Below are positions 1 to 64,000 of a stretch of DNA of 64,000 nt, piece after piece. Source of the DNA: Bacillota bacterium (GTDB lineage: Bacteria; Bacillota; Clostridia; Peptostreptococcales; Acidaminobacteraceae); NCBI GenBank assembly GCA_030529225.1, contig JAUMXH010000002.1:1-64000 (forward strand). The letters run 5' to 3'. The notes under the pieces were generated by a model. It ran no database searches and was not told where the DNA came from. It worked only from the letters and a program-made list of their open reading frames with translations. Both the position numbers and the translations under genes were made by a program. Each line of letters begins with the position of its first letter. Position 1 is the stretch's first letter.

Positions 1-66
1 TAAGTTTATGAAAGATTCATGCGGTTAATAAAAATTATCATAATTGTCTGCAAACAAGATTCGTTG

Positions 67-94
67 TTGACTTTTTGGAAAAAATTAGTATAAT
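67..94 (+). promoter_or_regulatory. sigma-A promoter of flavodoxin gene
   Basis: A TTGACT -35 element (67-72) and a perfect TATAAT -10 element (89-94) are separated by 16 bases. The flavodoxin start codon follows about 75 bases after the expected transcription start. The first 66 bases of the window hold no recognisable gene. Confidence 0.8.
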
Positions 95-172
95 AAAGGT
101 GTTGGCTGGCTTTATAGCCACCGAAATAACAACACAATTTAGACATTGCCTATGTGGGAAAGGAGACAACAC

Positions 173-586
173 ATGAAAATTGGTATCATTTATTGGTCTG
201 GAACAGGTAATACAGAAGCTATGGCGAAAGCTATCGCAGAAGGTGTAGAATCTGCAGGTGTTCAAGCGGAAGTCATCAACATCTCTGACGGAGAACCTGA
301 TATCAGCGCTTTCGATAAATGTATGTACGGTTGCCCTGCAATGGGAGCGGAAGAGTTGGAAGAAGCTGAGTTTGCACCTTTCTGGGAAAGCATCAAAGGA
401 AAGTTGGCAGGCAAAGAGATCGCTCTATTCGGTTCTTACGAGTGGGCTGACGGCGAGTGGATGGACACTTGGAAGCAAGACGCGGAAGCTGCAGGCGCTA
501 AGGTTCACACATTGATCGCTTACGACAAGCCGGATGCAGAAGCTGTACAAAAATGCAAAGATTTGGGAGCTTCTTTCGCAAAGTAG
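173..586 (+). CDS. Flavodoxin
   Basis: This is a 137-residue short-chain flavodoxin, a soluble FMN electron carrier. The N-terminal strand is followed by the phosphate-binding loop SGTGNTEAMA (about residues 9-18), the family signature. The central GSYEWADGEWMD stretch is the second FMN-contact region. The length matches clostridial flavodoxins. The ATG at 173 is chosen because AAGGAG lies 6-12 bases upstream and the protein begins directly with the first beta strand (MKIGIIYW); an in-frame ATG 27 bases earlier lacks a ribosome site. It is a single-gene unit with its own promoter and terminator. Such flavodoxins often replace ferredoxin under iron limitation, but no Fur-like operator was recognised here. 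Confidence 0.95.
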   Translation: MKIGIIYWSGTGNTEAMAKAIAEGVESAGVQAEVINISDGEPDISAFDKCMYGCPAMGAEELEEAEFAPFWESIKGKLAGKEIALFGSYEWADGEWMDTWKQDAEAAGAKVHTLIAYDKPDAEAVQKCKDLGASFAK

Positions 587-615
587 GTTAAAATCGCTTT
601 TACAATGAAAACGCG

Positions 616-653
616 GGGCTGTACCATCCAAAGATGGAGACAGCTCCTTTTTT
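616..653 (+). terminator. intrinsic terminator of flavodoxin gene
   Basis: A GC-rich hairpin (GAGCTGT-type arms plus an inner CATC/GATG helix around a CAAA loop) is followed by a run of T residues at 648-653. Confidence 0.8.
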
Positions 654-662
654 AGTTTCCGC

Positions 663-691
663 TTGTATTTGAAGCGGCTTTGGACTATAGT
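663..691 (+). promoter_or_regulatory. promoter of hydrolase gene pip
   Basis: TTGTAT (663-668) and TATAGT (686-691) are spaced by exactly 17 bases. This predicts a leader of roughly 185 nucleotides before the pip start codon. Confidence 0.6.
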
Positions 692-697
692 GGTTCT

Positions 698-883
698 ATG
701 AACGCGAGAGACGGAACTCGTTCTCTTTCGCCTTCTCATGAAGTGTTTGGAAGGGAACTCGTTTTTCTTGGATTCGAGCTTTGCTGACGCAAGTTCTCAA
801 AAAGCTTGAGAATGGAGAGTTCAAATTGCACTTAGAATGGTTTGGGAGTCATGAACCCTACAGGATTTAGGAGGTAGCCAACT
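698..883 (+). promoter_or_regulatory. structured 5' leader of pip
   Basis: The long leader holds two direct copies of GGAACTCGTT (713-722 and 754-763), an AGAGA/TCTCT hairpin around the first copy, and a perfect seven-base-pair hairpin (TTCTCAA/TTGAGAA, 794-812). No known riboswitch signature (T-box, TPP, SAM or purine) was recognised, and no poly-T terminator lies inside the leader. Whether it regulates anything is unknown. Confidence 0.35.
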
Positions 884-1765
884 ATGAATGTCAAAGACGG
901 GATGATTGCTTTTAAAGGATTTCAGACCTATTACCGCATTGCCAACCCCGAGGGAAAAAAGACACCCCTCTTGATGCTGCACGGCGGGCCGGGCTCGACC
1001 CACAATTACTTCAAGCTCTTTGATGCCCTCGCCGAGGCTGACGACAGGCCCATTGTGATGTACGACCAGATTGGATGCGGAAAGTCCATGGTCAAAGGGC
1101 ATCCCGAGCTCTTCAACGCTCAAACCTGGCTCGACGAGCTGGAGACGATAAGGGCCGAGCTGAAGCTGAGCGAAGTTCACATTTTAGGCCAATCCTGGGG
1201 CGGCATGCTGAACATTTACTACGCCTTGGAGAGGGATCCGAAGGGGGTAAAGTCCTACATTTTATCTTCCACCCTGCACTCTGCCAAACTGTGGGCGGAG
1301 GAGCAGGCGCGCTACATCAAGCTGATGCCTGCGGAGATGCAGGAGGCGATCGCCGAGGCGGTGGCAAACGAGGACTACAGCAACCCGGACTACCTGAAGG
1401 CTGTCGACGAGTTTATGCTCCGACACTGCGCGCCGAAGATCACGGATGATATGCCCGCCTGTCTGCGTGAGGAGAAGCTTCGCGGCGTCGAGGCCTACGA
1501 GGTCGCCTGGGGACCGAACGAGTTCACGCCGAAGGGCAACCTGAAGGACTACGACTTTACGGACAGAATCCATGAAATCGACAGGCCGACTTTGATTATG
1601 AGCGGTCAGATGGACATGAGCACGCCGTTCATCGCCAAGAGCATGCACGACAGCATCAGAAATTCCGAATGGGAACTCTTCCAACACAGCAGGCACGTGC
1701 CTTACATCGAAGAGACCGAAAAGTATATGCGGGTTCTAAAGGAATGGTTAAACCGCAACGATTGA
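884..1765 (+). CDS. pip: Proline iminopeptidase-like alpha/beta hydrolase
   Basis: This 293-residue cytoplasmic serine hydrolase is predicted to remove N-terminal proline from peptides. The S33-family hallmarks are visible: the HGGPG oxyanion motif at residues 33-37, nucleophile Ser104 in GQSWGG, and the rest of the triad as Asp244 (GQMDMSTP) and His271 (SRHVP). The helical cap lies around residues 130-220. A strong AGGAGG site lies just upstream of the ATG. The length is normal for the proline-imino-peptidase/tricorn-factor family. It stands alone between its own promoter and a terminator. Related alpha/beta hydrolases with the HGGPG motif include amino-acid amidases, so the exact substrate is inferred. 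Confidence 0.85.
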   Translation: MNVKDGMIAFKGFQTYYRIANPEGKKTPLLMLHGGPGSTHNYFKLFDALAEADDRPIVMYDQIGCGKSMVKGHPELFNAQTWLDELETIRAELKLSEVHILGQSWGGMLNIYYALERDPKGVKSYILSSTLHSAKLWAEEQARYIKLMPAEMQEAIAEAVANEDYSNPDYLKAVDEFMLRHCAPKITDDMPACLREEKLRGVEAYEVAWGPNEFTPKGNLKDYDFTDRIHEIDRPTLIMSGQMDMSTPFIAKSMHDSIRNSEWELFQHSRHVPYIEETEKYMRVLKEWLNRND

Positions 1766-1838
1766 TGCGGGATAAAAGCGCAATCGCGAGGCGAAATAAA
1801 AGCGCAAACGAGAGGCGGGCCATCCTTCCAACATAAAT

Positions 1839-1867
1839 CGGGGGAGCGCAGGCGCATCCCCCTTTTC
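1839..1867 (+). terminator. terminator after pip, shared with convergent ydbC
   Basis: A GGGGGA...TCCCCC hairpin with an inner GCG/CGC helix is followed by TTTT. It sits between two convergent genes. Confidence 0.6.
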
Positions 1868-1893
1868 CTTACCGCTCGGATTTGCTTTCCCCG

Positions 1894-2115
1894 TCACTCG
1901 GTTCTTCCGGCCAAAAGTTCCTTCAGAACCTCGATTTCCTCCTCGGTAAAGGTGATTCCCTTGCCCATCTTCGTCTCATCGGGAGACCAGTCCCGAATAT
2001 CGTACTTGGCCTCTCTTCCGTTCCAGGAAACCTTGTTCAGAGCTTTTTTCCAGCCCTTTTCGTTCTCCGACAGCACCCCTATGTGTTCCACAATTTCAAA
2101 TGTAAAATCAGACAT
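1894..2115 (-). CDS. ydbC: YdbC/PC4-family single-stranded DNA-binding protein
   Basis: This 73-residue protein matches the bacterial YdbC family of the PC4/p15 transcriptional-coactivator fold. I recognise the near-invariant stretch ending in KYDIRDWSPD, the preceding SWNGRE strand, and MGKGITFTEEE before the C-terminal helix. Family members dimerise and bind single-stranded DNA or RNA without base specificity; their cellular role is poorly defined. The ATG at 2115 is preferred because a purine-rich GAAAGGA site precedes it, while a longer reading frame would only add an arginine-rich, non-conserved tail. It is convergent with pip and divergent from csaB. Confidence 0.85.
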   Translation of the reverse strand: MSDFTFEIVEHIGVLSENEKGWKKALNKVSWNGREAKYDIRDWSPDETKMGKGITFTEEEIEVLKELLAGRTE

Positions 2116-2221
2116 CTCTCTTTCCTTTCTTCGCCCATCCCTTCGCATCTGCAAGCTTTAGCGACTTGGCGGCGAGCTATCACGCGGCATCCCTCCATCG
2201 GGACTTCTCTTCTTGCCTTGC

Positions 2222-2250
2222 ATTATAGCAACAGAATACAAAAAAAGAAA
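2222..2250 (-). promoter_or_regulatory. extended -10 promoter of ydbC
   Basis: On the minus strand the sequence reads TGCTATAAT (TATAAT complement at 2222-2227), with a weak TTTCTT about 17 bases further upstream. The promoter would rely on the extended TG element. Confidence 0.5.
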
Positions 2251-2329
2251 GGAAGAAGGGCGAAAAAAAGTACGCAGAAAGCGGACTCGCGTAGGCCGGA
2301 AGATTCCCTTAAAAAATCAAAAAGAATGT

Positions 2330-2358
2330 TTGCAATTTGTTTCTTATCTGTATAAAAT
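2330..2358 (+). promoter_or_regulatory. promoter of csaB
   Basis: TTGCAA (2330-2335) and TAAAAT (2353-2358) are spaced by 17 bases, the same arrangement as the arcA promoter at 33885. Confidence 0.6.
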
Positions 2359-2399
2359 AGTAATGTTAGAAAACGGATAAACGGATAATAGGGAAGATA

Positions 2400-3449
2400 A
2401 TGACAGCAAAAAAGTATTTGATCAGTGGCTATTACGGCTATAAAAATTCAGGGGACGACGCTCTCCTCGCCTCGGTGGTGAAGGACATTTTTGAACTGAA
2501 CCCTGAGAATAGAATCAACATCCTGTCCAAGAAGGGAAGCCACTACGACTTTGAGGGCGTTCAATTCACCGACCGATTTGATTTTTTCAAGCTGAACAAG
2601 GCCATCAGAGAATGCGACATCCTGATTATGGGCGGGGGCAGCCTGCTCCAGGACGAAACCAGCAACCGATCTCTCTATTACTACCTCGGGCTCATGTATC
2701 TGGCGAGCCTGCACAAGAAAAAAATCTATCTGTACGCCAACGGGATTGGCCCCATCACCAAACCTTGCAACATCCGCCTGACCAAGAAGGTCCTGAACAG
2801 GGTCTTTGTGATGACCCTGCGAGACAAAGAAAGCTATGAATTCGTGAAGTCGATCGGCGTGGACAAGCCTCGCATGATGGTGACCGCGGACTCGGTCTTT
2901 TCTTTGGAGCCCGATTTTAAGCCCACAAAAGCGATTGAGAACAAGGTCGCCTTCGTCATCCGGGATTGGAAGGATTCGGAGCGCTTTTCGCAGGAGCTCG
3001 CGAAGTTCGCCGACCACCTGATCGAGCAGCATCATTATAAAATCGTCTTTGTGCCCCTCAAGCTCGGGGATGACGAGCGGATTGCCGAGCGCATCATGGG
3101 GCTGATGGAGCATCGCGCCGAACTCAAGTCCATCGACAACGAGCGGGGTTTGATCGACTACTTTTCGACCTGCACCTTCACGGTCTGCATGCGCTTTCAC
3201 GGTCTGATTTACTCGGGCATCGGCTCCTGTATTCCGATCGGGCTGAGCTACGATAAAAAGGTGACCTCGGTCTGCAAGGCCCTGGATCTGGATTATCTGA
3301 ACATAGAAGAAATCAGGTTGGAGAGGCTGATCGAGCTCAGCAACGCCCTGATTTTAGACTACGACAGAAAAAAGGCCAAGTTGATTGAACACGTCAAGGC
3401 CCAGATTGAAAGGGCCAAAAACAACAAGGAGATTTTGAAGAGCCTATAG
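2400..3449 (+). CDS. csaB: Polysaccharide pyruvyl transferase CsaB
   Basis: This 349-residue enzyme of the polysaccharide pyruvyl transferase family is predicted to add pyruvate ketals, from phosphoenolpyruvate, to the secondary cell-wall polysaccharide. Pyruvylated polysaccharide is the ligand for SLH domains that hold S-layer and other surface proteins. Family marks are the N-terminal GYYGYKNSGDDA loop, the glycine-rich MGGGSLLQD motif (about residues 77-85), ANGIGP, and the C-terminal MRFHGLIYS histidine motif (about residues 265-273). The length is typical. The start follows a modest AGGGAAG site. No SLH protein, csaA or polysaccharide operon is adjacent, so partners must lie elsewhere. 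Confidence 0.85.
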   Translation: MTAKKYLISGYYGYKNSGDDALLASVVKDIFELNPENRINILSKKGSHYDFEGVQFTDRFDFFKLNKAIRECDILIMGGGSLLQDETSNRSLYYYLGLMYLASLHKKKIYLYANGIGPITKPCNIRLTKKVLNRVFVMTLRDKESYEFVKSIGVDKPRMMVTADSVFSLEPDFKPTKAIENKVAFVIRDWKDSERFSQELAKFADHLIEQHHYKIVFVPLKLGDDERIAERIMGLMEHRAELKSIDNERGLIDYFSTCTFTVCMRFHGLIYSGIGSCIPIGLSYDKKVTSVCKALDLDYLNIEEIRLERLIELSNALILDYDRKKAKLIEHVKAQIERAKNNKEILKSL

Positions 3450-3616
3450 GAAACTCGGACGCTCAGACGCCTGTAGATGCAACGCGCTGCAAAGAGGCAA
3501 AAGGCTAAGAGGTGACGCTAAAGAGCCTATAGAAAGCCGACGGAACCCATTTGGAGAGCAAAAAAATCGAAACGCAAATTCCAAAAACAAACGCGATAAA
3601 AATACAGAATAAAAAA

Positions 3617-3648
3617 CGAAGAGGCGAACGAATCGCCTCTTTTTTACT
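3617..3648 (+). terminator. terminator downstream of csaB
   Basis: The hairpin AGAGGCGA/TCGCCTCT is followed by six T residues (3640-3645). The 335-base gap between csaB and selD otherwise holds only a short duplicate of AGAGCCTATAG (about 3438 and 3523) and no gene I can support. Confidence 0.85.
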
Positions 3649-3786
3649 TTTCCCATCTCTCGGAGTGCCGAACGAGGATGCGTTCTCAGTTGATCTGCAA
3701 GCGAGCAAGGCCTGCGTCTGCATTGCCTTTGTTTTGACGGCGCGTTGGCTATGATTGGCCGGCTGTGAAAACACCCTCTTCCCGCT

Positions 3787-4869
3787 TTAAGAGATAATCA
3801 GGTTCCTGCCTTCAAATTCCTTGACTTCGCCAACGATCGCGCTCTCGATTTCAGACGCTCGGAGCCTCTCCATGATGAGCTCCGCATCCTCTCTGTGCAC
3901 GCTGATCAAGAGGCCTCCGCTGGTCTGCGGGTCGAAGATGATGTGGTGCATAAAGGCTTCGACGCTCTCTTTCAGCTCGCACCTGTCTGAAAAATACGCC
4001 TTGTTCTTGGCGGCCCCGGCCGGCACGACTCCCGCCTTTGCAAAGCCCTCGGCCTCGTCAATGAAAATCAGCTTCTTACTGTCTACCAAAAAGCTGACTT
4101 GGCTGGCCTCGGCCATCTCGATTGCGTGCCCGCCGAAGCCGAAGCCCGTGATGTCGGTGATGGCGCTGACCCTACACCCGTCGCAGGCATCCTTGGCGTA
4201 CTTGTTCAGCGTCTTCATGCTGATAATCGCCTTGGCCTCGGCCTCCTTCGACGCCAGCTTCCGCTTGACTGCGGTGTTGATGATGCCTACGCCGAGCGGC
4301 TTGGTGAGAATCAACAGATCCCCGGCCTTTGACCCGTCATTGGCCATAATCCTGTCCGGATCCACCAAGCCGGTCACCGACAGCCCGTACTTCGGCTCCG
4401 CGTCTACGACGCTGTGGCCGCCCGCCAAAATCGCGCCCGCTTCGTCGACCTTTTCCTGACCGCCTCTCAAAATTTCGCCGAGGATTTCAGGGTCCAGGCT
4501 GTCCGGAAAACAGACGATGTTGAGCGCCAAAATCGGCTCCCCGCCCATCGCGTAGATGTCGCTGAGGGCGTTGGCAGCCGCAATCTGCCCGAACTCGTAC
4601 GGGTCGTCCACGACCGGCGTAAAAAAGTCCAGCGTTTGAATCAACGCCGTCTTGTCATCGAGCTTGTAGACCGCCGCATCGTCCGAGTGCTCGAGTCCGA
4701 CCAGCAACCTTTCGTCATTTGATTTTTTGATTCCGCGCAAGACTTGCGACAGGATCTCCGGAGAGATCTTGGCCGCTCAACCGGCGGCCTTGGCCATTTC
4801 CGTGAGCCTGGTCTGCTTGCAGGCCTTCAAATCTTGGTTCAAACCGCCAAGCGGTATCATCTTTTTCAT
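3787..4869 (-). CDS. selD: Selenide, water dikinase SelD, selenocysteine-containing
   Basis: SelD makes selenophosphate from selenide and ATP for Sec-tRNA synthesis. The full frame runs from ATG at 4869 (GGGAGGAAA ribosome site) through an in-frame TGA at 4779-4777 (codon 31) to the stop at 3787, giving 360 residues. The TGA lies in AAG-U-AAKISPE, exactly where E. coli SelD has catalytic Cys17, and the next frame continues as typical SelD: DDAAVY, DFFTPVVDDPYEFG, AGGHS, TDITGFGFGGH and DPQTSGGLL. A conventional gene caller would begin at 4740 and lose the active site. The second Cys of the E. coli GCGC motif is Ala here, as in other Sec-type SelDs. No selA, selB or selC lies in this window. 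Confidence 0.93.
4746..4776 (-). promoter_or_regulatory. bacterial SECIS element of selD
   Basis: Immediately 3' of the TGA, the mRNA can fold into a lower helix GCGGC/GUCGC, a small internal loop, and an upper six-base-pair helix GAUCUC/GAGAUC closed by a UCCG loop. The distance from the UGA (upper stem starting 9 nucleotides downstream) and a G in the apical loop agree with known bacterial SECIS elements bound by SelB. Confidence 0.8.
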
Positions 4870-4996
4870 GAACTTTCCTCCCTGTTCTGTGCTTTTCTTT
4901 CTGTCTCAATTATACCCTGAGAGCGCGGCCCGAATCCACCGCAAAGATTGTTTTGAAAGGGCCTCCCGGCTCCGCACTCGGAACGAAGGCCGAAAT

Positions 4997-5078
4997 CTTA
5001 ACGTTTTCTTAAGAAACGATGTTATTTCTTTTACAAAGCGGCCCATCTGTTTTGCTCCTCCCGTATTTGTGCTACTAT
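4997..5078 (+). promoter_or_regulatory. extended -10 promoter with upstream 11-bp repeats
   Basis: The -10 region reads TGCTACTAT (5070-5078). No good -35 is present. Upstream are two 11-base repeats beginning CTTAAC (4997) and CTTAAG (5008), the second within a TTCTTAAGAA palindrome. The same TTTGTGYTACTATG core occurs at 17077 before another envelope gene, which suggests co-regulation by an activator. Confidence 0.5.
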
Positions 5079-5111
5079 GGTTATGCTATTTTAAGAAAAT
5101 CGGAGGAAACT

Positions 5112-8100
5112 ATGAAAAAACACGTTATCACCCTCATGTTCGCCGGTGCCCTGGTGTTTTCGCCCGTTCTGGCTGACGAAAGCAAACACGAGCAAACGCC
5201 GAATCCCGAGAATGAAATTTTAGAAGAATTACAAGACAATCAGCAGAACGATGAGAGCCAAGATGAGGCCAAGCATACAGAAACACAGGCGGGAAGCGAG
5301 ACGGGAGGCGAGGCTCCGGCCACTCCTCAGCCGGCTCCGGAGCCCGAGAACAAGCCGAACCCCTTTGACCAGAGCATCCCGGTGAACGACGCCGAGGGCG
5401 AGATCAAGGAGAAGGAGAGCAAGAAGCCGAATCCGGACGGAATCAAGACCTATGTTTACAGCATCGGCGGAAGAAACTACGAATTTGTGATGTATAAGGC
5501 CGACATGAACGACAAGGCCAACTTCATCGATTTGAAGATCGCCGACAATAAAATCGGCCACCTGAACTACCTTCCAAGGCTCGTAAACCAAGCCAAGCGC
5601 GAGGATACGAATTCCGAAGTGCTCGCGGCCATCAACGGCGGACTCTTCAACATGGGCGCCGGAAGGCAGCCGATCACCAGCGTGATTCAAAACGGAAATT
5701 TGAAATACAGCTATTTTAAAGGGGCCCTCGCCAACTTTGACGGGGAGAACAGGATGACGATCTCGCGCAACGACTTCGAGGTCTTTTTTGCGGTAAACAA
5801 GTTTTGGGAAGCGCCCTACGGCTTTTCGACCACCTTTATCAACCAGATCAACTACGATGCGAACGGGGTGGGCGTCCTCACTTCCGAGTACGACGGCGAG
5901 CGATTCGACAAGGATATGACGGTCGCGGAAGTCAAGGACAAAACCGTCATCAAGGTACACAACAGAATTCCTAAAACCATTGAAAACGGCAACTTGTTGA
6001 TTGTCAGCGAGAGCAACCCCGCGGTCAAAAAAATCAAGGTGGGCGACCGAATCGACTACGTCTACCGCGCGCACGAGCGCGGGAACGCGGACAAAAAATC
6101 TCCGCTCGAAAGCCTCAGAACCGGCGTCGGCTCGGGCCCCGTGATCATCGAGAACGGCAAGCTCGCGATTGACACCCGAAAGGACAACCTCGCAGACCTC
6201 GGGATCTACAACAACAGACCCCGTTCGATGGTCGGCATGACCAAGGACAAAAAGCTCTACTTTGTCGTCGCCAAACACATTGACGTGACCACCTTCGGAA
6301 AACTGGGCCTAAAGCTCGGCATGGACGTGGCGCTGAACCTCGACGGGGGCGGCTCGTCGGGCCTGATGATCGGAGACAAACACGCCTATGTGCAGAGTCC
6401 GCAGAGGGCGATCGCCAACGCGTTGCTGATCAGACGCCACAAGGAGCTGCCGATCCGCATCTCCATCAACGACAGGGAGCGTTTTTACGATACCAACCCC
6501 TACATCTACGAGGCGCGCACCATGGTTCCGCTCCGGGGCATCCTGGAAGACCTGGAATGTAAGGTCTCTTGGGACGAGGCGACCGAAAGCGTCGTCTTTG
6601 AACGCTACGGAAAGCGCTTTTCGGTGAAAAAGGGCTCGAACGTCATCTTCGGCAAGGACAAGAACTTTGAAATGGACGTTCCGCTCCTGGTAAGAGACGG
6701 ACGAAGCGCGATCTCCGCCCGTTTCTTGAGCGAGGTGCTCGGCGGAGAGGTCAAGTGGGACAATGACAAGCGCATGGTCGAGATCCAAATCGCCTCTGCG
6801 AACGAACTCTTCCGCCTGGGTAAGGACTACTATATTCAGGGCAGGTACGAAACCGCGAAGTCTTACTTTGAAAAGGCCCTGGAGGTCGATCCGAACAATA
6901 TCTCTTCAATGAACGGAATCGCGGATGTCAGCGATCAGTTCCACAAGAAGGACGAGGCGAGCAAGGTGCATCTCAAAATCCTCGACATCCAAAACGATTA
7001 CATCCCCGCCCTCACCTACATGGGCCGCCTCTACGAGGAGAAGAAACAGTACAAGGTTGCCATCGACATGTTCAGCAGGCTCGTCGCTGCGGACGAAAGG
7101 AACTTTGACGGCTTGAAAACCCTGGGATCCCTATACCAGGAGACCAAGAACGACAAGAAGGCGATCGAATACTACGAGAAGGCCTACGAGGTCGACAACA
7201 AGTCCTTCCTGGCCTACTCTCTGATCAACCTTTACAAGAAGGAGCTGAAAAAGAGCGAGAAGGACTTTGAACTGGTCAAGAAGACCGCGACCATGCTCGA
7301 AGCCGTGCAGGAAGAGAAGGAGGCCACAACTTACTACGAGAAGGCCCACGCGCTCAAGGGCGATGACCTGTTCGTCATCCGCAAGCTCGCCGGCATCTAC
7401 AAAAAGTCGGATCGGACCCTCGCCTTAACGTATTTGGAAAAGGCCTATGCGCTCGACAGCAAGGATTTGGAAGTCATCAAGAGCCTGGCGCTCCTCTACG
7501 AGGAGGACGGCAAGACCGAGACCGCCTTGAAATACTATCAGGACGCCTTCAACCTGGATCAGAAGGATGTGGAAGTCGTGAACAAGCTCGCCACTCTGTA
7601 TGAAAAAGAGGGCAGGAAGGAGCTGGCGCTCGAATACTATGAGAAGGCCTTTGCGGCAAACGCCAAAAACGTGGAACTCGCAAAGAGAATCGCCGACCTC
7701 TACAAGGAAGCCGGCAAACTCGAGGCCGCGATCGACTACTACAAAAAGACCTACCGCTTGAGCTACGACGAGGCAATCTTGCTGACCGTGCTGGAACTCA
7801 GCGCGGAGAACAAGGACTTTGACGGGGCGATCAAGACTTACGATGCGCTCAGGAACAAGCACTTTAAGAACGGAAAGATTTACTATCAAATCGCCGGAAT
7901 CCACCTGGCCAAGCAAATGCTGGCCGAAGGCTTTGAAGCCGACGAGCAGGGCGATTTTGCGAGCGAAAAGTACAACAATAAAAAAGTCTACGACAACTAC
8001 AAGTTCTTCCTGGATTCCAACACCGCGAGCGAGGCGATCAACGCCGAGTTCAGGGAAATTGCGCTCAAGTACGTGGAGAAGTATGACGAGGCCCAAAAAC

Positions 8101-8129
8101 CCGCTCCGACAGAGGGCGAAACGAATTAA
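5112..8129 (+). CDS. Secreted phosphodiester-glycosidase/stalk/TPR protein
   Basis: This is a 1005-residue exported protein. Residues 1-20 form a signal peptide; the ATG at 5112 with GGAGG upstream is chosen over an earlier in-frame start for that reason. An acidic linker (about 22-105) leads to a phosphodiester glycosidase domain of the NAGPA type (about 110-445), with the diagnostic DGGGSSGL at 411-418 and a following RAIANALL motif. A copper-amine-oxidase-N-like stalk domain (about 447-562) has the typical MVPLRGILE and WD-VE pattern. About ten tetratricopeptide repeats (about 565-950) follow. No LPxTG or SLH anchor is visible. NAGPA-type enzymes cleave sugar-1-phosphodiesters, so action on wall glycopolymers is plausible but inferred. 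Confidence 0.85.
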   Translation: MKKHVITLMFAGALVFSPVLADESKHEQTPNPENEILEELQDNQQNDESQDEAKHTETQAGSETGGEAPATPQPAPEPENKPNPFDQSIPVNDAEGEIKEKESKKPNPDGIKTYVYSIGGRNYEFVMYKADMNDKANFIDLKIADNKIGHLNYLPRLVNQAKREDTNSEVLAAINGGLFNMGAGRQPITSVIQNGNLKYSYFKGALANFDGENRMTISRNDFEVFFAVNKFWEAPYGFSTTFINQINYDANGVGVLTSEYDGERFDKDMTVAEVKDKTVIKVHNRIPKTIENGNLLIVSESNPAVKKIKVGDRIDYVYRAHERGNADKKSPLESLRTGVGSGPVIIENGKLAIDTRKDNLADLGIYNNRPRSMVGMTKDKKLYFVVAKHIDVTTFGKLGLKLGMDVALNLDGGGSSGLMIGDKHAYVQSPQRAIANALLIRRHKELPIRISINDRERFYDTNPYIYEARTMVPLRGILEDLECKVSWDEATESVVFERYGKRFSVKKGSNVIFGKDKNFEMDVPLLVRDGRSAISARFLSEVLGGEVKWDNDKRMVEIQIASANELFRLGKDYYIQGRYETAKSYFEKALEVDPNNISSMNGIADVSDQFHKKDEASKVHLKILDIQNDYIPALTYMGRLYEEKKQYKVAIDMFSRLVAADERNFDGLKTLGSLYQETKNDKKAIEYYEKAYEVDNKSFLAYSLINLYKKELKKSEKDFELVKKTATMLEAVQEEKEATTYYEKAHALKGDDLFVIRKLAGIYKKSDRTLALTYLEKAYALDSKDLEVIKSLALLYEEDGKTETALKYYQDAFNLDQKDVEVVNKLATLYEKEGRKELALEYYEKAFAANAKNVELAKRIADLYKEAGKLEAAIDYYKKTYRLSYDEAILLTVLELSAENKDFDGAIKTYDALRNKHFKNGKIYYQIAGIHLAKQMLAEGFEADEQGDFASEKYNNKKVYDNYKFFLDSNTASEAINAEFREIALKYVEKYDEAQKPAPTEGETN

Positions 8130-8136
8130 ATAAAGT

Positions 8137-8165
8137 CGCAAAACGCTTGGGTTTTATGGTATAAT
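8137..8165 (+). promoter_or_regulatory. promoter of purL-purE-argS
   Basis: A perfect TATAAT (8160-8165) lies 31 bases before the purL start. The -35 region is poor. The short leader leaves no room for a purine riboswitch. Confidence 0.5.
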
Positions 8166-8196
8166 GAATCTGTTGTAGAGTAAGAAGGAGGGCAAG

Positions 8197-11100
8197 TTGA
8201 AGTATCAAGTATTTGTTACCAAAAAAGCGGACTTTGATGTGGAGGCGAAAGCCGTCAAAGAGGGTGTGAAGCTCGTCAATCACTACCTGATAGAGAGTCC
8301 CGAAGAGATTGATATCGAGTATTTTGCAAAAAAAGTGCTGGCGGAAGCGACCGTCGACGAGTCCTTTGTCGGAGGGTTCGACTTCTCGCCGTACAAGTTC
8401 GTACTCCCGATCCGGTATTTGCCGGCCCAGTACGATCAGCGGGCGGATTTTGCCGCGCAAGTCCTCGAGACTATGACAGAACTGAGCAATATTCGGGTGA
8501 GAAGCGCAAAGATTTACTGTTTTGATGAGTCCTTCCGCGCAGAGGAGCTCGAGGAGATCAAATCCGAGCTGATCAACCCGATCGAAAATATGGAAGTCAA
8601 ACCGGAGGCCCTGGGCGACTTCGAGTCCGTCATCGACAGCCCGAAGGAACTCAGTCCCATCCGGGAATTGATGGAAGCCGGCGCGGACCTGCAGGCCTTC
8701 ATCGGCGAGAACGGACTGGCGATGTCGATCGAAGACTTGCGCTTCATCATCGACTACTTCAAGTCGGAGGACAGGGCGCCGAACATGCTGGAAATCAAGG
8801 CGCTCGATACCTACTGGTCCGACCACTGCAGGCACAGCACCTTCCAAACGAGGATCAGCGAACTCGTCTATGACAGGGGCGACAAGCTGATTGCAGACAG
8901 TCTGGACGAATACTATCAGGCCAGAAAAGAGCTGAAGCGGGAGGAAAAGCCCGTCTGTCTGATGGACCTTGCGACGATCAACGCCAAGTACCACATCATG
9001 AAGAATCCGGATCACAACATCGATATTTCGGAGGAAATCAACGCCTGCAGCATCAATGTGGACTGCAGGATGCCGGGCGGCGAGAACAGAGAAGCCCTCC
9101 TGATGTTTAAAAATGAGACACACAACCACCCGACCGAGATCGAGCCCTACGGCGGCGCGGCGACCTGTCTGGGCGGGGCCATCCGAGACCCGCTTTCAGG
9201 CAGAAGCTACGTCTACGGCGCGATGCGGGTGAGCGGAGCGGCCGACCCGACGGTCCCGAAAAAGGACACCCTAAAAGGCAAGCTCCCGCAATACAAAATC
9301 TGTAAGGATGCCGCGAAAGGCTATTCTTCTTACGGCAACCAGATCGGTCTGGCAACCGGCTTGGTCAAAGAATTCTACCACGAGGGCTTCCTGGCGAAGC
9401 GCTTTGAGCTCGGCGCGGTCATCGCGGCCTGCCCGAAGGAAAACGTGGTTCGCGAGACGCCGAAAGAGGGCGATTTGGTCCTCCTCCTGGGAGGAAGGAC
9501 CGGCAGGGACGGCATCGGGGGCGCGACGGGTTCTTCCAAGTCGCACACCGACGAGTCTCTCCTCTCTTCGGGCGGAGAGGTGCAAAAGGGAAACCCGCCT
9601 ACCGAGCGTAAGCTGCAGAGGCTCTTTATGGACCCTGTCGCGGCGAAGATGATCCGTCGCTGCAACGACTTCGGGGCCGGAGGTGTCGCGGTCGCAGTCG
9701 GTGAAATCGCCGATTCGATCGACATCGACCTGGACGCGGTGCCGACCAAGTACGACGGGCTCAGCCCGCTCGAAACCGCCATTTCCGAGTCGCAGGAGAG
9801 GATGGCGGTCGTGATTGAGGCAAAGAATCTGGATGCCTTCCGCGCGATCTGCGATCGGGAAAACCTGGAATCTACGGTGATCGCCAAGGTGACAAATACC
9901 GGCAGACTCCGCATGTTCAGCAAGGGAAAGACCGTTCTGGACTTTGCGAGAGAGTTTCTGGACTCGGGCGGAGTGATCGGCGAGCAGAAGCTCGATTTGC
10001 AGCAGAGCAGAGACGGCCTGGCAGACTATTTCAAGCCGTACGGAAGCGAGCTGCACAATGACCTGGCCAAGGAACTCGGCAAATTACAAAACGCCTCTCA
10101 GAAGGGGCTGATTGAGATGTTCGACAGTACCATCGGCACGACCGGCGTCTTTTACCCGCTCGGTGGAGAGAAGCGTCTCAGCCCGAGCGATGTCATGGTC
10201 AACAGAATCCCGCTCGAAGGGCAAGTGACGCAGACAATGAGCGCGATGAGCTTCGGCTACGATCCGGACCTCGCAGTGATTTCGCCGTTCCACGCCGGAT
10301 ACTACGCGGTTCTGCTCTCGATCGGCAAACTGGTGGCGGCGGGCTTTTCGCATCACAGAGCCAAGCTCAGCCTGCAGGAATACTTTGAAAAGCTCGGCAG
10401 AGACGAGAAAAGATGGGGAAAACCCTTCCTGGCCCTCTTGGGCGCAATGAAGGCGCAATTCCTCTTCGATGCCCCTGCGATCGGCGGGAAGGACAGTATG
10501 TCCGGAAGCTTCCATGACATCGACGTTCCACCTTCTATTGTCAGCTTTGCGGTATCCTTCGGAGACGAAAAGCCGATTAAGAACGTGATGGAAAACAAAG
10601 CGTCTTCGCTCTTTATCCTCCTTCCTAAGCTCGACGAGCGGGGCCTTGTAGATGTGGAAGACTTAAAACAAAAATATGACGGCTTGCTCAAGCAAAGAGA
10701 CCGAATTCTGTCTGCAAGGGCGGTCGATAACAAGGGAATTTTGGTGGACCTCTTTGAGATGGCGGTCGGAAACTGCTGCGAGGTGAAACTCGATGCGAAC
10801 GCGCTCGAAACCCTCAGCAGAAAGGCTTATGGGGCCATTCTGATTCAAAGCGACCATGCGGAATGGGGGCAGGCTTTGGGTGCGATTCCAATCGGCAGCG
10901 TCCTTGAAACGAGCGGACGGGATGCGGCTCATTTTTGCGTCGGCGAGACCTCGTATGCGTACGCCGACCTGATGCAAGCCTACACCGGCAAGTTGGAGGG
11001 CGTCTACCCGATCGTGACCGAACACGGGGGCGAGATCGAAGCTCTCAGTTATGATTCCGAAGAACGCTTTACGAGCCTCGTGAAGCACGCAAGGCCGAAG

Positions 11101-11889
11101 GTTTTTATTCCGGTATTCCCGGGAACAAACTGTGAGTTCGACACCGCGAGAGCCTTTGAACGGGCGGGTGCGGAAGCGATCATCGTCGTCTTCAAAAACC
11201 GAAGCACCGCCGATATTCAGGAGTCGATTCTCGCCTATGAGAAGGCGATCAAAGAGGCGCAGATTCTCGCGATTCCGGGAGGATTCAGCGCCGGGGACGA
11301 GCCGGAGGGCAGCGCGAAGTTCATCACCGCGGTGTTCCGAAATCCGAGATTGAAGGATGCGATCAACGAGCTGATCAAGCACAGAGACGGCCTCGCCATC
11401 GGCATTTGCAACGGCTTCCAAGCCTTGATTAAACTCGGTCTCTTCGACAAAGGGGAGGTTTCAGAAATTGACGAAAACAGCCCGACCCTGACCTACAACA
11501 AACTCGGCAGACACATTTCCAATATCGTGAAGGTGAGAGTGGCGTCAAACAAGAGCCCATGGCTGAGCCATGTGAAACCGGGAGACCTCTTTAACGTCGC
11601 GATTTCGCACGGAGAGGGCAGGTTCGTCTGCAACGATGCGATGATGCGGGATCTGATTGCCAATCAGCAAGTCTTCACCCAATACGCGGACGCAAGCGGC
11701 AGGGTGAGCATGGATCCGTATGTGAACCCGAACGGGTCAAAGTTCGGCGTGGAAGGCCTGATCAGCAAGGACGGCAGGGTCTTGGGTAAGATGGGGCACA
11801 CCGAGCGTTACCTGGACGGCCTCTACCTGAATGTGGACGGAACCTTTGATACGGGCCTCTTCCAATCGGGCGTCAACTACTTTAAGTAG
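8197..11889 (+). CDS. purL: Phosphoribosylformylglycinamidine synthase, single chain
   Basis: This 1230-residue enzyme catalyses the fourth step of purine synthesis, converting FGAR, glutamine and ATP to FGAM. It is the large fused form found in many Clostridia, not the PurS/PurQ/PurL set. The synthetase half contains the ETHNHPTEIEPYGGAATCLGG substrate region split across residues 305-330 and the FGAGG loop. The C-terminal class-I glutamine amidotransferase begins near residue 968, with nucleophile Cys1071 in GICNGFQ. The start is TTG at 8197, supported by AAGGAGGG five bases upstream. purE follows at 55 bases and argS directly after that, so the three probably form one transcript. Length agrees with the clade. 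Confidence 0.97.
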   Translation: MKYQVFVTKKADFDVEAKAVKEGVKLVNHYLIESPEEIDIEYFAKKVLAEATVDESFVGGFDFSPYKFVLPIRYLPAQYDQRADFAAQVLETMTELSNIRVRSAKIYCFDESFRAEELEEIKSELINPIENMEVKPEALGDFESVIDSPKELSPIRELMEAGADLQAFIGENGLAMSIEDLRFIIDYFKSEDRAPNMLEIKALDTYWSDHCRHSTFQTRISELVYDRGDKLIADSLDEYYQARKELKREEKPVCLMDLATINAKYHIMKNPDHNIDISEEINACSINVDCRMPGGENREALLMFKNETHNHPTEIEPYGGAATCLGGAIRDPLSGRSYVYGAMRVSGAADPTVPKKDTLKGKLPQYKICKDAAKGYSSYGNQIGLATGLVKEFYHEGFLAKRFELGAVIAACPKENVVRETPKEGDLVLLLGGRTGRDGIGGATGSSKSHTDESLLSSGGEVQKGNPPTERKLQRLFMDPVAAKMIRRCNDFGAGGVAVAVGEIADSIDIDLDAVPTKYDGLSPLETAISESQERMAVVIEAKNLDAFRAICDRENLESTVIAKVTNTGRLRMFSKGKTVLDFAREFLDSGGVIGEQKLDLQQSRDGLADYFKPYGSELHNDLAKELGKLQNASQKGLIEMFDSTIGTTGVFYPLGGEKRLSPSDVMVNRIPLEGQVTQTMSAMSFGYDPDLAVISPFHAGYYAVLLSIGKLVAAGFSHHRAKLSLQEYFEKLGRDEKRWGKPFLALLGAMKAQFLFDAPAIGGKDSMSGSFHDIDVPPSIVSFAVSFGDEKPIKNVMENKASSLFILLPKLDERGLVDVEDLKQKYDGLLKQRDRILSARAVDNKGILVDLFEMAVGNCCEVKLDANALETLSRKAYGAILIQSDHAEWGQALGAIPIGSVLETSGRDAAHFCVGETSYAYADLMQAYTGKLEGVYPIVTEHGGEIEALSYDSEERFTSLVKHARPKVFIPVFPGTNCEFDTARAFERAGAEAIIVVFKNRSTADIQESILAYEKAIKEAQILAIPGGFSAGDEPEGSAKFITAVFRNPRLKDAINELIKHRDGLAIGICNGFQALIKLGLFDKGEVSEIDENSPTLTYNKLGRHISNIVKVRVASNKSPWLSHVKPGDLFNVAISHGEGRFVCNDAMMRDLIANQQVFTQYADASGRVSMDPYVNPNGSKFGVEGLISKDGRVLGKMGHTERYLDGLYLNVDGTFDTGLFQSGVNYFK

Positions 11890-11944
11890 CGGAGCGGAAG
11901 AGGAGCGATTTGACAGATAAACCATCGTGTGTAAGGAGAAACAA

Positions 11945-12424
11945 ATGAAAGTGAGTATGTTAATGGGTTCCGACTCGGATTTTGAAGTCGCGAAAGTCGG
12001 AATAGAAACCCTCAAAGACTTCGGTGTGGCGGTTGACGTGAAGGTGCTCTCGGCGCACAGGACGCCGGTGCAAACCCACGACTATATCAAAGAGGCGGAG
12101 AAAAGCGGGACTGAGGTCTTCATCGCCCTCGCCGGTAAAGCGGCCCACCTGGCCGGAGCCGTCGCTGCGGGAACGATACGCCCGGTGATTGGAGTGCCGA
12201 TCAAATCGAGCCACCTGGGCGGCTTGGAAGCCCTTCTTTCGACCGTGGAAATGCCGAGCGGCGTGCCGGTCGCGACCGTGGCGATCAACGGCGCACAAAA
12301 CGCAGCGCTCCTTGCGGTACAAATGCTTGCCAACAAGTATCCGGAACTCGACGAGAAGTTGAGAGCCTACAAGGCGAAGATGGAGCGAGAAGTCCTCGCC
12401 AAGAACCCGATCATGGAGGGCTAG
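11945..12424 (+). CDS. purE: N5-carboxyaminoimidazole ribonucleotide mutase PurE
   Basis: PurE (159 residues) interconverts N5-CAIR and CAIR in purine synthesis. The N-terminal MGSDSDF phosphate-binding motif, VLSAHRTP and the ALAGKAAHLAG region are all present. The ATG at 11945 has AAGGAG seven bases upstream and places MKVSMLMGSDSD at the N-terminus, as in homologues. The stop codon TAG is followed directly by the argS start (TAG-ATG), so translation is probably coupled. purK is absent here, so the type of PurE (class I or class II) cannot be settled from context. Confidence 0.96.
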   Translation: MKVSMLMGSDSDFEVAKVGIETLKDFGVAVDVKVLSAHRTPVQTHDYIKEAEKSGTEVFIALAGKAAHLAGAVAAGTIRPVIGVPIKSSHLGGLEALLSTVEMPSGVPVATVAINGAQNAALLAVQMLANKYPELDEKLRAYKAKMEREVLAKNPIMEG

Positions 12425-14122
12425 ATGGAACTCAAACAAAAGATTGCAGCCTGTATTGCCAAGCAGCTCAGCAGCTTGAGCGAGGCCGAGATTGAGAAAA
12501 TGCTCGAAGTTCCGAAGAACAAGGAGATGGGAGACTACGCCTTCCCTTGTTTCCGACTGGCCAAGGAGCTCAAAAAAGCGCCCAACCTGATTGCAGCCGA
12601 GCTTGCCGAAAACTTGAACGACGAACTCTTTGAGAGCGTGGTCGCGACCGGGGGCTACGTGAACTGTAAACTCAAGTCTTCCGCCTTTGCGCGCGAGCTC
12701 TTCAGCCTGCTCGCGGAGAAGGGAGAGGCCTACGGAGACAGCGACTTGGGCAAGGGCGAGACCGTCATCGTCGAGTTCAGCTCGGCCAACATCGCCAAAC
12801 CCTTCCACATCGGTCACCTCAGGAGCACGATGATCGGAAACTCCCTGAACCGAATCTACCGCGCGATGGGTTACAAGACCGTCGCAATCAACCACCTGGG
12901 CGATTACGGCACCCAGTTCGGAAAGCTGATTTCGGCGTTTAAACGCTGGGGAGACAGGGAGAAGATTGAGCAGGACCCGATCGAACAATTCCTGCAGCTC
13001 TATGTGAAGTTTCACGAGGAAGCCGAACGCGATGAGAGCCTGAACGACGAGGCGAGGGCCTACTTTAAGGCGCTGGAAGACGGCGACGAAGAGGCTTACA
13101 AGCTCTGGTCTTGGATTAGAGAGCTTTCTCTGCAAGAATTTATGAAGGTCTACAAGGAGCTGGATGTCAGCTTTGATTCCTACAAGGGCGAGGCCTTCTT
13201 TTCGGACAAAATGGACGAGGTTTTGCAGATTTTAAGAGACAAACAAATTGTAAAGAACGACGGCGGCGCGGAGATTGTCGACCTTTCGGCCTACAACATG
13301 CCGAACGCACTGATCACAAAGTCCGACGGTTCCACCCTGTATATCACGCGCGACCTTGCGGCCGCAATCTACAGGATCCGCGAATATCAGTTCAAGAAGA
13401 ACATCTATGTGGTCGCCTATCAACAGGACCTCCACTTTAAGCAGTGGTTTAAAATCCTCGACTTGATGGGCTTTGCCGAGGCGAAGGACTGCGAGCATGT
13501 GAACTTCGGGATGATTTCCCTTGAAGAAGGCACCCTCTCTACCAGAAAGGGAAGGGTCGTGACCCTCGAATCCGTTCTGCAAAAAGCTTACGAGATGGCG
13601 CTCAAAATCATAGATGAAAAGAATCCGGAGCTCGAGAACAAAGACGAAATCGCGAAGATGGTCGGCTATGGAGCGATCGTGTTCCAAGACCTCTTCAACC
13701 AGCGAGTCAAGGACTACACCTTCAGTTGGGAGAAGGCCCTCTCGTTTGAAGGAGAATCTGCACCTTATGTGCAGTACGCGCACGCGAGATGCAACACCCT
13801 GATTGAAAAATCCGGCATAGACCCGAACTTTGAGGAAATAGACCTCACCCTTTTGGAAGACGAGGCTTCGCAAGACTTGATCAAGTGCCTGCTTGACTTT
13901 GCGCGCACCGTTCAGAGCACGATGGAGGCCAACGAGCCGTCAAGAATCACCAGATACAGCGTGGAGCTCGCGACCGCATTCAACAAGTTCTACCAGGCGA
14001 ACAAGATTAACGTGGACGATGCCGAGCTGAAAAAGGCGAGAGTCGCCCTCACGAAGGCGACCAGACAGGTCCTTAAAAAGGCACTTTACCTAATCGGAAT
14101 CAAGGCGCCTGACAGGATGTAA
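12425..14122 (+). CDS. argS: Arginyl-tRNA synthetase
   Basis: This 565-residue class I synthetase charges tRNA-Arg. An N-terminal additional domain (about 1-90) precedes the catalytic Rossmann fold with the signature HIGH at residues 128-131 (PFHIGHLRS). The KMSKS loop is replaced by the STRKGRVV form usual for ArgRS. The C-terminal DALR anticodon-binding domain ends in the typical LYLIGIKAPDRM. It has no ribosome site of its own beyond the end of purE (GGAGGG within the final purE codons), which indicates translational coupling. Pairing argS with purL-purE is unusual. Confidence 0.97.
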   Translation: MELKQKIAACIAKQLSSLSEAEIEKMLEVPKNKEMGDYAFPCFRLAKELKKAPNLIAAELAENLNDELFESVVATGGYVNCKLKSSAFARELFSLLAEKGEAYGDSDLGKGETVIVEFSSANIAKPFHIGHLRSTMIGNSLNRIYRAMGYKTVAINHLGDYGTQFGKLISAFKRWGDREKIEQDPIEQFLQLYVKFHEEAERDESLNDEARAYFKALEDGDEEAYKLWSWIRELSLQEFMKVYKELDVSFDSYKGEAFFSDKMDEVLQILRDKQIVKNDGGAEIVDLSAYNMPNALITKSDGSTLYITRDLAAAIYRIREYQFKKNIYVVAYQQDLHFKQWFKILDLMGFAEAKDCEHVNFGMISLEEGTLSTRKGRVVTLESVLQKAYEMALKIIDEKNPELENKDEIAKMVGYGAIVFQDLFNQRVKDYTFSWEKALSFEGESAPYVQYAHARCNTLIEKSGIDPNFEEIDLTLLEDEASQDLIKCLLDFARTVQSTMEANEPSRITRYSVELATAFNKFYQANKINVDDAELKKARVALTKATRQVLKKALYLIGIKAPDRM

Positions 14123-14151
14123 GAGTATCCCCGAACAGCGGAGGAAGACGC

Positions 14152-15153
14152 ATGAATTATATCGGCTCAAAGTATTCTTTAATCGACTTTTTAGAAACCA
14201 CCATGACTGAAGTGACAGGATACCGGCCGAGCCATCCGTTTGTGTTCGGGGACTTGTTCGCCGGAACCGGCATTGTGGGGCAAACCTTTAAAAGCAAGGG
14301 TTGCAAGGTCATTTCAAATGATATTCAGTACTACAGCTATGTTATCAACAGGCATCTGATCGGAAATGTTCCCAAACTGAATGCCGGTTTGCTCGATCAT
14401 CTGAACGCCCTTGCCCCCGTCCAAGGTTTTCTCTATCAAAACTACTGTGAGGGATCGGGATCGGGCAGAAACTATTTCACTGACTATAACGGCATGAAGT
14501 GCGATGCGATCAGAATGGAAATCGAGCGGCTTTACCGCACCGGTGAAATCGATGCAAATCTGTACTTTTACTACTTGGCGAGCCTCATCCATTCCATCGA
14601 CAAGTATGCCAACACCGCTTCGGTCTACGGCGCCTTTTTAAAGCACATCAAAAAGTCCGCACAGAGAGAGTTTCGTTTGGAGCTGCTTCCGGTGGTTCCG
14701 GGACCTGTGGGCGAGGTGTATAACGAAGATGTCAACCGCCTGATTACCAAAGTCGGCGGCGATGTCCTCTACCTGGATCCCCCTTACAATGAGAGGCAGT
14801 ATTGCTCCAACTACCACGTTCTGGAGACCATCGCCCGCTACGACAACCCCGAACTCCGCGGCCTGACCGGCCAGCGCGACTCCGCCGAACAAAAGAGCAG
14901 CTACTGCTCCAAGCGCAGGGTTGCGGAGAGCTTCGAGGATCTGATTCGGAATGCGGGGTTCCCCTACATCTTCCTGAGTTACAACAACGAGGGCCTGATG
15001 AGCTCGGACACGGTTCGGGAGATCATGTCCCGATACGGGGAATACCGCGTCTTCAGCAAGGAGTATCGGCGCTTCAAGGCGGATAAGGAGGGCAGGAGAA
15101 GGCGGAGATCCGACTCCACCAAGGAGTTCCTGCACTGCCTGGTCAAACAATAG
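14152..15153 (+). CDS. Orphan D12-class DNA adenine methyltransferase
   Basis: This 333-residue protein is an N6-adenine methyltransferase of the D12/Dam-like class. It begins MNYIGSK, as that class does, and carries the SAM-binding motif DLFAGTG at residues 34-40 and the catalytic DPPYNERQY at 209-217. The C-terminus is strongly basic (KEGRRRRRS), probably for DNA contact. GGAGGAAG precedes the ATG. No restriction endonuclease or specificity gene is next to it, and a terminator follows. It could be a regulatory orphan methylase or the survivor of a restriction-modification system; the recognition site cannot be deduced. Confidence 0.85.
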   Translation: MNYIGSKYSLIDFLETTMTEVTGYRPSHPFVFGDLFAGTGIVGQTFKSKGCKVISNDIQYYSYVINRHLIGNVPKLNAGLLDHLNALAPVQGFLYQNYCEGSGSGRNYFTDYNGMKCDAIRMEIERLYRTGEIDANLYFYYLASLIHSIDKYANTASVYGAFLKHIKKSAQREFRLELLPVVPGPVGEVYNEDVNRLITKVGGDVLYLDPPYNERQYCSNYHVLETIARYDNPELRGLTGQRDSAEQKSSYCSKRRVAESFEDLIRNAGFPYIFLSYNNEGLMSSDTVREIMSRYGEYRVFSKEYRRFKADKEGRRRRRSDSTKEFLHCLVKQ

Positions 15154-15164
15154 AACACAAAAAA

Positions 15165-15211
15165 AGATGCCCCCTGCGGAATGCAGACGAGCATCTGTAA
15201 TCTGTTTTTTT
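15165..15211 (+). terminator. terminator after methylase gene
   Basis: Nested hairpin with outer arms AGATGC/GCATCT and inner CTGC/GCAG, followed within a few bases by a run of T residues (15204-15211). It may serve both convergent genes. Confidence 0.75.
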
Positions 15212-15238
15212 GTGTTGTTTCAGAAGAGCCTATATAGC

Positions 15239-16177
15239 TTATTGTTCTACATAAACACTCGGATCTACGGCCTTTTCGTTGTCCATAATGAAAGGTTTTG
15301 CGGTGCTTGGATCATAAAAGTGCTTATATTTTTTATAAAGATAGCGATATACATCTTCTTTTTGATTAAATTTCAAAGCTTGATACGGTTCTTGGAAAGA
15401 CAGTTTTTCCACAAAAAGATACTTGCCCTCGTGCTCGACCATAATGCCCACATGTCCGATGAAGAGGACGTCGCCATCCAGGTTGTCATGCAGCACCAAC
15501 GAGACCATCCTCGCCTTGTCGTTGAATTTGAACTTCGCGAGGTGTTCCTCCATCTTCTTTGCGTGAACGCTCACATCCTTCGTCGTCTCAGTCTTCACCT
15601 GTGAGAAGAGTGTTTTGAATTTTTTAGTATTTGCCTCGTCAAAAATCTTACCGTTTTTGATTGCGCTCAAATCAAAGACCAAAAGGGCATCGTCGATCTC
15701 GCCCTCGGTGACCTCAATGTCATCTTTTAAAAGCAGATAGCTGTTCAAGCGGCAGTTCGTGCCGATGAACTCGCCCTTTTTCGAGGCCCAGAGCGCGTCC
15801 AGCTTCTCCAAGTCGTACTGCGCCTCATCCTTTTCTTTAAAGGCCCCGGTCAGTCCGGTGTTCTCCACCGCATCGTTGTACTCGGCAACCCTTCCCAGGA
15901 AGGCATCCACGCTCTCCTCGCTCAGGACGCTCTTCAAGGCTTCCTTTACCTCTTGAAAGCTCGCCTCGTCGCCCATGTTGGAATACAGAATCGTGTCCTT
16001 GTCCTGCTTGCTCTCTTCTGCCGTATTCTCTTCCTCCTTGCCCGTTTCGCCCTGCTCCCGTTCCGTCACCTGTCCTTCCTTTGCGCCGTCCGAAGGCGTA
16101 TCCGCAGGCTTGCCCGCCTGACAAGAGACCAGGAACACGCTGAGTGCCAAGGTCATAGCCACCAATATCTTTTTCAT
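15239..16177 (-). CDS. Lipoprotein, DUF4300-like
   Basis: This 312-residue lipoprotein has an N-terminal MKKILVAMTLAL signal with a lipobox ending at Cys19 (LVSC). A charged Glu/Lys/Thr-rich linker (about 20-65) follows, then a globular domain beginning DTILYSNMGDEAS. The pattern YSN...IGTNCRLNSYLLL...LLVFDLSAI...HVGIMVE resembles the DUF4300 family of Firmicutes lipoproteins, whose function is unknown; this assignment is from memory. The ATG at 16177 has GGAGGTAAGG upstream, and a longer frame would bury the signal peptide. It is divergent from the nitroreductase. Confidence 0.75.
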   Translation of the reverse strand: MKKILVAMTLALSVFLVSCQAGKPADTPSDGAKEGQVTEREQGETGKEEENTAEESKQDKDTILYSNMGDEASFQEVKEALKSVLSEESVDAFLGRVAEYNDAVENTGLTGAFKEKDEAQYDLEKLDALWASKKGEFIGTNCRLNSYLLLKDDIEVTEGEIDDALLVFDLSAIKNGKIFDEANTKKFKTLFSQVKTETTKDVSVHAKKMEEHLAKFKFNDKARMVSLVLHDNLDGDVLFIGHVGIMVEHEGKYLFVEKLSFQEPYQALKFNQKEDVYRYLYKKYKHFYDPSTAKPFIMDNEKAVDPSVYVEQ

Positions 16178-16229
16178 CCTTACCTCCAAAATAAAATACT
16201 CCCGACGCGTTTGCGCCCGTGTGTCCTCC

Positions 16230-16257
16230 ATCATACTAAAAAAAACTTAAAAATCAA
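16230..16257 (-). promoter_or_regulatory. promoter of DUF4300-like lipoprotein gene
   Basis: On the minus strand TTGATT (complement of 16252-16257) and TATGAT (complement of 16230-16235) are spaced by 16 bases. Confidence 0.6.
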
Positions 16258-16328
16258 GCTCTTATTTTCTTACAAGTATCTTACTTTTTGCCACACCCCG
16301 CTCCGGATAGCCCCTCTGATTTTCATTC

Positions 16329-16357
16329 TTGATTTTTTGCGTGAAAACCCGCATAAT
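16329..16357 (+). promoter_or_regulatory. promoter of nitroreductase gene
   Basis: TTGATT (16329-16334) and CATAAT (16352-16357) are spaced by 17 bases, about 100 bases before the gene. It is divergent from the lipoprotein promoter. Confidence 0.6.
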
Positions 16358-16458
16358 TTACATATTAAAAACGGAGATACCGGAAACGGAACGTGACCCG
16401 GCCGGGGCCGCCACAGTAAGGCGGAAGGCGAAACGAGCGACCAAAGGAGGTGCTTAGT

Positions 16459-16998
16459 ATGGAATTTAAAGAGTTGACGACCCTGAGAAGGTCTTGCAGG
16501 AACTTTAAAGAAGGGATGCGAATCGATGACGCGCTGTTAAGGGAACTGGTGGAGCTGGCGAATCAGGCGCCCTCTTGGAAAAATACCCAAAGTTCAAGGT
16601 ACCACATTGTAAGCTCGCCCGAGCTCGTCGAGAGAATCAAAACGGAAACCCTGCCCGAGTACAATCAGAACACGTCAAAGAACGCCGCGGCCTATGTGGT
16701 CACGAGCTTTGTCAAGAATACCGTGGGATTCGACAAGGACGGCAATTTGATTAACGAACTCGGAAATGGTTGGGGCATCTACGATTTGGGCCTTCACAAT
16801 ATGAACTTCATCCTGGCCGCTAAAGACAGGGGCATCGACAGCCTGATCCTGGGTCTGAGGGATGTGGACAAAATCAGAGAGATTCTGCATATTTCGGAAG
16901 CGGAGACCATTGTCAGCGTGATCGCCCTCGGGTATCAGGAAGAACAAAAAAGCAAACCGGTGAGAAAATCGGTGGACGAGCTTGCCAAAGTATACTGA
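16459..16998 (+). CDS. Nitroreductase-family flavoprotein
   Basis: This 179-residue FMN-dependent oxidoreductase of the nitroreductase superfamily has the N-terminal FMN-phosphate motif TLRRSCRNFKEG, the NQAPSWKNTQSSRYH region (about residues 35-49), and a C-terminal IVSVIALGYQEE followed by a KPVRKSVDEL tail typical of the fold. ATG at 16459 is preferred over an upstream GTG because AAAGGAGGT ends eight bases before it. The natural substrate is unknown; such enzymes reduce nitro compounds, quinones or flavins with NAD(P)H. It is a monocistronic unit with a clear terminator. Confidence 0.88.
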   Translation: MEFKELTTLRRSCRNFKEGMRIDDALLRELVELANQAPSWKNTQSSRYHIVSSPELVERIKTETLPEYNQNTSKNAAAYVVTSFVKNTVGFDKDGNLINELGNGWGIYDLGLHNMNFILAAKDRGIDSLILGLRDVDKIREILHISEAETIVSVIALGYQEEQKSKPVRKSVDELAKVY

Positions 16999-17002
16999 TC
17001 GG

Positions 17003-17026
17003 AAAGAGGGGAAAGCCCCTCTTTTT
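17003..17026 (+). terminator. terminator of nitroreductase gene
   Basis: Perfect hairpin AGAGGGG/CCCCTCT with an AAAG loop followed by TTTT. Confidence 0.9.
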
Positions 17027-17030
17027 CAAG

Positions 17031-17088
17031 TTTTTAATGGTTTTTTAAGCATTTTTTAAGAATTATTTTCAGGTTTTTGTGTTACTAT
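17031..17088 (+). promoter_or_regulatory. activator-type promoter with four phased 11-bp repeats
   Basis: T-tracts repeat every 11 bases: TTTTTAATGGT (17031), TTTTTAAGCAT (17042), TTTTTAAGAAT (17053) and a weaker copy at 17064. They are followed by the extended -10 TGTTACTAT (17080-17088). There is no good -35 element. Direct repeats with 11-base pitch are typical of OmpR-family response-regulator sites or of intrinsically bent DNA. It drives the large envelope operon starting at 17118. Confidence 0.6.
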
Positions 17089-17117
17089 GTTATCACAGTA
17101 GACAAAAGGAGGACGAA

Positions 17118-19796
17118 GTGAGCACGAAAACTTATAGGCGTACCGGTAAAGGCGGCATAAAGATGAGAGCTTTGGCAATCGTTTTTCTGGTGCCTTTTTT
17201 ATTTTTACTGAGCTCTTGCGGAGGCAAGGAGATAGCTCTGAGCAACAGTCTGGATGTTAAGCCGGAAATCGGCTACGACAAGACCGTCTCCCTCTGGAAG
17301 GGAAACCCCGTCAAGTTCAGCATCACCAACGCGGGCAAGGATTTTAAGGGTGAGATTCGAATCAAGGTGCCGATTCGTTACGACGAGGATGCCTCGTTCA
17401 TCATACCGATCGAGGTTGCCGAGAATTCTCAAAAAACGATCGAACAGTACATCCCCTTGAACCTGGTGGTCAAGGAGTTTGTGTATGAAGTCGTCTCGGA
17501 CGGAAAGACGATCAAACAGGGAAAACTGAACGCGAACGTCTTTCTGGACCCTCAAATTTCCAAGATAGCGGTGATTTCGGACAAGCCGGACCGGTACAGT
17601 TTCCTCTCGGAAGCGGGCCTGAACAGCTTTTACAGCCAAGACTACGACAAGGAAATCGTCTACCATAAAGGAACGGCGGCACAGACGGATCGGGTCCAAA
17701 CAAGATATCCGCAATCCAAGAATTTTTTAGTCTACCAAAAGAACATGAGCCGCTTCTCCAACCGGGACGCCCTCGCCTTCTTTGATTATATTTTTATCGG
17801 CGATGTTTCGGACCTCAACCTTTCGGAAGAGGGACTGGAAAACCTGCAGGATTGGATCTCGGACGGCGGAATTCTGATCATTGAGACCGGCGAGAACTTT
17901 GAAAAGATGGAGCGCGTCCTGCCGGAAGCTTTGAAACTTGCAAGGTACGACTCGGTAGAGGAACTCACTCTGATCGGGGAGGGCGGCTCTTCCAAGCCCG
18001 TGAAACTCGCGAAGGGCGAGAAACGCAGAGACAACGTGAAAGAAGTCTTGCTCGGCGACAAGCTCTTGGCCTACCGGGAAGCGATCGGAGCCGGAGGCAT
18101 CCTGACTGTAAACACCCTGATGGGGACCGAACATTTGGGCGATTTGAACAAGAACGGCGCCTTCTTCCAAAGCATTGTCGGAGAAGCGGATATTTTGACG
18201 CTTCCCGAGCCGGAAGAAGACCGGTACGGGCCCAAGTCCTACCTGGTCGAGAGCGTGCCGAGCGAGGCGGAACTCCCTTACGACTTGATCGCCGTCATCC
18301 TCCTTCTCTACGCCCTGCTAGCCGTGCCGCTCCTCTACCTGCTTCTGAAGAAGTCGGACAAGAGGACCCTGATGTGGGTGCTGTCTCCGGGTATGGCGCT
18401 TCTCATCATTTTGACGATTTCGCAAATCGGAAACTACGTGTGGGGGAACAAGCCGATTCTGAATGAGGTTTCCGTCATCCAATACAGGCAGGGCGATACA
18501 TTCCTGAAAACGAAGACTGAAATGGCTCTGTTCAACAACAAAAAATCCGAGATGAAGGTCTCTTGGAACGGCAAAGAAAACGTGGAAATCAAATATACCG
18601 ACCGTTACGACTTCGGTCTGACCGATCGGGCGGATAAAATCCTCAACAGCTCCGCTCGATACCTGCAGAACCCGCCTCTCTTCTACAGTTACAAGACCTC
18701 ACTCTGGGGCAACGTCAGAGCGGAGGGAAGCAAGACCCTCCCAATCAAAGACCTTGAGACCGGCGTCCGCTTGGAATATGTGGACGGGAAGGAGATTGTC
18801 AAAGTCAAGAACGGCTTGCCGATGCATTTCAGTGAGGCCGTCTTGTTCTGGAACGGCAAATATTACGTGATCGGGGGATTGGTCGCCGGCGAAGAAAAGA
18901 GTCTGGAGATGCAGAATCTGAAACCGTGGAATTACGCGTATGAGCTCCACCGGGACATCCTCGATGAAAAAGTGAGTGCCTTGGTCGACCTGATGCGGGA
19001 TGACGCAGAGTTCTACATCGACCGCGACTTCCGCAAGCCGACCCTCTTCGGCTACAACACCGACCCTGTCGGGTATGAGATTGAAATCAATGACGAAACG
19101 CCTAAGAGCTTCGCCAGAAACCTGGTCGTGATAAGGCTGGAGATGAAGATTGAGGACGGTTCGGAGATCGCCTTCAACGAGAATAACATCGATGCGGCCC
19201 ACTACGGCGAATACAGTGACCGATTGCAAGCGGAAAGCTACAGCCCGGGCACTTCGTTCCAACTCCACGGCTACAGGGCCGATCTCTACGAACTCCTCGA
19301 GGTCCAGGGCCAGGAGTCGAACATCAACTCCATCGTCACCGACTTCCACCTGCCGACCAAGATGCAGATTGACTCGATCATCGTGGATATGAACAACAAC
19401 TGCTATGAGACCTTCTCTTCCTTCGAAAACCTCAGCGGAGGATGGAGCGAGGAGCAGGCCGAGAGCATGAAGGAGCGATACTTTATCTTCAACCACTTGG
19501 AAAACATATACGACGAGATTTCGTTTGAGGCCTTCCTGAAAGAGAGCCCGGTGATCATTTACGGGGATCCGGCGGAAGATACCTGGAAGGAGCCCCCGGT
19601 CGACCCGGGCTTTGACAGCCTCGGAACGGTGGAAAATCCGCTGCTCGCGGCGAAGTGGTACGAGGTCGACAAGGCCAAGTACGTTTCCGCAAACGGCCTG
19701 CTCAGAATCAAGGTGCTGAAGCCGGAACTGTTTGACAGGAAGTGGTATGAGGTGAAGAACCATTCGATTATCGTAAAAGGAGTTTACCATGATTAA
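17118..19796 (+). CDS. Membrane-anchored lipoprotein with GATase-like domain
   Basis: First gene of the envelope operon; 892 residues. The GTG at 17118 is chosen for its AAAGGAGG site; the basic N-region then leads to a lipoprotein signal with Cys34 (LFLLSSC). Residues about 45-160 look like an Ig-like beta domain. Residues about 170-370 resemble the class-I glutamine-amidotransferase-like fold seen in vWA/Bat-type membrane proteins (IAVISDKPDRYSFL ... LQDWISDGGILIIETG), without a catalytic Cys motif. Two membrane helices (about 390-412 and 418-440) are followed by a long beta-rich C-terminal region outside the membrane. Function unknown. It overlaps the ABC ATPase by eight bases, so the two are tightly coupled. 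Confidence 0.75.
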   Translation: MSTKTYRRTGKGGIKMRALAIVFLVPFLFLLSSCGGKEIALSNSLDVKPEIGYDKTVSLWKGNPVKFSITNAGKDFKGEIRIKVPIRYDEDASFIIPIEVAENSQKTIEQYIPLNLVVKEFVYEVVSDGKTIKQGKLNANVFLDPQISKIAVISDKPDRYSFLSEAGLNSFYSQDYDKEIVYHKGTAAQTDRVQTRYPQSKNFLVYQKNMSRFSNRDALAFFDYIFIGDVSDLNLSEEGLENLQDWISDGGILIIETGENFEKMERVLPEALKLARYDSVEELTLIGEGGSSKPVKLAKGEKRRDNVKEVLLGDKLLAYREAIGAGGILTVNTLMGTEHLGDLNKNGAFFQSIVGEADILTLPEPEEDRYGPKSYLVESVPSEAELPYDLIAVILLLYALLAVPLLYLLLKKSDKRTLMWVLSPGMALLIILTISQIGNYVWGNKPILNEVSVIQYRQGDTFLKTKTEMALFNNKKSEMKVSWNGKENVEIKYTDRYDFGLTDRADKILNSSARYLQNPPLFYSYKTSLWGNVRAEGSKTLPIKDLETGVRLEYVDGKEIVKVKNGLPMHFSEAVLFWNGKYYVIGGLVAGEEKSLEMQNLKPWNYAYELHRDILDEKVSALVDLMRDDAEFYIDRDFRKPTLFGYNTDPVGYEIEINDETPKSFARNLVVIRLEMKIEDGSEIAFNENNIDAAHYGEYSDRLQAESYSPGTSFQLHGYRADLYELLEVQGQESNINSIVTDFHLPTKMQIDSIIVDMNNNCYETFSSFENLSGGWSEEQAESMKERYFIFNHLENIYDEISFEAFLKESPVIIYGDPAEDTWKEPPVDPGFDSLGTVENPLLAAKWYEVDKAKYVSANGLLRIKVLKPELFDRKWYEVKNHSIIVKGVYHD

Positions 19797-20721
19797 ATTT
19801 GTAGGACTGACCAAGTGCTTTGGCGATTTAAAAGCGGTAGACGACCTGAACTTTGAGATTGCCGAAGGCGAAATTTTCGGTTTTGTGGGATCGAACGGCG
19901 CCGGAAAATCGACCACCATCAAGATCGCGACCGGCCTGATGAAGCCCACCGAAGGAACCATCTACATTGACGGAATCGACATTCGGGAGAAAAACGCCCT
20001 GTTTCGAAGCAAAATCGGCTATGTGCCGGACTTCTTCGGGGTCTACGACCAACTCAAGGTCAACGAGTACATGAACTTTTACTGCGGCCTGCACAAGATC
20101 CCGATCAAACACAGGGAGGAGCTGATTCGCAAGCTGACCAAGCTGGTGAACCTGGAGGACAAGGCGGAGGAGTATGTGGACAGCTTATCCAGGGGGATGA
20201 AGCAGAGGCTCTGCCTCGCCAGGGCGCTGATCCACGACCCCAAGATTCTGATTATGGACGAGCCCGCTTCCGGCCTTGACCCGCGGGCGAGGATCGACTT
20301 CCGAAACATCCTCTACCGTTTAAAGGGCATGGACAAGACCATCATCATCAGCTCGCACATCCTCTCGGAACTCGCCGAAATCTGCACGAGCATCGGCATC
20401 ATAGAAAAGGGCAGGATGATGGTGAAGGGCTCGGTCAACGAGATTCAAAAAAAGCTCTCCCACCTGAACCGCATCACCATCAAGTGTACTTCGGGACTGG
20501 ACGAGGTCATGAACTCGCTCCGCGAAATTCCGGACGTCAGCGAAATCAAGATGGTCAACGGAAACCTGGAGTTTTCGTTTGCCGGAACCGACGAGGACAA
20601 GGTGCGATTGCTCAAGCTGCTGGTTGAAAAGGACATCCCGATCTTCCACTTTGAAGAAAAGGGCGGCAGTCTGGAATCGATCTTCTTACAAGTTACGAAG
20701 GAGGAAAAGGCCGATGCTTAA
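19789..20721 (+). CDS. ABC transporter ATP-binding protein
   Basis: This 310-residue ABC-2-type ATPase has Walker A GSNGAGKST, signature SRGMKQR, Walker B ILIMDEPASGLD and an H-loop in IIISSHILSE. A C-terminal extension of about 90 residues follows the ATPase core, as in drug- or gliding-type ABC-2 systems. It starts inside the end of the lipoprotein gene and overlaps the permease gene by eight bases, so all three are probably translated together. The substrate is unknown; the context suggests a structural role in an envelope complex or export of a cell-surface component. Confidence 0.9.
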   Translation: MIKFVGLTKCFGDLKAVDDLNFEIAEGEIFGFVGSNGAGKSTTIKIATGLMKPTEGTIYIDGIDIREKNALFRSKIGYVPDFFGVYDQLKVNEYMNFYCGLHKIPIKHREELIRKLTKLVNLEDKAEEYVDSLSRGMKQRLCLARALIHDPKILIMDEPASGLDPRARIDFRNILYRLKGMDKTIIISSHILSELAEICTSIGIIEKGRMMVKGSVNEIQKKLSHLNRITIKCTSGLDEVMNSLREIPDVSEIKMVNGNLEFSFAGTDEDKVRLLKLLVEKDIPIFHFEEKGGSLESIFLQVTKEEKADA

Positions 20722-21556
20722 TCCAATCTTAGAAAGAGAAATCAAGAGCAAGATGCGATCTTGGAGGATGCCGATCGCCATCGTCATCTACCTGTTCTTT
20801 ATGGGGCTGGTCACCTACCTGGGCATGAGCCTGATGTCCTTCAGCAGCATGAGGGCCGGCTTTGACCCGCAGGCGGCGGCAAACATCTATGACTTTATCA
20901 GCGTGTTCCAGCTCGGACTGATCATGTTCATCGTCCCTCTGGTCACGGCCACCTCGATTTCAGGGGAGCGCGAGCGACAGACCCTGGATTTGATGCTCTG
21001 CACGGACTTTCCGATTATGAGCATCATCTACGGAAAGATGCTCTCGGGCCTCTCTACGGTGCTCCTGCTGATGGTCATGGCGACGCCCTTCCTGAGCGTG
21101 AGCTTTGTCCTGGGCGGAATCGGCATCTTGGACGTGTTGAAGACCATCCTGTACTACGCAATCAGCGCCCTCTACATTTCGACCATCTCGTTGTATGCAA
21201 GCACCAAGTTTCGAAGGAACATCACCGCCATCATCATGACTTACGTGATTATGGGCATCCTGTATGTGACGCCGTTCATCCTCTTTTTGGGTTTGAGCCT
21301 GGATGTTAGAGGGGCCGGGTTGATGTCCCTCTTTGAGCAGGAACCCTATATTATGAGCGCCCTCTTTTTCGGCGCCAACCCGGGCTACGGCATGCTTTCC
21401 TTGATGTCGTTCTCCGACCTGGCACAACAACTGAACTCCCAAATCCTGCCGTCTTTAAGCAGGGTTCCGACTTGGATTATCTCGTTCATCTGGTTTGCCA
21501 TCATCTCGTTCATCATGCTGAAACTGGCAAAGAAGAACCTGAAGGCGAAGGGATAG
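20714..21556 (+). CDS. ABC-2 type transporter permease
   Basis: This 280-residue integral membrane protein has about six transmembrane helices (first near residues 18-37, last near 250-270). It follows the amphipathic N-terminal MLNPILEREIKSKMRSWR typical of ABC-2 permeases, and has the conserved EREEQTLD-like loop (ISGERERQTLDLMLCTD). ATG at 20714 is selected because GAGGAAAAGG precedes it and the upstream frame is only a shadow of the ATPase gene. It pairs with the ATPase encoded just before it. Confidence 0.9.
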   Translation: MLNPILEREIKSKMRSWRMPIAIVIYLFFMGLVTYLGMSLMSFSSMRAGFDPQAAANIYDFISVFQLGLIMFIVPLVTATSISGERERQTLDLMLCTDFPIMSIIYGKMLSGLSTVLLLMVMATPFLSVSFVLGGIGILDVLKTILYYAISALYISTISLYASTKFRRNITAIIMTYVIMGILYVTPFILFLGLSLDVRGAGLMSLFEQEPYIMSALFFGANPGYGMLSLMSFSDLAQQLNSQILPSLSRVPTWIISFIWFAIISFIMLKLAKKNLKAKG

Positions 21557-21649
21557 GTGTCGGAAGGCCCCTTTTAAGGGAAAATGTGAAATCGGAACAC
21601 TCCCGTTACGGGTGAGACAAGAAAAGAAAAGGAACTGCGAAACGCAACC

Positions 21650-23131
21650 ATGAAAAAAGAAATCAACAGATACCTCGCGCCCCTGCGCCTGAAAATGAGC
21701 TTGGAGAAGCTGCTGCAACTGCTCGCAATCTACGTTTTGTTTGCGGGTTCTTTGACCCTGCTGGTCCTTCTCTATACCAAGGTCCTTCCGCTACCCGGCT
21801 ATTTTACGCTGATCAAGCGGATTTTACAGGCAGGCGGGCTCCTCTTTTTGCTGCACTTCGCTTGGTCCGCGCCTCGGCTCGGAATCGTTTTAAAGACGGC
21901 CGACCGCCTCTACTTTAAGGAGCGCCTGCTGACCGCGATCGAGTTTGAGGGCTTGGACGGGGAAGCGCTGGAACTCCAACGCGAGGACACGCGAAAGAGC
22001 ATGCGGGCGGCGAAGGTCGAGGAGCTCTACAAGATTCGCTTTGACAAGAGGCTCCTCTTCGCAATCCTGCTCTTGGCCGGTCTGCTGTTCGGATCGACCT
22101 TCCTTGAGACCGAGGAGGGCATGAAGAACAGGATTGCCTCACAGAACATCGAGGAAGTCAAAGAAGAGACCGAATCGCTCAAAAAGGCCTTGAAAAAGGT
22201 CCTCGAGGACTCCGGGCTCAGCGAGGACAGAAGCGCGGAGCTGATCAAACAGTTGGAGGAGAACCTGAAGGGAATCGAGGCCAAGGAAGATGCGCTGAAG
22301 GCGCTCGCAATCACCAAGAACGAGTTTCAGGAGAGCCTGTCCGAAGAGGAGCTGAAGCAGCTCGAGGGAGCGCTCAAAAAGATTGACGAGAGCGCGAGAA
22401 AGCTGGCCGGAAACAGCCTGAGCGACTACGCCTTCAACGGCGAGGAGGGCGCAGGAGAGCAGGGCGCAGGAGAGCCGCAGAATCCGCAGGACGAAGGCTC
22501 GGAAAGTGACGGTGAGGAGCAGGATTCGGACAGCGGGACGAACGCCGGAGAGAGCTCCTCAAACGGCGGCGAGCAAGGCGGGACGGCTTCGGACGGCTCG
22601 GGGCAGAGTCAGGGAGGCCAAGGCGGCAGTCAGAGCGGCGGACAGGGAAGCCCGGGCTCCGGCAGCAATCCGCAGAGCGGCGGAGCCAATCCGGACGGCT
22701 CACAGAATCAGGGAACGAACCCGAATCAGGGAGACTCTGCCAATCAGGGAGGCGCTCAGAATCAGAGCGGAAGCGGAGCCGGAGCGCTGAACGGTAACGG
22801 CGGCAAGAACAGAGAAAACGCCAATCAGGCCGGAAAGGGCGGAAAGGGCGCCGCGATCGGTGCGGCAGGCTCAAACGAGATCATGCTCGATCCCAAACGG
22901 ATTGGCACCGGCGGGAACAACGAGTTCGTTCCCGGGCAAAAATCGGGCGAGAATGAGGACAGCACTTACAGAAGGGCCAAGACCAGACCCAAGGACGCCG
23001 GAGAGATCAAGGATTACAAGAAAATCTTTGCCGAGTACGCCAAGGAGGCGGGATACACCGGCAAGGAGCTGAATATTCCAAACGGCATGCGCGATGTCGT
23101 AAAGTCCTACTTTGACAGTATACAAAGGTGA
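21650..23131 (+). CDS. Membrane-anchored coiled-coil protein with Gly/Gln/Asn/Ser-rich linker
   Basis: This 493-residue protein has three membrane helices (about residues 20-42, 55-72 and 141-158). A Glu/Lys-rich coiled coil (about 165-250) follows, then a low-complexity stretch of Gly, Gln, Asn, Ser and Glu (about 264-406), and a conserved-looking C-terminal region ending in an alpha-helical YKKIFAEYAKEAGYTG segment. Architecture and position recall the DUF4175-like proteins of Bacteroidetes Bat operons, but I cannot confirm homology. The ribosome site is weak (AAAGGAA, about 15 bases upstream). It probably scaffolds or feeds the MoxR/DUF58/vWA proteins encoded directly after it. Confidence 0.75.
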   Translation: MKKEINRYLAPLRLKMSLEKLLQLLAIYVLFAGSLTLLVLLYTKVLPLPGYFTLIKRILQAGGLLFLLHFAWSAPRLGIVLKTADRLYFKERLLTAIEFEGLDGEALELQREDTRKSMRAAKVEELYKIRFDKRLLFAILLLAGLLFGSTFLETEEGMKNRIASQNIEEVKEETESLKKALKKVLEDSGLSEDRSAELIKQLEENLKGIEAKEDALKALAITKNEFQESLSEEELKQLEGALKKIDESARKLAGNSLSDYAFNGEEGAGEQGAGEPQNPQDEGSESDGEEQDSDSGTNAGESSSNGGEQGGTASDGSGQSQGGQGGSQSGGQGSPGSGSNPQSGGANPDGSQNQGTNPNQGDSANQGGAQNQSGSGAGALNGNGGKNRENANQAGKGGKGAAIGAAGSNEIMLDPKRIGTGGNNEFVPGQKSGENEDSTYRRAKTRPKDAGEIKDYKKIFAEYAKEAGYTGKELNIPNGMRDVVKSYFDSIQR

Positions 23132-23207
23132 CGACGCGCAGAGACGGCCGGAAAGAGCGAAAAGAAAAGACGGACAGACCGAACACGGATAGGATAGGAG
23201 AAAGACC

Positions 23208-24167
23208 ATGAACCTGGAGAATACCATACAGACGATCAAACGGATAGAGGATGAGGTGAGCAGGCACATCCTGGGGCAGGAGAAGCTCGTAAAGGACACC
23301 CTGATCTGCCTGATGGCGGGGGGCAACATGCTTTTGGAGGGCGTGCCGGGCCTCGGAAAGACCAAGCTGGTTTCGAGCCTGGCAAAGGCGCTCGGACTCG
23401 ACTTTAAGCGGATTCAGTTCACGCCCGATCTGATGCCCGCCGACATCACCGGCACCAACATCTTCAACCGGGACAAGAACCTCTTCGAGTTCCAAAAAGG
23501 ACCCGTATTCACGAACATCTTGCTGGCCGATGAGATCAACCGTGCGACGCCGAAGACCCAGTCGGCGATGCTCGAAGCCATGCAGGAAAAATCGGTCAGC
23601 GTCGCGAACGTCAGCTACAAGCTCGACACCCCTTACATGGTCATGGCAACCCAGAACCCGATCGAACAGGAGGGGACCTACCCGCTTCCGGAAGCCCAGC
23701 TCGACCGCTTTATGTTCAAGCTGATTGTCGAGTTTCCGGACAAGGACAGCCTCGCCAGGATCGTCAACCTGACTGCGGGCTCGGACGAGGAGGAAGTCGC
23801 CTGCGTGAGCGACAGGGAGAGCCTGCTCCACGGGCAGAGCCTGATCTCGTCGATTCCGGTCGCAGCCCAAGTGATGGACTACGCGATGAAGGTCATACTC
23901 GGCACCCACCCGGACAACGAATTCTCCGGCCAAATGGTCAGGGACTATGTAGATATGGGCTCGTCTCCGAGGGGCGCGCAGGCGCTGATTAAGACCGCCA
24001 GGGTCAAGGCTCTGATGGAGGGCAGATACAACGTTTCCTTCGAGGACATCAGCTACGTCGCCGTTCCGGTACTGAGGCACAGAATTGCCCTCAACTACAA
24101 CGCGATGAGCGATAATGTGAAGGTGGAACGCGTGATAAGCGAAATCCTGGAGAGGGCGAAGGCATGA
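23208..24167 (+). CDS. MoxR-family AAA+ ATPase
   Basis: This 319-residue AAA+ chaperone-like ATPase of the MoxR family has Walker A GVPGLGKT at residues 45-52, Walker B LLADEINRA, sensor-1 MVMATQNPIEQEGTYPLPEAQLDRF (visible in parts) and the lid-domain SPRG sensor-2 arginine. Family members act with von Willebrand proteins to mature or insert metal-dependent complexes; RavA-ViaA and the Bat operon are precedents. AGGAGAAAG precedes the ATG. It overlaps the DUF58 gene by four bases (ATGA). Confidence 0.95.
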   Translation: MNLENTIQTIKRIEDEVSRHILGQEKLVKDTLICLMAGGNMLLEGVPGLGKTKLVSSLAKALGLDFKRIQFTPDLMPADITGTNIFNRDKNLFEFQKGPVFTNILLADEINRATPKTQSAMLEAMQEKSVSVANVSYKLDTPYMVMATQNPIEQEGTYPLPEAQLDRFMFKLIVEFPDKDSLARIVNLTAGSDEEEVACVSDRESLLHGQSLISSIPVAAQVMDYAMKVILGTHPDNEFSGQMVRDYVDMGSSPRGAQALIKTARVKALMEGRYNVSFEDISYVAVPVLRHRIALNYNAMSDNVKVERVISEILERAKA

Positions 24168-25021
24168 AAAAAGTCTTAGATGAGGCCTTTTTAAAACTCG
24201 TCCGAAGCCTGAATCTGAACCTTTCTGTAAAACTGAAGAACAATAAGCTCGGAAAAAAGCACTCGAGCGACAAGGGCTCCTCGGTCGAATTCTCCGACTA
24301 CCGCGCCTACAGCCCGGGCGACGACTACCGCAGAATCGACTGGTCGGCCCTCGCGAGGTTTGAAAAGATGTTCTTAAAGCTCTACATGGAGGAGCAGCAG
24401 GCGAGCATCTCCATCTTTGTGGATACGAGCAAGTCGATGGAACAGGAGAAGAAGAGGGAGGCGGAGATCAAACTCGCCGCCCTCTTTGCGCTGAGCAGCC
24501 TGAACGAGTACGACAAGGTTTCCCTCCTCTTTTTTGACGAGGTCCTTCATGACGAGGTCAGGAATGTGAACGGCAAGCAGGGCTTTTATCGCATCGCGGA
24601 CGCGCTCGAAAGCAAGAGCTACGCCTCGAGCGGCAAGCTTTTGGATGCGGTAAAGCAGGCCGCGCCCAAGCTCAAAAAGGGCTGCTCGATCCTGATCACC
24701 GACCTCCTCTACCCGCATCACCTGGACGAGGTTTTAAAGTTGCTGAATTACCGCAAACAAAAGGTCATCCTCTGCCATGTCCTGGCCAAGGAGGAGCTGG
24801 CGGTCAGCTTTCCCGGGAATGTGCGCCTGAAGGACAGCGAAACCGGGCAGGAAATCAACATCGATTGGAACGATGGGACCGCGAAGCTCTACGAAGAAAG
24901 GCTGCAGGCCTTCCTGAAGGAAGCGCAGGGAATCTGCAAGGCCCATAACGCAAGCTACTTTTTAATCAACGCGGATGAGGGAATCGAATCTCTGATCCAC
25001 CACTTAAAAAAATTATCTTAG
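24164..25021 (+). CDS. DUF58 (vWA-like) protein
   Basis: This 285-residue protein has the classic DUF58 block EFSDYRAYSPGDDYRRIDWSA split over residues 42-62, and a vWA-like fold with an intact metal-ion-dependent adhesion motif DTSKS starting at Asp87. It is soluble by eye (no membrane helix), unlike longer DUF58 proteins with two N-terminal helices. It is coupled to moxR by a four-base overlap and to the vWA gene by a 13-base spacer with GGGGGG. MoxR-DUF58 pairs are a conserved unit in many bacteria; the biochemical role is unresolved. Confidence 0.92.
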   Translation: MKKVLDEAFLKLVRSLNLNLSVKLKNNKLGKKHSSDKGSSVEFSDYRAYSPGDDYRRIDWSALARFEKMFLKLYMEEQQASISIFVDTSKSMEQEKKREAEIKLAALFALSSLNEYDKVSLLFFDEVLHDEVRNVNGKQGFYRIADALESKSYASSGKLLDAVKQAAPKLKKGCSILITDLLYPHHLDEVLKLLNYRKQKVILCHVLAKEELAVSFPGNVRLKDSETGQEINIDWNDGTAKLYEERLQAFLKEAQGICKAHNASYFLINADEGIESLIHHLKKLS

Positions 25022-25034
25022 GGGGGAATACAAG

Positions 25035-28000
25035 ATGGGAATTTCTAATTTTTTGGGGCTCTTTGCTCTCCTCAGCCTTCCGGTCATCGTCATCCTTTAC
25101 ATGTTCCGACCCAGACACAAACTGCTCGACGTGCCGAGCATCTTTTTGTGGGAAGAACTCATGGAGGATTTGTCGAAGGCGAAGAAGCTCGAAAAACTCA
25201 AAAAGACCATCCTCCTTCTCCTGGACCTCCTGATCGCCCTCCTGATTACCCTCCTGCTTCTGGGCATCTTTTTTCAAAGCACCAAGGCCCAATCGCATCA
25301 CATCCTGATGATCAACGGGTCCTTTTCGATGAACGCCCAAGACCTCAAGCCGAGCAGGTTTGAGGCCGCAAAGAAGATGGCCGAGGAGTATGTGGAAAAA
25401 CTCGAAGGCAAGGAAGAACTTTCCATCATTTTGGTCCATTCCGACCCGGAGCTGATTGCGAGCAGGGAAACGGATCATAAGCAGGCGATCAACGCGATCA
25501 GAAGCCTGAAGCCCGGCTACGGAAACCCCAAGCTTTCCAAGATACAGGACCTCATCGCGGAGCTGCAGTCCGATGAGGGAGCGAGCGTCGTCTACTTTAC
25601 CGACGAGCCCTACAAATATGCCGAAAACATCCTCGTGAAGGAGAGCGAGGAAAACCTTGCCCTCAGGAATATCTCGAGCAGCCTGAACGAAGGAAAGCGC
25701 AGCGTCGCAATCACTGTGGAAAACGCGGACAATCAGGCGAAAAAGGCACAAATCAGCCTCTATGACGGGGATTTGTACTTGACGACCAAGGCGGTGGAAA
25801 TCGGTGCCAAGTCGAGTGAAATCGTCTTCTTTGAGAACCTGAACCAAAATATTTCCGTCATTCACGCCAAGCTGGACGGCGAGGACATCAACCCCTTGGA
25901 CAACAGCCTCTATGAGATCGGCAAGTCCGCGGCTCCCAAGAAGATCGCCCTGATCAGCAACGGTCACTTCTTCCTGGAGAGCTTCCTCTCGTTGAACCCA
26001 TCCTACGAGGTCTTCCTGAGCAAACCCGAGGAATACAAGAACCTCAGCGGCTTTGACGTCTACATCTTTGATAAACTCACGCCGGAAGTCCTGCCGAAGG
26101 ACGGCAACATCCTGGTTCTGGACCCCGAGGAAGGCGGCAAGAATCCGCTGTTCAGCGCGAACGGCTACATCAATAACCCGAGCTTTGCGCTCGAAAAGCA
26201 CCCGGTCAACCGCTTTCTGGAGAAGGCAAACTTTGCGATCGGCATCTCTCAGACCTATGAGAAACGCCCGGACAGAGAGCCGATTTACAGCGCCGGCGAG
26301 AAGGTTCTGGCTTACAGTACGCGAAAGGGCCTGCAAAAAATCGTGGTCTTCGGCTTTGATTTTCGCTACACGGACCTCCCGCTCAAGGTGGATTTTCCGA
26401 TCCTAATGAACAACCTGAGCGAGTACCTCCTCGATCAGATGATGACGGACAAGTCCAAGTACAGCGCCGGAGAGGGCGTGCTCGTCTACATCAAGCCTTC
26501 GAGCAGCTCGGCGAACATCCTGACCCCGAGCGGAAAGAAGCTCCCGCTCAGCTTGGAGAGCGCCACCCACACGTTTAGGGGGGCCGAGGAACTCGGGCTC
26601 TACAGCGTGGAGCAGGAATCGGAAGCGGGCGGAGAAAAGCTGCTCAGCAAGTCTTATTTTGCAATCAACCCTCCGGACTTTGCGAGTGAGGAGGAACTGG
26701 AATTTACGAGCGGCAACGCCGGCATCAAGACCTTTACCTCGCGGAGCGACATCGACCGGATTCTGATTGCCCTGCTCCTGCTCGCCCTTTTGATCGAGCT
26801 CTTTCTGCGCATCCGTAAGAACCCGCTCTCCAAAAAGGGAACCCTGGCCCTCAGGGCTTTGGTCGTCCTCCTGGTCATCCTCTCGATGTTGAACCTGAAG
26901 TGGAGCCTGGAATCCAAGTACAGCGACACCGTCTTTGTGGCGGACTTTTCGGAGAGTATGCACGGCAAGGACGGCGAAGTCAACAAGTTCATCGAGGACT
27001 CGCTGGAGCAGCTCTCAAACGAGGACCTCTATGGGATTGTGAGCTTTGCCGAGCGCGCAAACGTGGAAAAACCCTTGAGCGAAGCGCGCGGCTTCCAGCC
27101 GATTTCCACCGAGATCGAAAAGGGCTCGACCAATATGGAAAAGGGGATTGAAAAGGCCGAATTCCTCTTCAACAAGGACCACAAGAAGCGCATCGTCCTG
27201 CTCTCGGACGGCAGGGAGAACGCCGGTGACGTGCTGAAAAAACTCAGCGATTTGAAGGATAAAAAGATCACTGTGGACTACTACCCGCTCGGCAGCGACA
27301 GGTTTGAAGAGGTGGAGATTGACGAATTGAGCGTGCCGCAGCACGCGAAGCTGGGCCAGGACATTCCGATCGAGGTGAAAATCGGCTCCAACGTACAGGG
27401 CAAGGCCAAGCTCTACCTCTACGGCCGGGACAAGCTGATCGAGAAGAAGGACGTCGAGATTAAGGCCGGCACCAACAACTTCATCTTCTCCTCGAACTTG
27501 CAGGAGACCGGTATTGTGGAATACCGGGCCGAAATCGTTCCCGAGCGCGACAAATACGCCGAAAACAACAAGCTCTCAAGCTTTGTGAGCGTGGAGGGCA
27601 AGCTGAAGATGCTGATCGTCCAGAACGAGAACTTCGGAGAGAACTACGCCAAGCTCTTTGACAACCTGGATGTCACCCTGATCGATCAGAGTCAGGTGCC
27701 GCTGAATATAGAGAGCATCCTCTACTACGATGCCTTCCTGCTCGCGGACGTGAGTTTGGAAAAGACCCATCAAAAGTTCATCGAGAACCTCGCCTACCTG
27801 GTCAAGAACCAAGGAAAATCACTGATTGTCAGCGGGGGCGAGAACAGCTACGCGATGGGCGGATACTACAAGAGCAAGCTCGAGGAGATGCTGCCGGTCG
27901 AGATGAAGGTCAAGGACAAGGAGAAGCAGGAAAACATTGCGATGCTTTTGGTCATTGACAAGTCCGGCAGTATGGAATCGGGAGAGTACGGACTCAGCAA

Positions 28001-29474
28001 GATTCAGCTGGCCAAGGAGGCCGCCGTGCGCGCCGCCGAGGTCCTCGAGGAGAAGGACTACCTGGGCGTGATCGCCTTTGACGGGGAGCCGCACAAAGTT
28101 GTTGAACTCCAAAAGGTCAGCGACAAGGAGGCCATCAAGAACAAGATTCTGAGCATCAAGGCCGACGGGGGAACCTCGATTCAGCCGGCCCTTGCCGCCG
28201 CAGTGGACGCGCTCGAACAGAACGATGCCGCGCTCAAGCACATCATCCTGCTGACCGACGGAATGGCCGAAACATCGGGATATGAAGGCTATATCGCGAG
28301 GATGAAACAGAAAAAAATCACCCTGTCGAGCGTCGCCGTCGGGCAGGAAGCCGACACCAAACTCTTAAAGTACCTGGCCAACACCGGAGGCGGTCGCTAC
28401 TACATGAGCAACGTGTTTACCGACATTCCGACCATCTTTGCGAAGGAGACGGTGCTGGCCGGCAAAAAATACATCAACAACATCAGCTTCTACCCGGATT
28501 TGCACGCGGGAAGCTCTATGTTGGACGGGATAGACGCCCTGCCGCAACTGCACGGCTACGTGGCGAGCACCGAAAAACCGATGGCCAACGTGGTTTTAAG
28601 CGGACCGGACGGGACTCCGATCCTGGCTTCCTACCACTACGGACTCGGAAAGACAATCGCCTTTACCTCGGACATGCACGGCATCTGGTCGAAGGACTTT
28701 TTGGCCTGGCAGAACAACAAGGTCTTCTGGCACAAGGTGCTTTCGGACATCTTGAACCAAAGCCTCTCAAAGGACTTCGAGCTCCGCTGCGAGTACAGAG
28801 ACGGGAAGGCTCAGATCAGGCTGGAACTGAGCAGGGACAGCAAGATAAAGGAACGGGAACTCAAGGCCTTTGTGGTGGACAGCCAATCGGAAAAGCAGGA
28901 GCTGACCTTAAAATTGAAGGAGCCCTTCGTCTACGAGGCGAGCTTTAAACCGAAGAAAGACGGCCTTTACTTCCTGCTCACCTCCTTGGATCGGGACGGC
29001 AAAACGGAAACAGAAAATTCTCCCGCTTCGTTCAGCGCGGCCTTCATCGTGCCGTACTCGGACGAGTTCCGCTTCTTCAACACCAAGGTCTTGCGACCGG
29101 AAGAGCTTGTTGCGGCGAGCGGCGGGCGGGTGCTCGTAAGTGCAAAGGACGTGTTTACCGGCGAGCTCGAGAGCGTACAAAAAGAGTATGAAACGGCCAA
29201 GCTCTTCCTGGTGCTTGCCCTCCTCCTCTTTTTGTTGGAACTCTGCTTCCACATGACCAACCTGTCCGCAAGGCTCAAGCGCATCTTCGCCGCTCTCAGA
29301 AAGAAAAAGGGCCGGGACAAAACGAACGACAAAGACAAGTGGGAAGACCCGAAGGACGGGGATTCCGACGGGGACAAGCAAGGCAGGGAGAAGCGGAGAC
29401 TGCGCAGGGCGAAGGCCGCCAAAGAAGAGAGCGGCAGCGCTTCGCACATCGACGAACTCCTGAAGGGAATCTAG
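25035..29474 (+). CDS. Giant membrane protein with three vWA domains (BatA-like fusion)
   Basis: 1479 residues. The N-terminus matches the BatA/aerotolerance type: helix at about 5-24, then RPRHKLLDVPSIFLWEEL, then a second helix at 58-81. vWA domain 1 follows with a degenerate metal site, NGSFS at Asn94 in place of Asp. A beta region leads to two more helices (about 576-593 and 603-622). vWA domain 2 has an intact DFSES at Asp637, with STNM and SDG. A GATase-like region (about 857-960) precedes vWA domain 3 with intact DKSGS at Asp975, GGTSI and TDG. A last helix (about 1390-1410) and a very charged cytoplasmic tail end the protein. It looks like a fusion of a BatA-like protein with a vWA/GATase protein. 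Likely partner of MoxR and DUF58. Confidence 0.85.
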   Translation: MGISNFLGLFALLSLPVIVILYMFRPRHKLLDVPSIFLWEELMEDLSKAKKLEKLKKTILLLLDLLIALLITLLLLGIFFQSTKAQSHHILMINGSFSMNAQDLKPSRFEAAKKMAEEYVEKLEGKEELSIILVHSDPELIASRETDHKQAINAIRSLKPGYGNPKLSKIQDLIAELQSDEGASVVYFTDEPYKYAENILVKESEENLALRNISSSLNEGKRSVAITVENADNQAKKAQISLYDGDLYLTTKAVEIGAKSSEIVFFENLNQNISVIHAKLDGEDINPLDNSLYEIGKSAAPKKIALISNGHFFLESFLSLNPSYEVFLSKPEEYKNLSGFDVYIFDKLTPEVLPKDGNILVLDPEEGGKNPLFSANGYINNPSFALEKHPVNRFLEKANFAIGISQTYEKRPDREPIYSAGEKVLAYSTRKGLQKIVVFGFDFRYTDLPLKVDFPILMNNLSEYLLDQMMTDKSKYSAGEGVLVYIKPSSSSANILTPSGKKLPLSLESATHTFRGAEELGLYSVEQESEAGGEKLLSKSYFAINPPDFASEEELEFTSGNAGIKTFTSRSDIDRILIALLLLALLIELFLRIRKNPLSKKGTLALRALVVLLVILSMLNLKWSLESKYSDTVFVADFSESMHGKDGEVNKFIEDSLEQLSNEDLYGIVSFAERANVEKPLSEARGFQPISTEIEKGSTNMEKGIEKAEFLFNKDHKKRIVLLSDGRENAGDVLKKLSDLKDKKITVDYYPLGSDRFEEVEIDELSVPQHAKLGQDIPIEVKIGSNVQGKAKLYLYGRDKLIEKKDVEIKAGTNNFIFSSNLQETGIVEYRAEIVPERDKYAENNKLSSFVSVEGKLKMLIVQNENFGENYAKLFDNLDVTLIDQSQVPLNIESILYYDAFLLADVSLEKTHQKFIENLAYLVKNQGKSLIVSGGENSYAMGGYYKSKLEEMLPVEMKVKDKEKQENIAMLLVIDKSGSMESGEYGLSKIQLAKEAAVRAAEVLEEKDYLGVIAFDGEPHKVVELQKVSDKEAIKNKILSIKADGGTSIQPALAAAVDALEQNDAALKHIILLTDGMAETSGYEGYIARMKQKKITLSSVAVGQEADTKLLKYLANTGGGRYYMSNVFTDIPTIFAKETVLAGKKYINNISFYPDLHAGSSMLDGIDALPQLHGYVASTEKPMANVVLSGPDGTPILASYHYGLGKTIAFTSDMHGIWSKDFLAWQNNKVFWHKVLSDILNQSLSKDFELRCEYRDGKAQIRLELSRDSKIKERELKAFVVDSQSEKQELTLKLKEPFVYEASFKPKKDGLYFLLTSLDRDGKTETENSPASFSAAFIVPYSDEFRFFNTKVLRPEELVAASGGRVLVSAKDVFTGELESVQKEYETAKLFLVLALLLFLLELCFHMTNLSARLKRIFAALRKKKGRDKTNDKDKWEDPKDGDSDGDKQGREKRRLRRAKAAKEESGSASHIDELLKGI

Positions 29475-29510
29475 ATCGCCGCTGCGGCGCTTCAGAGAAA
29501 GTGAGAAACC

Positions 29511-30194
29511 ATGAGAATCAACAGATATTTGGCAAGCGCGGGGCTCTGCTCCAGAAGGAAGGCGGAGACCTACATCAACGAGGGCCTGGTGACCATCAAC
29601 GGCACTGTCGCGAAGCTCGGCGACAGGGTGGAAGAAGGTGACAGAGTGGAGCTCGAGGGCAAGCTGATTGAGCCGGAGACGAGGAACGTGACCCTGGCCT
29701 ACCACAAGCCGGTCGGCGTCGAGTGCACCGCGGACCCGTCCACCGAAAACAACATCATCTCGGTGCTCGAGTACCCGCTCAGGCTCTTTACAGTCGGGCG
29801 CCTGGACAAGGATTCCGAAGGGCTGATCCTGCTGACCAACGACGGAGACTTCTGTTATAAACTCAGCAAGGCCTCGGAGGAGCACGAAAAAGAGTACCTG
29901 GTGACTCTGAACAAGCCGTATTCGGCGGGCTTCCTGAGGCGGATGGCGAGCGGGGTCGAGATTCTGGACACCGTGACCGCGCCCTGCAAGGTGGAGCGCG
30001 TCTCGGAGCGCAGCTTTAAAATTGTCCTGGTGCAGGGCCTGAACCGCCAGATTAGAAGGATGTGCGAGGCGCTGGGATACCGCGTGACCTCGCTGATTCG
30101 CCTCAGGATCGACAAGCTTACGCTCGACGGGATTCCGAAGGGCGAGTACAGAGAGCTGAGCCCGGAAGAGATGAAGCATTTCTTTCATCTTTGA
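29511..30194 (+). CDS. rluF: 23S rRNA pseudouridine synthase, RluF-like
   Basis: This 227-residue protein has an N-terminal S4 RNA-binding domain (MRINRYLASAGLCSRRKAE, about residues 1-48) and a RsuA/RluB/RluF-type catalytic domain with the active Asp in GRLDKDSEG. The closest match I recall is E. coli RluF (U2604 of 23S rRNA): the stretch VQGLNRQIRRMCE and the closing LDGIPKGEYRELS are nearly the same. It lies 37 bases after the triple-vWA gene and may simply be carried on the same transcript; no functional link to it is evident. Confidence 0.88.
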   Translation: MRINRYLASAGLCSRRKAETYINEGLVTINGTVAKLGDRVEEGDRVELEGKLIEPETRNVTLAYHKPVGVECTADPSTENNIISVLEYPLRLFTVGRLDKDSEGLILLTNDGDFCYKLSKASEEHEKEYLVTLNKPYSAGFLRRMASGVEILDTVTAPCKVERVSERSFKIVLVQGLNRQIRRMCEALGYRVTSLIRLRIDKLTLDGIPKGEYRELSPEEMKHFFHL

Positions 30195-30231
30195 TGAAAA
30201 GCCCGCCCGAGGGAAGGGGCCCCGGCTCAAA

Positions 30232-33200
30232 CTATTTTTCCAAAAGATCTTCATCGGCACGCTGTTCCAGACTGTAGAGGAGCACCGTGCCGTTTTCGTA
30301 GGAAAATCCTCCCTGCTCGCTTTGATAGCCCTCGATCAGGTACTCGTTCGAGGTATCGGTGACGAAGGAGAGCTCCGGCCCGCTTCGGTTCCCGTCCCGG
30401 GAAAGCGCAATGTCAAAGACAATCGCTATGCTCCCCGTTTCGATCGGCTCATGCAGCTTGGGATTGCCCGCATCATCGAGCGGAAAGGCCTGCAGGCTCG
30501 CAGGGAGGGAGTAAACGCCCTTCCAGCGCTGCACGCTCATCGCGGCCGCGACCGAATCGACCCCGTCCGGAATCTCAGTCACCGGACCGACAAAGGTTCG
30601 GAACGGATAGGTGAGGAGAAGGATGTCCGGATTGTAAGAAAATACGGGTTTGGAAGATTTATACCGGTACTTCGCATAGTCTACAATCTCGCCCTTCTGC
30701 CCGGACTTTCGCAACAATTCGGCACTCCGGGCGTGTTCCAAAAGGTCCGAAGCTGTGGCCAAATCAAAGTAGACCGCGCTCCGCGTCAGGCCCTCCTGCC
30801 CGTCCAGGCGGACAAGTTCCCCCTTTTCTCTCGCATAGAGGGCAATCCGATGATGCTTGTTGCCGGCCCGGTCGATGTGATAGAAGCGGGCCTTGACACT
30901 CAAAATGTCGCCCTCGGCAAAGTAGGTGCCCATGCTCTTCACGCTGAAGAGGATCGGATATCCGGCTTTGACCTCTCGTTTCACCTCCCCCTTGCCGCGA
31001 CCCTTCCCGGCCGAAACCGGCAGCGTGAGCGCCCTCTTCTCCGCATCGCTCATACCCTGAAAGCGCTCCCCGGGGAGCCCCTCCTTGTTGTTCGTGCCCA
31101 AACTGTAAAAGGCTCCCGTGCCTTCGCTCGAAAAGGCGGGATCCAGCACCCTGTCCACGCGCAAATCAAAGAGCCTGCCGCTGACATAGAGCTCCCGCCT
31201 GTTGAAGGCCGCGTAGTGCTTGAAGTCCAGGTTGACATCTCGCTCGGCATCGAAGCGAAGGAGGGCGTTCTTGGCAACCGCAAAAGTTTCTATCGTGTAG
31301 CGCCCCTCCTTCACCCAGGGAGCCGCCTTGTAATAGATCTTCTCGACCTTGGGATCGAAGCGCAGCAGCTTTCCGGCCTTGACAAAATGGGCCTTGTCCG
31401 GCAGACTGTGCTCCAAGTCCCGCTTCTCCGTAGAAACATAGGCGTCGAAGCCGGCTCGCAGGCTCTTGTACTGCAGGTGCTTCCGATAGTCGCGATACCC
31501 GTAGCCCTTCTCCCGGATGTGCTGAAACTCGGTTAAAAAATCGAGTTCCATGACATGGTCCAGCGGAGCCGCGAGCCCGATTTTCCTTGCGTCCGCCCGC
31601 TGGTCGAAGGCCTCGTCGCTTCGTAGCTCGGTCCGGTTCGCGCTCGGCGTGTGAATCAGCACGGGATTTCCCCCAAGATCAAAATGTTTTTCGTCCTCGG
31701 CCCGATCGCTGAGAGAAATCCGCTTCTCGTAAAAAAGGCTGCCCGTCGTCTCGCCGCGCCCGTTCGGCGTCAGCACCGGGATCTTGTAGTCCTTAATTTC
31801 CAAGCTGATCGGCCTCTTTTGATAGTCGATGGGCGCAGGGGGATTCACCCCGTCAAAGAGGGCGTCGCTCAGCACAATCTGCCCGTCTATCATCAGGAAA
31901 TCGTTCCTGACCCTGAGCTCACTGCCCTGCTCGATCTGTTGCAGCAGGGTGAGAATCTCGTCATCGCTGAGGTAGTCCTCCTCCCCGACATCGATGATCA
32001 CCTTGAACTCGTCCTGCTCCCGATCGTAGCTCTGCCTCAAAGGATAGGTCGCGAGCCCGGCCGAAAGCCTGATGCCCCGGACATTCCGCTCGTAAATCCT
32101 GAGTCTGCTCGGCCCGATTCCGCGCGCGTTGAAGGCAATCGGTCCCTGCCGTTTGAGAGTCGGATTTCGGACATCCGCGCCCTTCAGGTGATAGACCGAA
32201 CAGTCATGCACCTTGTAAACCTTGTACTCCTTGTAGACGGTTTCCAGGTAGCTCTCCTCGTAGTCCCTCTTGATGTTCCCATCTTCGTCCTCATACTCGA
32301 TCCTCTGACGCAGATAGATGGAAATCGGCTCCACCGACTCTTCCGCTTCGATGCTGTAGTCCGCGAGCACCCTTTGGTCACTATGTACCGCAATCTTCAC
32401 GGCCTCCTCGCTCGGAATCGCCCGGCTCACCTCATAGGAATCGGAGCTGATCACGATGCCGCCCGCCGGCTCGCTAAGTTGAGACGCCGAATCGGAGACC
32501 TTTTCGTAGAAGAAGACCAGGACCGGCCTGTCGTTGCCCGGCCTGTACTCGTGCTTGTAACTCGCCTCCGTGCTCGCAATCACCTGACTGATCCGGCTCC
32601 TCTTACCGGCGGGTCCGAGCGCCGCTTCCGCATCCCGCTCGCTCGGGTAAATCATGTGGCCCAGGCAGCGGTAGGCCTTGGACTCCTTGGCGCGGAAGGA
32701 CTTCGTCTCCCCCTGCCGAATCAGGACGCTCTTGTTCTCCCTATGGATCGGGTGAAACTGATCCGATACCCGAAAGCGCGGACCCTTGCCCCCCTCCCAA
32801 TCAACCGCGAGGTGCCGGATTTCGAGCCGGGCATCCAGCCTGTCCTGGTAGGCGAGGAGGACGGTATCGTAGTAGTTGTTGCTGTTCAGATATTGGGCAA
32901 AACCCTTGACCCTGCTCGTCGGCAGACTGATCAGCTTGATTTTGGCGGCGTGGGCGTTCGGGTCGGCGAAGAGCCGTCTGAGATGCGAATCATACTGTTT
33001 CTTGTAGCGATCGAGCAAATCCTTTGAGCTAAAGGGCTTGCGATACCTAAAATAGGACTCCAGAAACTTCGGCATGCCCTCAATCAAAGACTTGGAAAAG
33101 TTGGCCATGACGTGTTTTTTCAAGGCTTCGTCGTCTTGTATGATGCGAAGCCAAATCGGATTGTTCCTGCCCTTCCAGGGCTTGATGACATACTTGGGAT

Positions 33201-33669
33201 TTTCTTCAAATTTGTCCGGCGGAAAGTAGGGGTTGTAGAGTTTGTCCCCGTACTGATCAAAGCCCAGGTAGCGGTAAATCAGCTCGCCCTTGCGATAAAA
33301 GGGGTCGCCCGACCTCGCCTTCACCACATCTTGAGGGCCTCGGTTCAGCTGCCTCAAATCGCTTCCGGACCAGTAGACGATGATGCCGTAGCGCCTGTAA
33401 TAGGAATCGTTGGCCTCGTGGCGGATTCCCCCCGCCTCAATTTGCATCGGATAGTAGTCGGACCCCGCAAGTTCCGGACTCGTCTTGCCATAGACGCTTC
33501 GTACATAGGCGTTCGCGTCACTTAGCACTTCCTGCATTCTCGCGCTGCCCGCGGCATCGTTGATTTTGATTTCTATCCCGCTGAAATCGGCATGAACGGA
33601 CAAAAGGCTCATGCAAAAAAGAGCGATTGCCAAGGAACATGGCAATAGATGATTTGCTCTGCGTTTCAT
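30232..33669 (-). CDS. Large secreted protein of unknown function
   Basis: This 1145-residue protein has a clear Sec signal peptide (about 1-27, cleavage after SVHA). No membrane helix, LPxTG, SLH or lipobox follows, so it is probably released or held non-covalently. The composition is rich in Arg, Tyr, Asp and Glu with many beta-strand patterns. A repeated YEDEDGNIKRDYEESY-like acidic region lies near 460-480. I recall Firmicutes proteins labelled DUF5704 with a similar look, but this is a weak guess. The ribosome site is AAAGAAAAGG. It is transcribed alone, convergent with rluF. Confidence 0.7.
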   Translation of the reverse strand: MKRRANHLLPCSLAIALFCMSLLSVHADFSGIEIKINDAAGSARMQEVLSDANAYVRSVYGKTSPELAGSDYYPMQIEAGGIRHEANDSYYRRYGIIVYWSGSDLRQLNRGPQDVVKARSGDPFYRKGELIYRYLGFDQYGDKLYNPYFPPDKFEENPKYVIKPWKGRNNPIWLRIIQDDEALKKHVMANFSKSLIEGMPKFLESYFRYRKPFSSKDLLDRYKKQYDSHLRRLFADPNAHAAKIKLISLPTSRVKGFAQYLNSNNYYDTVLLAYQDRLDARLEIRHLAVDWEGGKGPRFRVSDQFHPIHRENKSVLIRQGETKSFRAKESKAYRCLGHMIYPSERDAEAALGPAGKRSRISQVIASTEASYKHEYRPGNDRPVLVFFYEKVSDSASQLSEPAGGIVISSDSYEVSRAIPSEEAVKIAVHSDQRVLADYSIEAEESVEPISIYLRQRIEYEDEDGNIKRDYEESYLETVYKEYKVYKVHDCSVYHLKGADVRNPTLKRQGPIAFNARGIGPSRLRIYERNVRGIRLSAGLATYPLRQSYDREQDEFKVIIDVGEEDYLSDDEILTLLQQIEQGSELRVRNDFLMIDGQIVLSDALFDGVNPPAPIDYQKRPISLEIKDYKIPVLTPNGRGETTGSLFYEKRISLSDRAEDEKHFDLGGNPVLIHTPSANRTELRSDEAFDQRADARKIGLAAPLDHVMELDFLTEFQHIREKGYGYRDYRKHLQYKSLRAGFDAYVSTEKRDLEHSLPDKAHFVKAGKLLRFDPKVEKIYYKAAPWVKEGRYTIETFAVAKNALLRFDAERDVNLDFKHYAAFNRRELYVSGRLFDLRVDRVLDPAFSSEGTGAFYSLGTNNKEGLPGERFQGMSDAEKRALTLPVSAGKGRGKGEVKREVKAGYPILFSVKSMGTYFAEGDILSVKARFYHIDRAGNKHHRIALYAREKGELVRLDGQEGLTRSAVYFDLATASDLLEHARSAELLRKSGQKGEIVDYAKYRYKSSKPVFSYNPDILLLTYPFRTFVGPVTEIPDGVDSVAAAMSVQRWKGVYSLPASLQAFPLDDAGNPKLHEPIETGSIAIVFDIALSRDGNRSGPELSFVTDTSNEYLIEGYQSEQGGFSYENGTVLLYSLEQRADEDLLEK

Positions 33670-33745
33670 TGTTTTTTCCTTTTCTTTCCCGTTTTTTCTT
33701 TCTTCTCTGTTTGTTTGCTTCTATTTTTTCTATATCTTTTGTCCT

Positions 33746-33774
33746 ATTTTATCACAGATGAATCCGTTTTGAAA
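33746..33774 (-). promoter_or_regulatory. promoter of large secreted-protein gene
   Basis: On the minus strand TTTCAA (complement of 33769-33774) and TGATAAAAT (-10 complement at 33746-33751) are spaced by 17 bases. The transcript would start with a purine-rich leader of about 70 nucleotides. Confidence 0.55.
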
Positions 33775-33884
33775 TCTTTCTTTTCGGGCTTCTTGACTTT
33801 TCTCGGGCGTGGCGCGCCGCAGTCTCTTTCTTTCCGATGGCCGCCTCTTTTTCAGCAAAAAGGATTGAAAATTGGAATATCTTG

Positions 33885-33913
33885 TTGCAAAAGCGCGGCT
33901 TTTCTTATAAAAT
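33885..33913 (+). promoter_or_regulatory. promoter of arcA
   Basis: TTGCAA (33885-33890) and TAAAAT (33908-33913) are spaced by 17 bases. The first transcribed bases can form a small ACTCT/AGAGT hairpin followed by six T residues (about 33914-33936), possibly a weak attenuator. Confidence 0.6.
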
Positions 33914-33943
33914 ACTCTTATGTAGAGTGATTTTTTATTCTAT

Positions 33944-33961
33944 TAACGCATAAAAATTAAA
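33944..33961 (+). promoter_or_regulatory. candidate ArgR/AhrC operator
   Basis: The sequence around CATAAAAATTAAA resembles half of an ARG box (core ATAAAAAT) and lies downstream of the arcA promoter. The match is partial and only weakly supported. Confidence 0.25.
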
Positions 33962-34056
33962 ACTGATGAAAGGATATTAGGACATCGGGGCTGCGAAACA
34001 TCTTACAAATTGTCGCAAACCAACTGTTTTTACGAGATAAGTGAAAAGGAGTGACC

Positions 34057-35283
34057 ATGGAAACGTCATGCAAGATTGGTATCTATTCAGAAGTCGGAAC
34101 CTTGAAGAGAGTGTTGGTACACACTCCCGGAAAAGAGATTGAAAATATCACGCCCGACCTGATGCAGAGGCTTCTTTTTGATGAAATCCCCTACTTAAAA
34201 ATTGCCAGAGAAGAACACAACGCATTCGTCAATGTATTCCAACAAAACGGCACCGAGGTCATCGAACTGACCGACGCCATCGCCGAAATCATAAAGGACC
34301 CAAGTATCAAAGAGGACTTTATCGACAAGTTCATCCGGGAGACCCTAATTCGCGGAGAGGGAAAAAAGCACGCGGTCAAAGACTTTCTGCTGCAACTGAG
34401 CGACGAAAAAATCCTGATTGAAAAGATGATCACCGGAATCTTCAAGAAGGAGATCGAGGTCTCTGAAATCCTCTCCTTCGCCGATGTCGTGAACGACGAC
34501 TACCCCTTCATCACCGACCCGATGCCCAACCTCTACTTCACGCGCGACCCGGCTGCCGTCATCGGCAAGGGTAAGAGCATCAACTGCATGAACACCGCGA
34601 TTCGAAAGCGGGAGAGCCTCTTCACCGACTACCTGTTCCGCTACCACAAGTCCTTTGCGGGGCACGAGATTCCGACCTACTACAAGAGAGAGGAAACATA
34701 CAGCATAGAGGGGGGAGACATCCTGGTCCTGTCCGACAAGGTCATCCTGATCGGCATTTCCGAGCGAACCGATGTGTTGGCAATCGAGACCTTCGCCAAT
34801 ACCCTCCTCGCATCGGACGAGCCCTTCGATACCATCCTGGCGCTGAACATCCCGAACAAGAGGGCCTTCATGCACCTGGACACCGTGTTTACGATGCTCG
34901 ATCGAAACTCCTTCACCATCCACAACGAGATCCGAGGCACGCTGAAAATTTATGCAATCAAAAAGCGGGACGGCAGGCTCGTCTACAGTGAGGAGAGCGG
35001 AAGCCTCAAGGAAGTCTTGCAAAAACACCTGAAAGTGGACTGCATCCGCCTGATCAAGTGTGGGGGCGGGGACTCGATCATCGCGCCGCGGGAGCAGTGG
35101 AACGACGGGGCCAACACCCTGGCGATTGCGCCGGGCGAGGTCATCGTCTACGAGAGAAACTATGTGACCAACACAATTTTGGAGGACGCCGGCATCAAGC
35201 TGCACAAGATCCCGTCAAGCGAGCTCTCGCGCGGTAGGGGCGGCCCGAGGTGTATGTCGATGCCGATTCTGAGAGATAAATAA
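34057..35283 (+). CDS. arcA: Arginine deiminase
   Basis: This 408-residue enzyme hydrolyses arginine to citrulline and ammonia, the first step of the fermentative ADI pathway. Motifs seen are the N-terminal SEVGTLKRVLVHTPG, FTRDPAAVIG, EGGDILVL, the catalytic His in MHLDTVFTML, and the nucleophile Cys399 in GGPRCMSMP near the C-terminus. ATG at 34057 has AAAGGAG upstream. It is followed after 115 bases by the ornithine carbamoyltransferase gene, which has its own promoter. Carbamate kinase (arcC) and the arginine/ornithine antiporter (arcD) are not present next to it. Confidence 0.97.
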   Translation: METSCKIGIYSEVGTLKRVLVHTPGKEIENITPDLMQRLLFDEIPYLKIAREEHNAFVNVFQQNGTEVIELTDAIAEIIKDPSIKEDFIDKFIRETLIRGEGKKHAVKDFLLQLSDEKILIEKMITGIFKKEIEVSEILSFADVVNDDYPFITDPMPNLYFTRDPAAVIGKGKSINCMNTAIRKRESLFTDYLFRYHKSFAGHEIPTYYKREETYSIEGGDILVLSDKVILIGISERTDVLAIETFANTLLASDEPFDTILALNIPNKRAFMHLDTVFTMLDRNSFTIHNEIRGTLKIYAIKKRDGRLVYSEESGSLKEVLQKHLKVDCIRLIKCGGGDSIIAPREQWNDGANTLAIAPGEVIVYERNYVTNTILEDAGIKLHKIPSSELSRGRGGPRCMSMPILRDK

Positions 35284-35294
35284 GGAAGAACGCT

Positions 35295-35323
35295 TTGCCC
35301 GTGCAAGGCGGGCGTGCTACAAT
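35295..35323 (+). promoter_or_regulatory. promoter of ornithine carbamoyltransferase gene
   Basis: TTGCCC (35295-35300) and TACAAT (35318-35323) are spaced by 17 bases, with a TGC extension before the -10. A GCCCG/CGGGC inverted repeat spans the spacer and may be an operator. Confidence 0.6.
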
Positions 35324-35398
35324 ACAATGTTTTGACACCGGCAAGCTAACAGCCGCTGCCGGAACAATCAAAAGAGCCGATGAGGCAAGGAGGATACT

Positions 35399-36391
35399 AT
35401 GGCAATCAATTTGAGAAACCGCCACTTATTGACTTTAAAAGACTTTTCCAAGATGGAAATCGAATATCTGCTCAACCTGGCTTCGGACCTGAAGGCCAAG
35501 AAACGGGCCGGCATCAGGGGCAATCTGTTGGAGGGCAAAAACATCGTCCTGCTCTTTGAGAAGGCCTCTACCAGAACCAGGTGCGCCTTTGAGGTCGCCG
35601 CCTTTGACGAGGGGGCGAACGTCACCTATTTGACCAACAGCCAGATGGGAAAGAAGGAGAGCATCGAGGATACCGCCAAGGTCTTGGGCAGGTTCTATGA
35701 CGGAATCGAATTCCGCGGATTCAAGCAGGAAACTGTAGAAGAGCTCGCGAAATACGCCGGTGTGCCGGTTTGGAACGGCCTGACCGACAAGTACCACCCG
35801 ACCCAGATCCTCGCCGACTTTTTGACCGTCAAAGAGCATGTGAACAAGCCGCTCAAGGATGTAAAATTCGTCTATGTGGGCGATGCGAGAAACAATATGG
35901 GCAACTCGTTGATGATCGGCGCCGCGAAGATGGGCATGGACTTTGTCGCCCTGGCACCGAAGGAACTCTTCCCGGAGGAGGCCCTGGTAAACGAGATGCG
36001 AGAGGTCTGCAAGGAGAGCGGCGGAAGCATCACCTTGAGCGAGGATATGGACGCCATCAAGGGTGCGGATGTGATTTACACCGATGTGTGGGTATCGATG
36101 GGCGAAGAGGATCAATTTGAAGAGAGGATCAAGCTTCTGAAGCCGTATCAGGTGAATATGGACATGATTGCCAAGTGCGAAAACGATGATGTAAAATTCC
36201 TCCACTGCCTGCCTTCGTTCCACGACGAACACACCGAAGTCGGCATGGAAATCCTCAAAAAATACGGATTAAAAGAGATGGAAGTCACCGACGAAGTCTT
36301 CCGAAGCAAACATTCGGTAGTCTTTGATGAGGCCGAGAACAGGATGCACACGATCAAGGCCGTCATGGTGGCGAGCATCGGCAACCTCTAA
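35399..36391 (+). CDS. arcB: Ornithine carbamoyltransferase, catabolic type
   Basis: This 330-residue enzyme is expected to split citrulline by phosphorolysis into ornithine and carbamoyl phosphate. The carbamoyl-phosphate site STRTR is at residues 57-61, HPTQ at 133-136, and the ornithine-side HCLP at 269-272. AAGGAGG precedes the ATG. Neighbouring arcA argues for the catabolic role. The sequence alone would also fit an anabolic argF enzyme. Two terminator-like hairpins follow. Confidence 0.94.
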
Positions 36392-36408
36392 TTAAGGGGT
36401 AAATACAA

Positions 36409-36446
36409 GGTTCCGACAGGGCCAAGACCCGGAACGACTCATTTTT
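36409..36446 (+). terminator. weak terminator after arcB
   Basis: The GTTCCG/CGGAAC hairpin with inner GG/CC pairs is followed by CATTTTT. Confidence 0.5.
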
Positions 36447-36468
36447 AAACTTCACTCAATAGGAAAAA

Positions 36469-36530
36469 GGTAAACTCCGCCAACTTGGAATCTTCTCCCG
36501 AGTCGGCGCGGTTTATCTTTTTCTTTGCAA
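36469..36530 (+). terminator. second terminator after arcB
   Basis: The arms GGTAAAC and GCC pair with GGC and GTTTATC across a long loop, followed by TTTTTCTTT. The remainder of the 413-base gap is very AT-rich (36640-36800) and holds only the promoter listed next. Confidence 0.55.
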
Positions 36531-36750
36531 AGAGGTCTCAAAAACAAAAACTTGTATACCCGGGTTTAAGTCCGGCAAGACCTGCTGACTATGTTGCTTT
36601 CGCTGATAAAATCCGGCTTTTTTTCGCCTTTTTGCAAGCTAAAAGAGAAATATTTTTACTGGCATTTTCGATTAAAATTATTTATTATTGGGTAAATAAA
36701 ACCTAGAATTTTACCGAATTTTTTTACTTAAAAATTATTGTCAATAGGGA

Positions 36751-36780
36751 TTGCTTTTAAGTTTCACAAAAGCTTAGGAT
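36751..36780 (+). promoter_or_regulatory. promoter of ABC/ECF transport operon
   Basis: TTGCTT (36751-36756) and TAGGAT (36775-36780) are spaced by 18 bases, just before the first ABC gene, within AT-rich DNA. Confidence 0.4.
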
Positions 36781-36803
36781 CATAAGGGGAATCAAAGAGA
36801 GAA

Positions 36804-38543
36804 ATGATAAACAAAAATTTATACAAGTTCTGCGGGAATACCAAAAAGTTTATTTTTTACGCAGTCACGGTCGATGCGATCAAACTGATGGCATCCATCG
36901 GTTTTGCCTACATCTTTGCCTTTCTGGTGTCTCGGATTTTTGCGGGAGACTGTGTGGCATGCAACTACAAATACTACATTTTCGGGGCGATTTTGCTCGG
37001 CCTCCTGAAAATCTTGTTGATTAAGGCGTCCACCCACTACAATTTTAAGGTGGTTCGGGAAGTCAAGCACAATCTCAGGGAGAGCATCTACAAAAAGGTC
37101 CTCGGCATGGGGATGGATTACCAGAACGTGCTCAGCACGCAGGAGCTCAACCACCTGAGCGTGGAGGGCGTGGAGCAGCTCGAGAACTACTACGGATCTT
37201 ATCTTTCTCAGTTTTATTACGCCCTGGTGTCCTCGGTCATCCTCTTTTTCTCGCTCCTACCTTTCAGCTTTAAGATCGCGCTGATTCTGATGCTGGCTTC
37301 GCTCTTCATTCCGGCGATGTTACAGGGCATCATGCGCATCGTCCGAAACGTGCAGAAAAAATACTGGAAAAAGTACGCGAGCGTCGGCGACATCTTCCTT
37401 GACAGCATCAGCGGCATCACGACCTTGAAGATTTTTGAGGCCGACGAAAAGAGGGCCGAGCAGATGGACGAGAGCGCGGAAGAGTTTAGAAAACAAACCA
37501 TGAGGGTGCTCGCGATGCAGCTGAACTCGATCATGATCATCGACTGGGTGGTCTATGTTTCGAGCGCAGTCATCATTGTGATGGCATCCAAGCTCTTCAT
37601 CGCAAACCAGCTGAACCTCTTCGGTTTCCTCGCGATTTTGACCCTCTCAGCCGAGTTCTTCGTTCCGATGAAGATGCTGACCTCCAAGTTCCACGTCGCC
37701 ATGACCGGCGTCGCGGCGGGCGAAAGCATCCTGGAGTTCCTGGAAGTCGAGGACGACGAGCCGAGCGGAAACGAGCAGTATCCGGCAAATGCGGACATCC
37801 AATTACAAAATTTCCACTTCCAATATGGCGATGGAACCGCGGTTCTGCACGGGGTGGATATGCGCTTCCAAAACGGAAAATTTACTGCTTTGGTTGGGGC
37901 TTCCGGCTCGGGAAAATCGACGATTGCGAGCATCATCAGCGCCCAAATCCGTTCCAAAGACAAGGTGCTTTACGGAACCCTCACAAAGGATCAGCTCCTG
38001 CACGGAGAGATCACCAAGCACGTCATTCGCATTCCGCACAACGCGCACATCTTCTTTGCCAGCGTGCGGGATAACATCCTGATGGGCAAGAGCGGCGTCA
38101 GCGACGAGAACATCATCCAAATCCTCAAAAAGCTCAAAATGTGGGACTTTTTGCAGGCCAAAGAGGGGCTTGACACCATGCTCCTATCGGGCGGCAAGAA
38201 CATCTCCGGCGGGCAGGCGCAGAGGATAGCGATTGCCAGAGCCCTGGTGCAGGACTTCAATGTCTACATCTTTGACGAGTCGACCTCAAACGTGGATGTG
38301 GAATCGGAAGAAATCATCCTGGAGATCATCAAAGAAATCGCCCAAAGCAAGACCGTCATCTACATTTCGCACAAGATGAGCGTGGTCTCGACCGCCGATT
38401 TGGTCTATGTCCTCAAGGACGGCAAGATTACCGAGTCGGGCACGCACGCAGAACTGATGCAAAACAAAGGATTGTACTACGATCTCTACACCGAACAGGA
38501 GGAGCTCGTGGATTTGAATAAGAATAAGGAGAGCATATCATGA
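36804..38543 (+). CDS. ABC transporter, fused permease/ATPase, subunit 1
   Basis: This 579-residue type-IV ABC protein has six membrane helices (about 15-300) followed by an ATPase domain: Walker A GASGSGKST near 365-373, signature ISGGQAQR, Walker B VYIFDESTSNVD and the H-loop YISHKMS. The Q-loop position reads IPHNAHIF, with His where Gln is usual. It overlaps subunit 2 by four bases (ATGA), so the two likely form a heterodimer. Followed by a complete ECF transporter, the layout matches streptococcal siaDE-siaFGH and other loci where exporter-like ABC proteins import heme or siderophores. The substrate is inferred only. Confidence 0.9.
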   Translation: MINKNLYKFCGNTKKFIFYAVTVDAIKLMASIGFAYIFAFLVSRIFAGDCVACNYKYYIFGAILLGLLKILLIKASTHYNFKVVREVKHNLRESIYKKVLGMGMDYQNVLSTQELNHLSVEGVEQLENYYGSYLSQFYYALVSSVILFFSLLPFSFKIALILMLASLFIPAMLQGIMRIVRNVQKKYWKKYASVGDIFLDSISGITTLKIFEADEKRAEQMDESAEEFRKQTMRVLAMQLNSIMIIDWVVYVSSAVIIVMASKLFIANQLNLFGFLAILTLSAEFFVPMKMLTSKFHVAMTGVAAGESILEFLEVEDDEPSGNEQYPANADIQLQNFHFQYGDGTAVLHGVDMRFQNGKFTALVGASGSGKSTIASIISAQIRSKDKVLYGTLTKDQLLHGEITKHVIRIPHNAHIFFASVRDNILMGKSGVSDENIIQILKKLKMWDFLQAKEGLDTMLLSGGKNISGGQAQRIAIARALVQDFNVYIFDESTSNVDVESEEIILEIIKEIAQSKTVIYISHKMSVVSTADLVYVLKDGKITESGTHAELMQNKGLYYDLYTEQEELVDLNKNKESIS

Positions 38544-40219
38544 AGGGAACAAGAAGAAGCGGGATAGCCATCATACTGTCTCTGATTAAACTTTTGAAGC
38601 CTCTCAGACTGGAGATGAGCGTCGCCATCTTAATGGGAACGCTGAGCCACATTTCCACCTTCGCGCTCGGGATCTTCGGAATCTATGCGATCATCAGCAG
38701 CATTCCGGCGCTTGCGCCCCAGCTCCAAGGCTTGTTCTTCGGCGGCTTCAGCATTAAGACCTACCTGATCATCCTGGTGGTGGCCGGCTTTATGAGGGGG
38801 GTCCTGCACTACATCGAGCAGTTTTTCAACCACCTGATCGCCTTCAAAGTACTCGCGATTATCAGGAACAAGATTTTTGCGCAGATTCGAAAACTCGCCC
38901 CTGCGAAGCTCGAGAGCAAGAACCCGGGACAGTTGATTTCTCTAATCATGGGAGATATCGAGCTCCTCGAGGTCTTCTACGCGCACACCGTCTCTCCGAT
39001 TGCCATCGCCTTTCTCTGCTCGCTCAGCTTGTTTATCTTCTACCTGAAGATCAGCTTCTGGGCGGCCTTGGTGGCCTTGGCGTCGCAGGTGTATATGGCG
39101 ATTCTTCTGCCGCTCTCGATTGCCAAGAAAACAAACCGGCTGAGCCTGGATGTCAGAAACCAAATCGGGGATTTGAACGGCAAATTCATCGACCAGGTCA
39201 GAGGCATCAAGGAGACCATCCAATACTCGAACGGCGACAATTCATTAAAAGAGCTGGATCAGGTCACTGAGGACTTGCTCGAGAAGCAATGGGAACTCAA
39301 GAAGATCGGCGCCGAGCTCAGCAGCTATGTGGAAATTATGATCATCTTCTTCGGTCTGATCCAATTCCTCGTCTCGGTGCTGCTGGTGCAGAGGGGCATG
39401 ATGAGTATGAGCGGAGCGGTGGTCGCCTGTATGCTTACCATCGGGTCCTTCGGTCCCTTCGTCAGCCTGGCGAACCTGGGCGCGATGCTCAATAACACCT
39501 TCGCCTGCGGAGAGCGGGTACTCACCCTCTTGGAAGAGACCCCGATTGTTGAGGCCGTCACAAACGGCGTGGACATCGAGAACGGCGATATCGAGCTGAA
39601 GGCGGTGGACTTTGCCTATGCCGAGGAGGACGGAAAGGTCCTCGAGAACTTCGATTTGAAGATCAACAAGGGCGAAATTCTGGGCATCATGGCCGAGAGC
39701 GGAAGAGGAAAGTCGACCATACTCAAGCTGATTATGAGGTTCTGGGATGTAGACAAGGGAAGCGTCGAATTTTCCGGCAAGAACATAAAAGATATCAATA
39801 CTCACTCTATTTATGATAAAATAAACTACATGAGGCAGACGACCTTCCTGTTCACCGGCAGCATCCGCGAGAATATGTGGATTGCAAAGCCGGGCGCGAG
39901 CGACGAAGAAATCTATCAGGCGCTCAAACTGGCCTCGATCGATGAGTTCGTGATGGGCTTGAAGGACGGGCTCGACTCGTACATCGGCGAGGACGGCGTG
40001 AACTTCTCCGGCGGAGAGCGTCAGCGTCTGGGTCTGGCGATGTGTTTCCTGGCGGACAGAGAGATCTTCCTTCTGGACGAGGCGACTTCCAACCTCGACT
40101 CGATCAACGAGGCGATGATCCTGAAGTCCATCCTCAAGAACAGGAACGGAAAGACCGTAGTCATCGTTTCGCACCGAAAGTCGACCCTTGCCGTCTGCGA
40201 TAGAATCGTTGAAATTTAA
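38540..40219 (+). CDS. ABC transporter, fused permease/ATPase, subunit 2
   Basis: This 559-residue partner of the preceding protein has six predicted membrane helices and an ATPase domain with Walker A AESGRGKST, a canonical Q-loop (YMRQTTFLF), signature FSGGERQR, Walker B IFLLDEATSNLD and H-loop VSHRKS. Unlike subunit 1, all catalytic motifs are standard. It follows by translational coupling. Its short 41-base gap to the ECF S-component gene suggests a single transcript for all five genes. Confidence 0.9.
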   Translation: MKGTRRSGIAIILSLIKLLKPLRLEMSVAILMGTLSHISTFALGIFGIYAIISSIPALAPQLQGLFFGGFSIKTYLIILVVAGFMRGVLHYIEQFFNHLIAFKVLAIIRNKIFAQIRKLAPAKLESKNPGQLISLIMGDIELLEVFYAHTVSPIAIAFLCSLSLFIFYLKISFWAALVALASQVYMAILLPLSIAKKTNRLSLDVRNQIGDLNGKFIDQVRGIKETIQYSNGDNSLKELDQVTEDLLEKQWELKKIGAELSSYVEIMIIFFGLIQFLVSVLLVQRGMMSMSGAVVACMLTIGSFGPFVSLANLGAMLNNTFACGERVLTLLEETPIVEAVTNGVDIENGDIELKAVDFAYAEEDGKVLENFDLKINKGEILGIMAESGRGKSTILKLIMRFWDVDKGSVEFSGKNIKDINTHSIYDKINYMRQTTFLFTGSIRENMWIAKPGASDEEIYQALKLASIDEFVMGLKDGLDSYIGEDGVNFSGGERQRLGLAMCFLADREIFLLDEATSNLDSINEAMILKSILKNRNGKTVVIVSHRKSTLAVCDRIVEI

Positions 40220-40259
40220 GGATTAAATTAGAATAGAACTATGGAATGAGGAGTTATTC

Positions 40260-40796
40260 ATGAAAAAATTTACTTCAAAGGATATTGTTTTCCTGGCGAT
40301 CTTATCTGTGGTGCTCTTGCTCCTGTCTTCGCTGATCATGCCGGTGATTATGTTCACCCAACTCACGGCGCTCAGGCAGCTCTTTGCGGCACCGATCTTT
40401 GCGATCTTCAGCGTGATTGCAATCAAAAAGGTTCCGAAAATCGGCGCACTCTCAATCGTGGGTTTGCTGACGGGCGGTGTCCTGGCCTTCATGTCACCGA
40501 TTATGTTCATCAACAACTTTCTGGGCGCAGTCCTGGTTGAGCTGATCGTCCTTCTCCTCTTCCGCAACTACGACAAGAATGCGGCTGTCCTCTTTGCAGC
40601 CGCGGCCTTTGTTCCGGTGACCCTTCCCTTGTCCCTCGTTTCGCAAGTGGTCTTAAAGGGTCAAAAATTGAGCAGTCTCCTGGGTTCCAGCCTGCAGACG
40701 GTCGGCCTTCCGATCGCGGTCATCGCCCTGTCAATCATCGGGGCCTTCGTGGGACTCAAGATTGCCAACGAATTGAAGAAGACGGGTAAACTCTAA
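40260..40796 (+). CDS. ECF transporter S component, MptD-like
   Basis: This 178-residue membrane protein has about five or six helices. It opens MKKFTSKDIVFLAILSVVLLL, the usual start of MptD-family ECF substrate-binding components. The S component confers substrate specificity; MptD-like members adjacent to exporter-type ABC pairs have been linked to heme import in group A Streptococcus (SiaF). GAGGAGTT lies upstream. Its stop codon overlaps the next start (TAATG). Confidence 0.8.
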   Translation: MKKFTSKDIVFLAILSVVLLLLSSLIMPVIMFTQLTALRQLFAAPIFAIFSVIAIKKVPKIGALSIVGLLTGGVLAFMSPIMFINNFLGAVLVELIVLLLFRNYDKNAAVLFAAAAFVPVTLPLSLVSQVVLKGQKLSSLLGSSLQTVGLPIAVIALSIIGAFVGLKIANELKKTGKL

Positions 40797-41491
40797 TGCT
40801 TAGCCTATATATCAAAGAGAAGGATCGGATTTATCCGCTGCTCAGCCTCATCATAAGCTCCATGTTTTTCATCATGGGGCTGTTTTTCGTTAAGGAGCCT
40901 TGGTTTTTGCTCTACTTGGCGGGCATCGTCCTGGTGCTTTTGGGCTTCGGATTTCACAAGTCGCTCGCGCGGGTAAGCCTCCTGATTATACCGATTTCCA
41001 TTGTCGTCTACCTGCTGGCGCGCTTGGGAACCACCCACATCAATGCCCTCCAGAATGCTTACAGAACCTTGCTTCTGGGGCTCAGCGCGGTAATCAGTTT
41101 GTCGATTGAACCGGTGGATTTGGTCAGAAATCTGAATCAGCTGAAAGTGCCGAGACTGCTCAGCCTGGCGCTACTCATTACCCTGCGCTTTATGGGCGTC
41201 ATTTCGGAGGAGATGACTCGCATTCGCATCGCGATGAAGACCAGGGGTGTAAATAACAATATCCTGAATCCCAAGGTCGCCTACCGCGCCTTTTGTATCC
41301 CGCTGATCATCAGGGTTATCAGCATTTCGGACATTTTGGCCATCTCGCTGGATACCAGGGGCTTCAAGTCCGACCAGCAACACAGCAACTACAAGGATGT
41401 AAGACTCGAAGCGAGGAGTATCTTATTTACCGTCGTATCCCTCGCCCTGATCGGCGCAGCCATCTACCTGCATTTTTTTAAGAGAGTATAA
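40796..41491 (+). CDS. ECF transporter T component (transmembrane coupling protein)
   Basis: This 231-residue protein has about five membrane helices and two characteristic arginine-containing coupling motifs near the C-terminus (IAMKTRGVN and ISLDTRGFKS; the family motif is A-R-G or T-R-G), which dock to the ATPase. It starts one base inside the S-component stop and is followed after three bases by the ATPase gene, so the ECF module is translationally coupled throughout. Confidence 0.88.
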   Translation: MLSLYIKEKDRIYPLLSLIISSMFFIMGLFFVKEPWFLLYLAGIVLVLLGFGFHKSLARVSLLIIPISIVVYLLARLGTTHINALQNAYRTLLLGLSAVISLSIEPVDLVRNLNQLKVPRLLSLALLITLRFMGVISEEMTRIRIAMKTRGVNNNILNPKVAYRAFCIPLIIRVISISDILAISLDTRGFKSDQQHSNYKDVRLEARSILFTVVSLALIGAAIYLHFFKRV

Positions 41492-41494
41492 ATT

Positions 41495-42856
41495 ATGAAT
41501 TTAAGAGTAGAAAACCTTTCGGCAAGATACAGCCCGGAATCCAAAACCATATTTGAAGGCATCAGCTTTGAGGTAAAGGCGGGTGAATTCATCCTGCTCA
41601 CCGGCCTCTCAGGAAGCGGAAAAAGCACCCTGCTCAGCAGCCTGAACGGCATCCTGCACGGAGAAGAACTCGTCAGCGGAAGCATCTTTTTGGATGATAC
41701 CGAGCTCTCGGGCATGGGCGCCAATGAACGCTCGAACTACATCGCGTCGGTGCTCCAAAACGCGGATGAGCAAATCATCTTTGAAAAAGTCGAGGACGAG
41801 CTCGCCTTTCCGCTTGAGAACATGGCACTTTCGCCGGAGGAGATGAGAGAGCGGATTCAAAAGTATGCGGGGATGATGAGCCTGCGCCTGAATGACAGGA
41901 CGTCCAAACTTTCCGGCGGACAGAAGCAGAGCCTGATCACCGCGGCGAGTTTCGGCATGGAGCGAAAGATCCTGCTCTTTGACGAACCGCTCGCAAACCT
42001 CGATAACAGGGCGGCCGTCAGGCTCCTCGATACCCTAAAGGAATTCTGTGAGAAGCACGGATACATTGTCCTGTTCAGCGAGCACCGCATCGACCTGGTC
42101 TTAGGCTACACCGACAGGGTCTTTTATATGAATGCCGGCAAGCTCAAATCGATCAGCGACAAGACCCGCTTCAAGCTCTATCTGGACAACAAGGTCAGCA
42201 AAATCAAGGAAACCCTGGTCTCTACCTGTAAAGAACCTGTCTTTGAAATCGATCGGCTCCAATATAAAGTGGATAGTAAAGAGATTTTGAAGGGGATCAA
42301 CTACAAGTTTTTACGAGGCGGAAAATATGTAATCTCCGGCGAGAACGGCACCGGAAAGACCACGTTTATAAAACTCCTGACCGGCATCAACAAGCCGAGC
42401 GCGGGAAGCATCAGGAGTCCTTTTTCCAAGAAGGAGCGCTTCCAAAAGATTGGATTGGTCATGCAGAACCCGAACTACCAGCTCTTTATGCCGAGCGTCG
42501 AAGCGGAGCTGAAGCTCCAATCCAAGGATGATAACTTTTTGCAGTTTTTGATTGAAAATTTCCGAATCGGAGAGCTCCTGCAGAAACACCCGCATTCCTT
42601 AAGTGAAGGACAAAAGAGGAGGGTCGGCGTGGCCGCGATTCTATCGATGCAGCCCGAGGTCTTAATCTTGGACGAACCTTCTGTGGGTCAGGACTACAAG
42701 AACATGTCCGCGATGCTGACTGCCATTCTGGAACTCTGCAAGATCAACGATACGACCGTAATCAGCATCTCTCACGACTTGAGATGTTTTCAAAACCTGG
42801 GCGATATCTTCCTAAAGCTCGAGGACGGCGTCCTCAAAGAAAATGAGGTGTTTTAA
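41495..42856 (+). CDS. ECF transporter ATPase, two fused ABC domains
   Basis: 453 residues carrying two complete ABC ATPase domains in tandem. Domain 1 has Walker A GLSGSGKST (about 37-45), signature LSGGQKQS and Walker B LLFDEPLANLD. Domain 2 has Walker A GENGTGKTT (about 282-290), signature LSEGQKRR and Walker B LILDEPSVGQD. It would energise the T and S components encoded just upstream. The fused form replaces separate EcfA1 and EcfA2. A hairpin terminator follows at once. Confidence 0.9.
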   Translation: MNLRVENLSARYSPESKTIFEGISFEVKAGEFILLTGLSGSGKSTLLSSLNGILHGEELVSGSIFLDDTELSGMGANERSNYIASVLQNADEQIIFEKVEDELAFPLENMALSPEEMRERIQKYAGMMSLRLNDRTSKLSGGQKQSLITAASFGMERKILLFDEPLANLDNRAAVRLLDTLKEFCEKHGYIVLFSEHRIDLVLGYTDRVFYMNAGKLKSISDKTRFKLYLDNKVSKIKETLVSTCKEPVFEIDRLQYKVDSKEILKGINYKFLRGGKYVISGENGTGKTTFIKLLTGINKPSAGSIRSPFSKKERFQKIGLVMQNPNYQLFMPSVEAELKLQSKDDNFLQFLIENFRIGELLQKHPHSLSEGQKRRVGVAAILSMQPEVLILDEPSVGQDYKNMSAMLTAILELCKINDTTVISISHDLRCFQNLGDIFLKLEDGVLKENEVF

Positions 42857-42877
42857 CTGACACTATGATATCGATGC

Positions 42878-42906
42878 AAAGGACGCAGTTCAAGCGTCCT
42901 TTCTTA
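42878..42906 (+). terminator. terminator of ABC/ECF operon
   Basis: Perfect nine-base-pair hairpin AAAGGACGC/GCGTCCTTT with a seven-base loop; the T-tract after it is weak (TTTCTTAAT). Confidence 0.75.
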
Positions 42907-43040
42907 ATATGTATGATGCTGTCCCATTCGCTCACCCTTGATTTTTTTTTGCACTCTATAATCAAAAAAATGCAGTCACTATAATAATTTTTGTCACAAA
43001 AGGACTGCCTCGTTCGGATATATTGTGAAAGGAATCATTG

Positions 43041-43157
43041 ATGGGAAAAACAAAAGAAAATAGCGTAGAACTAAGCGGAAGAAAAGAAAGCGTCGGAGAC
43101 TTGCCAAAAGGTAAGGCAGGGAGGCAGATCTGTGAAAAGCACCGGAATCGATTTTGA
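43041..43157 (+). CDS. Possible 38-residue leader peptide before the sigma gene
   Basis: An ATG with a good AAAGGA site seven bases upstream opens a 38-codon frame of basic, hydrophilic composition (starting MGKTKENSVEL). Its stop lies 23 bases inside the sigma-factor gene in another frame. The overlap would allow translational coupling. It has no recognised family and may be a chance frame. Confidence 0.3.
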   Translation: MGKTKENSVELSGRKESVGDLPKGKAGRQICEKHRNRF

Positions 43158-44331
43158 GAAGACAAATACTTTGCTAAAAGAGATTTACACAGAATACAAG
43201 CAAGCAATATATTTTTTGGCATTTCAATATTTACATGATGAGTCCCTTGCCGAGGACATTGTGCAGGAGACCATCATAAAGATGAGAGAAAAAATCATAA
43301 AACAGGAAGTCCGTTCGATTGAAAAATTGGGAGCCTTACTTGCTACCATCGTGAAAGGCCTGTGTATCGACCTGATCAGACGAAGAGAAAGAATACTTTT
43401 CAGAGAAATTCTCGATTATGAAATTGAAAGCGAGTCCGGATTTTTCAATCAGTTTGCTCTAAAGGATGCCATCAACCGCCTTCCTGAAAAAGATAGGGAT
43501 ATTTTTTATAAAAGAGTTTACAAGGATCTGTCCTATCGTGAAATTGCAAGGGATTGCAATATGAGCGAGAGCGCTGTGCTCATCGTTCTGGCTGCCCACA
43601 TTCACTGGAGAGTCTATCCGATGGAATGGACGGAGCAAAAGATGGAGCATGAAGGCGATCTGAAACGCATCGAGGAAGAACTGACTAAAAAAGGGTTTCC
43701 TTCCGATCTGATCCAAACCATTCAATCAGAAGACTTGCTTGCCTGCAAGGGAGCTACAAGGGTTGCCTATGAAACAAGTAACGAGGAGGATACTCACTTC
43801 AGAGAGAGAGATAAATTGAAGATGCACAGTATCATCGTGGAGCTGCCGAAAGAGAAGAAAGATATTTTTAAGTACAGGGTATTTCACTTTATCACATGGT
43901 CCAAGCCGGAGCCTTACCTCGGATCGGACTCCCTGATTGCGGTTCCGAGTCAAGGAAAGGACGTAAGAATCAGTGATCTTGGCGGCAGGATTTCCTGTAA
44001 GGATGGAGATACATGGTATTGCGCTCCATTCTACAGCATAGAACAGCAAATGGATGAAATGTTGACCCGAAATGATGAGAGAAAAATGCATGAAATCTAC
44101 ATCACAGAGTTTTCTTTGCGAAACCATGAGAGGGCGATCGCTTACCTCTCTTACAACGCGGAGGACGGAGACACCGAAACGTCTTATTTTGAGTCGCAAG
44201 GAGGATATTTATACCAAAAAAGCAGTATTCTTATTCCGTTTGCGACCGGCAAAGATACCTACCTGAAGGGAGAATTGTACAAAAACAATTATAATTACCT
44301 GTACTCCACTGTCGAAATAGACAAACCGTAA
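43132..44331 (+). CDS. ECF sigma factor fused to extracytoplasmic partner domain
   Basis: 399 residues from a GTG with GGGAGG seven bases upstream. Residues 1-149 are an ECF sigma factor: region 2 (YFLAFQYLHDESLAEDIVQETIIKM) and region 4 up to LSYREIARDCNMSESAV. The recognition helix then breaks off after Val149 and continues as a short hydrophobic stub LIVLAAHIHWRVYPMEW (150-166) and a 230-residue domain rich in charged and aromatic residues. That tail looks like the outer part of a membrane protein whose transmembrane helix has been cut short. I read this as an in-frame deletion that joined a sigma gene to its downstream partner. Region 4 is truncated, so promoter -35 recognition may be lost. 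Base composition is more AT-rich than the neighbours. Confidence 0.75.
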   Translation: MKSTGIDFEKTNTLLKEIYTEYKQAIYFLAFQYLHDESLAEDIVQETIIKMREKIIKQEVRSIEKLGALLATIVKGLCIDLIRRRERILFREILDYEIESESGFFNQFALKDAINRLPEKDRDIFYKRVYKDLSYREIARDCNMSESAVLIVLAAHIHWRVYPMEWTEQKMEHEGDLKRIEEELTKKGFPSDLIQTIQSEDLLACKGATRVAYETSNEEDTHFRERDKLKMHSIIVELPKEKKDIFKYRVFHFITWSKPEPYLGSDSLIAVPSQGKDVRISDLGGRISCKDGDTWYCAPFYSIEQQMDEMLTRNDERKMHEIYITEFSLRNHERAIAYLSYNAEDGDTETSYFESQGGYLYQKSSILIPFATGKDTYLKGELYKNNYNYLYSTVEIDKP

Positions 44332-44387
44332 GGAGCTTGAAGCGTTTATCCTTTTTTATATAAATTGTTACATTTCCAGTGTTTTAT

Positions 44388-44415
44388 TTGCATGAAAAAC
44401 CATCTATGCTATGAT
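44388..44415 (+). promoter_or_regulatory. promoter facing the gene fragment
   Basis: TTGCAT (44388-44393) and TATGAT (44410-44415) are spaced by 16 bases, with TGC before the -10. It points at the truncated reading frame at 44536. Confidence 0.55.
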
Positions 44416-44535
44416 GGAATTGGACTTATCTTTGCAATCACGAGGCAATCAAAGAAACGGAACCTTTAGACTCTAAGTTCTTGCTATCTTGGCAGGTGAA
44501 CATACACCATTCTTATCAGGAATCGAAGGGAGCAC

Positions 44536-44694
44536 ATGATGAAACGCATCAAGAATAGAAAACTCAGGATTGTAATCCTCGTCTTTTTGGTTTTTATCCT
44601 ATTGGAGCTTGGTCTTTTCCTCTTACGAACTCGCTACTCTATCTGCCAATCGATGCCGGCAATCCCTCTGTCTTCCAGGTATCGGTTGCACTGA
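44536..44694 (+). pseudogene. 5' fragment of a membrane-protein gene
   Basis: An ATGATG start with GAAGGGAG upstream encodes a basic N-terminus (MMKRIKNRKLR) and one complete transmembrane helix (VILVFLVFILLELGLFLL). The frame then runs antisense into the 3' end of ung and stops after 52 codons. It has promoter, ribosome site and membrane anchor but no downstream domain. It is what the amino end of the partner moiety fused to the sigma factor might once have been. I treat it as a remnant left by rearrangement, though a functional single-helix peptide is possible. Confidence 0.5.
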
Positions 44695-45302
44695 CTGAAG
44701 TGCCTGCATCCGAAGAATCCTCTGCTCGCAGAGAGCGGACTCGGATGGGGCGCTTTGAGAACGAGGTGCTTGGGGTTGTGAAGGAATCTGGCCTTTTCCT
44801 GGGCGGGCCTACCCCAGAGCATGATGACAATCGGTCTGTCGATTTGATTGATTGCCTGAATGGTCGCATCGGTAAAAATTTCCCAGCCGCGTTTGGCATG
44901 CGAATTTGCGAGACCCTTTCTGACGGTCAGAACCGTATTCAAAAGAAAGACGCCCTCATCCGCCCATTTTTTTAAGTAACCGTGCTTTGGAATCTCACAT
45001 CCCAAATCCTGCTTCAATTCTTTATAAATATTCAAGAGAGAAGGGGGGATCGCGACGCCCTTCTTAACAGAAAAACAAAGTCCATGAGCCTGATGTTCTC
45101 CGTGGTAGGGGTCCTGCCCCAGGATCAAAACCTTTAGCTTATGATAGGGGGTATAGTGGTAGGCGTTGAAGATATCATCCGCCTTGGGGTATATGGTAGT
45201 GGTCTGATACTCCTGAAATAAAAACTCTCTGAGCGTTTTGTAGTAGTCCTTCTCATATTCTCCGCCGATGACATCCAGCCAATCGTTGTTTATTTTAGGC
45301 AT
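44634..45302 (-). CDS. ung: Uracil-DNA glycosylase
   Basis: This 222-residue family-1 UDG excises uracil from DNA in base-excision repair. The water-activating loop GQDPYHGEHQAHGL carries catalytic Asp64, and the HPSPLSASRGF leucine loop lies near residue 186. The length is standard. It is transcribed leftward, downstream of parB with a parS site between them. Its 3' end overlaps the antisense gene fragment by about 60 bases, which marks the rearrangement boundary; the UDG itself looks complete. Confidence 0.97.
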   Translation of the reverse strand: MPKINNDWLDVIGGEYEKDYYKTLREFLFQEYQTTTIYPKADDIFNAYHYTPYHKLKVLILGQDPYHGEHQAHGLCFSVKKGVAIPPSLLNIYKELKQDLGCEIPKHGYLKKWADEGVFLLNTVLTVRKGLANSHAKRGWEIFTDATIQAINQIDRPIVIMLWGRPAQEKARFLHNPKHLVLKAPHPSPLSASRGFFGCRHFSQCNRYLEDRGIAGIDWQIE

Positions 45303-45348
45303 TCTTTATCCTTCCTCTATCTTTCCTCTTTTCGATATAAAAAATAGA

Positions 45349-45364
45349 AGTTTCACGTGAAACT
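45349..45364. other. parS: parS site 1
   Basis: AGTTTCACGTGAAACT is a perfect palindrome that differs from the consensus TGTTTCACGTGAAACA only at the outermost position on each side. It lies just beyond the parB stop codon. Expected ParB/Spo0J nucleation site. Confidence 0.92.
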
Positions 45365-45365
45365 C

Positions 45366-46241
45366 CTACTTTCTAATCAGTTGATACAATCGTTCAAAAT
45401 CTTCCTCGCCATAGAACTCCAGAACAATCTTCCCCTTGTTTTTTCCTTTTAGAATTTCTACTTTGGTACCGTACTGCTCGCTGAGTTCCTCACTGAGTTC
45501 ATAGTACTCGGATTCCTCGTTCACATGCTTTTCCTTCTTCTCCGGCTTCGGCTTTAACAGGTTCTCCAAATCACGAACATTCATCTGGCTTTCCTGAATC
45601 TTTTTAGAGAGTTCCATCTGCTTTCTATCGCTCAAGGTGACCAACATCTTGGCGTGACCCACCGTGATTTTATTGTTGATCAAGTCTTCCTGTACCGATT
45701 TTGCCAACTTTAGAAGTCTGGTCATATTGGTGACATAGGTCCTGCTCTTTCCGACGATTTCAGAAATTTTTTCCTGTGTCATATTGTATTTTTCTAAGAG
45801 GGTCTTGTAGGCCATCGCCTCTTCAATCGGATTCAGGTCGCTTCTTTGTAAGTTCTCGACCAGGGAAACCTCGTAGCGCTGCTCTTCGTCCAAATCCATA
45901 ATGACCGCCGGTATTTTTTTCAGCTTCGCCTGCATCGATGCTCGCCACCTTCGCTCGCCGGCGATAATCTCGTAATTCTCACCCATTCTTCTCAGAACGA
46001 TGGGTTGAATGACGCCGTTTCTCTTGATACTGGTGCAGAGGGATTCGAGTTCCTCCGGGTCGAAGGTCCTCCTCGGCTGAAGGGCGTTGGCTTTGATCTT
46101 GTCGATCTCAATTTCCTGAATCCTCTCCTCCCGTTTCCCGTCATCAAAGATGATCGATTCTTCGATGTCATCGGGAATCAACGAAGAGAGGCCTCGTCCC
46201 AAGCCCCGTTTCAGATTGTTTTTCTTATTCTCTTGCGTCAT
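45366..46241 (-). CDS. parB: Chromosome partition protein ParB (Spo0J)
   Basis: This 291-residue DNA-binding CTPase loads at parS and spreads to organise the origin region. The N-terminal KRGLGRGLSSLIPDD is the ParA-stimulating peptide. The CTP-binding GERRWRAS motif and an ENLQRSDLNPIEEA stretch follow, then the central HTH (TQEKISEIVGKSRTYVTNMTRL, in part), and a C-terminal dimerisation domain. It starts 17 bases inside the parA gene, so the two are co-translated. The parS site next to its stop would give local binding. Confidence 0.97.
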   Translation of the reverse strand: MTQENKKNNLKRGLGRGLSSLIPDDIEESIIFDDGKREERIQEIEIDKIKANALQPRRTFDPEELESLCTSIKRNGVIQPIVLRRMGENYEIIAGERRWRASMQAKLKKIPAVIMDLDEEQRYEVSLVENLQRSDLNPIEEAMAYKTLLEKYNMTQEKISEIVGKSRTYVTNMTRLLKLAKSVQEDLINNKITVGHAKMLVTLSDRKQMELSKKIQESQMNVRDLENLLKPKPEKKEKHVNEESEYYELSEELSEQYGTKVEILKGKNKGKIVLEFYGEEDFERLYQLIRK

Positions 46242-46995
46242 TTTTCAACATTTCCTTTGCTAGATTTAAGTAACTGAGGGAGCCCTTGGAATCCTGGTCA
46301 AAATAAATAATCGGGATACCGTAACTCGGCGCTTCGGCAAGCCTGATATTTCGAGGAATCACCGTATTGAACACCTTTTCGCGGAAGTACTTCTGGATTT
46401 CCGTCACAACCTGGTGGTTGAGCTTGTTTCTCTTGTCGTACATCGTCAAGAGGACGCCGTGTATTCTAAGGTCGGGATTCAAATTTTTGCGGATCAATTT
46501 ATAGGTGTTGATGAGCTGGCTCACGCCTTCCAGTGCGTAGTATTCACATTGGATCGGAATCAAAATACTGTCTGCCGCAACGAGCACGTTAATCGTAATC
46601 AGACCCAAAGACGGCGGACTGTCCATCAGGATATAATCGTAGTCTTCTTTTAAATCCTTGATGATTCTCTTGAGCGTGTACTCTCGGTTCTGCTCGCTGA
46701 CCATCTCGATTTCGGCGCCGGAAAGCTGAACGTTGGAAGGAATGATGTCAAGGTTTTTAAATTCCGTCTTGATGATGGCCTCTCTCGGGTCGATATCGCT
46801 CATCAAAACATCATAAAAGCTGAAAACGACAACATCCTTGTTGATTCCGAGCCCGCTCGTGGTGTTCCCCTGCGGATCGCAATCGATCGTGAGCACTTTT
46901 TTGCCGTAAGCGGCGAGAGCTGCGCTCAAATTGATGTTTGTAGTGGTCTTTCCAACCCCGCCTTTTTGATTAAATACTGCTATTACTTTTCCCAT
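46225..46995 (-). CDS. parA: Chromosome partition ATPase ParA (Soj)
   Basis: This 256-residue deviant-Walker ATPase has the motif KGGVGKTTT at residues 11-19 and the DCDPQGNTT and DSPPSLG signatures. It works with ParB in origin segregation and, as Soj, modulates DnaA. The ribosome site is AGGGGG. parA is divergent from the small membrane gene and dnaA. The usual rnpA/rpmH/yidC/rsmG neighbours are not present between parAB and dnaA. Confidence 0.97.
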   Translation of the reverse strand: MGKVIAVFNQKGGVGKTTTNINLSAALAAYGKKVLTIDCDPQGNTTSGLGINKDVVVFSFYDVLMSDIDPREAIIKTEFKNLDIIPSNVQLSGAEIEMVSEQNREYTLKRIIKDLKEDYDYILMDSPPSLGLITINVLVAADSILIPIQCEYYALEGVSQLINTYKLIRKNLNPDLRIHGVLLTMYDKRNKLNHQVVTEIQKYFREKVFNTVIPRNIRLAEAPSYGIPIIYFDQDSKGSLSYLNLAKEMLKNDARE

Positions 46996-47164
46996 TTTTG
47001 CACCCCCTGATATCCTATTCTACCTTGTTTATCAAAAAAATACCAGTATTATTTTGAGCGAAAAAGAACGAAAAAAAGCTGTTTTTATTGTTTGAATTCC
47101 TGCGTCTTGGAGCAAAATAAGAGAGCTGTTTTCCTCGTGATTTTTCTGATTTTCTTCATCGGAT

Positions 47165-47193
47165 TTGACATTTTGGAAGGTTCGGAGTAAAGT
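47165..47193 (+). promoter_or_regulatory. promoter of small membrane-protein gene
   Basis: A consensus TTGACA (47165-47170) and TAAAGT (47188-47193) with 17-base spacing. Confidence 0.65.
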
Positions 47194-47260
47194 AATTGAT
47201 AGAAGATAATCATTCTTGCAAAACAAGGCGCGATTCTTTTTGACAAACAGGAGGTCTTTT

Positions 47261-47596
47261 ATGAGTAAATATGATATCGGTATCTATCTGCTTGGAGTTC
47301 CGGTGCTCGTCATCTTTCATTTGCACGTCAGGCTCGGCGTTCCGAATTTACCGATCACTTTGTTGCTCATCCTCTTCCTGATTGCCCTCTCTCTGGTTTT
47401 CTTCTACTTCAAAAAGAAAAAAGGGCTTGTGAAAAAGGAATCCCCCTTCCTCCGGACAGTATCGTTTCTCCTTTTCCCTCTAACTTACATTCCCTATCTT
47501 TATGAGCTGATTACGCTGGAGCATATCACAATTATCTATACCGTATTCTTCTTCTTTTTCGTCGGTATGGACATCTATCAAAACCGAAAGAAATAA
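47261..47596 (+). CDS. Small membrane protein of unknown function
   Basis: 111 residues from an ATG with GGAGG about nine bases upstream. Three membrane helices are visible (about 7-24, 29-48 and 62-80), with a fourth near 86-104, and a Lys-rich loop KKKKGLVKKE. No family recognised. The position between parA and dnaA is unusual. The gene has its own promoter and may be read through into the dnaA leader. Confidence 0.65.
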   Translation: MSKYDIGIYLLGVPVLVIFHLHVRLGVPNLPITLLLILFLIALSLVFFYFKKKKGLVKKESPFLRTVSFLLFPLTYIPYLYELITLEHITIIYTVFFFFFVGMDIYQNRKK

Positions 47597-47619
47597 GAGG
47601 AGCTTTTTTTCTTTTCTTA

Positions 47620-47648
47620 TTGCATTGGATATCCTTTTTTGATACAAT
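47620..47648 (+). promoter_or_regulatory. dnaA promoter
   Basis: TTGCAT (47620-47625) and TACAAT (47643-47648) with 17-base spacing. The predicted start site lies a few bases before the first DnaA box at 47664, which would allow autorepression by DnaA. Confidence 0.75.
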
Positions 47649-47663
47649 CAATCTTGCATTTTA

Positions 47664-47748
47664 TGTGGATAACTTACTTACTTAACTTAAAGTTTTCCAC
47701 AATAAATTGTGAATAACTTGTTTATTCAGGCAAACATCATGTTGATAA
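47664..47748. other. oriC: oriC, left DnaA-box cluster
   Basis: Boxes on the minus strand: TTATCCACA at 47664-47672 (perfect), TTATTCACA at 47708-47716 (matches TTATNCACA) and TTATCAACA at 47740-47748 (one mismatch). On the plus strand: TTTTCCACA at 47693-47701 (one mismatch). The surrounding DNA is AT-rich, and a TAAG-type repeat sits next to the first box. Confidence 0.8.
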
Positions 47749-47768
47749 GTACATCATAGGAGGACTCT

Positions 47769-49115
47769 TTGTTAGATTATACAAGGATTTGGGACGACAT
47801 ACTGAGAAACATACAGAGCAAGGTGAACGAAACCACATACAAGACCTGGTTCAACAGCATTAAATATGTTGATTTTATAGATAATGTCTTCATTTTGGAG
47901 GTTCCCAGCGAGCTGAACAAGAACGTCATCAGCACCCAGCACTCGGAAAAACTCTCGGACGCGATTAAGGACGAGGCCGGAGAAAACTGCCAATACTTCA
48001 TCATCGGGGAGAACGAGGACCTGGACTATAAGAAGATGATTCAGAAAAAGTCCAAAGAAAAGGAAAAGACGCAGGATTTGACCGACAAGAGCAAATTGAA
48101 TCAAAAGTACACCTTTGAGGAGTTCGTCGTCGGCTCGAACAACCAGCTGGCGCACGCGGCCGCGCTTTCGGTGGCGAACAATCCGGGAAACTCATACAAT
48201 CCTCTCTTTATATACGGACAGGTCGGGCTCGGAAAGACCCACCTGATTCAGGCGATTGCGCACAAGGTCATCGAAAACAAACACGACAGCAAGATCAACT
48301 ATGTGACTTCGGAAAACTTTACCAACGAGGTCGTGCTTTCGATTAAGAACAATAAGATGGAAGAGGTCAAGAATAAGTACCGAAACTGCGACGTTCTGAT
48401 CATCGACGACATCCAGTTTATCTCCAAGAAGGAGAAGACCCAGGAGGAGTTTTTCCACACCTTCAACGATCTGCACCAACTCGGAAAACAGATCATCATC
48501 GCTTCGGACAGACCTCCTTCTGAAATCAGCGAGCTCGAGGAGAGGCTCAGAAGCCGCTTTTCTTCGGGGCTGATCTGCGATATTCAGGCGCCGGATTACG
48601 AGACCCGGGTGGCCATCCTGCAAAAGAAGGCGGAGGCGATGAACATCAAGATCGGTGACGATGTCTGCAACTATATCGCGACCAATATCAAGACCAATAT
48701 CAGGGAATTTGAGGGCGCTCTGATTCGGATCAGCGCACTTTCCAAGCTGACCAATATGCCGATCACCCTGGAGATGGCGACCGAGGCCTTGAAGGATATT
48801 TTCACCTCAAACGTGCCGAAGGAAATCGACGCCTCTCTAATAAAAGAGGTGGTTTGCCGCTACTACAACGTCAGCATCAAGGAGCTGGAATCCAAGAAAC
48901 GCCAACAGAACATCACCTTCCCAAGACAGGTTTCGATGTATATCATCCGCGAATTGACCGATCTTGCCTATGTGGATATCGGGAAGGAGTTTGGCGGGAG
49001 GGACCACTCGACGGTCATCAACGCCTGCAAAAAAATCGAGTCCGAAATCGAAGGCAAGGAGAGCTTTAAAAAAGTTATAGACAAGCTCATCCTTGAAATT
49101 AAGGGGGAAAATTAG
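47769..49115 (+). CDS. dnaA: Chromosomal replication initiator DnaA
   Basis: This 448-residue AAA+ initiator has an N-terminal DnaB-interacting domain (about 1-75), a short charged linker, Walker A GQVGLGKT (about 150-157), Walker B VLIIDDIQF, and a C-terminal DNA-binding domain with the signature GGRDHSTVINACKKIE. The start is TTG at 47769, supported by AGGAGGA about five bases upstream. Length and motifs are standard. DnaA boxes lie on both sides of the gene. Confidence 0.98.
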   Translation: MLDYTRIWDDILRNIQSKVNETTYKTWFNSIKYVDFIDNVFILEVPSELNKNVISTQHSEKLSDAIKDEAGENCQYFIIGENEDLDYKKMIQKKSKEKEKTQDLTDKSKLNQKYTFEEFVVGSNNQLAHAAALSVANNPGNSYNPLFIYGQVGLGKTHLIQAIAHKVIENKHDSKINYVTSENFTNEVVLSIKNNKMEEVKNKYRNCDVLIIDDIQFISKKEKTQEEFFHTFNDLHQLGKQIIIASDRPPSEISELEERLRSRFSSGLICDIQAPDYETRVAILQKKAEAMNIKIGDDVCNYIATNIKTNIREFEGALIRISALSKLTNMPITLEMATEALKDIFTSNVPKEIDASLIKEVVCRYYNVSIKELESKKRQQNITFPRQVSMYIIRELTDLAYVDIGKEFGGRDHSTVINACKKIESEIEGKESFKKVIDKLILEIKGEN

Positions 49116-49153
49116 TTTTTCCACCGAGCGCACAGGGAAAACATCGGCGCCTT

Positions 49154-49210
49154 TGTGCATAAGCCGGCCGAATAGACCCTGTGGATAAACGGAGTGAAAA
49201 GTAAAAGTAA
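49154..49210. other. oriC: oriC, right DnaA-box cluster and possible DnaA-trios
   Basis: Two perfect minus-strand boxes, TTATGCACA (49154-49162) and TTATCCACA (49180-49188), lie between dnaA and dnaN. Ten bases beyond the second box, the plus strand reads AAG-TAA-AAG-TAA (49199-49210), which fits the DnaA-trio pattern (T/A-A-G/A) found at the unwinding site of bacterial origins. Together with the left cluster this gives a bipartite origin as in Bacillus. Confidence 0.7.
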
Positions 49211-49232
49211 TGCACCCTTTTTTACCGCCTTG

Positions 49233-49241
49233 TGATATAAT
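49233..49241 (+). promoter_or_regulatory. extended -10 promoter of dnaN
   Basis: TGATATAAT, a perfect TATAAT with the TG extension, about 95 bases before the dnaN start. No good -35 element. Confidence 0.6.
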
Positions 49242-49333
49242 GGTATCAGTGCTTACAGATGTTTTTCAACAAATCAACAGCCACTATAACTACTACAAAA
49301 AAGGATAAATATAAAGATAAGGGAGAAGGACAG

Positions 49334-50443
49334 ATGAAATTTTCAATCGACCAGGAAAAGCTAAACGGGATTTTGAGCATCGTGCAGCGATGTATCTCTC
49401 AGAGAGCCCTACAGGATATTTTGAGCAACGTATTGATTGAATCAAGAGAGAATGAGATTATCTTTACGGCTCACGATCATAAGCTCGCTTGTGAGATCAA
49501 GGAGGAGTGTCAGGTCGTAGAGCCGGATAAGGTGCTTGTAAATGCGACCCTGTTCAGCGACTTTGTCAGAAAGCTCAGACCCGGGGATGTCAACTTTGAG
49601 AAGGTGGGCAAGTTCCTGCACATCAATCAGGGGGAGACCAAGATTAAGCTCCTGACCTACGAGGCCGAAGAGTATCCGAGAATCAACAAGATTCACGCGG
49701 GCGAAAGCTTCAGCATCCCTTCTCTCATGCTAAAAGAGATGATCAGGCTGACCATCTTCGCGGCATCGAACGATGAAAAGTCGATCCACCTGAACAGTAC
49801 CCTGATGGAGATTGAAAAGGACAGCCTAAGCCTGGTATCTTGCGAATTTTACCGCATCGCCTACAAGAAAAACATCATCAAGAATGAGGTGCAGGAGGGG
49901 CAGAGACAGAGCTTTTTGATTCCGTCAAGGGCGACCAACGAGCTTCAGAGAATCCTGCAGCAGAACAGGGACAACGAGATGGTGGAAATCAAGACCTCGG
50001 AGAGAAACATCGAGTTTACGATCAACAACTGCACCCTCTCTACCCAGCTGATCGACAAGGATTACGTGGATTACAAGAAGATCATTCCGAAGGAGTTCAA
50101 GACCCGAATCAAGGTGGACAGAAAACAGCTCTTTGATGCGATCGACAGGGCGAGCCTCTTGGTCAGGATGAATGAGGAGAAGTCAGTGATTTTTGATATC
50201 AAGGACAACAAGCTTTCGGTCATCATCAACTCGAACATGGGGAACTTTTACGAGGAAATCCCGGTGGAACTCGAGGGCATGGACCTGGAAATCGGCTTCA
50301 ATCCCAAGTTCATCATCGATGTACTGAAGGTCTTGGAGAACGAGGAGATCATTATGGAGTTCAATTCGGGCATCCGGCCTGCGATTTTGAAGACCGACGA
50401 GGGGGATAACTACATCTATCTGGTTCTTCCGATGAAGATTTAG
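49334..50443 (+). CDS. dnaN: DNA polymerase III beta sliding clamp
   Basis: This 369-residue clamp begins MKFSIDQEKL and ends in YLVLPMKI, close to the classical clamp C-terminus. Three repeated clamp folds of about 120 residues can be traced. ATG at 49334 follows GGGAGAAGGA; an upstream in-frame ATG would add a Lys/Thr-rich tail absent from homologues. recF begins five bases after the stop. Confidence 0.97.
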   Translation: MKFSIDQEKLNGILSIVQRCISQRALQDILSNVLIESRENEIIFTAHDHKLACEIKEECQVVEPDKVLVNATLFSDFVRKLRPGDVNFEKVGKFLHINQGETKIKLLTYEAEEYPRINKIHAGESFSIPSLMLKEMIRLTIFAASNDEKSIHLNSTLMEIEKDSLSLVSCEFYRIAYKKNIIKNEVQEGQRQSFLIPSRATNELQRILQQNRDNEMVEIKTSERNIEFTINNCTLSTQLIDKDYVDYKKIIPKEFKTRIKVDRKQLFDAIDRASLLVRMNEEKSVIFDIKDNKLSVIINSNMGNFYEEIPVELEGMDLEIGFNPKFIIDVLKVLENEEIIMEFNSGIRPAILKTDEGDNYIYLVLPMKI

Positions 50444-50447
50444 CACC

Positions 50448-53473
<3,026 letters not shown>

Positions 53474-53488
53474 GCTTGAGGTGATAGA

Positions 53489-55978
53489 GTGAATAATGAG
53501 ATAGAACGAGATAAGATTCAGAAGATTGACATCAATAAGGAGATGAAGAAGTCGTACATTGACTACGCGATGAGCGTCATTGTATCGCGTGCCCTCCCGG
53601 ATGTCAGAGACGGACTCAAGCCCGTTCAGAGAAGAATTGTGTATTCGATGCACAAGAATGGCTTGTATAACAATCAAAAATACAGAAAATCGGCTACCAT
53701 CGTCGGGGACGTAATCGGTAAGTACCACCCGCACGGGGACAGCTCGATTTATTCGGCGATGGTCCGCTTTGCCCAACCGTTTTCGATGCGCTATCCGCTG
53801 GTGGACGGCCAGGGTAACTTCGGTTCGATAGACGGCGACAGCGCAGCTGCCCACCGTTATACCGAGGCCAAGATGTCCAAACTCAGCGCCGAACTGTTGA
53901 AAAACATAGAGAAGGAAACGGTGGACTTTGTTCCGAACTTTGACGGAGAGGAACAGGAGCCGTCGGTTCTGCCGGCAGCCTTCCCCAACCTATTGGTGAA
54001 CGGAACCATGGGAATCGCGGTCGGAATGGCGACCTCGATCCCGCCGCACAACCTGGCGGAGGTGATTGACGCGACCGTTGCGCTGATGGAAAACGATCGG
54101 ATTTCGGACGACGAGTTGATCAGTCATGTGAACGGACCGGACTTCCCGACCGGGGCGATTATGCTCGGCTCATCGGGATACCGAAGGGCTTACAAGACCG
54201 GAAGAGGGAGCGTGGTGCTCCGTTCCAAGCACGAATTGGAGGAGATGGACGGCGGCAAGACCCGCATCGTCTTCACCGAGATTCCGTACCAGGTCAACAA
54301 GGCGAGGATGCTCGAAGGTATCGCGAACCTGGTTAAGAACAAGCTGATTGACGGGATCACGGCGCTCCGTGACGAATCGAACATGAACGGAATTCGTGTG
54401 GTCGTGGAGTGCAGACGGGATGTCAATGTCAACGTTCTTTTGAACCAGCTTTACAAGATGTCATCCTTGCAATCGACCTTCAGCCTGAATATGATCGCCT
54501 TGGTGGACGGAGAGCCTAAACTCCTCAGCTTGCGTGAGATTTTGACGCATTACATCGCGCATCAGATAGATGTCGAGACCAGACGTTGTCGCTTTGATCT
54601 CAGAAAGGCCGAGGAGAGGGCCCACATTTTAGAAGCCTACATCAAGGCCATCGACAACATTGATGAGGTGATACGCATCATTCGTTCATCGTATGACGAT
54701 GCGGAAGAAAAGCTGATGGAGGCCTTCGGATTTACCGAAATCCAGGCTAAGGCGATCTGTGACTTGAGATTGAGACGCTTGCAGGGCTTGGAACGCGAGA
54801 AGATTGAAGAAGAACTCAACGGCTTGATGGCGCTGATTCAGGAGCTCAAAGAACTGCTCAGCGACGAAGGCAAGCTCAAGGCCTTGATTGTCAGCAATTT
54901 GAAGGAGCTCAAGGAAAAGTACTTTGATGTAAGAAGGACGGATTTGGAGCTGAACTTCAACGAGATCGATATTGAGGACTTAATTGACGAGGAGAATGTG
55001 ACGATTACCCTAACACATAAGGGCTATATCAAGCGCGTTCCGTCGGATACCTATGTGAAGCAGAACCGCGGAGGTCGCGGAATCACCGGCCTGTCTACGA
55101 GGGATGAGGACTTTGTCATCGATTTGATCAACACTTCAACCCACAATCACCTGATGTTCATCACGAACAAGGGCAGGTCGTACATCCTCAAGGCATACCA
55201 GATTCCTGAGGGGTCGAGGACCGCGATGGGCACGCCGATTGTCAACCTCTTATCCCTTGATGCGGATGAGAAAGTCAGCGCCTTGATTGCGATTAAGGAA
55301 TTTGAAGAGGACAAGTATTTGGTCTTCTTAACCAAGCAGGGCATCATTAAGAGGACGCCGCTCTCCGAGTACGGCAGCAGAAGGACTTCGGGTCTGATTG
55401 CCATCAACATCAGAGAGGACGACGAGCTGATCGGCTGTAAGGTGAGCTCCGGAAACGATGAGTTCATCATCGTGTCCAAGAACGCCAGCTCGATTCGCTT
55501 TAACGAGAGCTCGGTCAGGGCGACTTCCCGCAACACGACTGGTGTGAAGGCGATGAGCCTGAGAGACGGCGACGAAATCGTTTCGCTTTCAAGGGTCAGT
55601 GAGGAATCGGCCGAACTCCTGGTCATCAGTGAGAACGGCTACGGTAAGAGAACGCCGCTTTCCGAGTACAAGAATCAGAATCGAGGCGGACTCGGCAACC
55701 TGACTTATAAAATCAGTGAGAAGACCGGCACCATCATCGGGGCCAGCGTAGTAGACGGCACGGAAGATATCATATTGATCAACTCGAGCGGCATCATCAT
55801 TCGTATCTCGGTTTCGGATATCTCCGTCATCGGCAGGGTGACCAGCGGTGTGAAGTTGATGAAGGTGAATGAAGAAGACAGACTGATCTCGTTCTCTAAA
55901 CTCATTGAGGAGGAAGAGGACGCGGAAGAAGGCATTGAGGACGCTTTTGCGGCTGATTCGGAAGAGGAAGAAGAGTAG
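53489..55978 (+). CDS. gyrA: DNA gyrase subunit A
   Basis: 829-residue cleavage subunit from a GTG with TTGAGGTGA upstream. The catalytic tyrosine is Tyr124 ([11 protein letters not shown]). The quinolone-resistance region around [18 protein letters not shown] has Ser at the usual resistance position. Six C-terminal beta-pinwheel blades follow, including the GyrA-box-like [11 protein letters not shown] very acidic tail (EEEEDAEEG ... EEEEE) ends the protein, a form known to regulate gyrase wrapping in some bacteria. Confidence 0.98.
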
Positions 55979-55987
55979 GGGTAAACT

Positions 55988-56317
55988 ATGGCTTTGATAA
56001 TAAAAACGGATGTAGACAAGGTCAATGAGAAGCTAGTGTTCTTTTTGGATGGGGAGCTGGACCTAAGCAGCGCCCAAATCTTTAGAGAAAGTATCGAGGA
56101 AGAGTACCGGAAGAATCCTGGTAACATCGAACTGAACTTTGAGAAGATTGATTTTATTGATTCCACCGGGCTGGGAACCTTGGTGAGCTTGTCTAAACTC
56201 TTAGATGAGAAGCACAGGATTTCGGTCCTGAACGCGAAGGACCATGTAAACAGGGTTTTTACGATTACCGGTTTGGATAAGTTGTTCATTCGTAAGGGGG
56301 ACTACCGGCATGAATAA
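55988..56317 (+). CDS. rsbV: Anti-sigma factor antagonist RsbV (STAS domain)
   Basis: This 109-residue single STAS domain has the phosphorylatable serine in FIDSTGLGTLV (Ser59). Unphosphorylated, it binds RsbW and frees SigB. RsbV from Bacillus is of the same length. The gene lies nine bases after gyrA and overlaps rsbW by eight. No RsbU/RsbP-type phosphatase is encoded in this window, so the activating input is elsewhere. Confidence 0.92.
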   Translation: MALIIKTDVDKVNEKLVFFLDGELDLSSAQIFRESIEEEYRKNPGNIELNFEKIDFIDSTGLGTLVSLSKLLDEKHRISVLNAKDHVNRVFTITGLDKLFIRKGDYRHE

Positions 56318-56711
56318 TAAGATAGAGATTCGAATTCCTCCACTCAAAGAGTATATTCCTGCGGTTCGCTTTACCGCCGCCCTCTTTGCCAATCATGTGG
56401 GCTTTGACATCGAACGGATAGAGGATATTAAACTCGTGGTTGGAGAAGCTTGTAATAATGCGGTTCTCTATGGAGATCCCGGCACCAACGAAATCTCGAT
56501 TCAACTTTATGTAGAGCAGGAATCGATGTTTGTGGATATCATCGACAAGGGCTATGGTTTTGAAATCGGCAAGTATAAGGACCCGAATCTGGATGAGCCG
56601 GATGAGGGCGGCTTTGGGATTTACATCATCAAGACCTTGTCAGATGCGATGGAGATCAAGTCGAATCAGGAGAACGGAACATTTTTAAACATAAGATTTA
56701 ACTTGGTTTAA
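56310..56711 (+). CDS. rsbW: Anti-sigma factor and serine kinase RsbW
   Basis: This 133-residue GHKL kinase has an N-box EACNNAV, G1 box DKGYGFE and G2 box GGFGIYII. It phosphorylates RsbV and sequesters the sigma factor. The motif IEDIKLVVGEACNNAV is closer to RsbW than to SpoIIAB, and the protein is about 25 residues shorter than Bacillus RsbW at the C-terminus. It is translationally coupled to rsbV, and sigB follows after 12 bases. Confidence 0.9.
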   Translation: MNNKIEIRIPPLKEYIPAVRFTAALFANHVGFDIERIEDIKLVVGEACNNAVLYGDPGTNEISIQLYVEQESMFVDIIDKGYGFEIGKYKDPNLDEPDEGGFGIYIIKTLSDAMEIKSNQENGTFLNIRFNLV

Positions 56712-56723
56712 AGGGATCTCGAT

Positions 56724-57479
56724 ATGGCAAAGAAAAAGATTACGAATGAAGATTTGTTCAGAGAGTATGCAAAGACTAGAAGTTTGGAACTTCGGGACGA
56801 ACTGGTAGTCAAGTATTTGTATATCGCTGAAATTCTTACCAAAAAATATATCAATCGGGGCTTGGAGTACGATGATTTGTATCAGGTCGCTTCCCTCGCC
56901 TTGATTTATGCTGTCGAGCGCTTTGATGTTGAGAAGGGCTACGAGTTCTCCAGTTTCGCGACGCCGACCATCATCGGGGAAATCAAGAAGTATTTCAGAG
57001 ATAAGGGTTGGATGATTCGGGTTCCGAGGAGGTTGCAGGAGCTTGCAAAAAAAGTCAACGAGGCCAAAGAGCACCTGCATCAGGAGCTCAAGAGGCCGGT
57101 CAAAGTGTCGGATATTGCCGCCTATTTAGAGGTGAAAGAATCCGAGGTCTTTGAAGCGATGGAGGCCAGCTTGGTTTACACGCCTAAGTCGCTCGATGTC
57201 TCTTATTCCGGAGACGATTCGGACCAGGAGATCTTCCTTTCGAGCTTGATCGGTGAGGAGGACAAGGAGTTCAAGGAGCTGGAAGATAGAGACTTTATTG
57301 AACGCTGTTTGGAGAAGCTTGACAAGGTAGAGGCCAAGATCATTTCAAGCAGATTTTTAGAGGGAAGAACCCAGGTACAGGTAGCAGATGAACTCGGTGT
57401 TTCTCAGATGACCGTTTCCAGAATGGAAAAGAAGCTGATCGCAAAGTTTAGAGAAGACTATTATAAAATCTGTAAGTAA
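56724..57479 (+). CDS. sigB: RNA polymerase sigma factor, SigB/SigF family
   Basis: This 251-residue sigma factor has region 2 (DDLYQVASLALIYAVERFD and FSSFATPTIIGEIKKYFRDKGW, in part), region 3 (VPRRLQELAKKV) and a region-4 HTH (TQVQVADELGVSQMTVSRMEKKL). This is the general-stress/sporulation group 3. With rsbV and rsbW directly upstream, a stress-response SigB is the best reading; a spoIIA-sigF operon would look similar and cannot be fully excluded. Location right behind gyrA, close to the origin, is noteworthy. Confidence 0.9.
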   Translation: MAKKKITNEDLFREYAKTRSLELRDELVVKYLYIAEILTKKYINRGLEYDDLYQVASLALIYAVERFDVEKGYEFSSFATPTIIGEIKKYFRDKGWMIRVPRRLQELAKKVNEAKEHLHQELKRPVKVSDIAAYLEVKESEVFEAMEASLVYTPKSLDVSYSGDDSDQEIFLSSLIGEEDKEFKELEDRDFIERCLEKLDKVEAKIISSRFLEGRTQVQVADELGVSQMTVSRMEKKLIAKFREDYYKICK

Positions 57480-57487
57480 GGATAGGA

Positions 57488-58405
57488 ATGTTTCATGTGA
57501 AACATAAGGAGTATATGAGTATTTTAATTGCGTGTAACCCGAAATCAGGTTCCGGGGAAGGAATCGTAGTTGGAAAGAAACTGCTGGACCATCTGAAGTC
57601 GCTCTCCTATCAAGTAGATTTTTTGCAGAGCGAGAGCAAGGAACACCTGCAAAGTGCTCTGATAGAATCTGCATGCAAGTATGACTTGATATTTATCTGT
57701 GGGGGAGACGGGACCTTTCGTGACTCGATTGCGGCGATCCAAGATTCCAACTATGATGTCCCCTTGGCCTTGGTTCCCGCCGGTTCCGGTAACGACTTTG
57801 CAAAAAGCTTCGGTATCAAAGGGGAGCTGAGCGATTTGGCGGAGACTTATCTCAAGTCCAAAGAATCCTTGGTTCAGGTTACCAAGTGTAACGAGGAATC
57901 TTTTATCAACGTGTTTGGAGTGGGAATTGACACCGCAATCTTAGAAAGAAGGCTGACGTTTAAACGCTTGAAAGGCTCCCTAGCCTACTTATGTGCGAGT
58001 TTAATTACCCTCTTTCGCTACAGGCCGCGCCTTTATCGCATCACGCTTGACAATGAGGTTCTGGAGGATCGATACTACATTATCACCGTTTGTTCCGGAA
58101 AGTATTTTGGCGGAGGAATGATGATAGCACCGGATGCGGATATTTATTCCAACTACTTTCAAGTGGTTATGATGAGAAAGTCCGGTTTGTTTCAGCTCCT
58201 GAATGCCTTTATCAACATTTACAAGGGAACTCACGTCAAACTACCCTACGTACAATCCTATTTTTCAGGAACGGTAAAGATAGAGCTCTTGGACGGAGAG
58301 GAATACTACAATTTAGACGGGGATATTTTTACGGAAAAAACGGCACTATATATCAGAAAAGATGACAGAAGATTGATTCGATTGAAGAAGCCCTATTTGG
58401 ACTGA
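57488..58405 (+). CDS. dagK: Diacylglycerol/lipid kinase, DagK/YegS family
   Basis: This 305-residue lipid kinase has CNPKSGSGEG, the ATP-site GGDGTFRD and PAGSGNDFAKSFG, and a C-terminal beta-sandwich ending in LDGEEYYNLDGDIF. It phosphorylates diacylglycerol or a related lipid for phospholipid recycling. The start at 57488 has AGGA six bases upstream, and codons 1-6 then coincide with a parS site (MFHVKH). An alternative ATG at 57515 has AAGGAG at a short 3-base spacing. A terminator follows. Confidence 0.9.
   Translation: MFHVKHKEYMSILIACNPKSGSGEGIVVGKKLLDHLKSLSYQVDFLQSESKEHLQSALIESACKYDLIFICGGDGTFRDSIAAIQDSNYDVPLALVPAGSGNDFAKSFGIKGELSDLAETYLKSKESLVQVTKCNEESFINVFGVGIDTAILERRLTFKRLKGSLAYLCASLITLFRYRPRLYRITLDNEVLEDRYYIITVCSGKYFGGGMMIAPDADIYSNYFQVVMMRKSGLFQLLNAFINIYKGTHVKLPYVQSYFSGTVKIELLDGEEYYNLDGDIFTEKTALYIRKDDRRLIRLKKPYLD
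57489..57504. other. parS: parS site 2
   Basis: TGTTTCATGTGAAACA matches the 16-base consensus at 15 positions. It overlaps the predicted dagK start codon, so ParB binding could affect that gene. Confidence 0.85.
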
Positions 58406-58426
58406 ATCTTCACATTAAAATAGGAA

Positions 58427-58454
58427 AAGTCACTCGGCTTGAGTGGCTTTTTTT
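58427..58454 (+). terminator. terminator after dagK
   Basis: Nine-base-pair hairpin AAGTCACTC/GAGTGGCTT (one G-U pair) with a GGCTT loop followed by seven T residues. The 340-base gap after dagK otherwise holds parS 3 and a promoter. Confidence 0.9.
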
Positions 58455-58557
58455 GTTTCCTTTGTACTATTCATTTCATCTCTAGGTGATTATACTTCGC
58501 TAGGATATTGCAGCGGCACCAAGTTTCAGCTGTTAGATGCCTTTAGCACTAAAAGAA

Positions 58558-58573
58558 TGTTTCACATGAAACA
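58558..58573. other. parS: parS site 3
   Basis: TGTTTCACATGAAACA matches the consensus at 15 of 16 positions and lies in an intergenic region about 10.8 kb right of dnaA. Confidence 0.85.
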
Positions 58574-58691
58574 TCTGGAAGAGTATTCCGAACTCATGGG
58601 GAGCAAAAAAATCACGACGGAATCAGCCGAATAAAAAACGTTCTCGACTCAAGGAATAGGAAAAAAGGATGGCAAATTTTGATGCTTATGC

Positions 58692-58720
58692 TTGATGTTT
58701 CAAGGACTTCGTAGTATGAT
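58692..58720 (+). promoter_or_regulatory. promoter of the AcoR-like regulator gene
   Basis: TTGATG (58692-58697) and TATGAT (58715-58720) with 17-base spacing; the start codon follows 26 bases later. Confidence 0.65.
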
Positions 58721-58746
58721 AGAAACAAAAAATGATAGGAGAGGAT

Positions 58747-60354
58747 ATGAATACGGATGTGCTGAACAGACAATACATGCTAATCGAGTCGTGGAAACTG
58801 TTTACGGAAAAAGGAATCTATAAAAATGAAAAATCACAAAGTGCCGAGATAAAACTATGGCAGCAATCAAAACTGTTCGGAGCAAATCCCTTTCAGGAGG
58901 AATTGTTTTTAAGGGCTAAGGAACCGTTTTACAGTTCGCACCGTTTTGACGAGGAGCTGAACGAATGGGCCCGGAAGCAAGATGTTACTCTCTACCTCTT
59001 CAACGAGGAAAAGATACTGCTCGACCAAAGCAAGAATCAACTGGAAAAGTTTAGAATCGAGATTGGGGCTAAACTGGATGAAAAGCACCTGGGCATTACA
59101 GCCCTCAGTTTGTGTGTGAAAACCAACGAATACAGGTGTTTAAAGGGCGCTCAAAACTATGTTAAGGCCCTGCATTATACCATTATGAGGGCCTACCCCA
59201 TTCAAATCGGGGAGTCCCGTCTTTACGTACTTTCCTTCAATCATCTGACAAAAGAGGAAGAATCCACAAAAAATGACATCGGAAAAGCCATCGACTCCTA
59301 CTGTAAGCGCCTGACAGATACAAAGAATTTACGAAAGAGCGCGGACACGCACTTTGATTCAGGGATCTATGAAATCCGCGACACAGGCAAGGTCACTTAT
59401 ACCGAGTTCAGCTATCTTTCAGCAATACCTGAGGGAGAAAACATCCTTTCGGTCTTCTACAACTGCTCCATCAGCCATATCTTTGCCGGAAAAAAGCAAA
59501 TTGTTACCTATAAGAATAACCCGTTTAAGAAGTTTATCATTACCCCGATTTCAAAGAAGGAACGGGACAGTGCACTGATCCTGTTGGAGACCTATGAACA
59601 TACGCTTCAACTTCTGGATCTGTATCACGGAGCGCTGAATGACGACGCTTCCGACCTGCTGAGCGCCGGGGACTTGGATCAGGAGGATAAGAAAAGAATT
59701 CGAGCCTTGGCGGGTTCTTCCATGCCGGTTATGTTTTTACTGGAAACCCGAGAGGACCAGCTTCTTTTATCTTCCTATATCAATTCTCAGAGAAGGGATG
59801 TGAGGCACTTTGCAGTCAATCTGGACGAAAGCAAGGGAAAGAGCTCGAATTTCTATCTAAAAATGAATGTAATATCAGAGTGGCTCAGCATCAATGAGAG
59901 GCCGATCATCCATCTCTTTCATATAGAAAGCCTGGCGATGGAAGATGTGAACAAGATTATCAAGGAATGTTTCTATACGGGGAAAAAGCAGTTCAAATAC
60001 TTCTTCTACGCGAGCATGGACCTCTATCACGTTTTAAAGGAATCCTTTCCTACCATCCTGGAGAGTTTTAAACTGAATATTATGAAACTGGATCAAGCGC
60101 AGCTTCAGGAAATCAGAAAAAGTATGGGAAGGCTTCCTGAAGGAAGAAGAAGGGGAGAATCGAATCTCAAAGGACCGGAAGAGAACGGGAATCCCAAAAA
60201 GAACTATTCCTTGAAAAGGATAGAACGGGAAGCGATTGTAAACGCTTTGCTTGCCAGTGATTATAATCTATCGAAGGCGAGTGAGCTCTTGGAGATTTCA
60301 AGATCTACCCTCTACAGGAAGTTAAGAGAGTATCAAATTGATGTAAAATACTGA
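58747..60354 (+). CDS. Enhancer-binding-protein-like regulator with degenerate AAA+ domain
   Basis: 535 residues; ATG at 58747 follows AGGAGAGG. The N-terminus (LIESWKLFTEKGI, then a GAF-like sensor to about 200) resembles AcoR-type activators. The middle part aligns by pattern with the sigma-54 AAA+ domain (MPVMFLLETREDQ ... FAVNLDES ... RPIIHLFHIESL). But the Walker A GETGTGKE is replaced by LETREDQ (332-338), and no GAFTGA loop, clear Walker B or arginine finger is visible. The C-terminus is a Fis-type HTH (about 490-535; NLSKASELLEISRSTLYRKL). It is therefore likely an ATPase-dead transcription factor working with the housekeeping sigma. Target genes are unknown. Confidence 0.8.
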   Translation: MNTDVLNRQYMLIESWKLFTEKGIYKNEKSQSAEIKLWQQSKLFGANPFQEELFLRAKEPFYSSHRFDEELNEWARKQDVTLYLFNEEKILLDQSKNQLEKFRIEIGAKLDEKHLGITALSLCVKTNEYRCLKGAQNYVKALHYTIMRAYPIQIGESRLYVLSFNHLTKEEESTKNDIGKAIDSYCKRLTDTKNLRKSADTHFDSGIYEIRDTGKVTYTEFSYLSAIPEGENILSVFYNCSISHIFAGKKQIVTYKNNPFKKFIITPISKKERDSALILLETYEHTLQLLDLYHGALNDDASDLLSAGDLDQEDKKRIRALAGSSMPVMFLLETREDQLLLSSYINSQRRDVRHFAVNLDESKGKSSNFYLKMNVISEWLSINERPIIHLFHIESLAMEDVNKIIKECFYTGKKQFKYFFYASMDLYHVLKESFPTILESFKLNIMKLDQAQLQEIRKSMGRLPEGRRRGESNLKGPEENGNPKKNYSLKRIEREAIVNALLASDYNLSKASELLEISRSTLYRKLREYQIDVKY

Positions 60355-60788
60355 TAAAAGAAACGGTGTTGCAATTTTATACACAGAAAAAGTCTAATTT
60401 TCAACATTATTTGGAGTGAGTGAATTTGCTACGGGACTTTTTCCCCATAAAACCCGAGTTTTCCACAAAAGATGTCGAGAGAAAACGAAGAAAAGAAACA
60501 TGAATTGTAGCAAAATGAAGAAACTCTACAGCTAAAAATGAGAGAGGAAAATGTATTGTGAAAGGTTAACAGATAATTGTTGAAAATTTGCGTAAAAAAC
60601 TGTCTTTTTTAACAGCTTGCTATGTTTACTCTCTCTTAAAACTGAAAAGGTAAAAAAAGAAGCCTGAAAAGCCGGGAAAGGCCACAACTTGTAAATTGAG
60701 TAAAGATAGGGTCTTCAGAAAGAAATGGCGACCGAAAGAAAAAAACAAAAAAGGAGAAAATTCACATTCGAATGAACCAATAAAATGC
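60355..60788. other. AT-rich non-coding stretch
   Basis: About 430 bases without a supportable gene. It contains one DnaA-box-like TTTTCCACA (about 60468) and several A-tracts. No terminator hairpin with a T-run was found after the preceding gene. A frame extending upstream of 60864 is not supported because the promoter below lies inside it. Confidence 0.5.
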
Positions 60789-60817
60789 TTGAAAAAACAG
60801 CGCTTTTCATATAAAAT
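60789..60817 (+). promoter_or_regulatory. promoter of HTH/coiled-coil operon
   Basis: TTGAAA (60789-60794) and TAAAAT (60812-60817) with 17-base spacing, about 45 bases before the first gene. Confidence 0.7.
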
Positions 60818-60863
60818 GTTGAATGATAGAAGTGCCCATGATTGGGAAAAAGCAGGGGGGTTC

Positions 60864-61355
60864 ATGTATAAAATTCGGGAAGCCGCGAAGCTTTTGAAGG
60901 TGGAAACCATAGAGATACACAAAAAACTGATCTCGTTGAGAAAAGAACTGCAGGGGCATGTTCGCAAGGTCAACGGAATCACCAGCATAGATCAAGAGGG
61001 TATCGACATCATCAGCCTCAGTTTTTCCGACCCTGGGCCTGAGGAAATCCTGCTCAAAGAGGCCCTTCCTACCGGAGAATCGGTGGGGGAGGCTGCGAGC
61101 GTCGGGGACCGCGAGGCGCCACAGAATCTTGAAGGAGAGCCCGGAGAGGAACCCGGAGCGATTCGGGAATCCTGTGATAAGGTCGCACCGGAAAGACCCG
61201 AGAGAGATATCGCCTCCATCAAGGCGGAAATCAATCAGAAAAAGAGCGAGCTGAACATGTTGAATCAGCGTCTCATCGCGGAATTACAGAGAAGTACGGA
61301 TTACACGAAGGAGCTGAACGATTTACATCAAAAACTGGAACCCTACTTCAGGTAA
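60864..61355 (+). CDS. HTH/coiled-coil DNA-binding protein 1
   Basis: 163 residues from an ATG behind GGGGGG. Residues 1-55 form a MerR-like or wHTH domain (MYKIREAAKLLKVETIEIHKK). An acidic, Pro/Gly/Glu-rich spacer (about 60-110) and a coiled coil (about 112-160; DIASIKAEINQKKSELNML) follow. Its N-terminal domain is clearly related to that of the next gene (shared MYKI-x-E-x-A-x-LL-x-V pattern and a GIT-x5-G ending). The layout recalls RacA-like chromosome-anchoring proteins, but homology is not shown. Confidence 0.75.
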   Translation: MYKIREAAKLLKVETIEIHKKLISLRKELQGHVRKVNGITSIDQEGIDIISLSFSDPGPEEILLKEALPTGESVGEAASVGDREAPQNLEGEPGEEPGAIRESCDKVAPERPERDIASIKAEINQKKSELNMLNQRLIAELQRSTDYTKELNDLHQKLEPYFR

Positions 61356-61366
61356 ATGGAGCGCTT

Positions 61367-61813
61367 ATGTATAAAATCATAGAAATAGCGGACCTTCTGG
61401 GTGTGAGCAAGGTGACGGTCTATAAAAAGATTGAACAGCTCAAACCGGAAATCATCGCCCACATGAAGACTGAAGACGGGATTACCCTGGTGAGTGATTT
61501 CGGAGTCAACCTGATCAAGAACGCGATCAAGAGAAAGAAGACCAGAAAACCCAGAGATAAGGCCCTGCTCAAGGTGGTGGATCTGAACTGCGAACTGAGC
61601 GAGAGCTTGGAGAGGCGGAAGCGACTGGAACAGGCCGTTCAGGAGGCCGAATCAAGGCATAAGGAAGACTTAATCATCAACTTGAGACATTTAAACACAA
61701 TGATCAATATCAAGAGCGTAGAGCTGAACTACGTATTGGAATCAAACAAACAACTGAGACTTGCCCTGGAGCAGGCGAATCGACTTTTGTTACGCTTGGA
61801 ACAAAGAAGATAA
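61367..61813 (+). CDS. HTH/coiled-coil DNA-binding protein 2
   Basis: 148 residues, 12 bases after its paralogue, with GGAG upstream. The N-terminal HTH (MYKIIEIADLLGVSKVTVYKKIEQL) is followed by a basic patch (KRKKTRKPRDK, about 56-66) and a long coiled coil (about 70-147) with regular leucines. The missing acidic spacer and the extra basic patch distinguish it from protein 1. It probably binds DNA as a dimer. Tandem duplication followed by divergence is the simplest origin. Confidence 0.75.
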   Translation: MYKIIEIADLLGVSKVTVYKKIEQLKPEIIAHMKTEDGITLVSDFGVNLIKNAIKRKKTRKPRDKALLKVVDLNCELSESLERRKRLEQAVQEAESRHKEDLIINLRHLNTMINIKSVELNYVLESNKQLRLALEQANRLLLRLEQRR

Positions 61814-61828
61814 ACAAGGAGGAAGCCG

Positions 61829-63226
61829 GTGGGAGACAAATATCATCAAGGTTCGGAGGAACAGTTCGGGAGAAGGGACGGAGAGGATGCGAAAGAGCTC
61901 GATAAATTCCTCAGTTCTCTGAACTTGAGTAAAAAGGAGAAGGTGCAGAGACCCTATCGCGAAGTGCCGGAACCGGTCCCGAGCGGAAAATCACAGAGCC
62001 TGGACTCGGCCTTGCAGGATGTGTACCGCCGATCCGAGCAGGAAGCCTACGCTCGGCTTAGAGAGGAAAGGCAGATGTCGCAGCCTCTGAACGATGTGAT
62101 TGCGGACGCGGAGTTTAAAGGTCTGAAGAAGGACTTTCAACGGGAGGATGAGTTGAAGGGACTGTTCCGATTGCAGGAGGAGCAAGGTCCCGACCACGAG
62201 CCGTTTACCTTCGACCACAGCATCGATATGCAGGAGTACGTGACGCGAAACTACGGTAGTCTGGGGGATGAGTCCGAAGACCTCGATATCGACGGCATTA
62301 TGAGCAGCGTCAACGACATCTCTTCCGAGACCGGCAATGTCGAACTGGACTCGGTTGAGACCGAGGTTCCGGAAGACGTGAGAGAAACGGACGAGGCGGA
62401 TAAAACCGGGGCCGAAACAGGCGAAGGTGCTACAGAAAACGGCGCGCCGGAGGGTGCGGAGCCGGAGAGAGACAGGGTAGGTAAGGAAATGAATGTAAAT
62501 ATGAGATACGATGAGATGAGACAGGGACAGCAAGAAGAGAGAGAGCAGAGCTACTCTGAGGCGCCGATGCAGAATTACGAACCGCAAATCCCGCCGAGCC
62601 TTCCACAGGAAGAGCAGAGGGCGATGAGAAAAGAGTCGCTGATTGACAGGGCGCTCGAAGAGGACATCGAGAAGCTGAAGCGTTCCGGCTACAAACCGCA
62701 GGGATTCGTCTTTGAAGAGGGAGTCAACTCAAAGACCGTTCCGGAGGTTCCGGACGCGATGATTCTAACGGAAGACGGCAGTATCGACTACGACAAGATT
62801 GTCGGAGAGAACAGAATCGTAAACATCGAATCCATCTACGACAAGAACCAACTGATTAAGCAGATGAGCGAAACGGTCTTTATGATAGAGCTTTACAACA
62901 AGACCCTGCCTGCCAACCTTCCGATTGATGTGAAGAGAGAGTCGGTGCTGAACATCGTGAAGGCCAGCTCCATCCAAATTGAGGAGCTCCTCGCCGATGC
63001 CTACCAAAGAATCGACGTTTTGAACGAGGTGCTTGAGGACATTGCACTGAAATCGGACGAGCTGGACAAGCAGAACCGGGACGAGATTGAGGAGCTCGAG
63101 GAGAAGATTCAGGAGCTCAAGACGCGCATCCAGAAGAGGGCGAGCTACAAGCAGTCACAGAACGCGATGATCGGCTATGAGATCCAGCGAATTGTCAATA
63201 TTGTAGAATTTATCAATCCGGAGTAG
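61829..63226 (+). CDS. Acidic protein with C-terminal coiled coil
   Basis: 465 residues from a GTG with AAGGAGGA upstream. Residues 1-270 are acidic, Glu/Gln-rich and probably disordered. A folded region (about 285-390) starts RALEEDIEKLKRSGYKPQGF. A long coiled coil (about 395-450) contains EIEELEEKIQELKTRIQKR. No signal peptide or membrane helix. It is the third gene of the unit with the two HTH proteins, and tadA follows after six bases. No family recognised. Confidence 0.7.
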   Translation: MGDKYHQGSEEQFGRRDGEDAKELDKFLSSLNLSKKEKVQRPYREVPEPVPSGKSQSLDSALQDVYRRSEQEAYARLREERQMSQPLNDVIADAEFKGLKKDFQREDELKGLFRLQEEQGPDHEPFTFDHSIDMQEYVTRNYGSLGDESEDLDIDGIMSSVNDISSETGNVELDSVETEVPEDVRETDEADKTGAETGEGATENGAPEGAEPERDRVGKEMNVNMRYDEMRQGQQEEREQSYSEAPMQNYEPQIPPSLPQEEQRAMRKESLIDRALEEDIEKLKRSGYKPQGFVFEEGVNSKTVPEVPDAMILTEDGSIDYDKIVGENRIVNIESIYDKNQLIKQMSETVFMIELYNKTLPANLPIDVKRESVLNIVKASSIQIEELLADAYQRIDVLNEVLEDIALKSDELDKQNRDEIEELEEKIQELKTRIQKRASYKQSQNAMIGYEIQRIVNIVEFINPE

Positions 63227-63232
63227 GCCTCG

Positions 63233-63685
63233 ATGTACTCTGACGAAGCGATGATGAGGCTGGTTTTGGAGGAGTCCGAGCGGGCCTTTGCCCTGGGCGA
63301 AGTGCCTGTCGCCTGCATCATCACGATGGGAGATCGGATTATCAGTAAGGCCCACAACGAGAAGGAGACGGGTAGCTGCGCCACCCGCCATGCGGAGATC
63401 CTCGCAATCGAGGAAGCCTCTCGCATTTTGGGCGCTTGGCGCCTGCAGGATTGCAAGATGTATGTGAACCTGGAACCCTGCCTGATGTGCCTCGGAGCCA
63501 TCCTGGAATCGCGGATTCCGGAGTTAATTTATTCTTTATATGATTATCGTATGGGGGGAATCAACGGGCGCTTCGGAATCGGCGAAGAAAAAGTTAAGTT
63601 AACACCGCTTTGTGTAAAAAGCGGTGTTTTAATAAGTGAAAGTAAAAGAATAATCCAAAGGTTTTTTCGGGAAAAGAGGAGATGA
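63233..63685 (+). CDS. tadA: tRNA-specific adenosine deaminase TadA
   Basis: This 150-residue zinc deaminase converts A34 to inosine in tRNA-Arg(ACG). The catalytic HAE is at residues 53-55 and the zinc-binding PCLMC gives Cys83 and Cys86. The C-terminal IIQRFFREKRR fits the family. The ribosome site GGAG lies in the end of the previous gene. A terminator-like inverted repeat lies within its last quarter. Confidence 0.94.
   Translation: MYSDEAMMRLVLEESERAFALGEVPVACIITMGDRIISKAHNEKETGSCATRHAEILAIEEASRILGAWRLQDCKMYVNLEPCLMCLGAILESRIPELIYSLYDYRMGGINGRFGIGEEKVKLTPLCVKSGVLISESKRIIQRFFREKRR
63601..63632 (+). terminator. terminator-like hairpin inside tadA
   Basis: An 11-base-pair perfect stem (AACACCGCTTT/AAAGCGGTGTT) with a 6-base loop is followed by TTAATAA, within codons about 123-133 of tadA. 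It may stop untranslated transcripts or be a chance palindrome. The 288 bases after tadA hold no recognisable RNA gene; an SRP RNA was looked for and not found. Confidence 0.45.
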
Positions 63686-63918
63686 GCCCGCCTCATACCG
63701 CTTAAAAGAAAGCGTGACGCTGTTAACTTAGTAAAAACTCAGGCGACTTACCACGCCCTATTAAAAGAGGCTAAGAAGCGGTCGTATCTCTCCGGTTGCC
63801 ATCCCGCCCTCTCTATTTTTTTGAACCCGGGTGCCGCGGCGAAAGCTAAAAAGGTGACCCCGAATGCCTTCAAAGTTCCAAGGACGCGAGCCCTGTACTT
63901 TCCTTTTTCCACACTTAA

Positions 63919-63927
63919 TGCTATAAT
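63919..63927 (+). promoter_or_regulatory. extended -10 promoter at window end
   Basis: TGCTATAAT, a perfect -10 with TG extension, 47 bases before the final start codon. The -35 region is weak. Confidence 0.5.
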
Positions 63928-63973
63928 ATTCGGATACCGGATAACAGATATAAGATAGGAGACATACCAAGTA

Positions 63974-64000
63974 ATGGAAAGAATCAAGATGTTAATTTTC
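63974..64000 (+). CDS. 5' end of an unidentified gene
   Basis: An ATG opens a frame of nine codons (MERIKMLIF) cut by the window end. The best ribosome site, AGGAG, lies 12 bases upstream, rather far. No identity can be given; the sequence does not match the start of dnaX or recR, which often follow tadA. Confidence 0.4.

Follow-up and report, generated by a model that had tools for sequence, protein, structure and literature searches.

ECF sigma factors fused to parts of membrane anti-sigma factors have been described in several groups, among them IutY (ECF243), ECF48/52/53 (SCO4117) and ECF36 (PMC8999054). Such fusions carry the anti-sigma part together with transmembrane helices, and IutY is activated by proteolysis (PMC8999054). 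Another kind of extension is found in ECF41 and ECF42, where SnoaL-like or TPR domains follow the sigma4 domain at the C-terminus (PMC8999054).

The initial annotation of the DNA analysed here, a stretch of 64,000 nucleotides that we call the window, described an ECF sigma factor joined in frame to the outer domain of a membrane partner. That description holds: positions 43132-44331 of the plus strand form a single open frame that starts with GTG, has no internal stop and encodes 399 aa, and in which Pfam matches to a sigma factor give way, at residue 150, to homology with the partner. The frame, its parts and the site in front of it are as follows:

43120..43124, + strand: GGAGG, resembling a ribosome-binding site by reading of the sequence, 7 nt before the GTG
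43132..44331, + strand: the fused ORF, a truncated ECF sigma factor plus the partner outer domain (399 aa, no internal stop)
43183..43392, + strand: sigma region 2, complete, residues 18-87 (Pfam PF04542, E=3.2e-11, profile positions 1-70 of 71)
43456..43578, + strand: sigma region 4, residues 109-149, truncated behind the conserved Val with which the recognition helix begins (Pfam PF08281; alignment with complete sigma factors)
43579..43614, + strand: hydrophobic stub, residues 150-161, the distal half of partner helix 7 (60-partner alignment; hydropathy)
43615..43629, + strand: YPMEW motif, residues 162-166, where members of the partner family conserve YPMxW immediately beyond helix 7
43630..44328, + strand: partner outer domain, residues 167-399, short helices and then a beta-sandwich (AlphaFold2 and homology)

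Promoter and terminator scans of the flanks gave chance-level results only. The two halves of the fusion have a GC3 of 0.42 and 0.53; across 150-codon stretches of the other window genes the median is 0.71.

The first half is an ECF (group IV) sigma factor by its region 2, which serves core binding and -10 recognition: Sigma70_r2 (PF04542) matches at residues 18-87 (E=3.2e-11; Pfam), and TIGR02937 scores the fused ORF at 63 bits, above its cut-off. Region 4 is incomplete, the Sigma70_r4_2 profile (PF08281) matching at residues 109-149 (9.6e-13; Pfam) over its positions 3-43 of 54 and the helix-turn-helix match ending inside the recognition helix (…MSESAV149), which is where the initial annotation had seen the helix break. 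Alignments with complete sigma factors and with partners derive the residues beyond Val149 from partner helix 7. In the published structure of sigma-E region 4 on the -35 element, the residues that follow the conserved recognition-helix Val reportedly make most of the -35 contacts. Since helix 7 residues occupy those positions in the fusion, -35 reading should be lost, and the product should be unable to recognize -35 elements normally, although its complete region 2 could still contact core polymerase.

From residue 150 onward the ORF reads LIVLAAHIHWRVYPMEW and is followed by an approximately 235-residue domain, close to the short hydrophobic stub and 230-residue domain noticed at first reading, the stub being the distal half of partner helix 7. 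Pfam and NCBIfam scans of this domain gave no significant match. A tblastn search over plasmid records returned a single match, to residues 162-390 (E=6e-9), in a hypothetical protein of Vescimonas fastidiosa whose gene directly follows a sigma gene. Extending the search to the window's order and class, to family f10 and to named genomes, whose contigs were scanned with the narrower partner alignment A3 because the broader A2 was too diverse, yielded a family of coherent proteins of about 450-570 aa, and no Pfam or NCBIfam model matched the members scanned. In blastp the best sequence match of the fused ORF is to locus L112 (2e-21, 26% identity), with an alignment that begins at the junction itself. 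Judged by these matches, the homology of the second half to the partner is far beyond chance.

In an AlphaFold2 model of one partner member, an N-terminal tail modelled at low confidence is followed by seven membrane helices (39-55, 63-82, 87-109, 121-152, 160-178, 183-209 and 223-244) and a beta-sandwich outer domain; because the number of helices is odd, the tail and the outer domain would lie on opposite sides of the membrane. The homology of the window ORF to this family sets in midway through helix 7 and takes in the whole outer domain, with the YPMxW, GFP, ED and CxGAxRV motifs. The ORF therefore carries the outer beta-sandwich with YPMxW, GFP and CxGAxRV that marks a partner, but only the distal half of helix 7 of the seven helices, and the N-terminal cytosolic tail, which presumably binds the sigma factor, is absent. 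The Kyte-Doolittle hydropathy of the stub over 19 residues is 0.96, whereas no intact helix 7 scores below 1.91. The stub thus looks too polar to cross a membrane and is not expected to span one, and the outer domain, if the fusion is made, would stay in the cytosol. AlphaFold2 predicts the window outer domain with a mean pLDDT of 86.8, in a model that leans on the relatives' alignment. Over 28 near-invariant positions of the outer domain the window keeps 57%, below the group-A relatives; this figure alone does not demonstrate decay, because intact-looking group-B partners keep 29-89% of the same positions. A sequence search of solved structures returned nothing significant, and kinship from a PDB fold search was rejected, the search having yielded only weak beta-sandwich matches (pore-forming toxins and carbohydrate-binding modules) at a query TM of at most about 0.35.

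In relatives the two halves are separate genes. An ECF sigma gene lies immediately 5' of a separate partner gene in 45 of the 64 named Clostridia loci, usually with an overlap of 17 nt, and the sigma or partner gene is split or abutting in three more; separate pairs are also found in V. fastidiosa and in other genomes of the window's order. Separate sigma and partner genes are what the initial annotation had proposed to look for in close relatives, and the junction of the fusion aligns with them inside helix 7. The pair is widespread in Clostridia (L082-L145). In V. fastidiosa the sigma gene is split into two frames by a frameshift in the deposited record (L024:2738-3276), the partner being intact. 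The V. fastidiosa pair also has an S component upstream, and just upstream of the fusion the window holds an energy-coupling-factor-type transporter set (40260-42856; membrane component, CbiQ-like protein and double ABC ATPase), which is likely a coincidence.

The architecture of the window itself occurs in none of the 64 named Clostridia loci and in no ORF of any fetched locus, so that the full-length fusion in relatives that had been named as a counter-argument to a deletion did not appear among the loci fetched. No partner was found in genomes of the same family, and a peptide-pattern search of genome and viral contigs with the whole fusion found no relative. The fused ORF is about 26% identical to all relatives, none of those found being close enough for dN/dS. 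A phage origin was considered and dropped, the matches being weak and confined to unverified faecal records: one of these, MT836488, is labelled a 'bacteriophage' scaffold from human faeces and encodes a 513-aa partner ORF (L158:1964-3505) with no sigma ORF of at least 130 aa just upstream, and is probably a bacterial contig.

About a dozen partner genes stand without a sigma gene (among them L083, L086, L091, L092, L123, L126, L127, L129, L139, L140 and L144), and in many of these the tail is degraded: in cross-validation, all 47 sigma-linked partners reach a tail score of at least 43.8, and 9 of 13 sigma-less ones stay below 34. Because the tail is so often degraded where the sigma gene is absent, this pattern points to the N-terminal tail as the sigma-binding segment, and we infer that the partner is an anti-sigma factor. 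By eye, L140 and L136 adjoin arsenate-reductase-like and permease-like genes, and the L086 partner adjoins a transposase-like ORF.

Could the join have been made by the assembler? The genome is a draft of 37 contigs, with an estimated completeness of 95.4%, in which neither a second copy of the fusion nor a separate partner gene was found, and the join is present once. A chimeric join or a collapsed stretch is nevertheless very unlikely: the junction (nt 43578/43579) contains no Ns and lies, in frame, in the interior of a contig of 150,652 bases, the assembly gap near 43.57 kb that would have undone the initial annotation being absent; the sigma factor and partner are ordered and oriented as in real operons; and two other genomes carry comparable deletions, described below. 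Above the family cut-off, the same draft encodes one intact ECF sigma factor, on contig C33 beside a gene for a one-helix protein, and two larger sigma factors that look, by eye, like the SigD and SigB/F types.

What, then, does the fusion represent? We think it probable that the fused ORF is a non-signalling remnant of an in-frame deletion across the border between a sigma gene and its partner. The ancestral state would have been an overlapping pair, an ECF sigma gene followed by a gene for a seven-helix membrane partner with a sensor-like outer domain; in the intact pair, the cytosolic N-terminal tail of the partner would hold the sigma factor at the membrane and the outer domain would act as the signal sensor. 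Set against a linked pair, the fusion is missing the last approximately 25 residues of the sigma factor and the first approximately 232 of the partner; with the overlap counted in, the loss comes to an estimated 0.75 kb. On the sigma side, a deletion of roughly that size, crossing the border in frame, would have removed the C-terminus and the -35 recognition helix from its midpoint on; on the partner side, it would have taken the tail, six complete helices (1-6) and helix 7 up to its middle. The remaining product would keep the core-binding region 2 but would have no normal -35 reading, no spanning helix and no tail, and with these three gone the fusion is most likely a remnant that does not signal. 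We count in favour of this reading the separate overlapping genes of relatives, the position of the junction inside helix 7, the independent border deletions described below, the pattern of tail scores, the low GC3, the retention of 57% of near-invariant positions and the hydropathy of the stub, lower than in any intact helix 7; against it stand the frame that stays open over 399 codons with outer-domain motifs kept, and the position of the sigma half in trees, outside the partner-linked sigmas, such that the two halves may come from different operons.

Can both halves be traced to one operon? In our trees the window sigma falls outside the partner-linked clade, among other-type ECFs and on a long branch (100/100 support in one tree), and its region 2 is closer to those other ECFs (28% mean identity) than to the linked sigmas (16%), the comparison ECFs in both cases having been chosen by similarity to the window. 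This would fit an ECF sigma factor of another group joined to the tail end of a partner by a larger rearrangement, an origin that we regard as unlikely and that concerns only where the halves came from, being compatible with a remnant as well as with a regulator. The way the comparison ECFs were chosen and the long branch make the placement unsure, a clade that unites the window sigma with the linked sigmas is not rejected in an AU test (p=0.447), and region 4 is closer to the linked sigmas (36% mean identity) than to the other ECFs of that same set (28%). The contrast between the regions had raised the idea of a mosaic sigma factor, which was dropped because of the bias in the comparison set and the small length of region 4. 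Of the proposal that an in-frame deletion crossed a sigma/anti-sigma border, the deletion itself gains from the separate overlapping genes of relatives and from two further border deletions, whereas the cognate pairing of the two halves is left in doubt by the placement of the sigma outside the linked clade and by the AU result, and the anti-sigma role of the partner is a presumed one.

Deletions across this border have occurred elsewhere in the family. In genome G104 the third sigma/partner pair has lost 816 bp in frame, from sigma region 2 into the partner (with G226 and G293 as reference), and through this and a second, smaller deletion has collapsed to a 115-aa ORF (L045:890-1237(-)). In L143 (Lachnospiraceae bacterium RGIG423) the sigma factor breaks off at FYRKYYYRQ, and the sequence goes on into the outer domain in another frame. 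Both events are independent of the one in the window. The third pair of G226 and G293 (L042, L043) shows almost no DNA difference between the two genomes through the sigma gene and the start of the partner, then diverges within the partner, a pattern that suggests recombination.

Fusions of another architecture are found in four genomes of genus g62, where one ORF just downstream of an intact pair combines a full-length sigma factor with the tail and helices and has no outer domain; the helix-turn-helix of its sigma factor is altered. Genome G226 holds a further fusion ORF. The g62 fusion paralogs are:

L030:241-1419, - strand: g62 fusion ORF
L031:243-1532, - strand: g62 fusion ORF
L032:2977-4155, + strand: g62 fusion ORF
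L033:244-1422, - strand: g62 fusion ORF
L081:216-2246, - strand: g62 fusion ORF

Across the four genomes dN/dS is about 0.13-0.28, values by which the g62 fusions are under purifying selection. Selection can thus preserve sigma–partner fusions in this family, though in an architecture other than the window's.

The g62 fusions lend some weight to the idea that the window fusion, too, has been retained, as a new regulator: a soluble protein whose region 2 binds core RNA polymerase or an anti-sigma partner without reading the -35 element, acting as a decoy or co-regulator, with the displaced outer domain stabilizing it or binding a ligand. The open frame, the ribosome-binding site, the complete region 2 and the confidently predicted fold of the outer domain are consistent with this. 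However, the g62 fusions differ in keeping the full-length sigma factor, tail and helices and lacking the outer domain, the layout of the window is found in no relative, codon adaptation is poor, and the outer domain, extracytoplasmic in intact partners to judge by the odd number of helices, would be stranded in the cytosol. On balance we consider a retained regulator unlikely, and it is improbable that the deletion itself created one, pairing region 2 with a formerly extracytoplasmic domain as a decoy for core polymerase or an anti-sigma factor; if it did, a broken sensing switch would have turned into a new trans-acting regulator. The initial annotation had offered a degraded locus or a new regulator, and of the two the former is the more apt, the ORF being most likely a remnant and nothing speaking positively for a working new regulator.

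Under the preferred reading, that of a deletion remnant, the age of the event may be framed in two ways: the deletion is recent and struck an already divergent pair, or its product has evolved under relaxed constraint. Because 399 codons stay open at about 26% identity and the outer-domain motifs are kept, most of the divergence happened under constraint, which may predate or postdate the fusion.

The fusion exposes a widespread, unnamed system of ECF sigma factor and seven-helix partner in Clostridia that has no Pfam or NCBIfam model and that seems prone to sigma loss, border deletions and fusion. The loss of the partner tail along with the sigma gene makes a sigma-binding segment a testable prediction, and the selected g62 fusions with their altered helix-turn-helix make it a testable question whether regulators arise from broken sigma factors.

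How does this locus compare with known systems? Its closest counterpart is the sigma/seven-helix pair of Clostridia (V. fastidiosa KI236_RS07680-07690), with which it shares a homologous outer domain and distal helix 7 and the position of the sigma factor 5' of the partner on the same strand; that pair, however, consists of two genes with a complete region 4, a tail and seven helices, whereas the window has one ORF without them. The g62 fusion paralogs (L030-L033, L081) likewise combine, within one ORF, a sigma factor with a member of the same partner family, and are the reverse of the window in what they keep and lose: full-length sigma, tail and helices are retained and the outer domain is gone. 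Like IutY, ECF48/52/53 and ECF36, the window ORF unites a sigma factor and parts of a membrane partner in one polypeptide, which in some of those proteins include an outer domain; unlike them, it has no spanning helix and no tail, its region 4 is truncated, and the joined transmembrane and anti-sigma parts are missing. With ECF41 and ECF42 it shares an extra domain after region 4, but in the window region 4 itself is truncated, and the domain joined to it is an unrelated one. The fusion is best classed as a probable remnant, left by deletion, of a so far unnamed pair of sigma factor and partner: a variant, and not a kind of its own.
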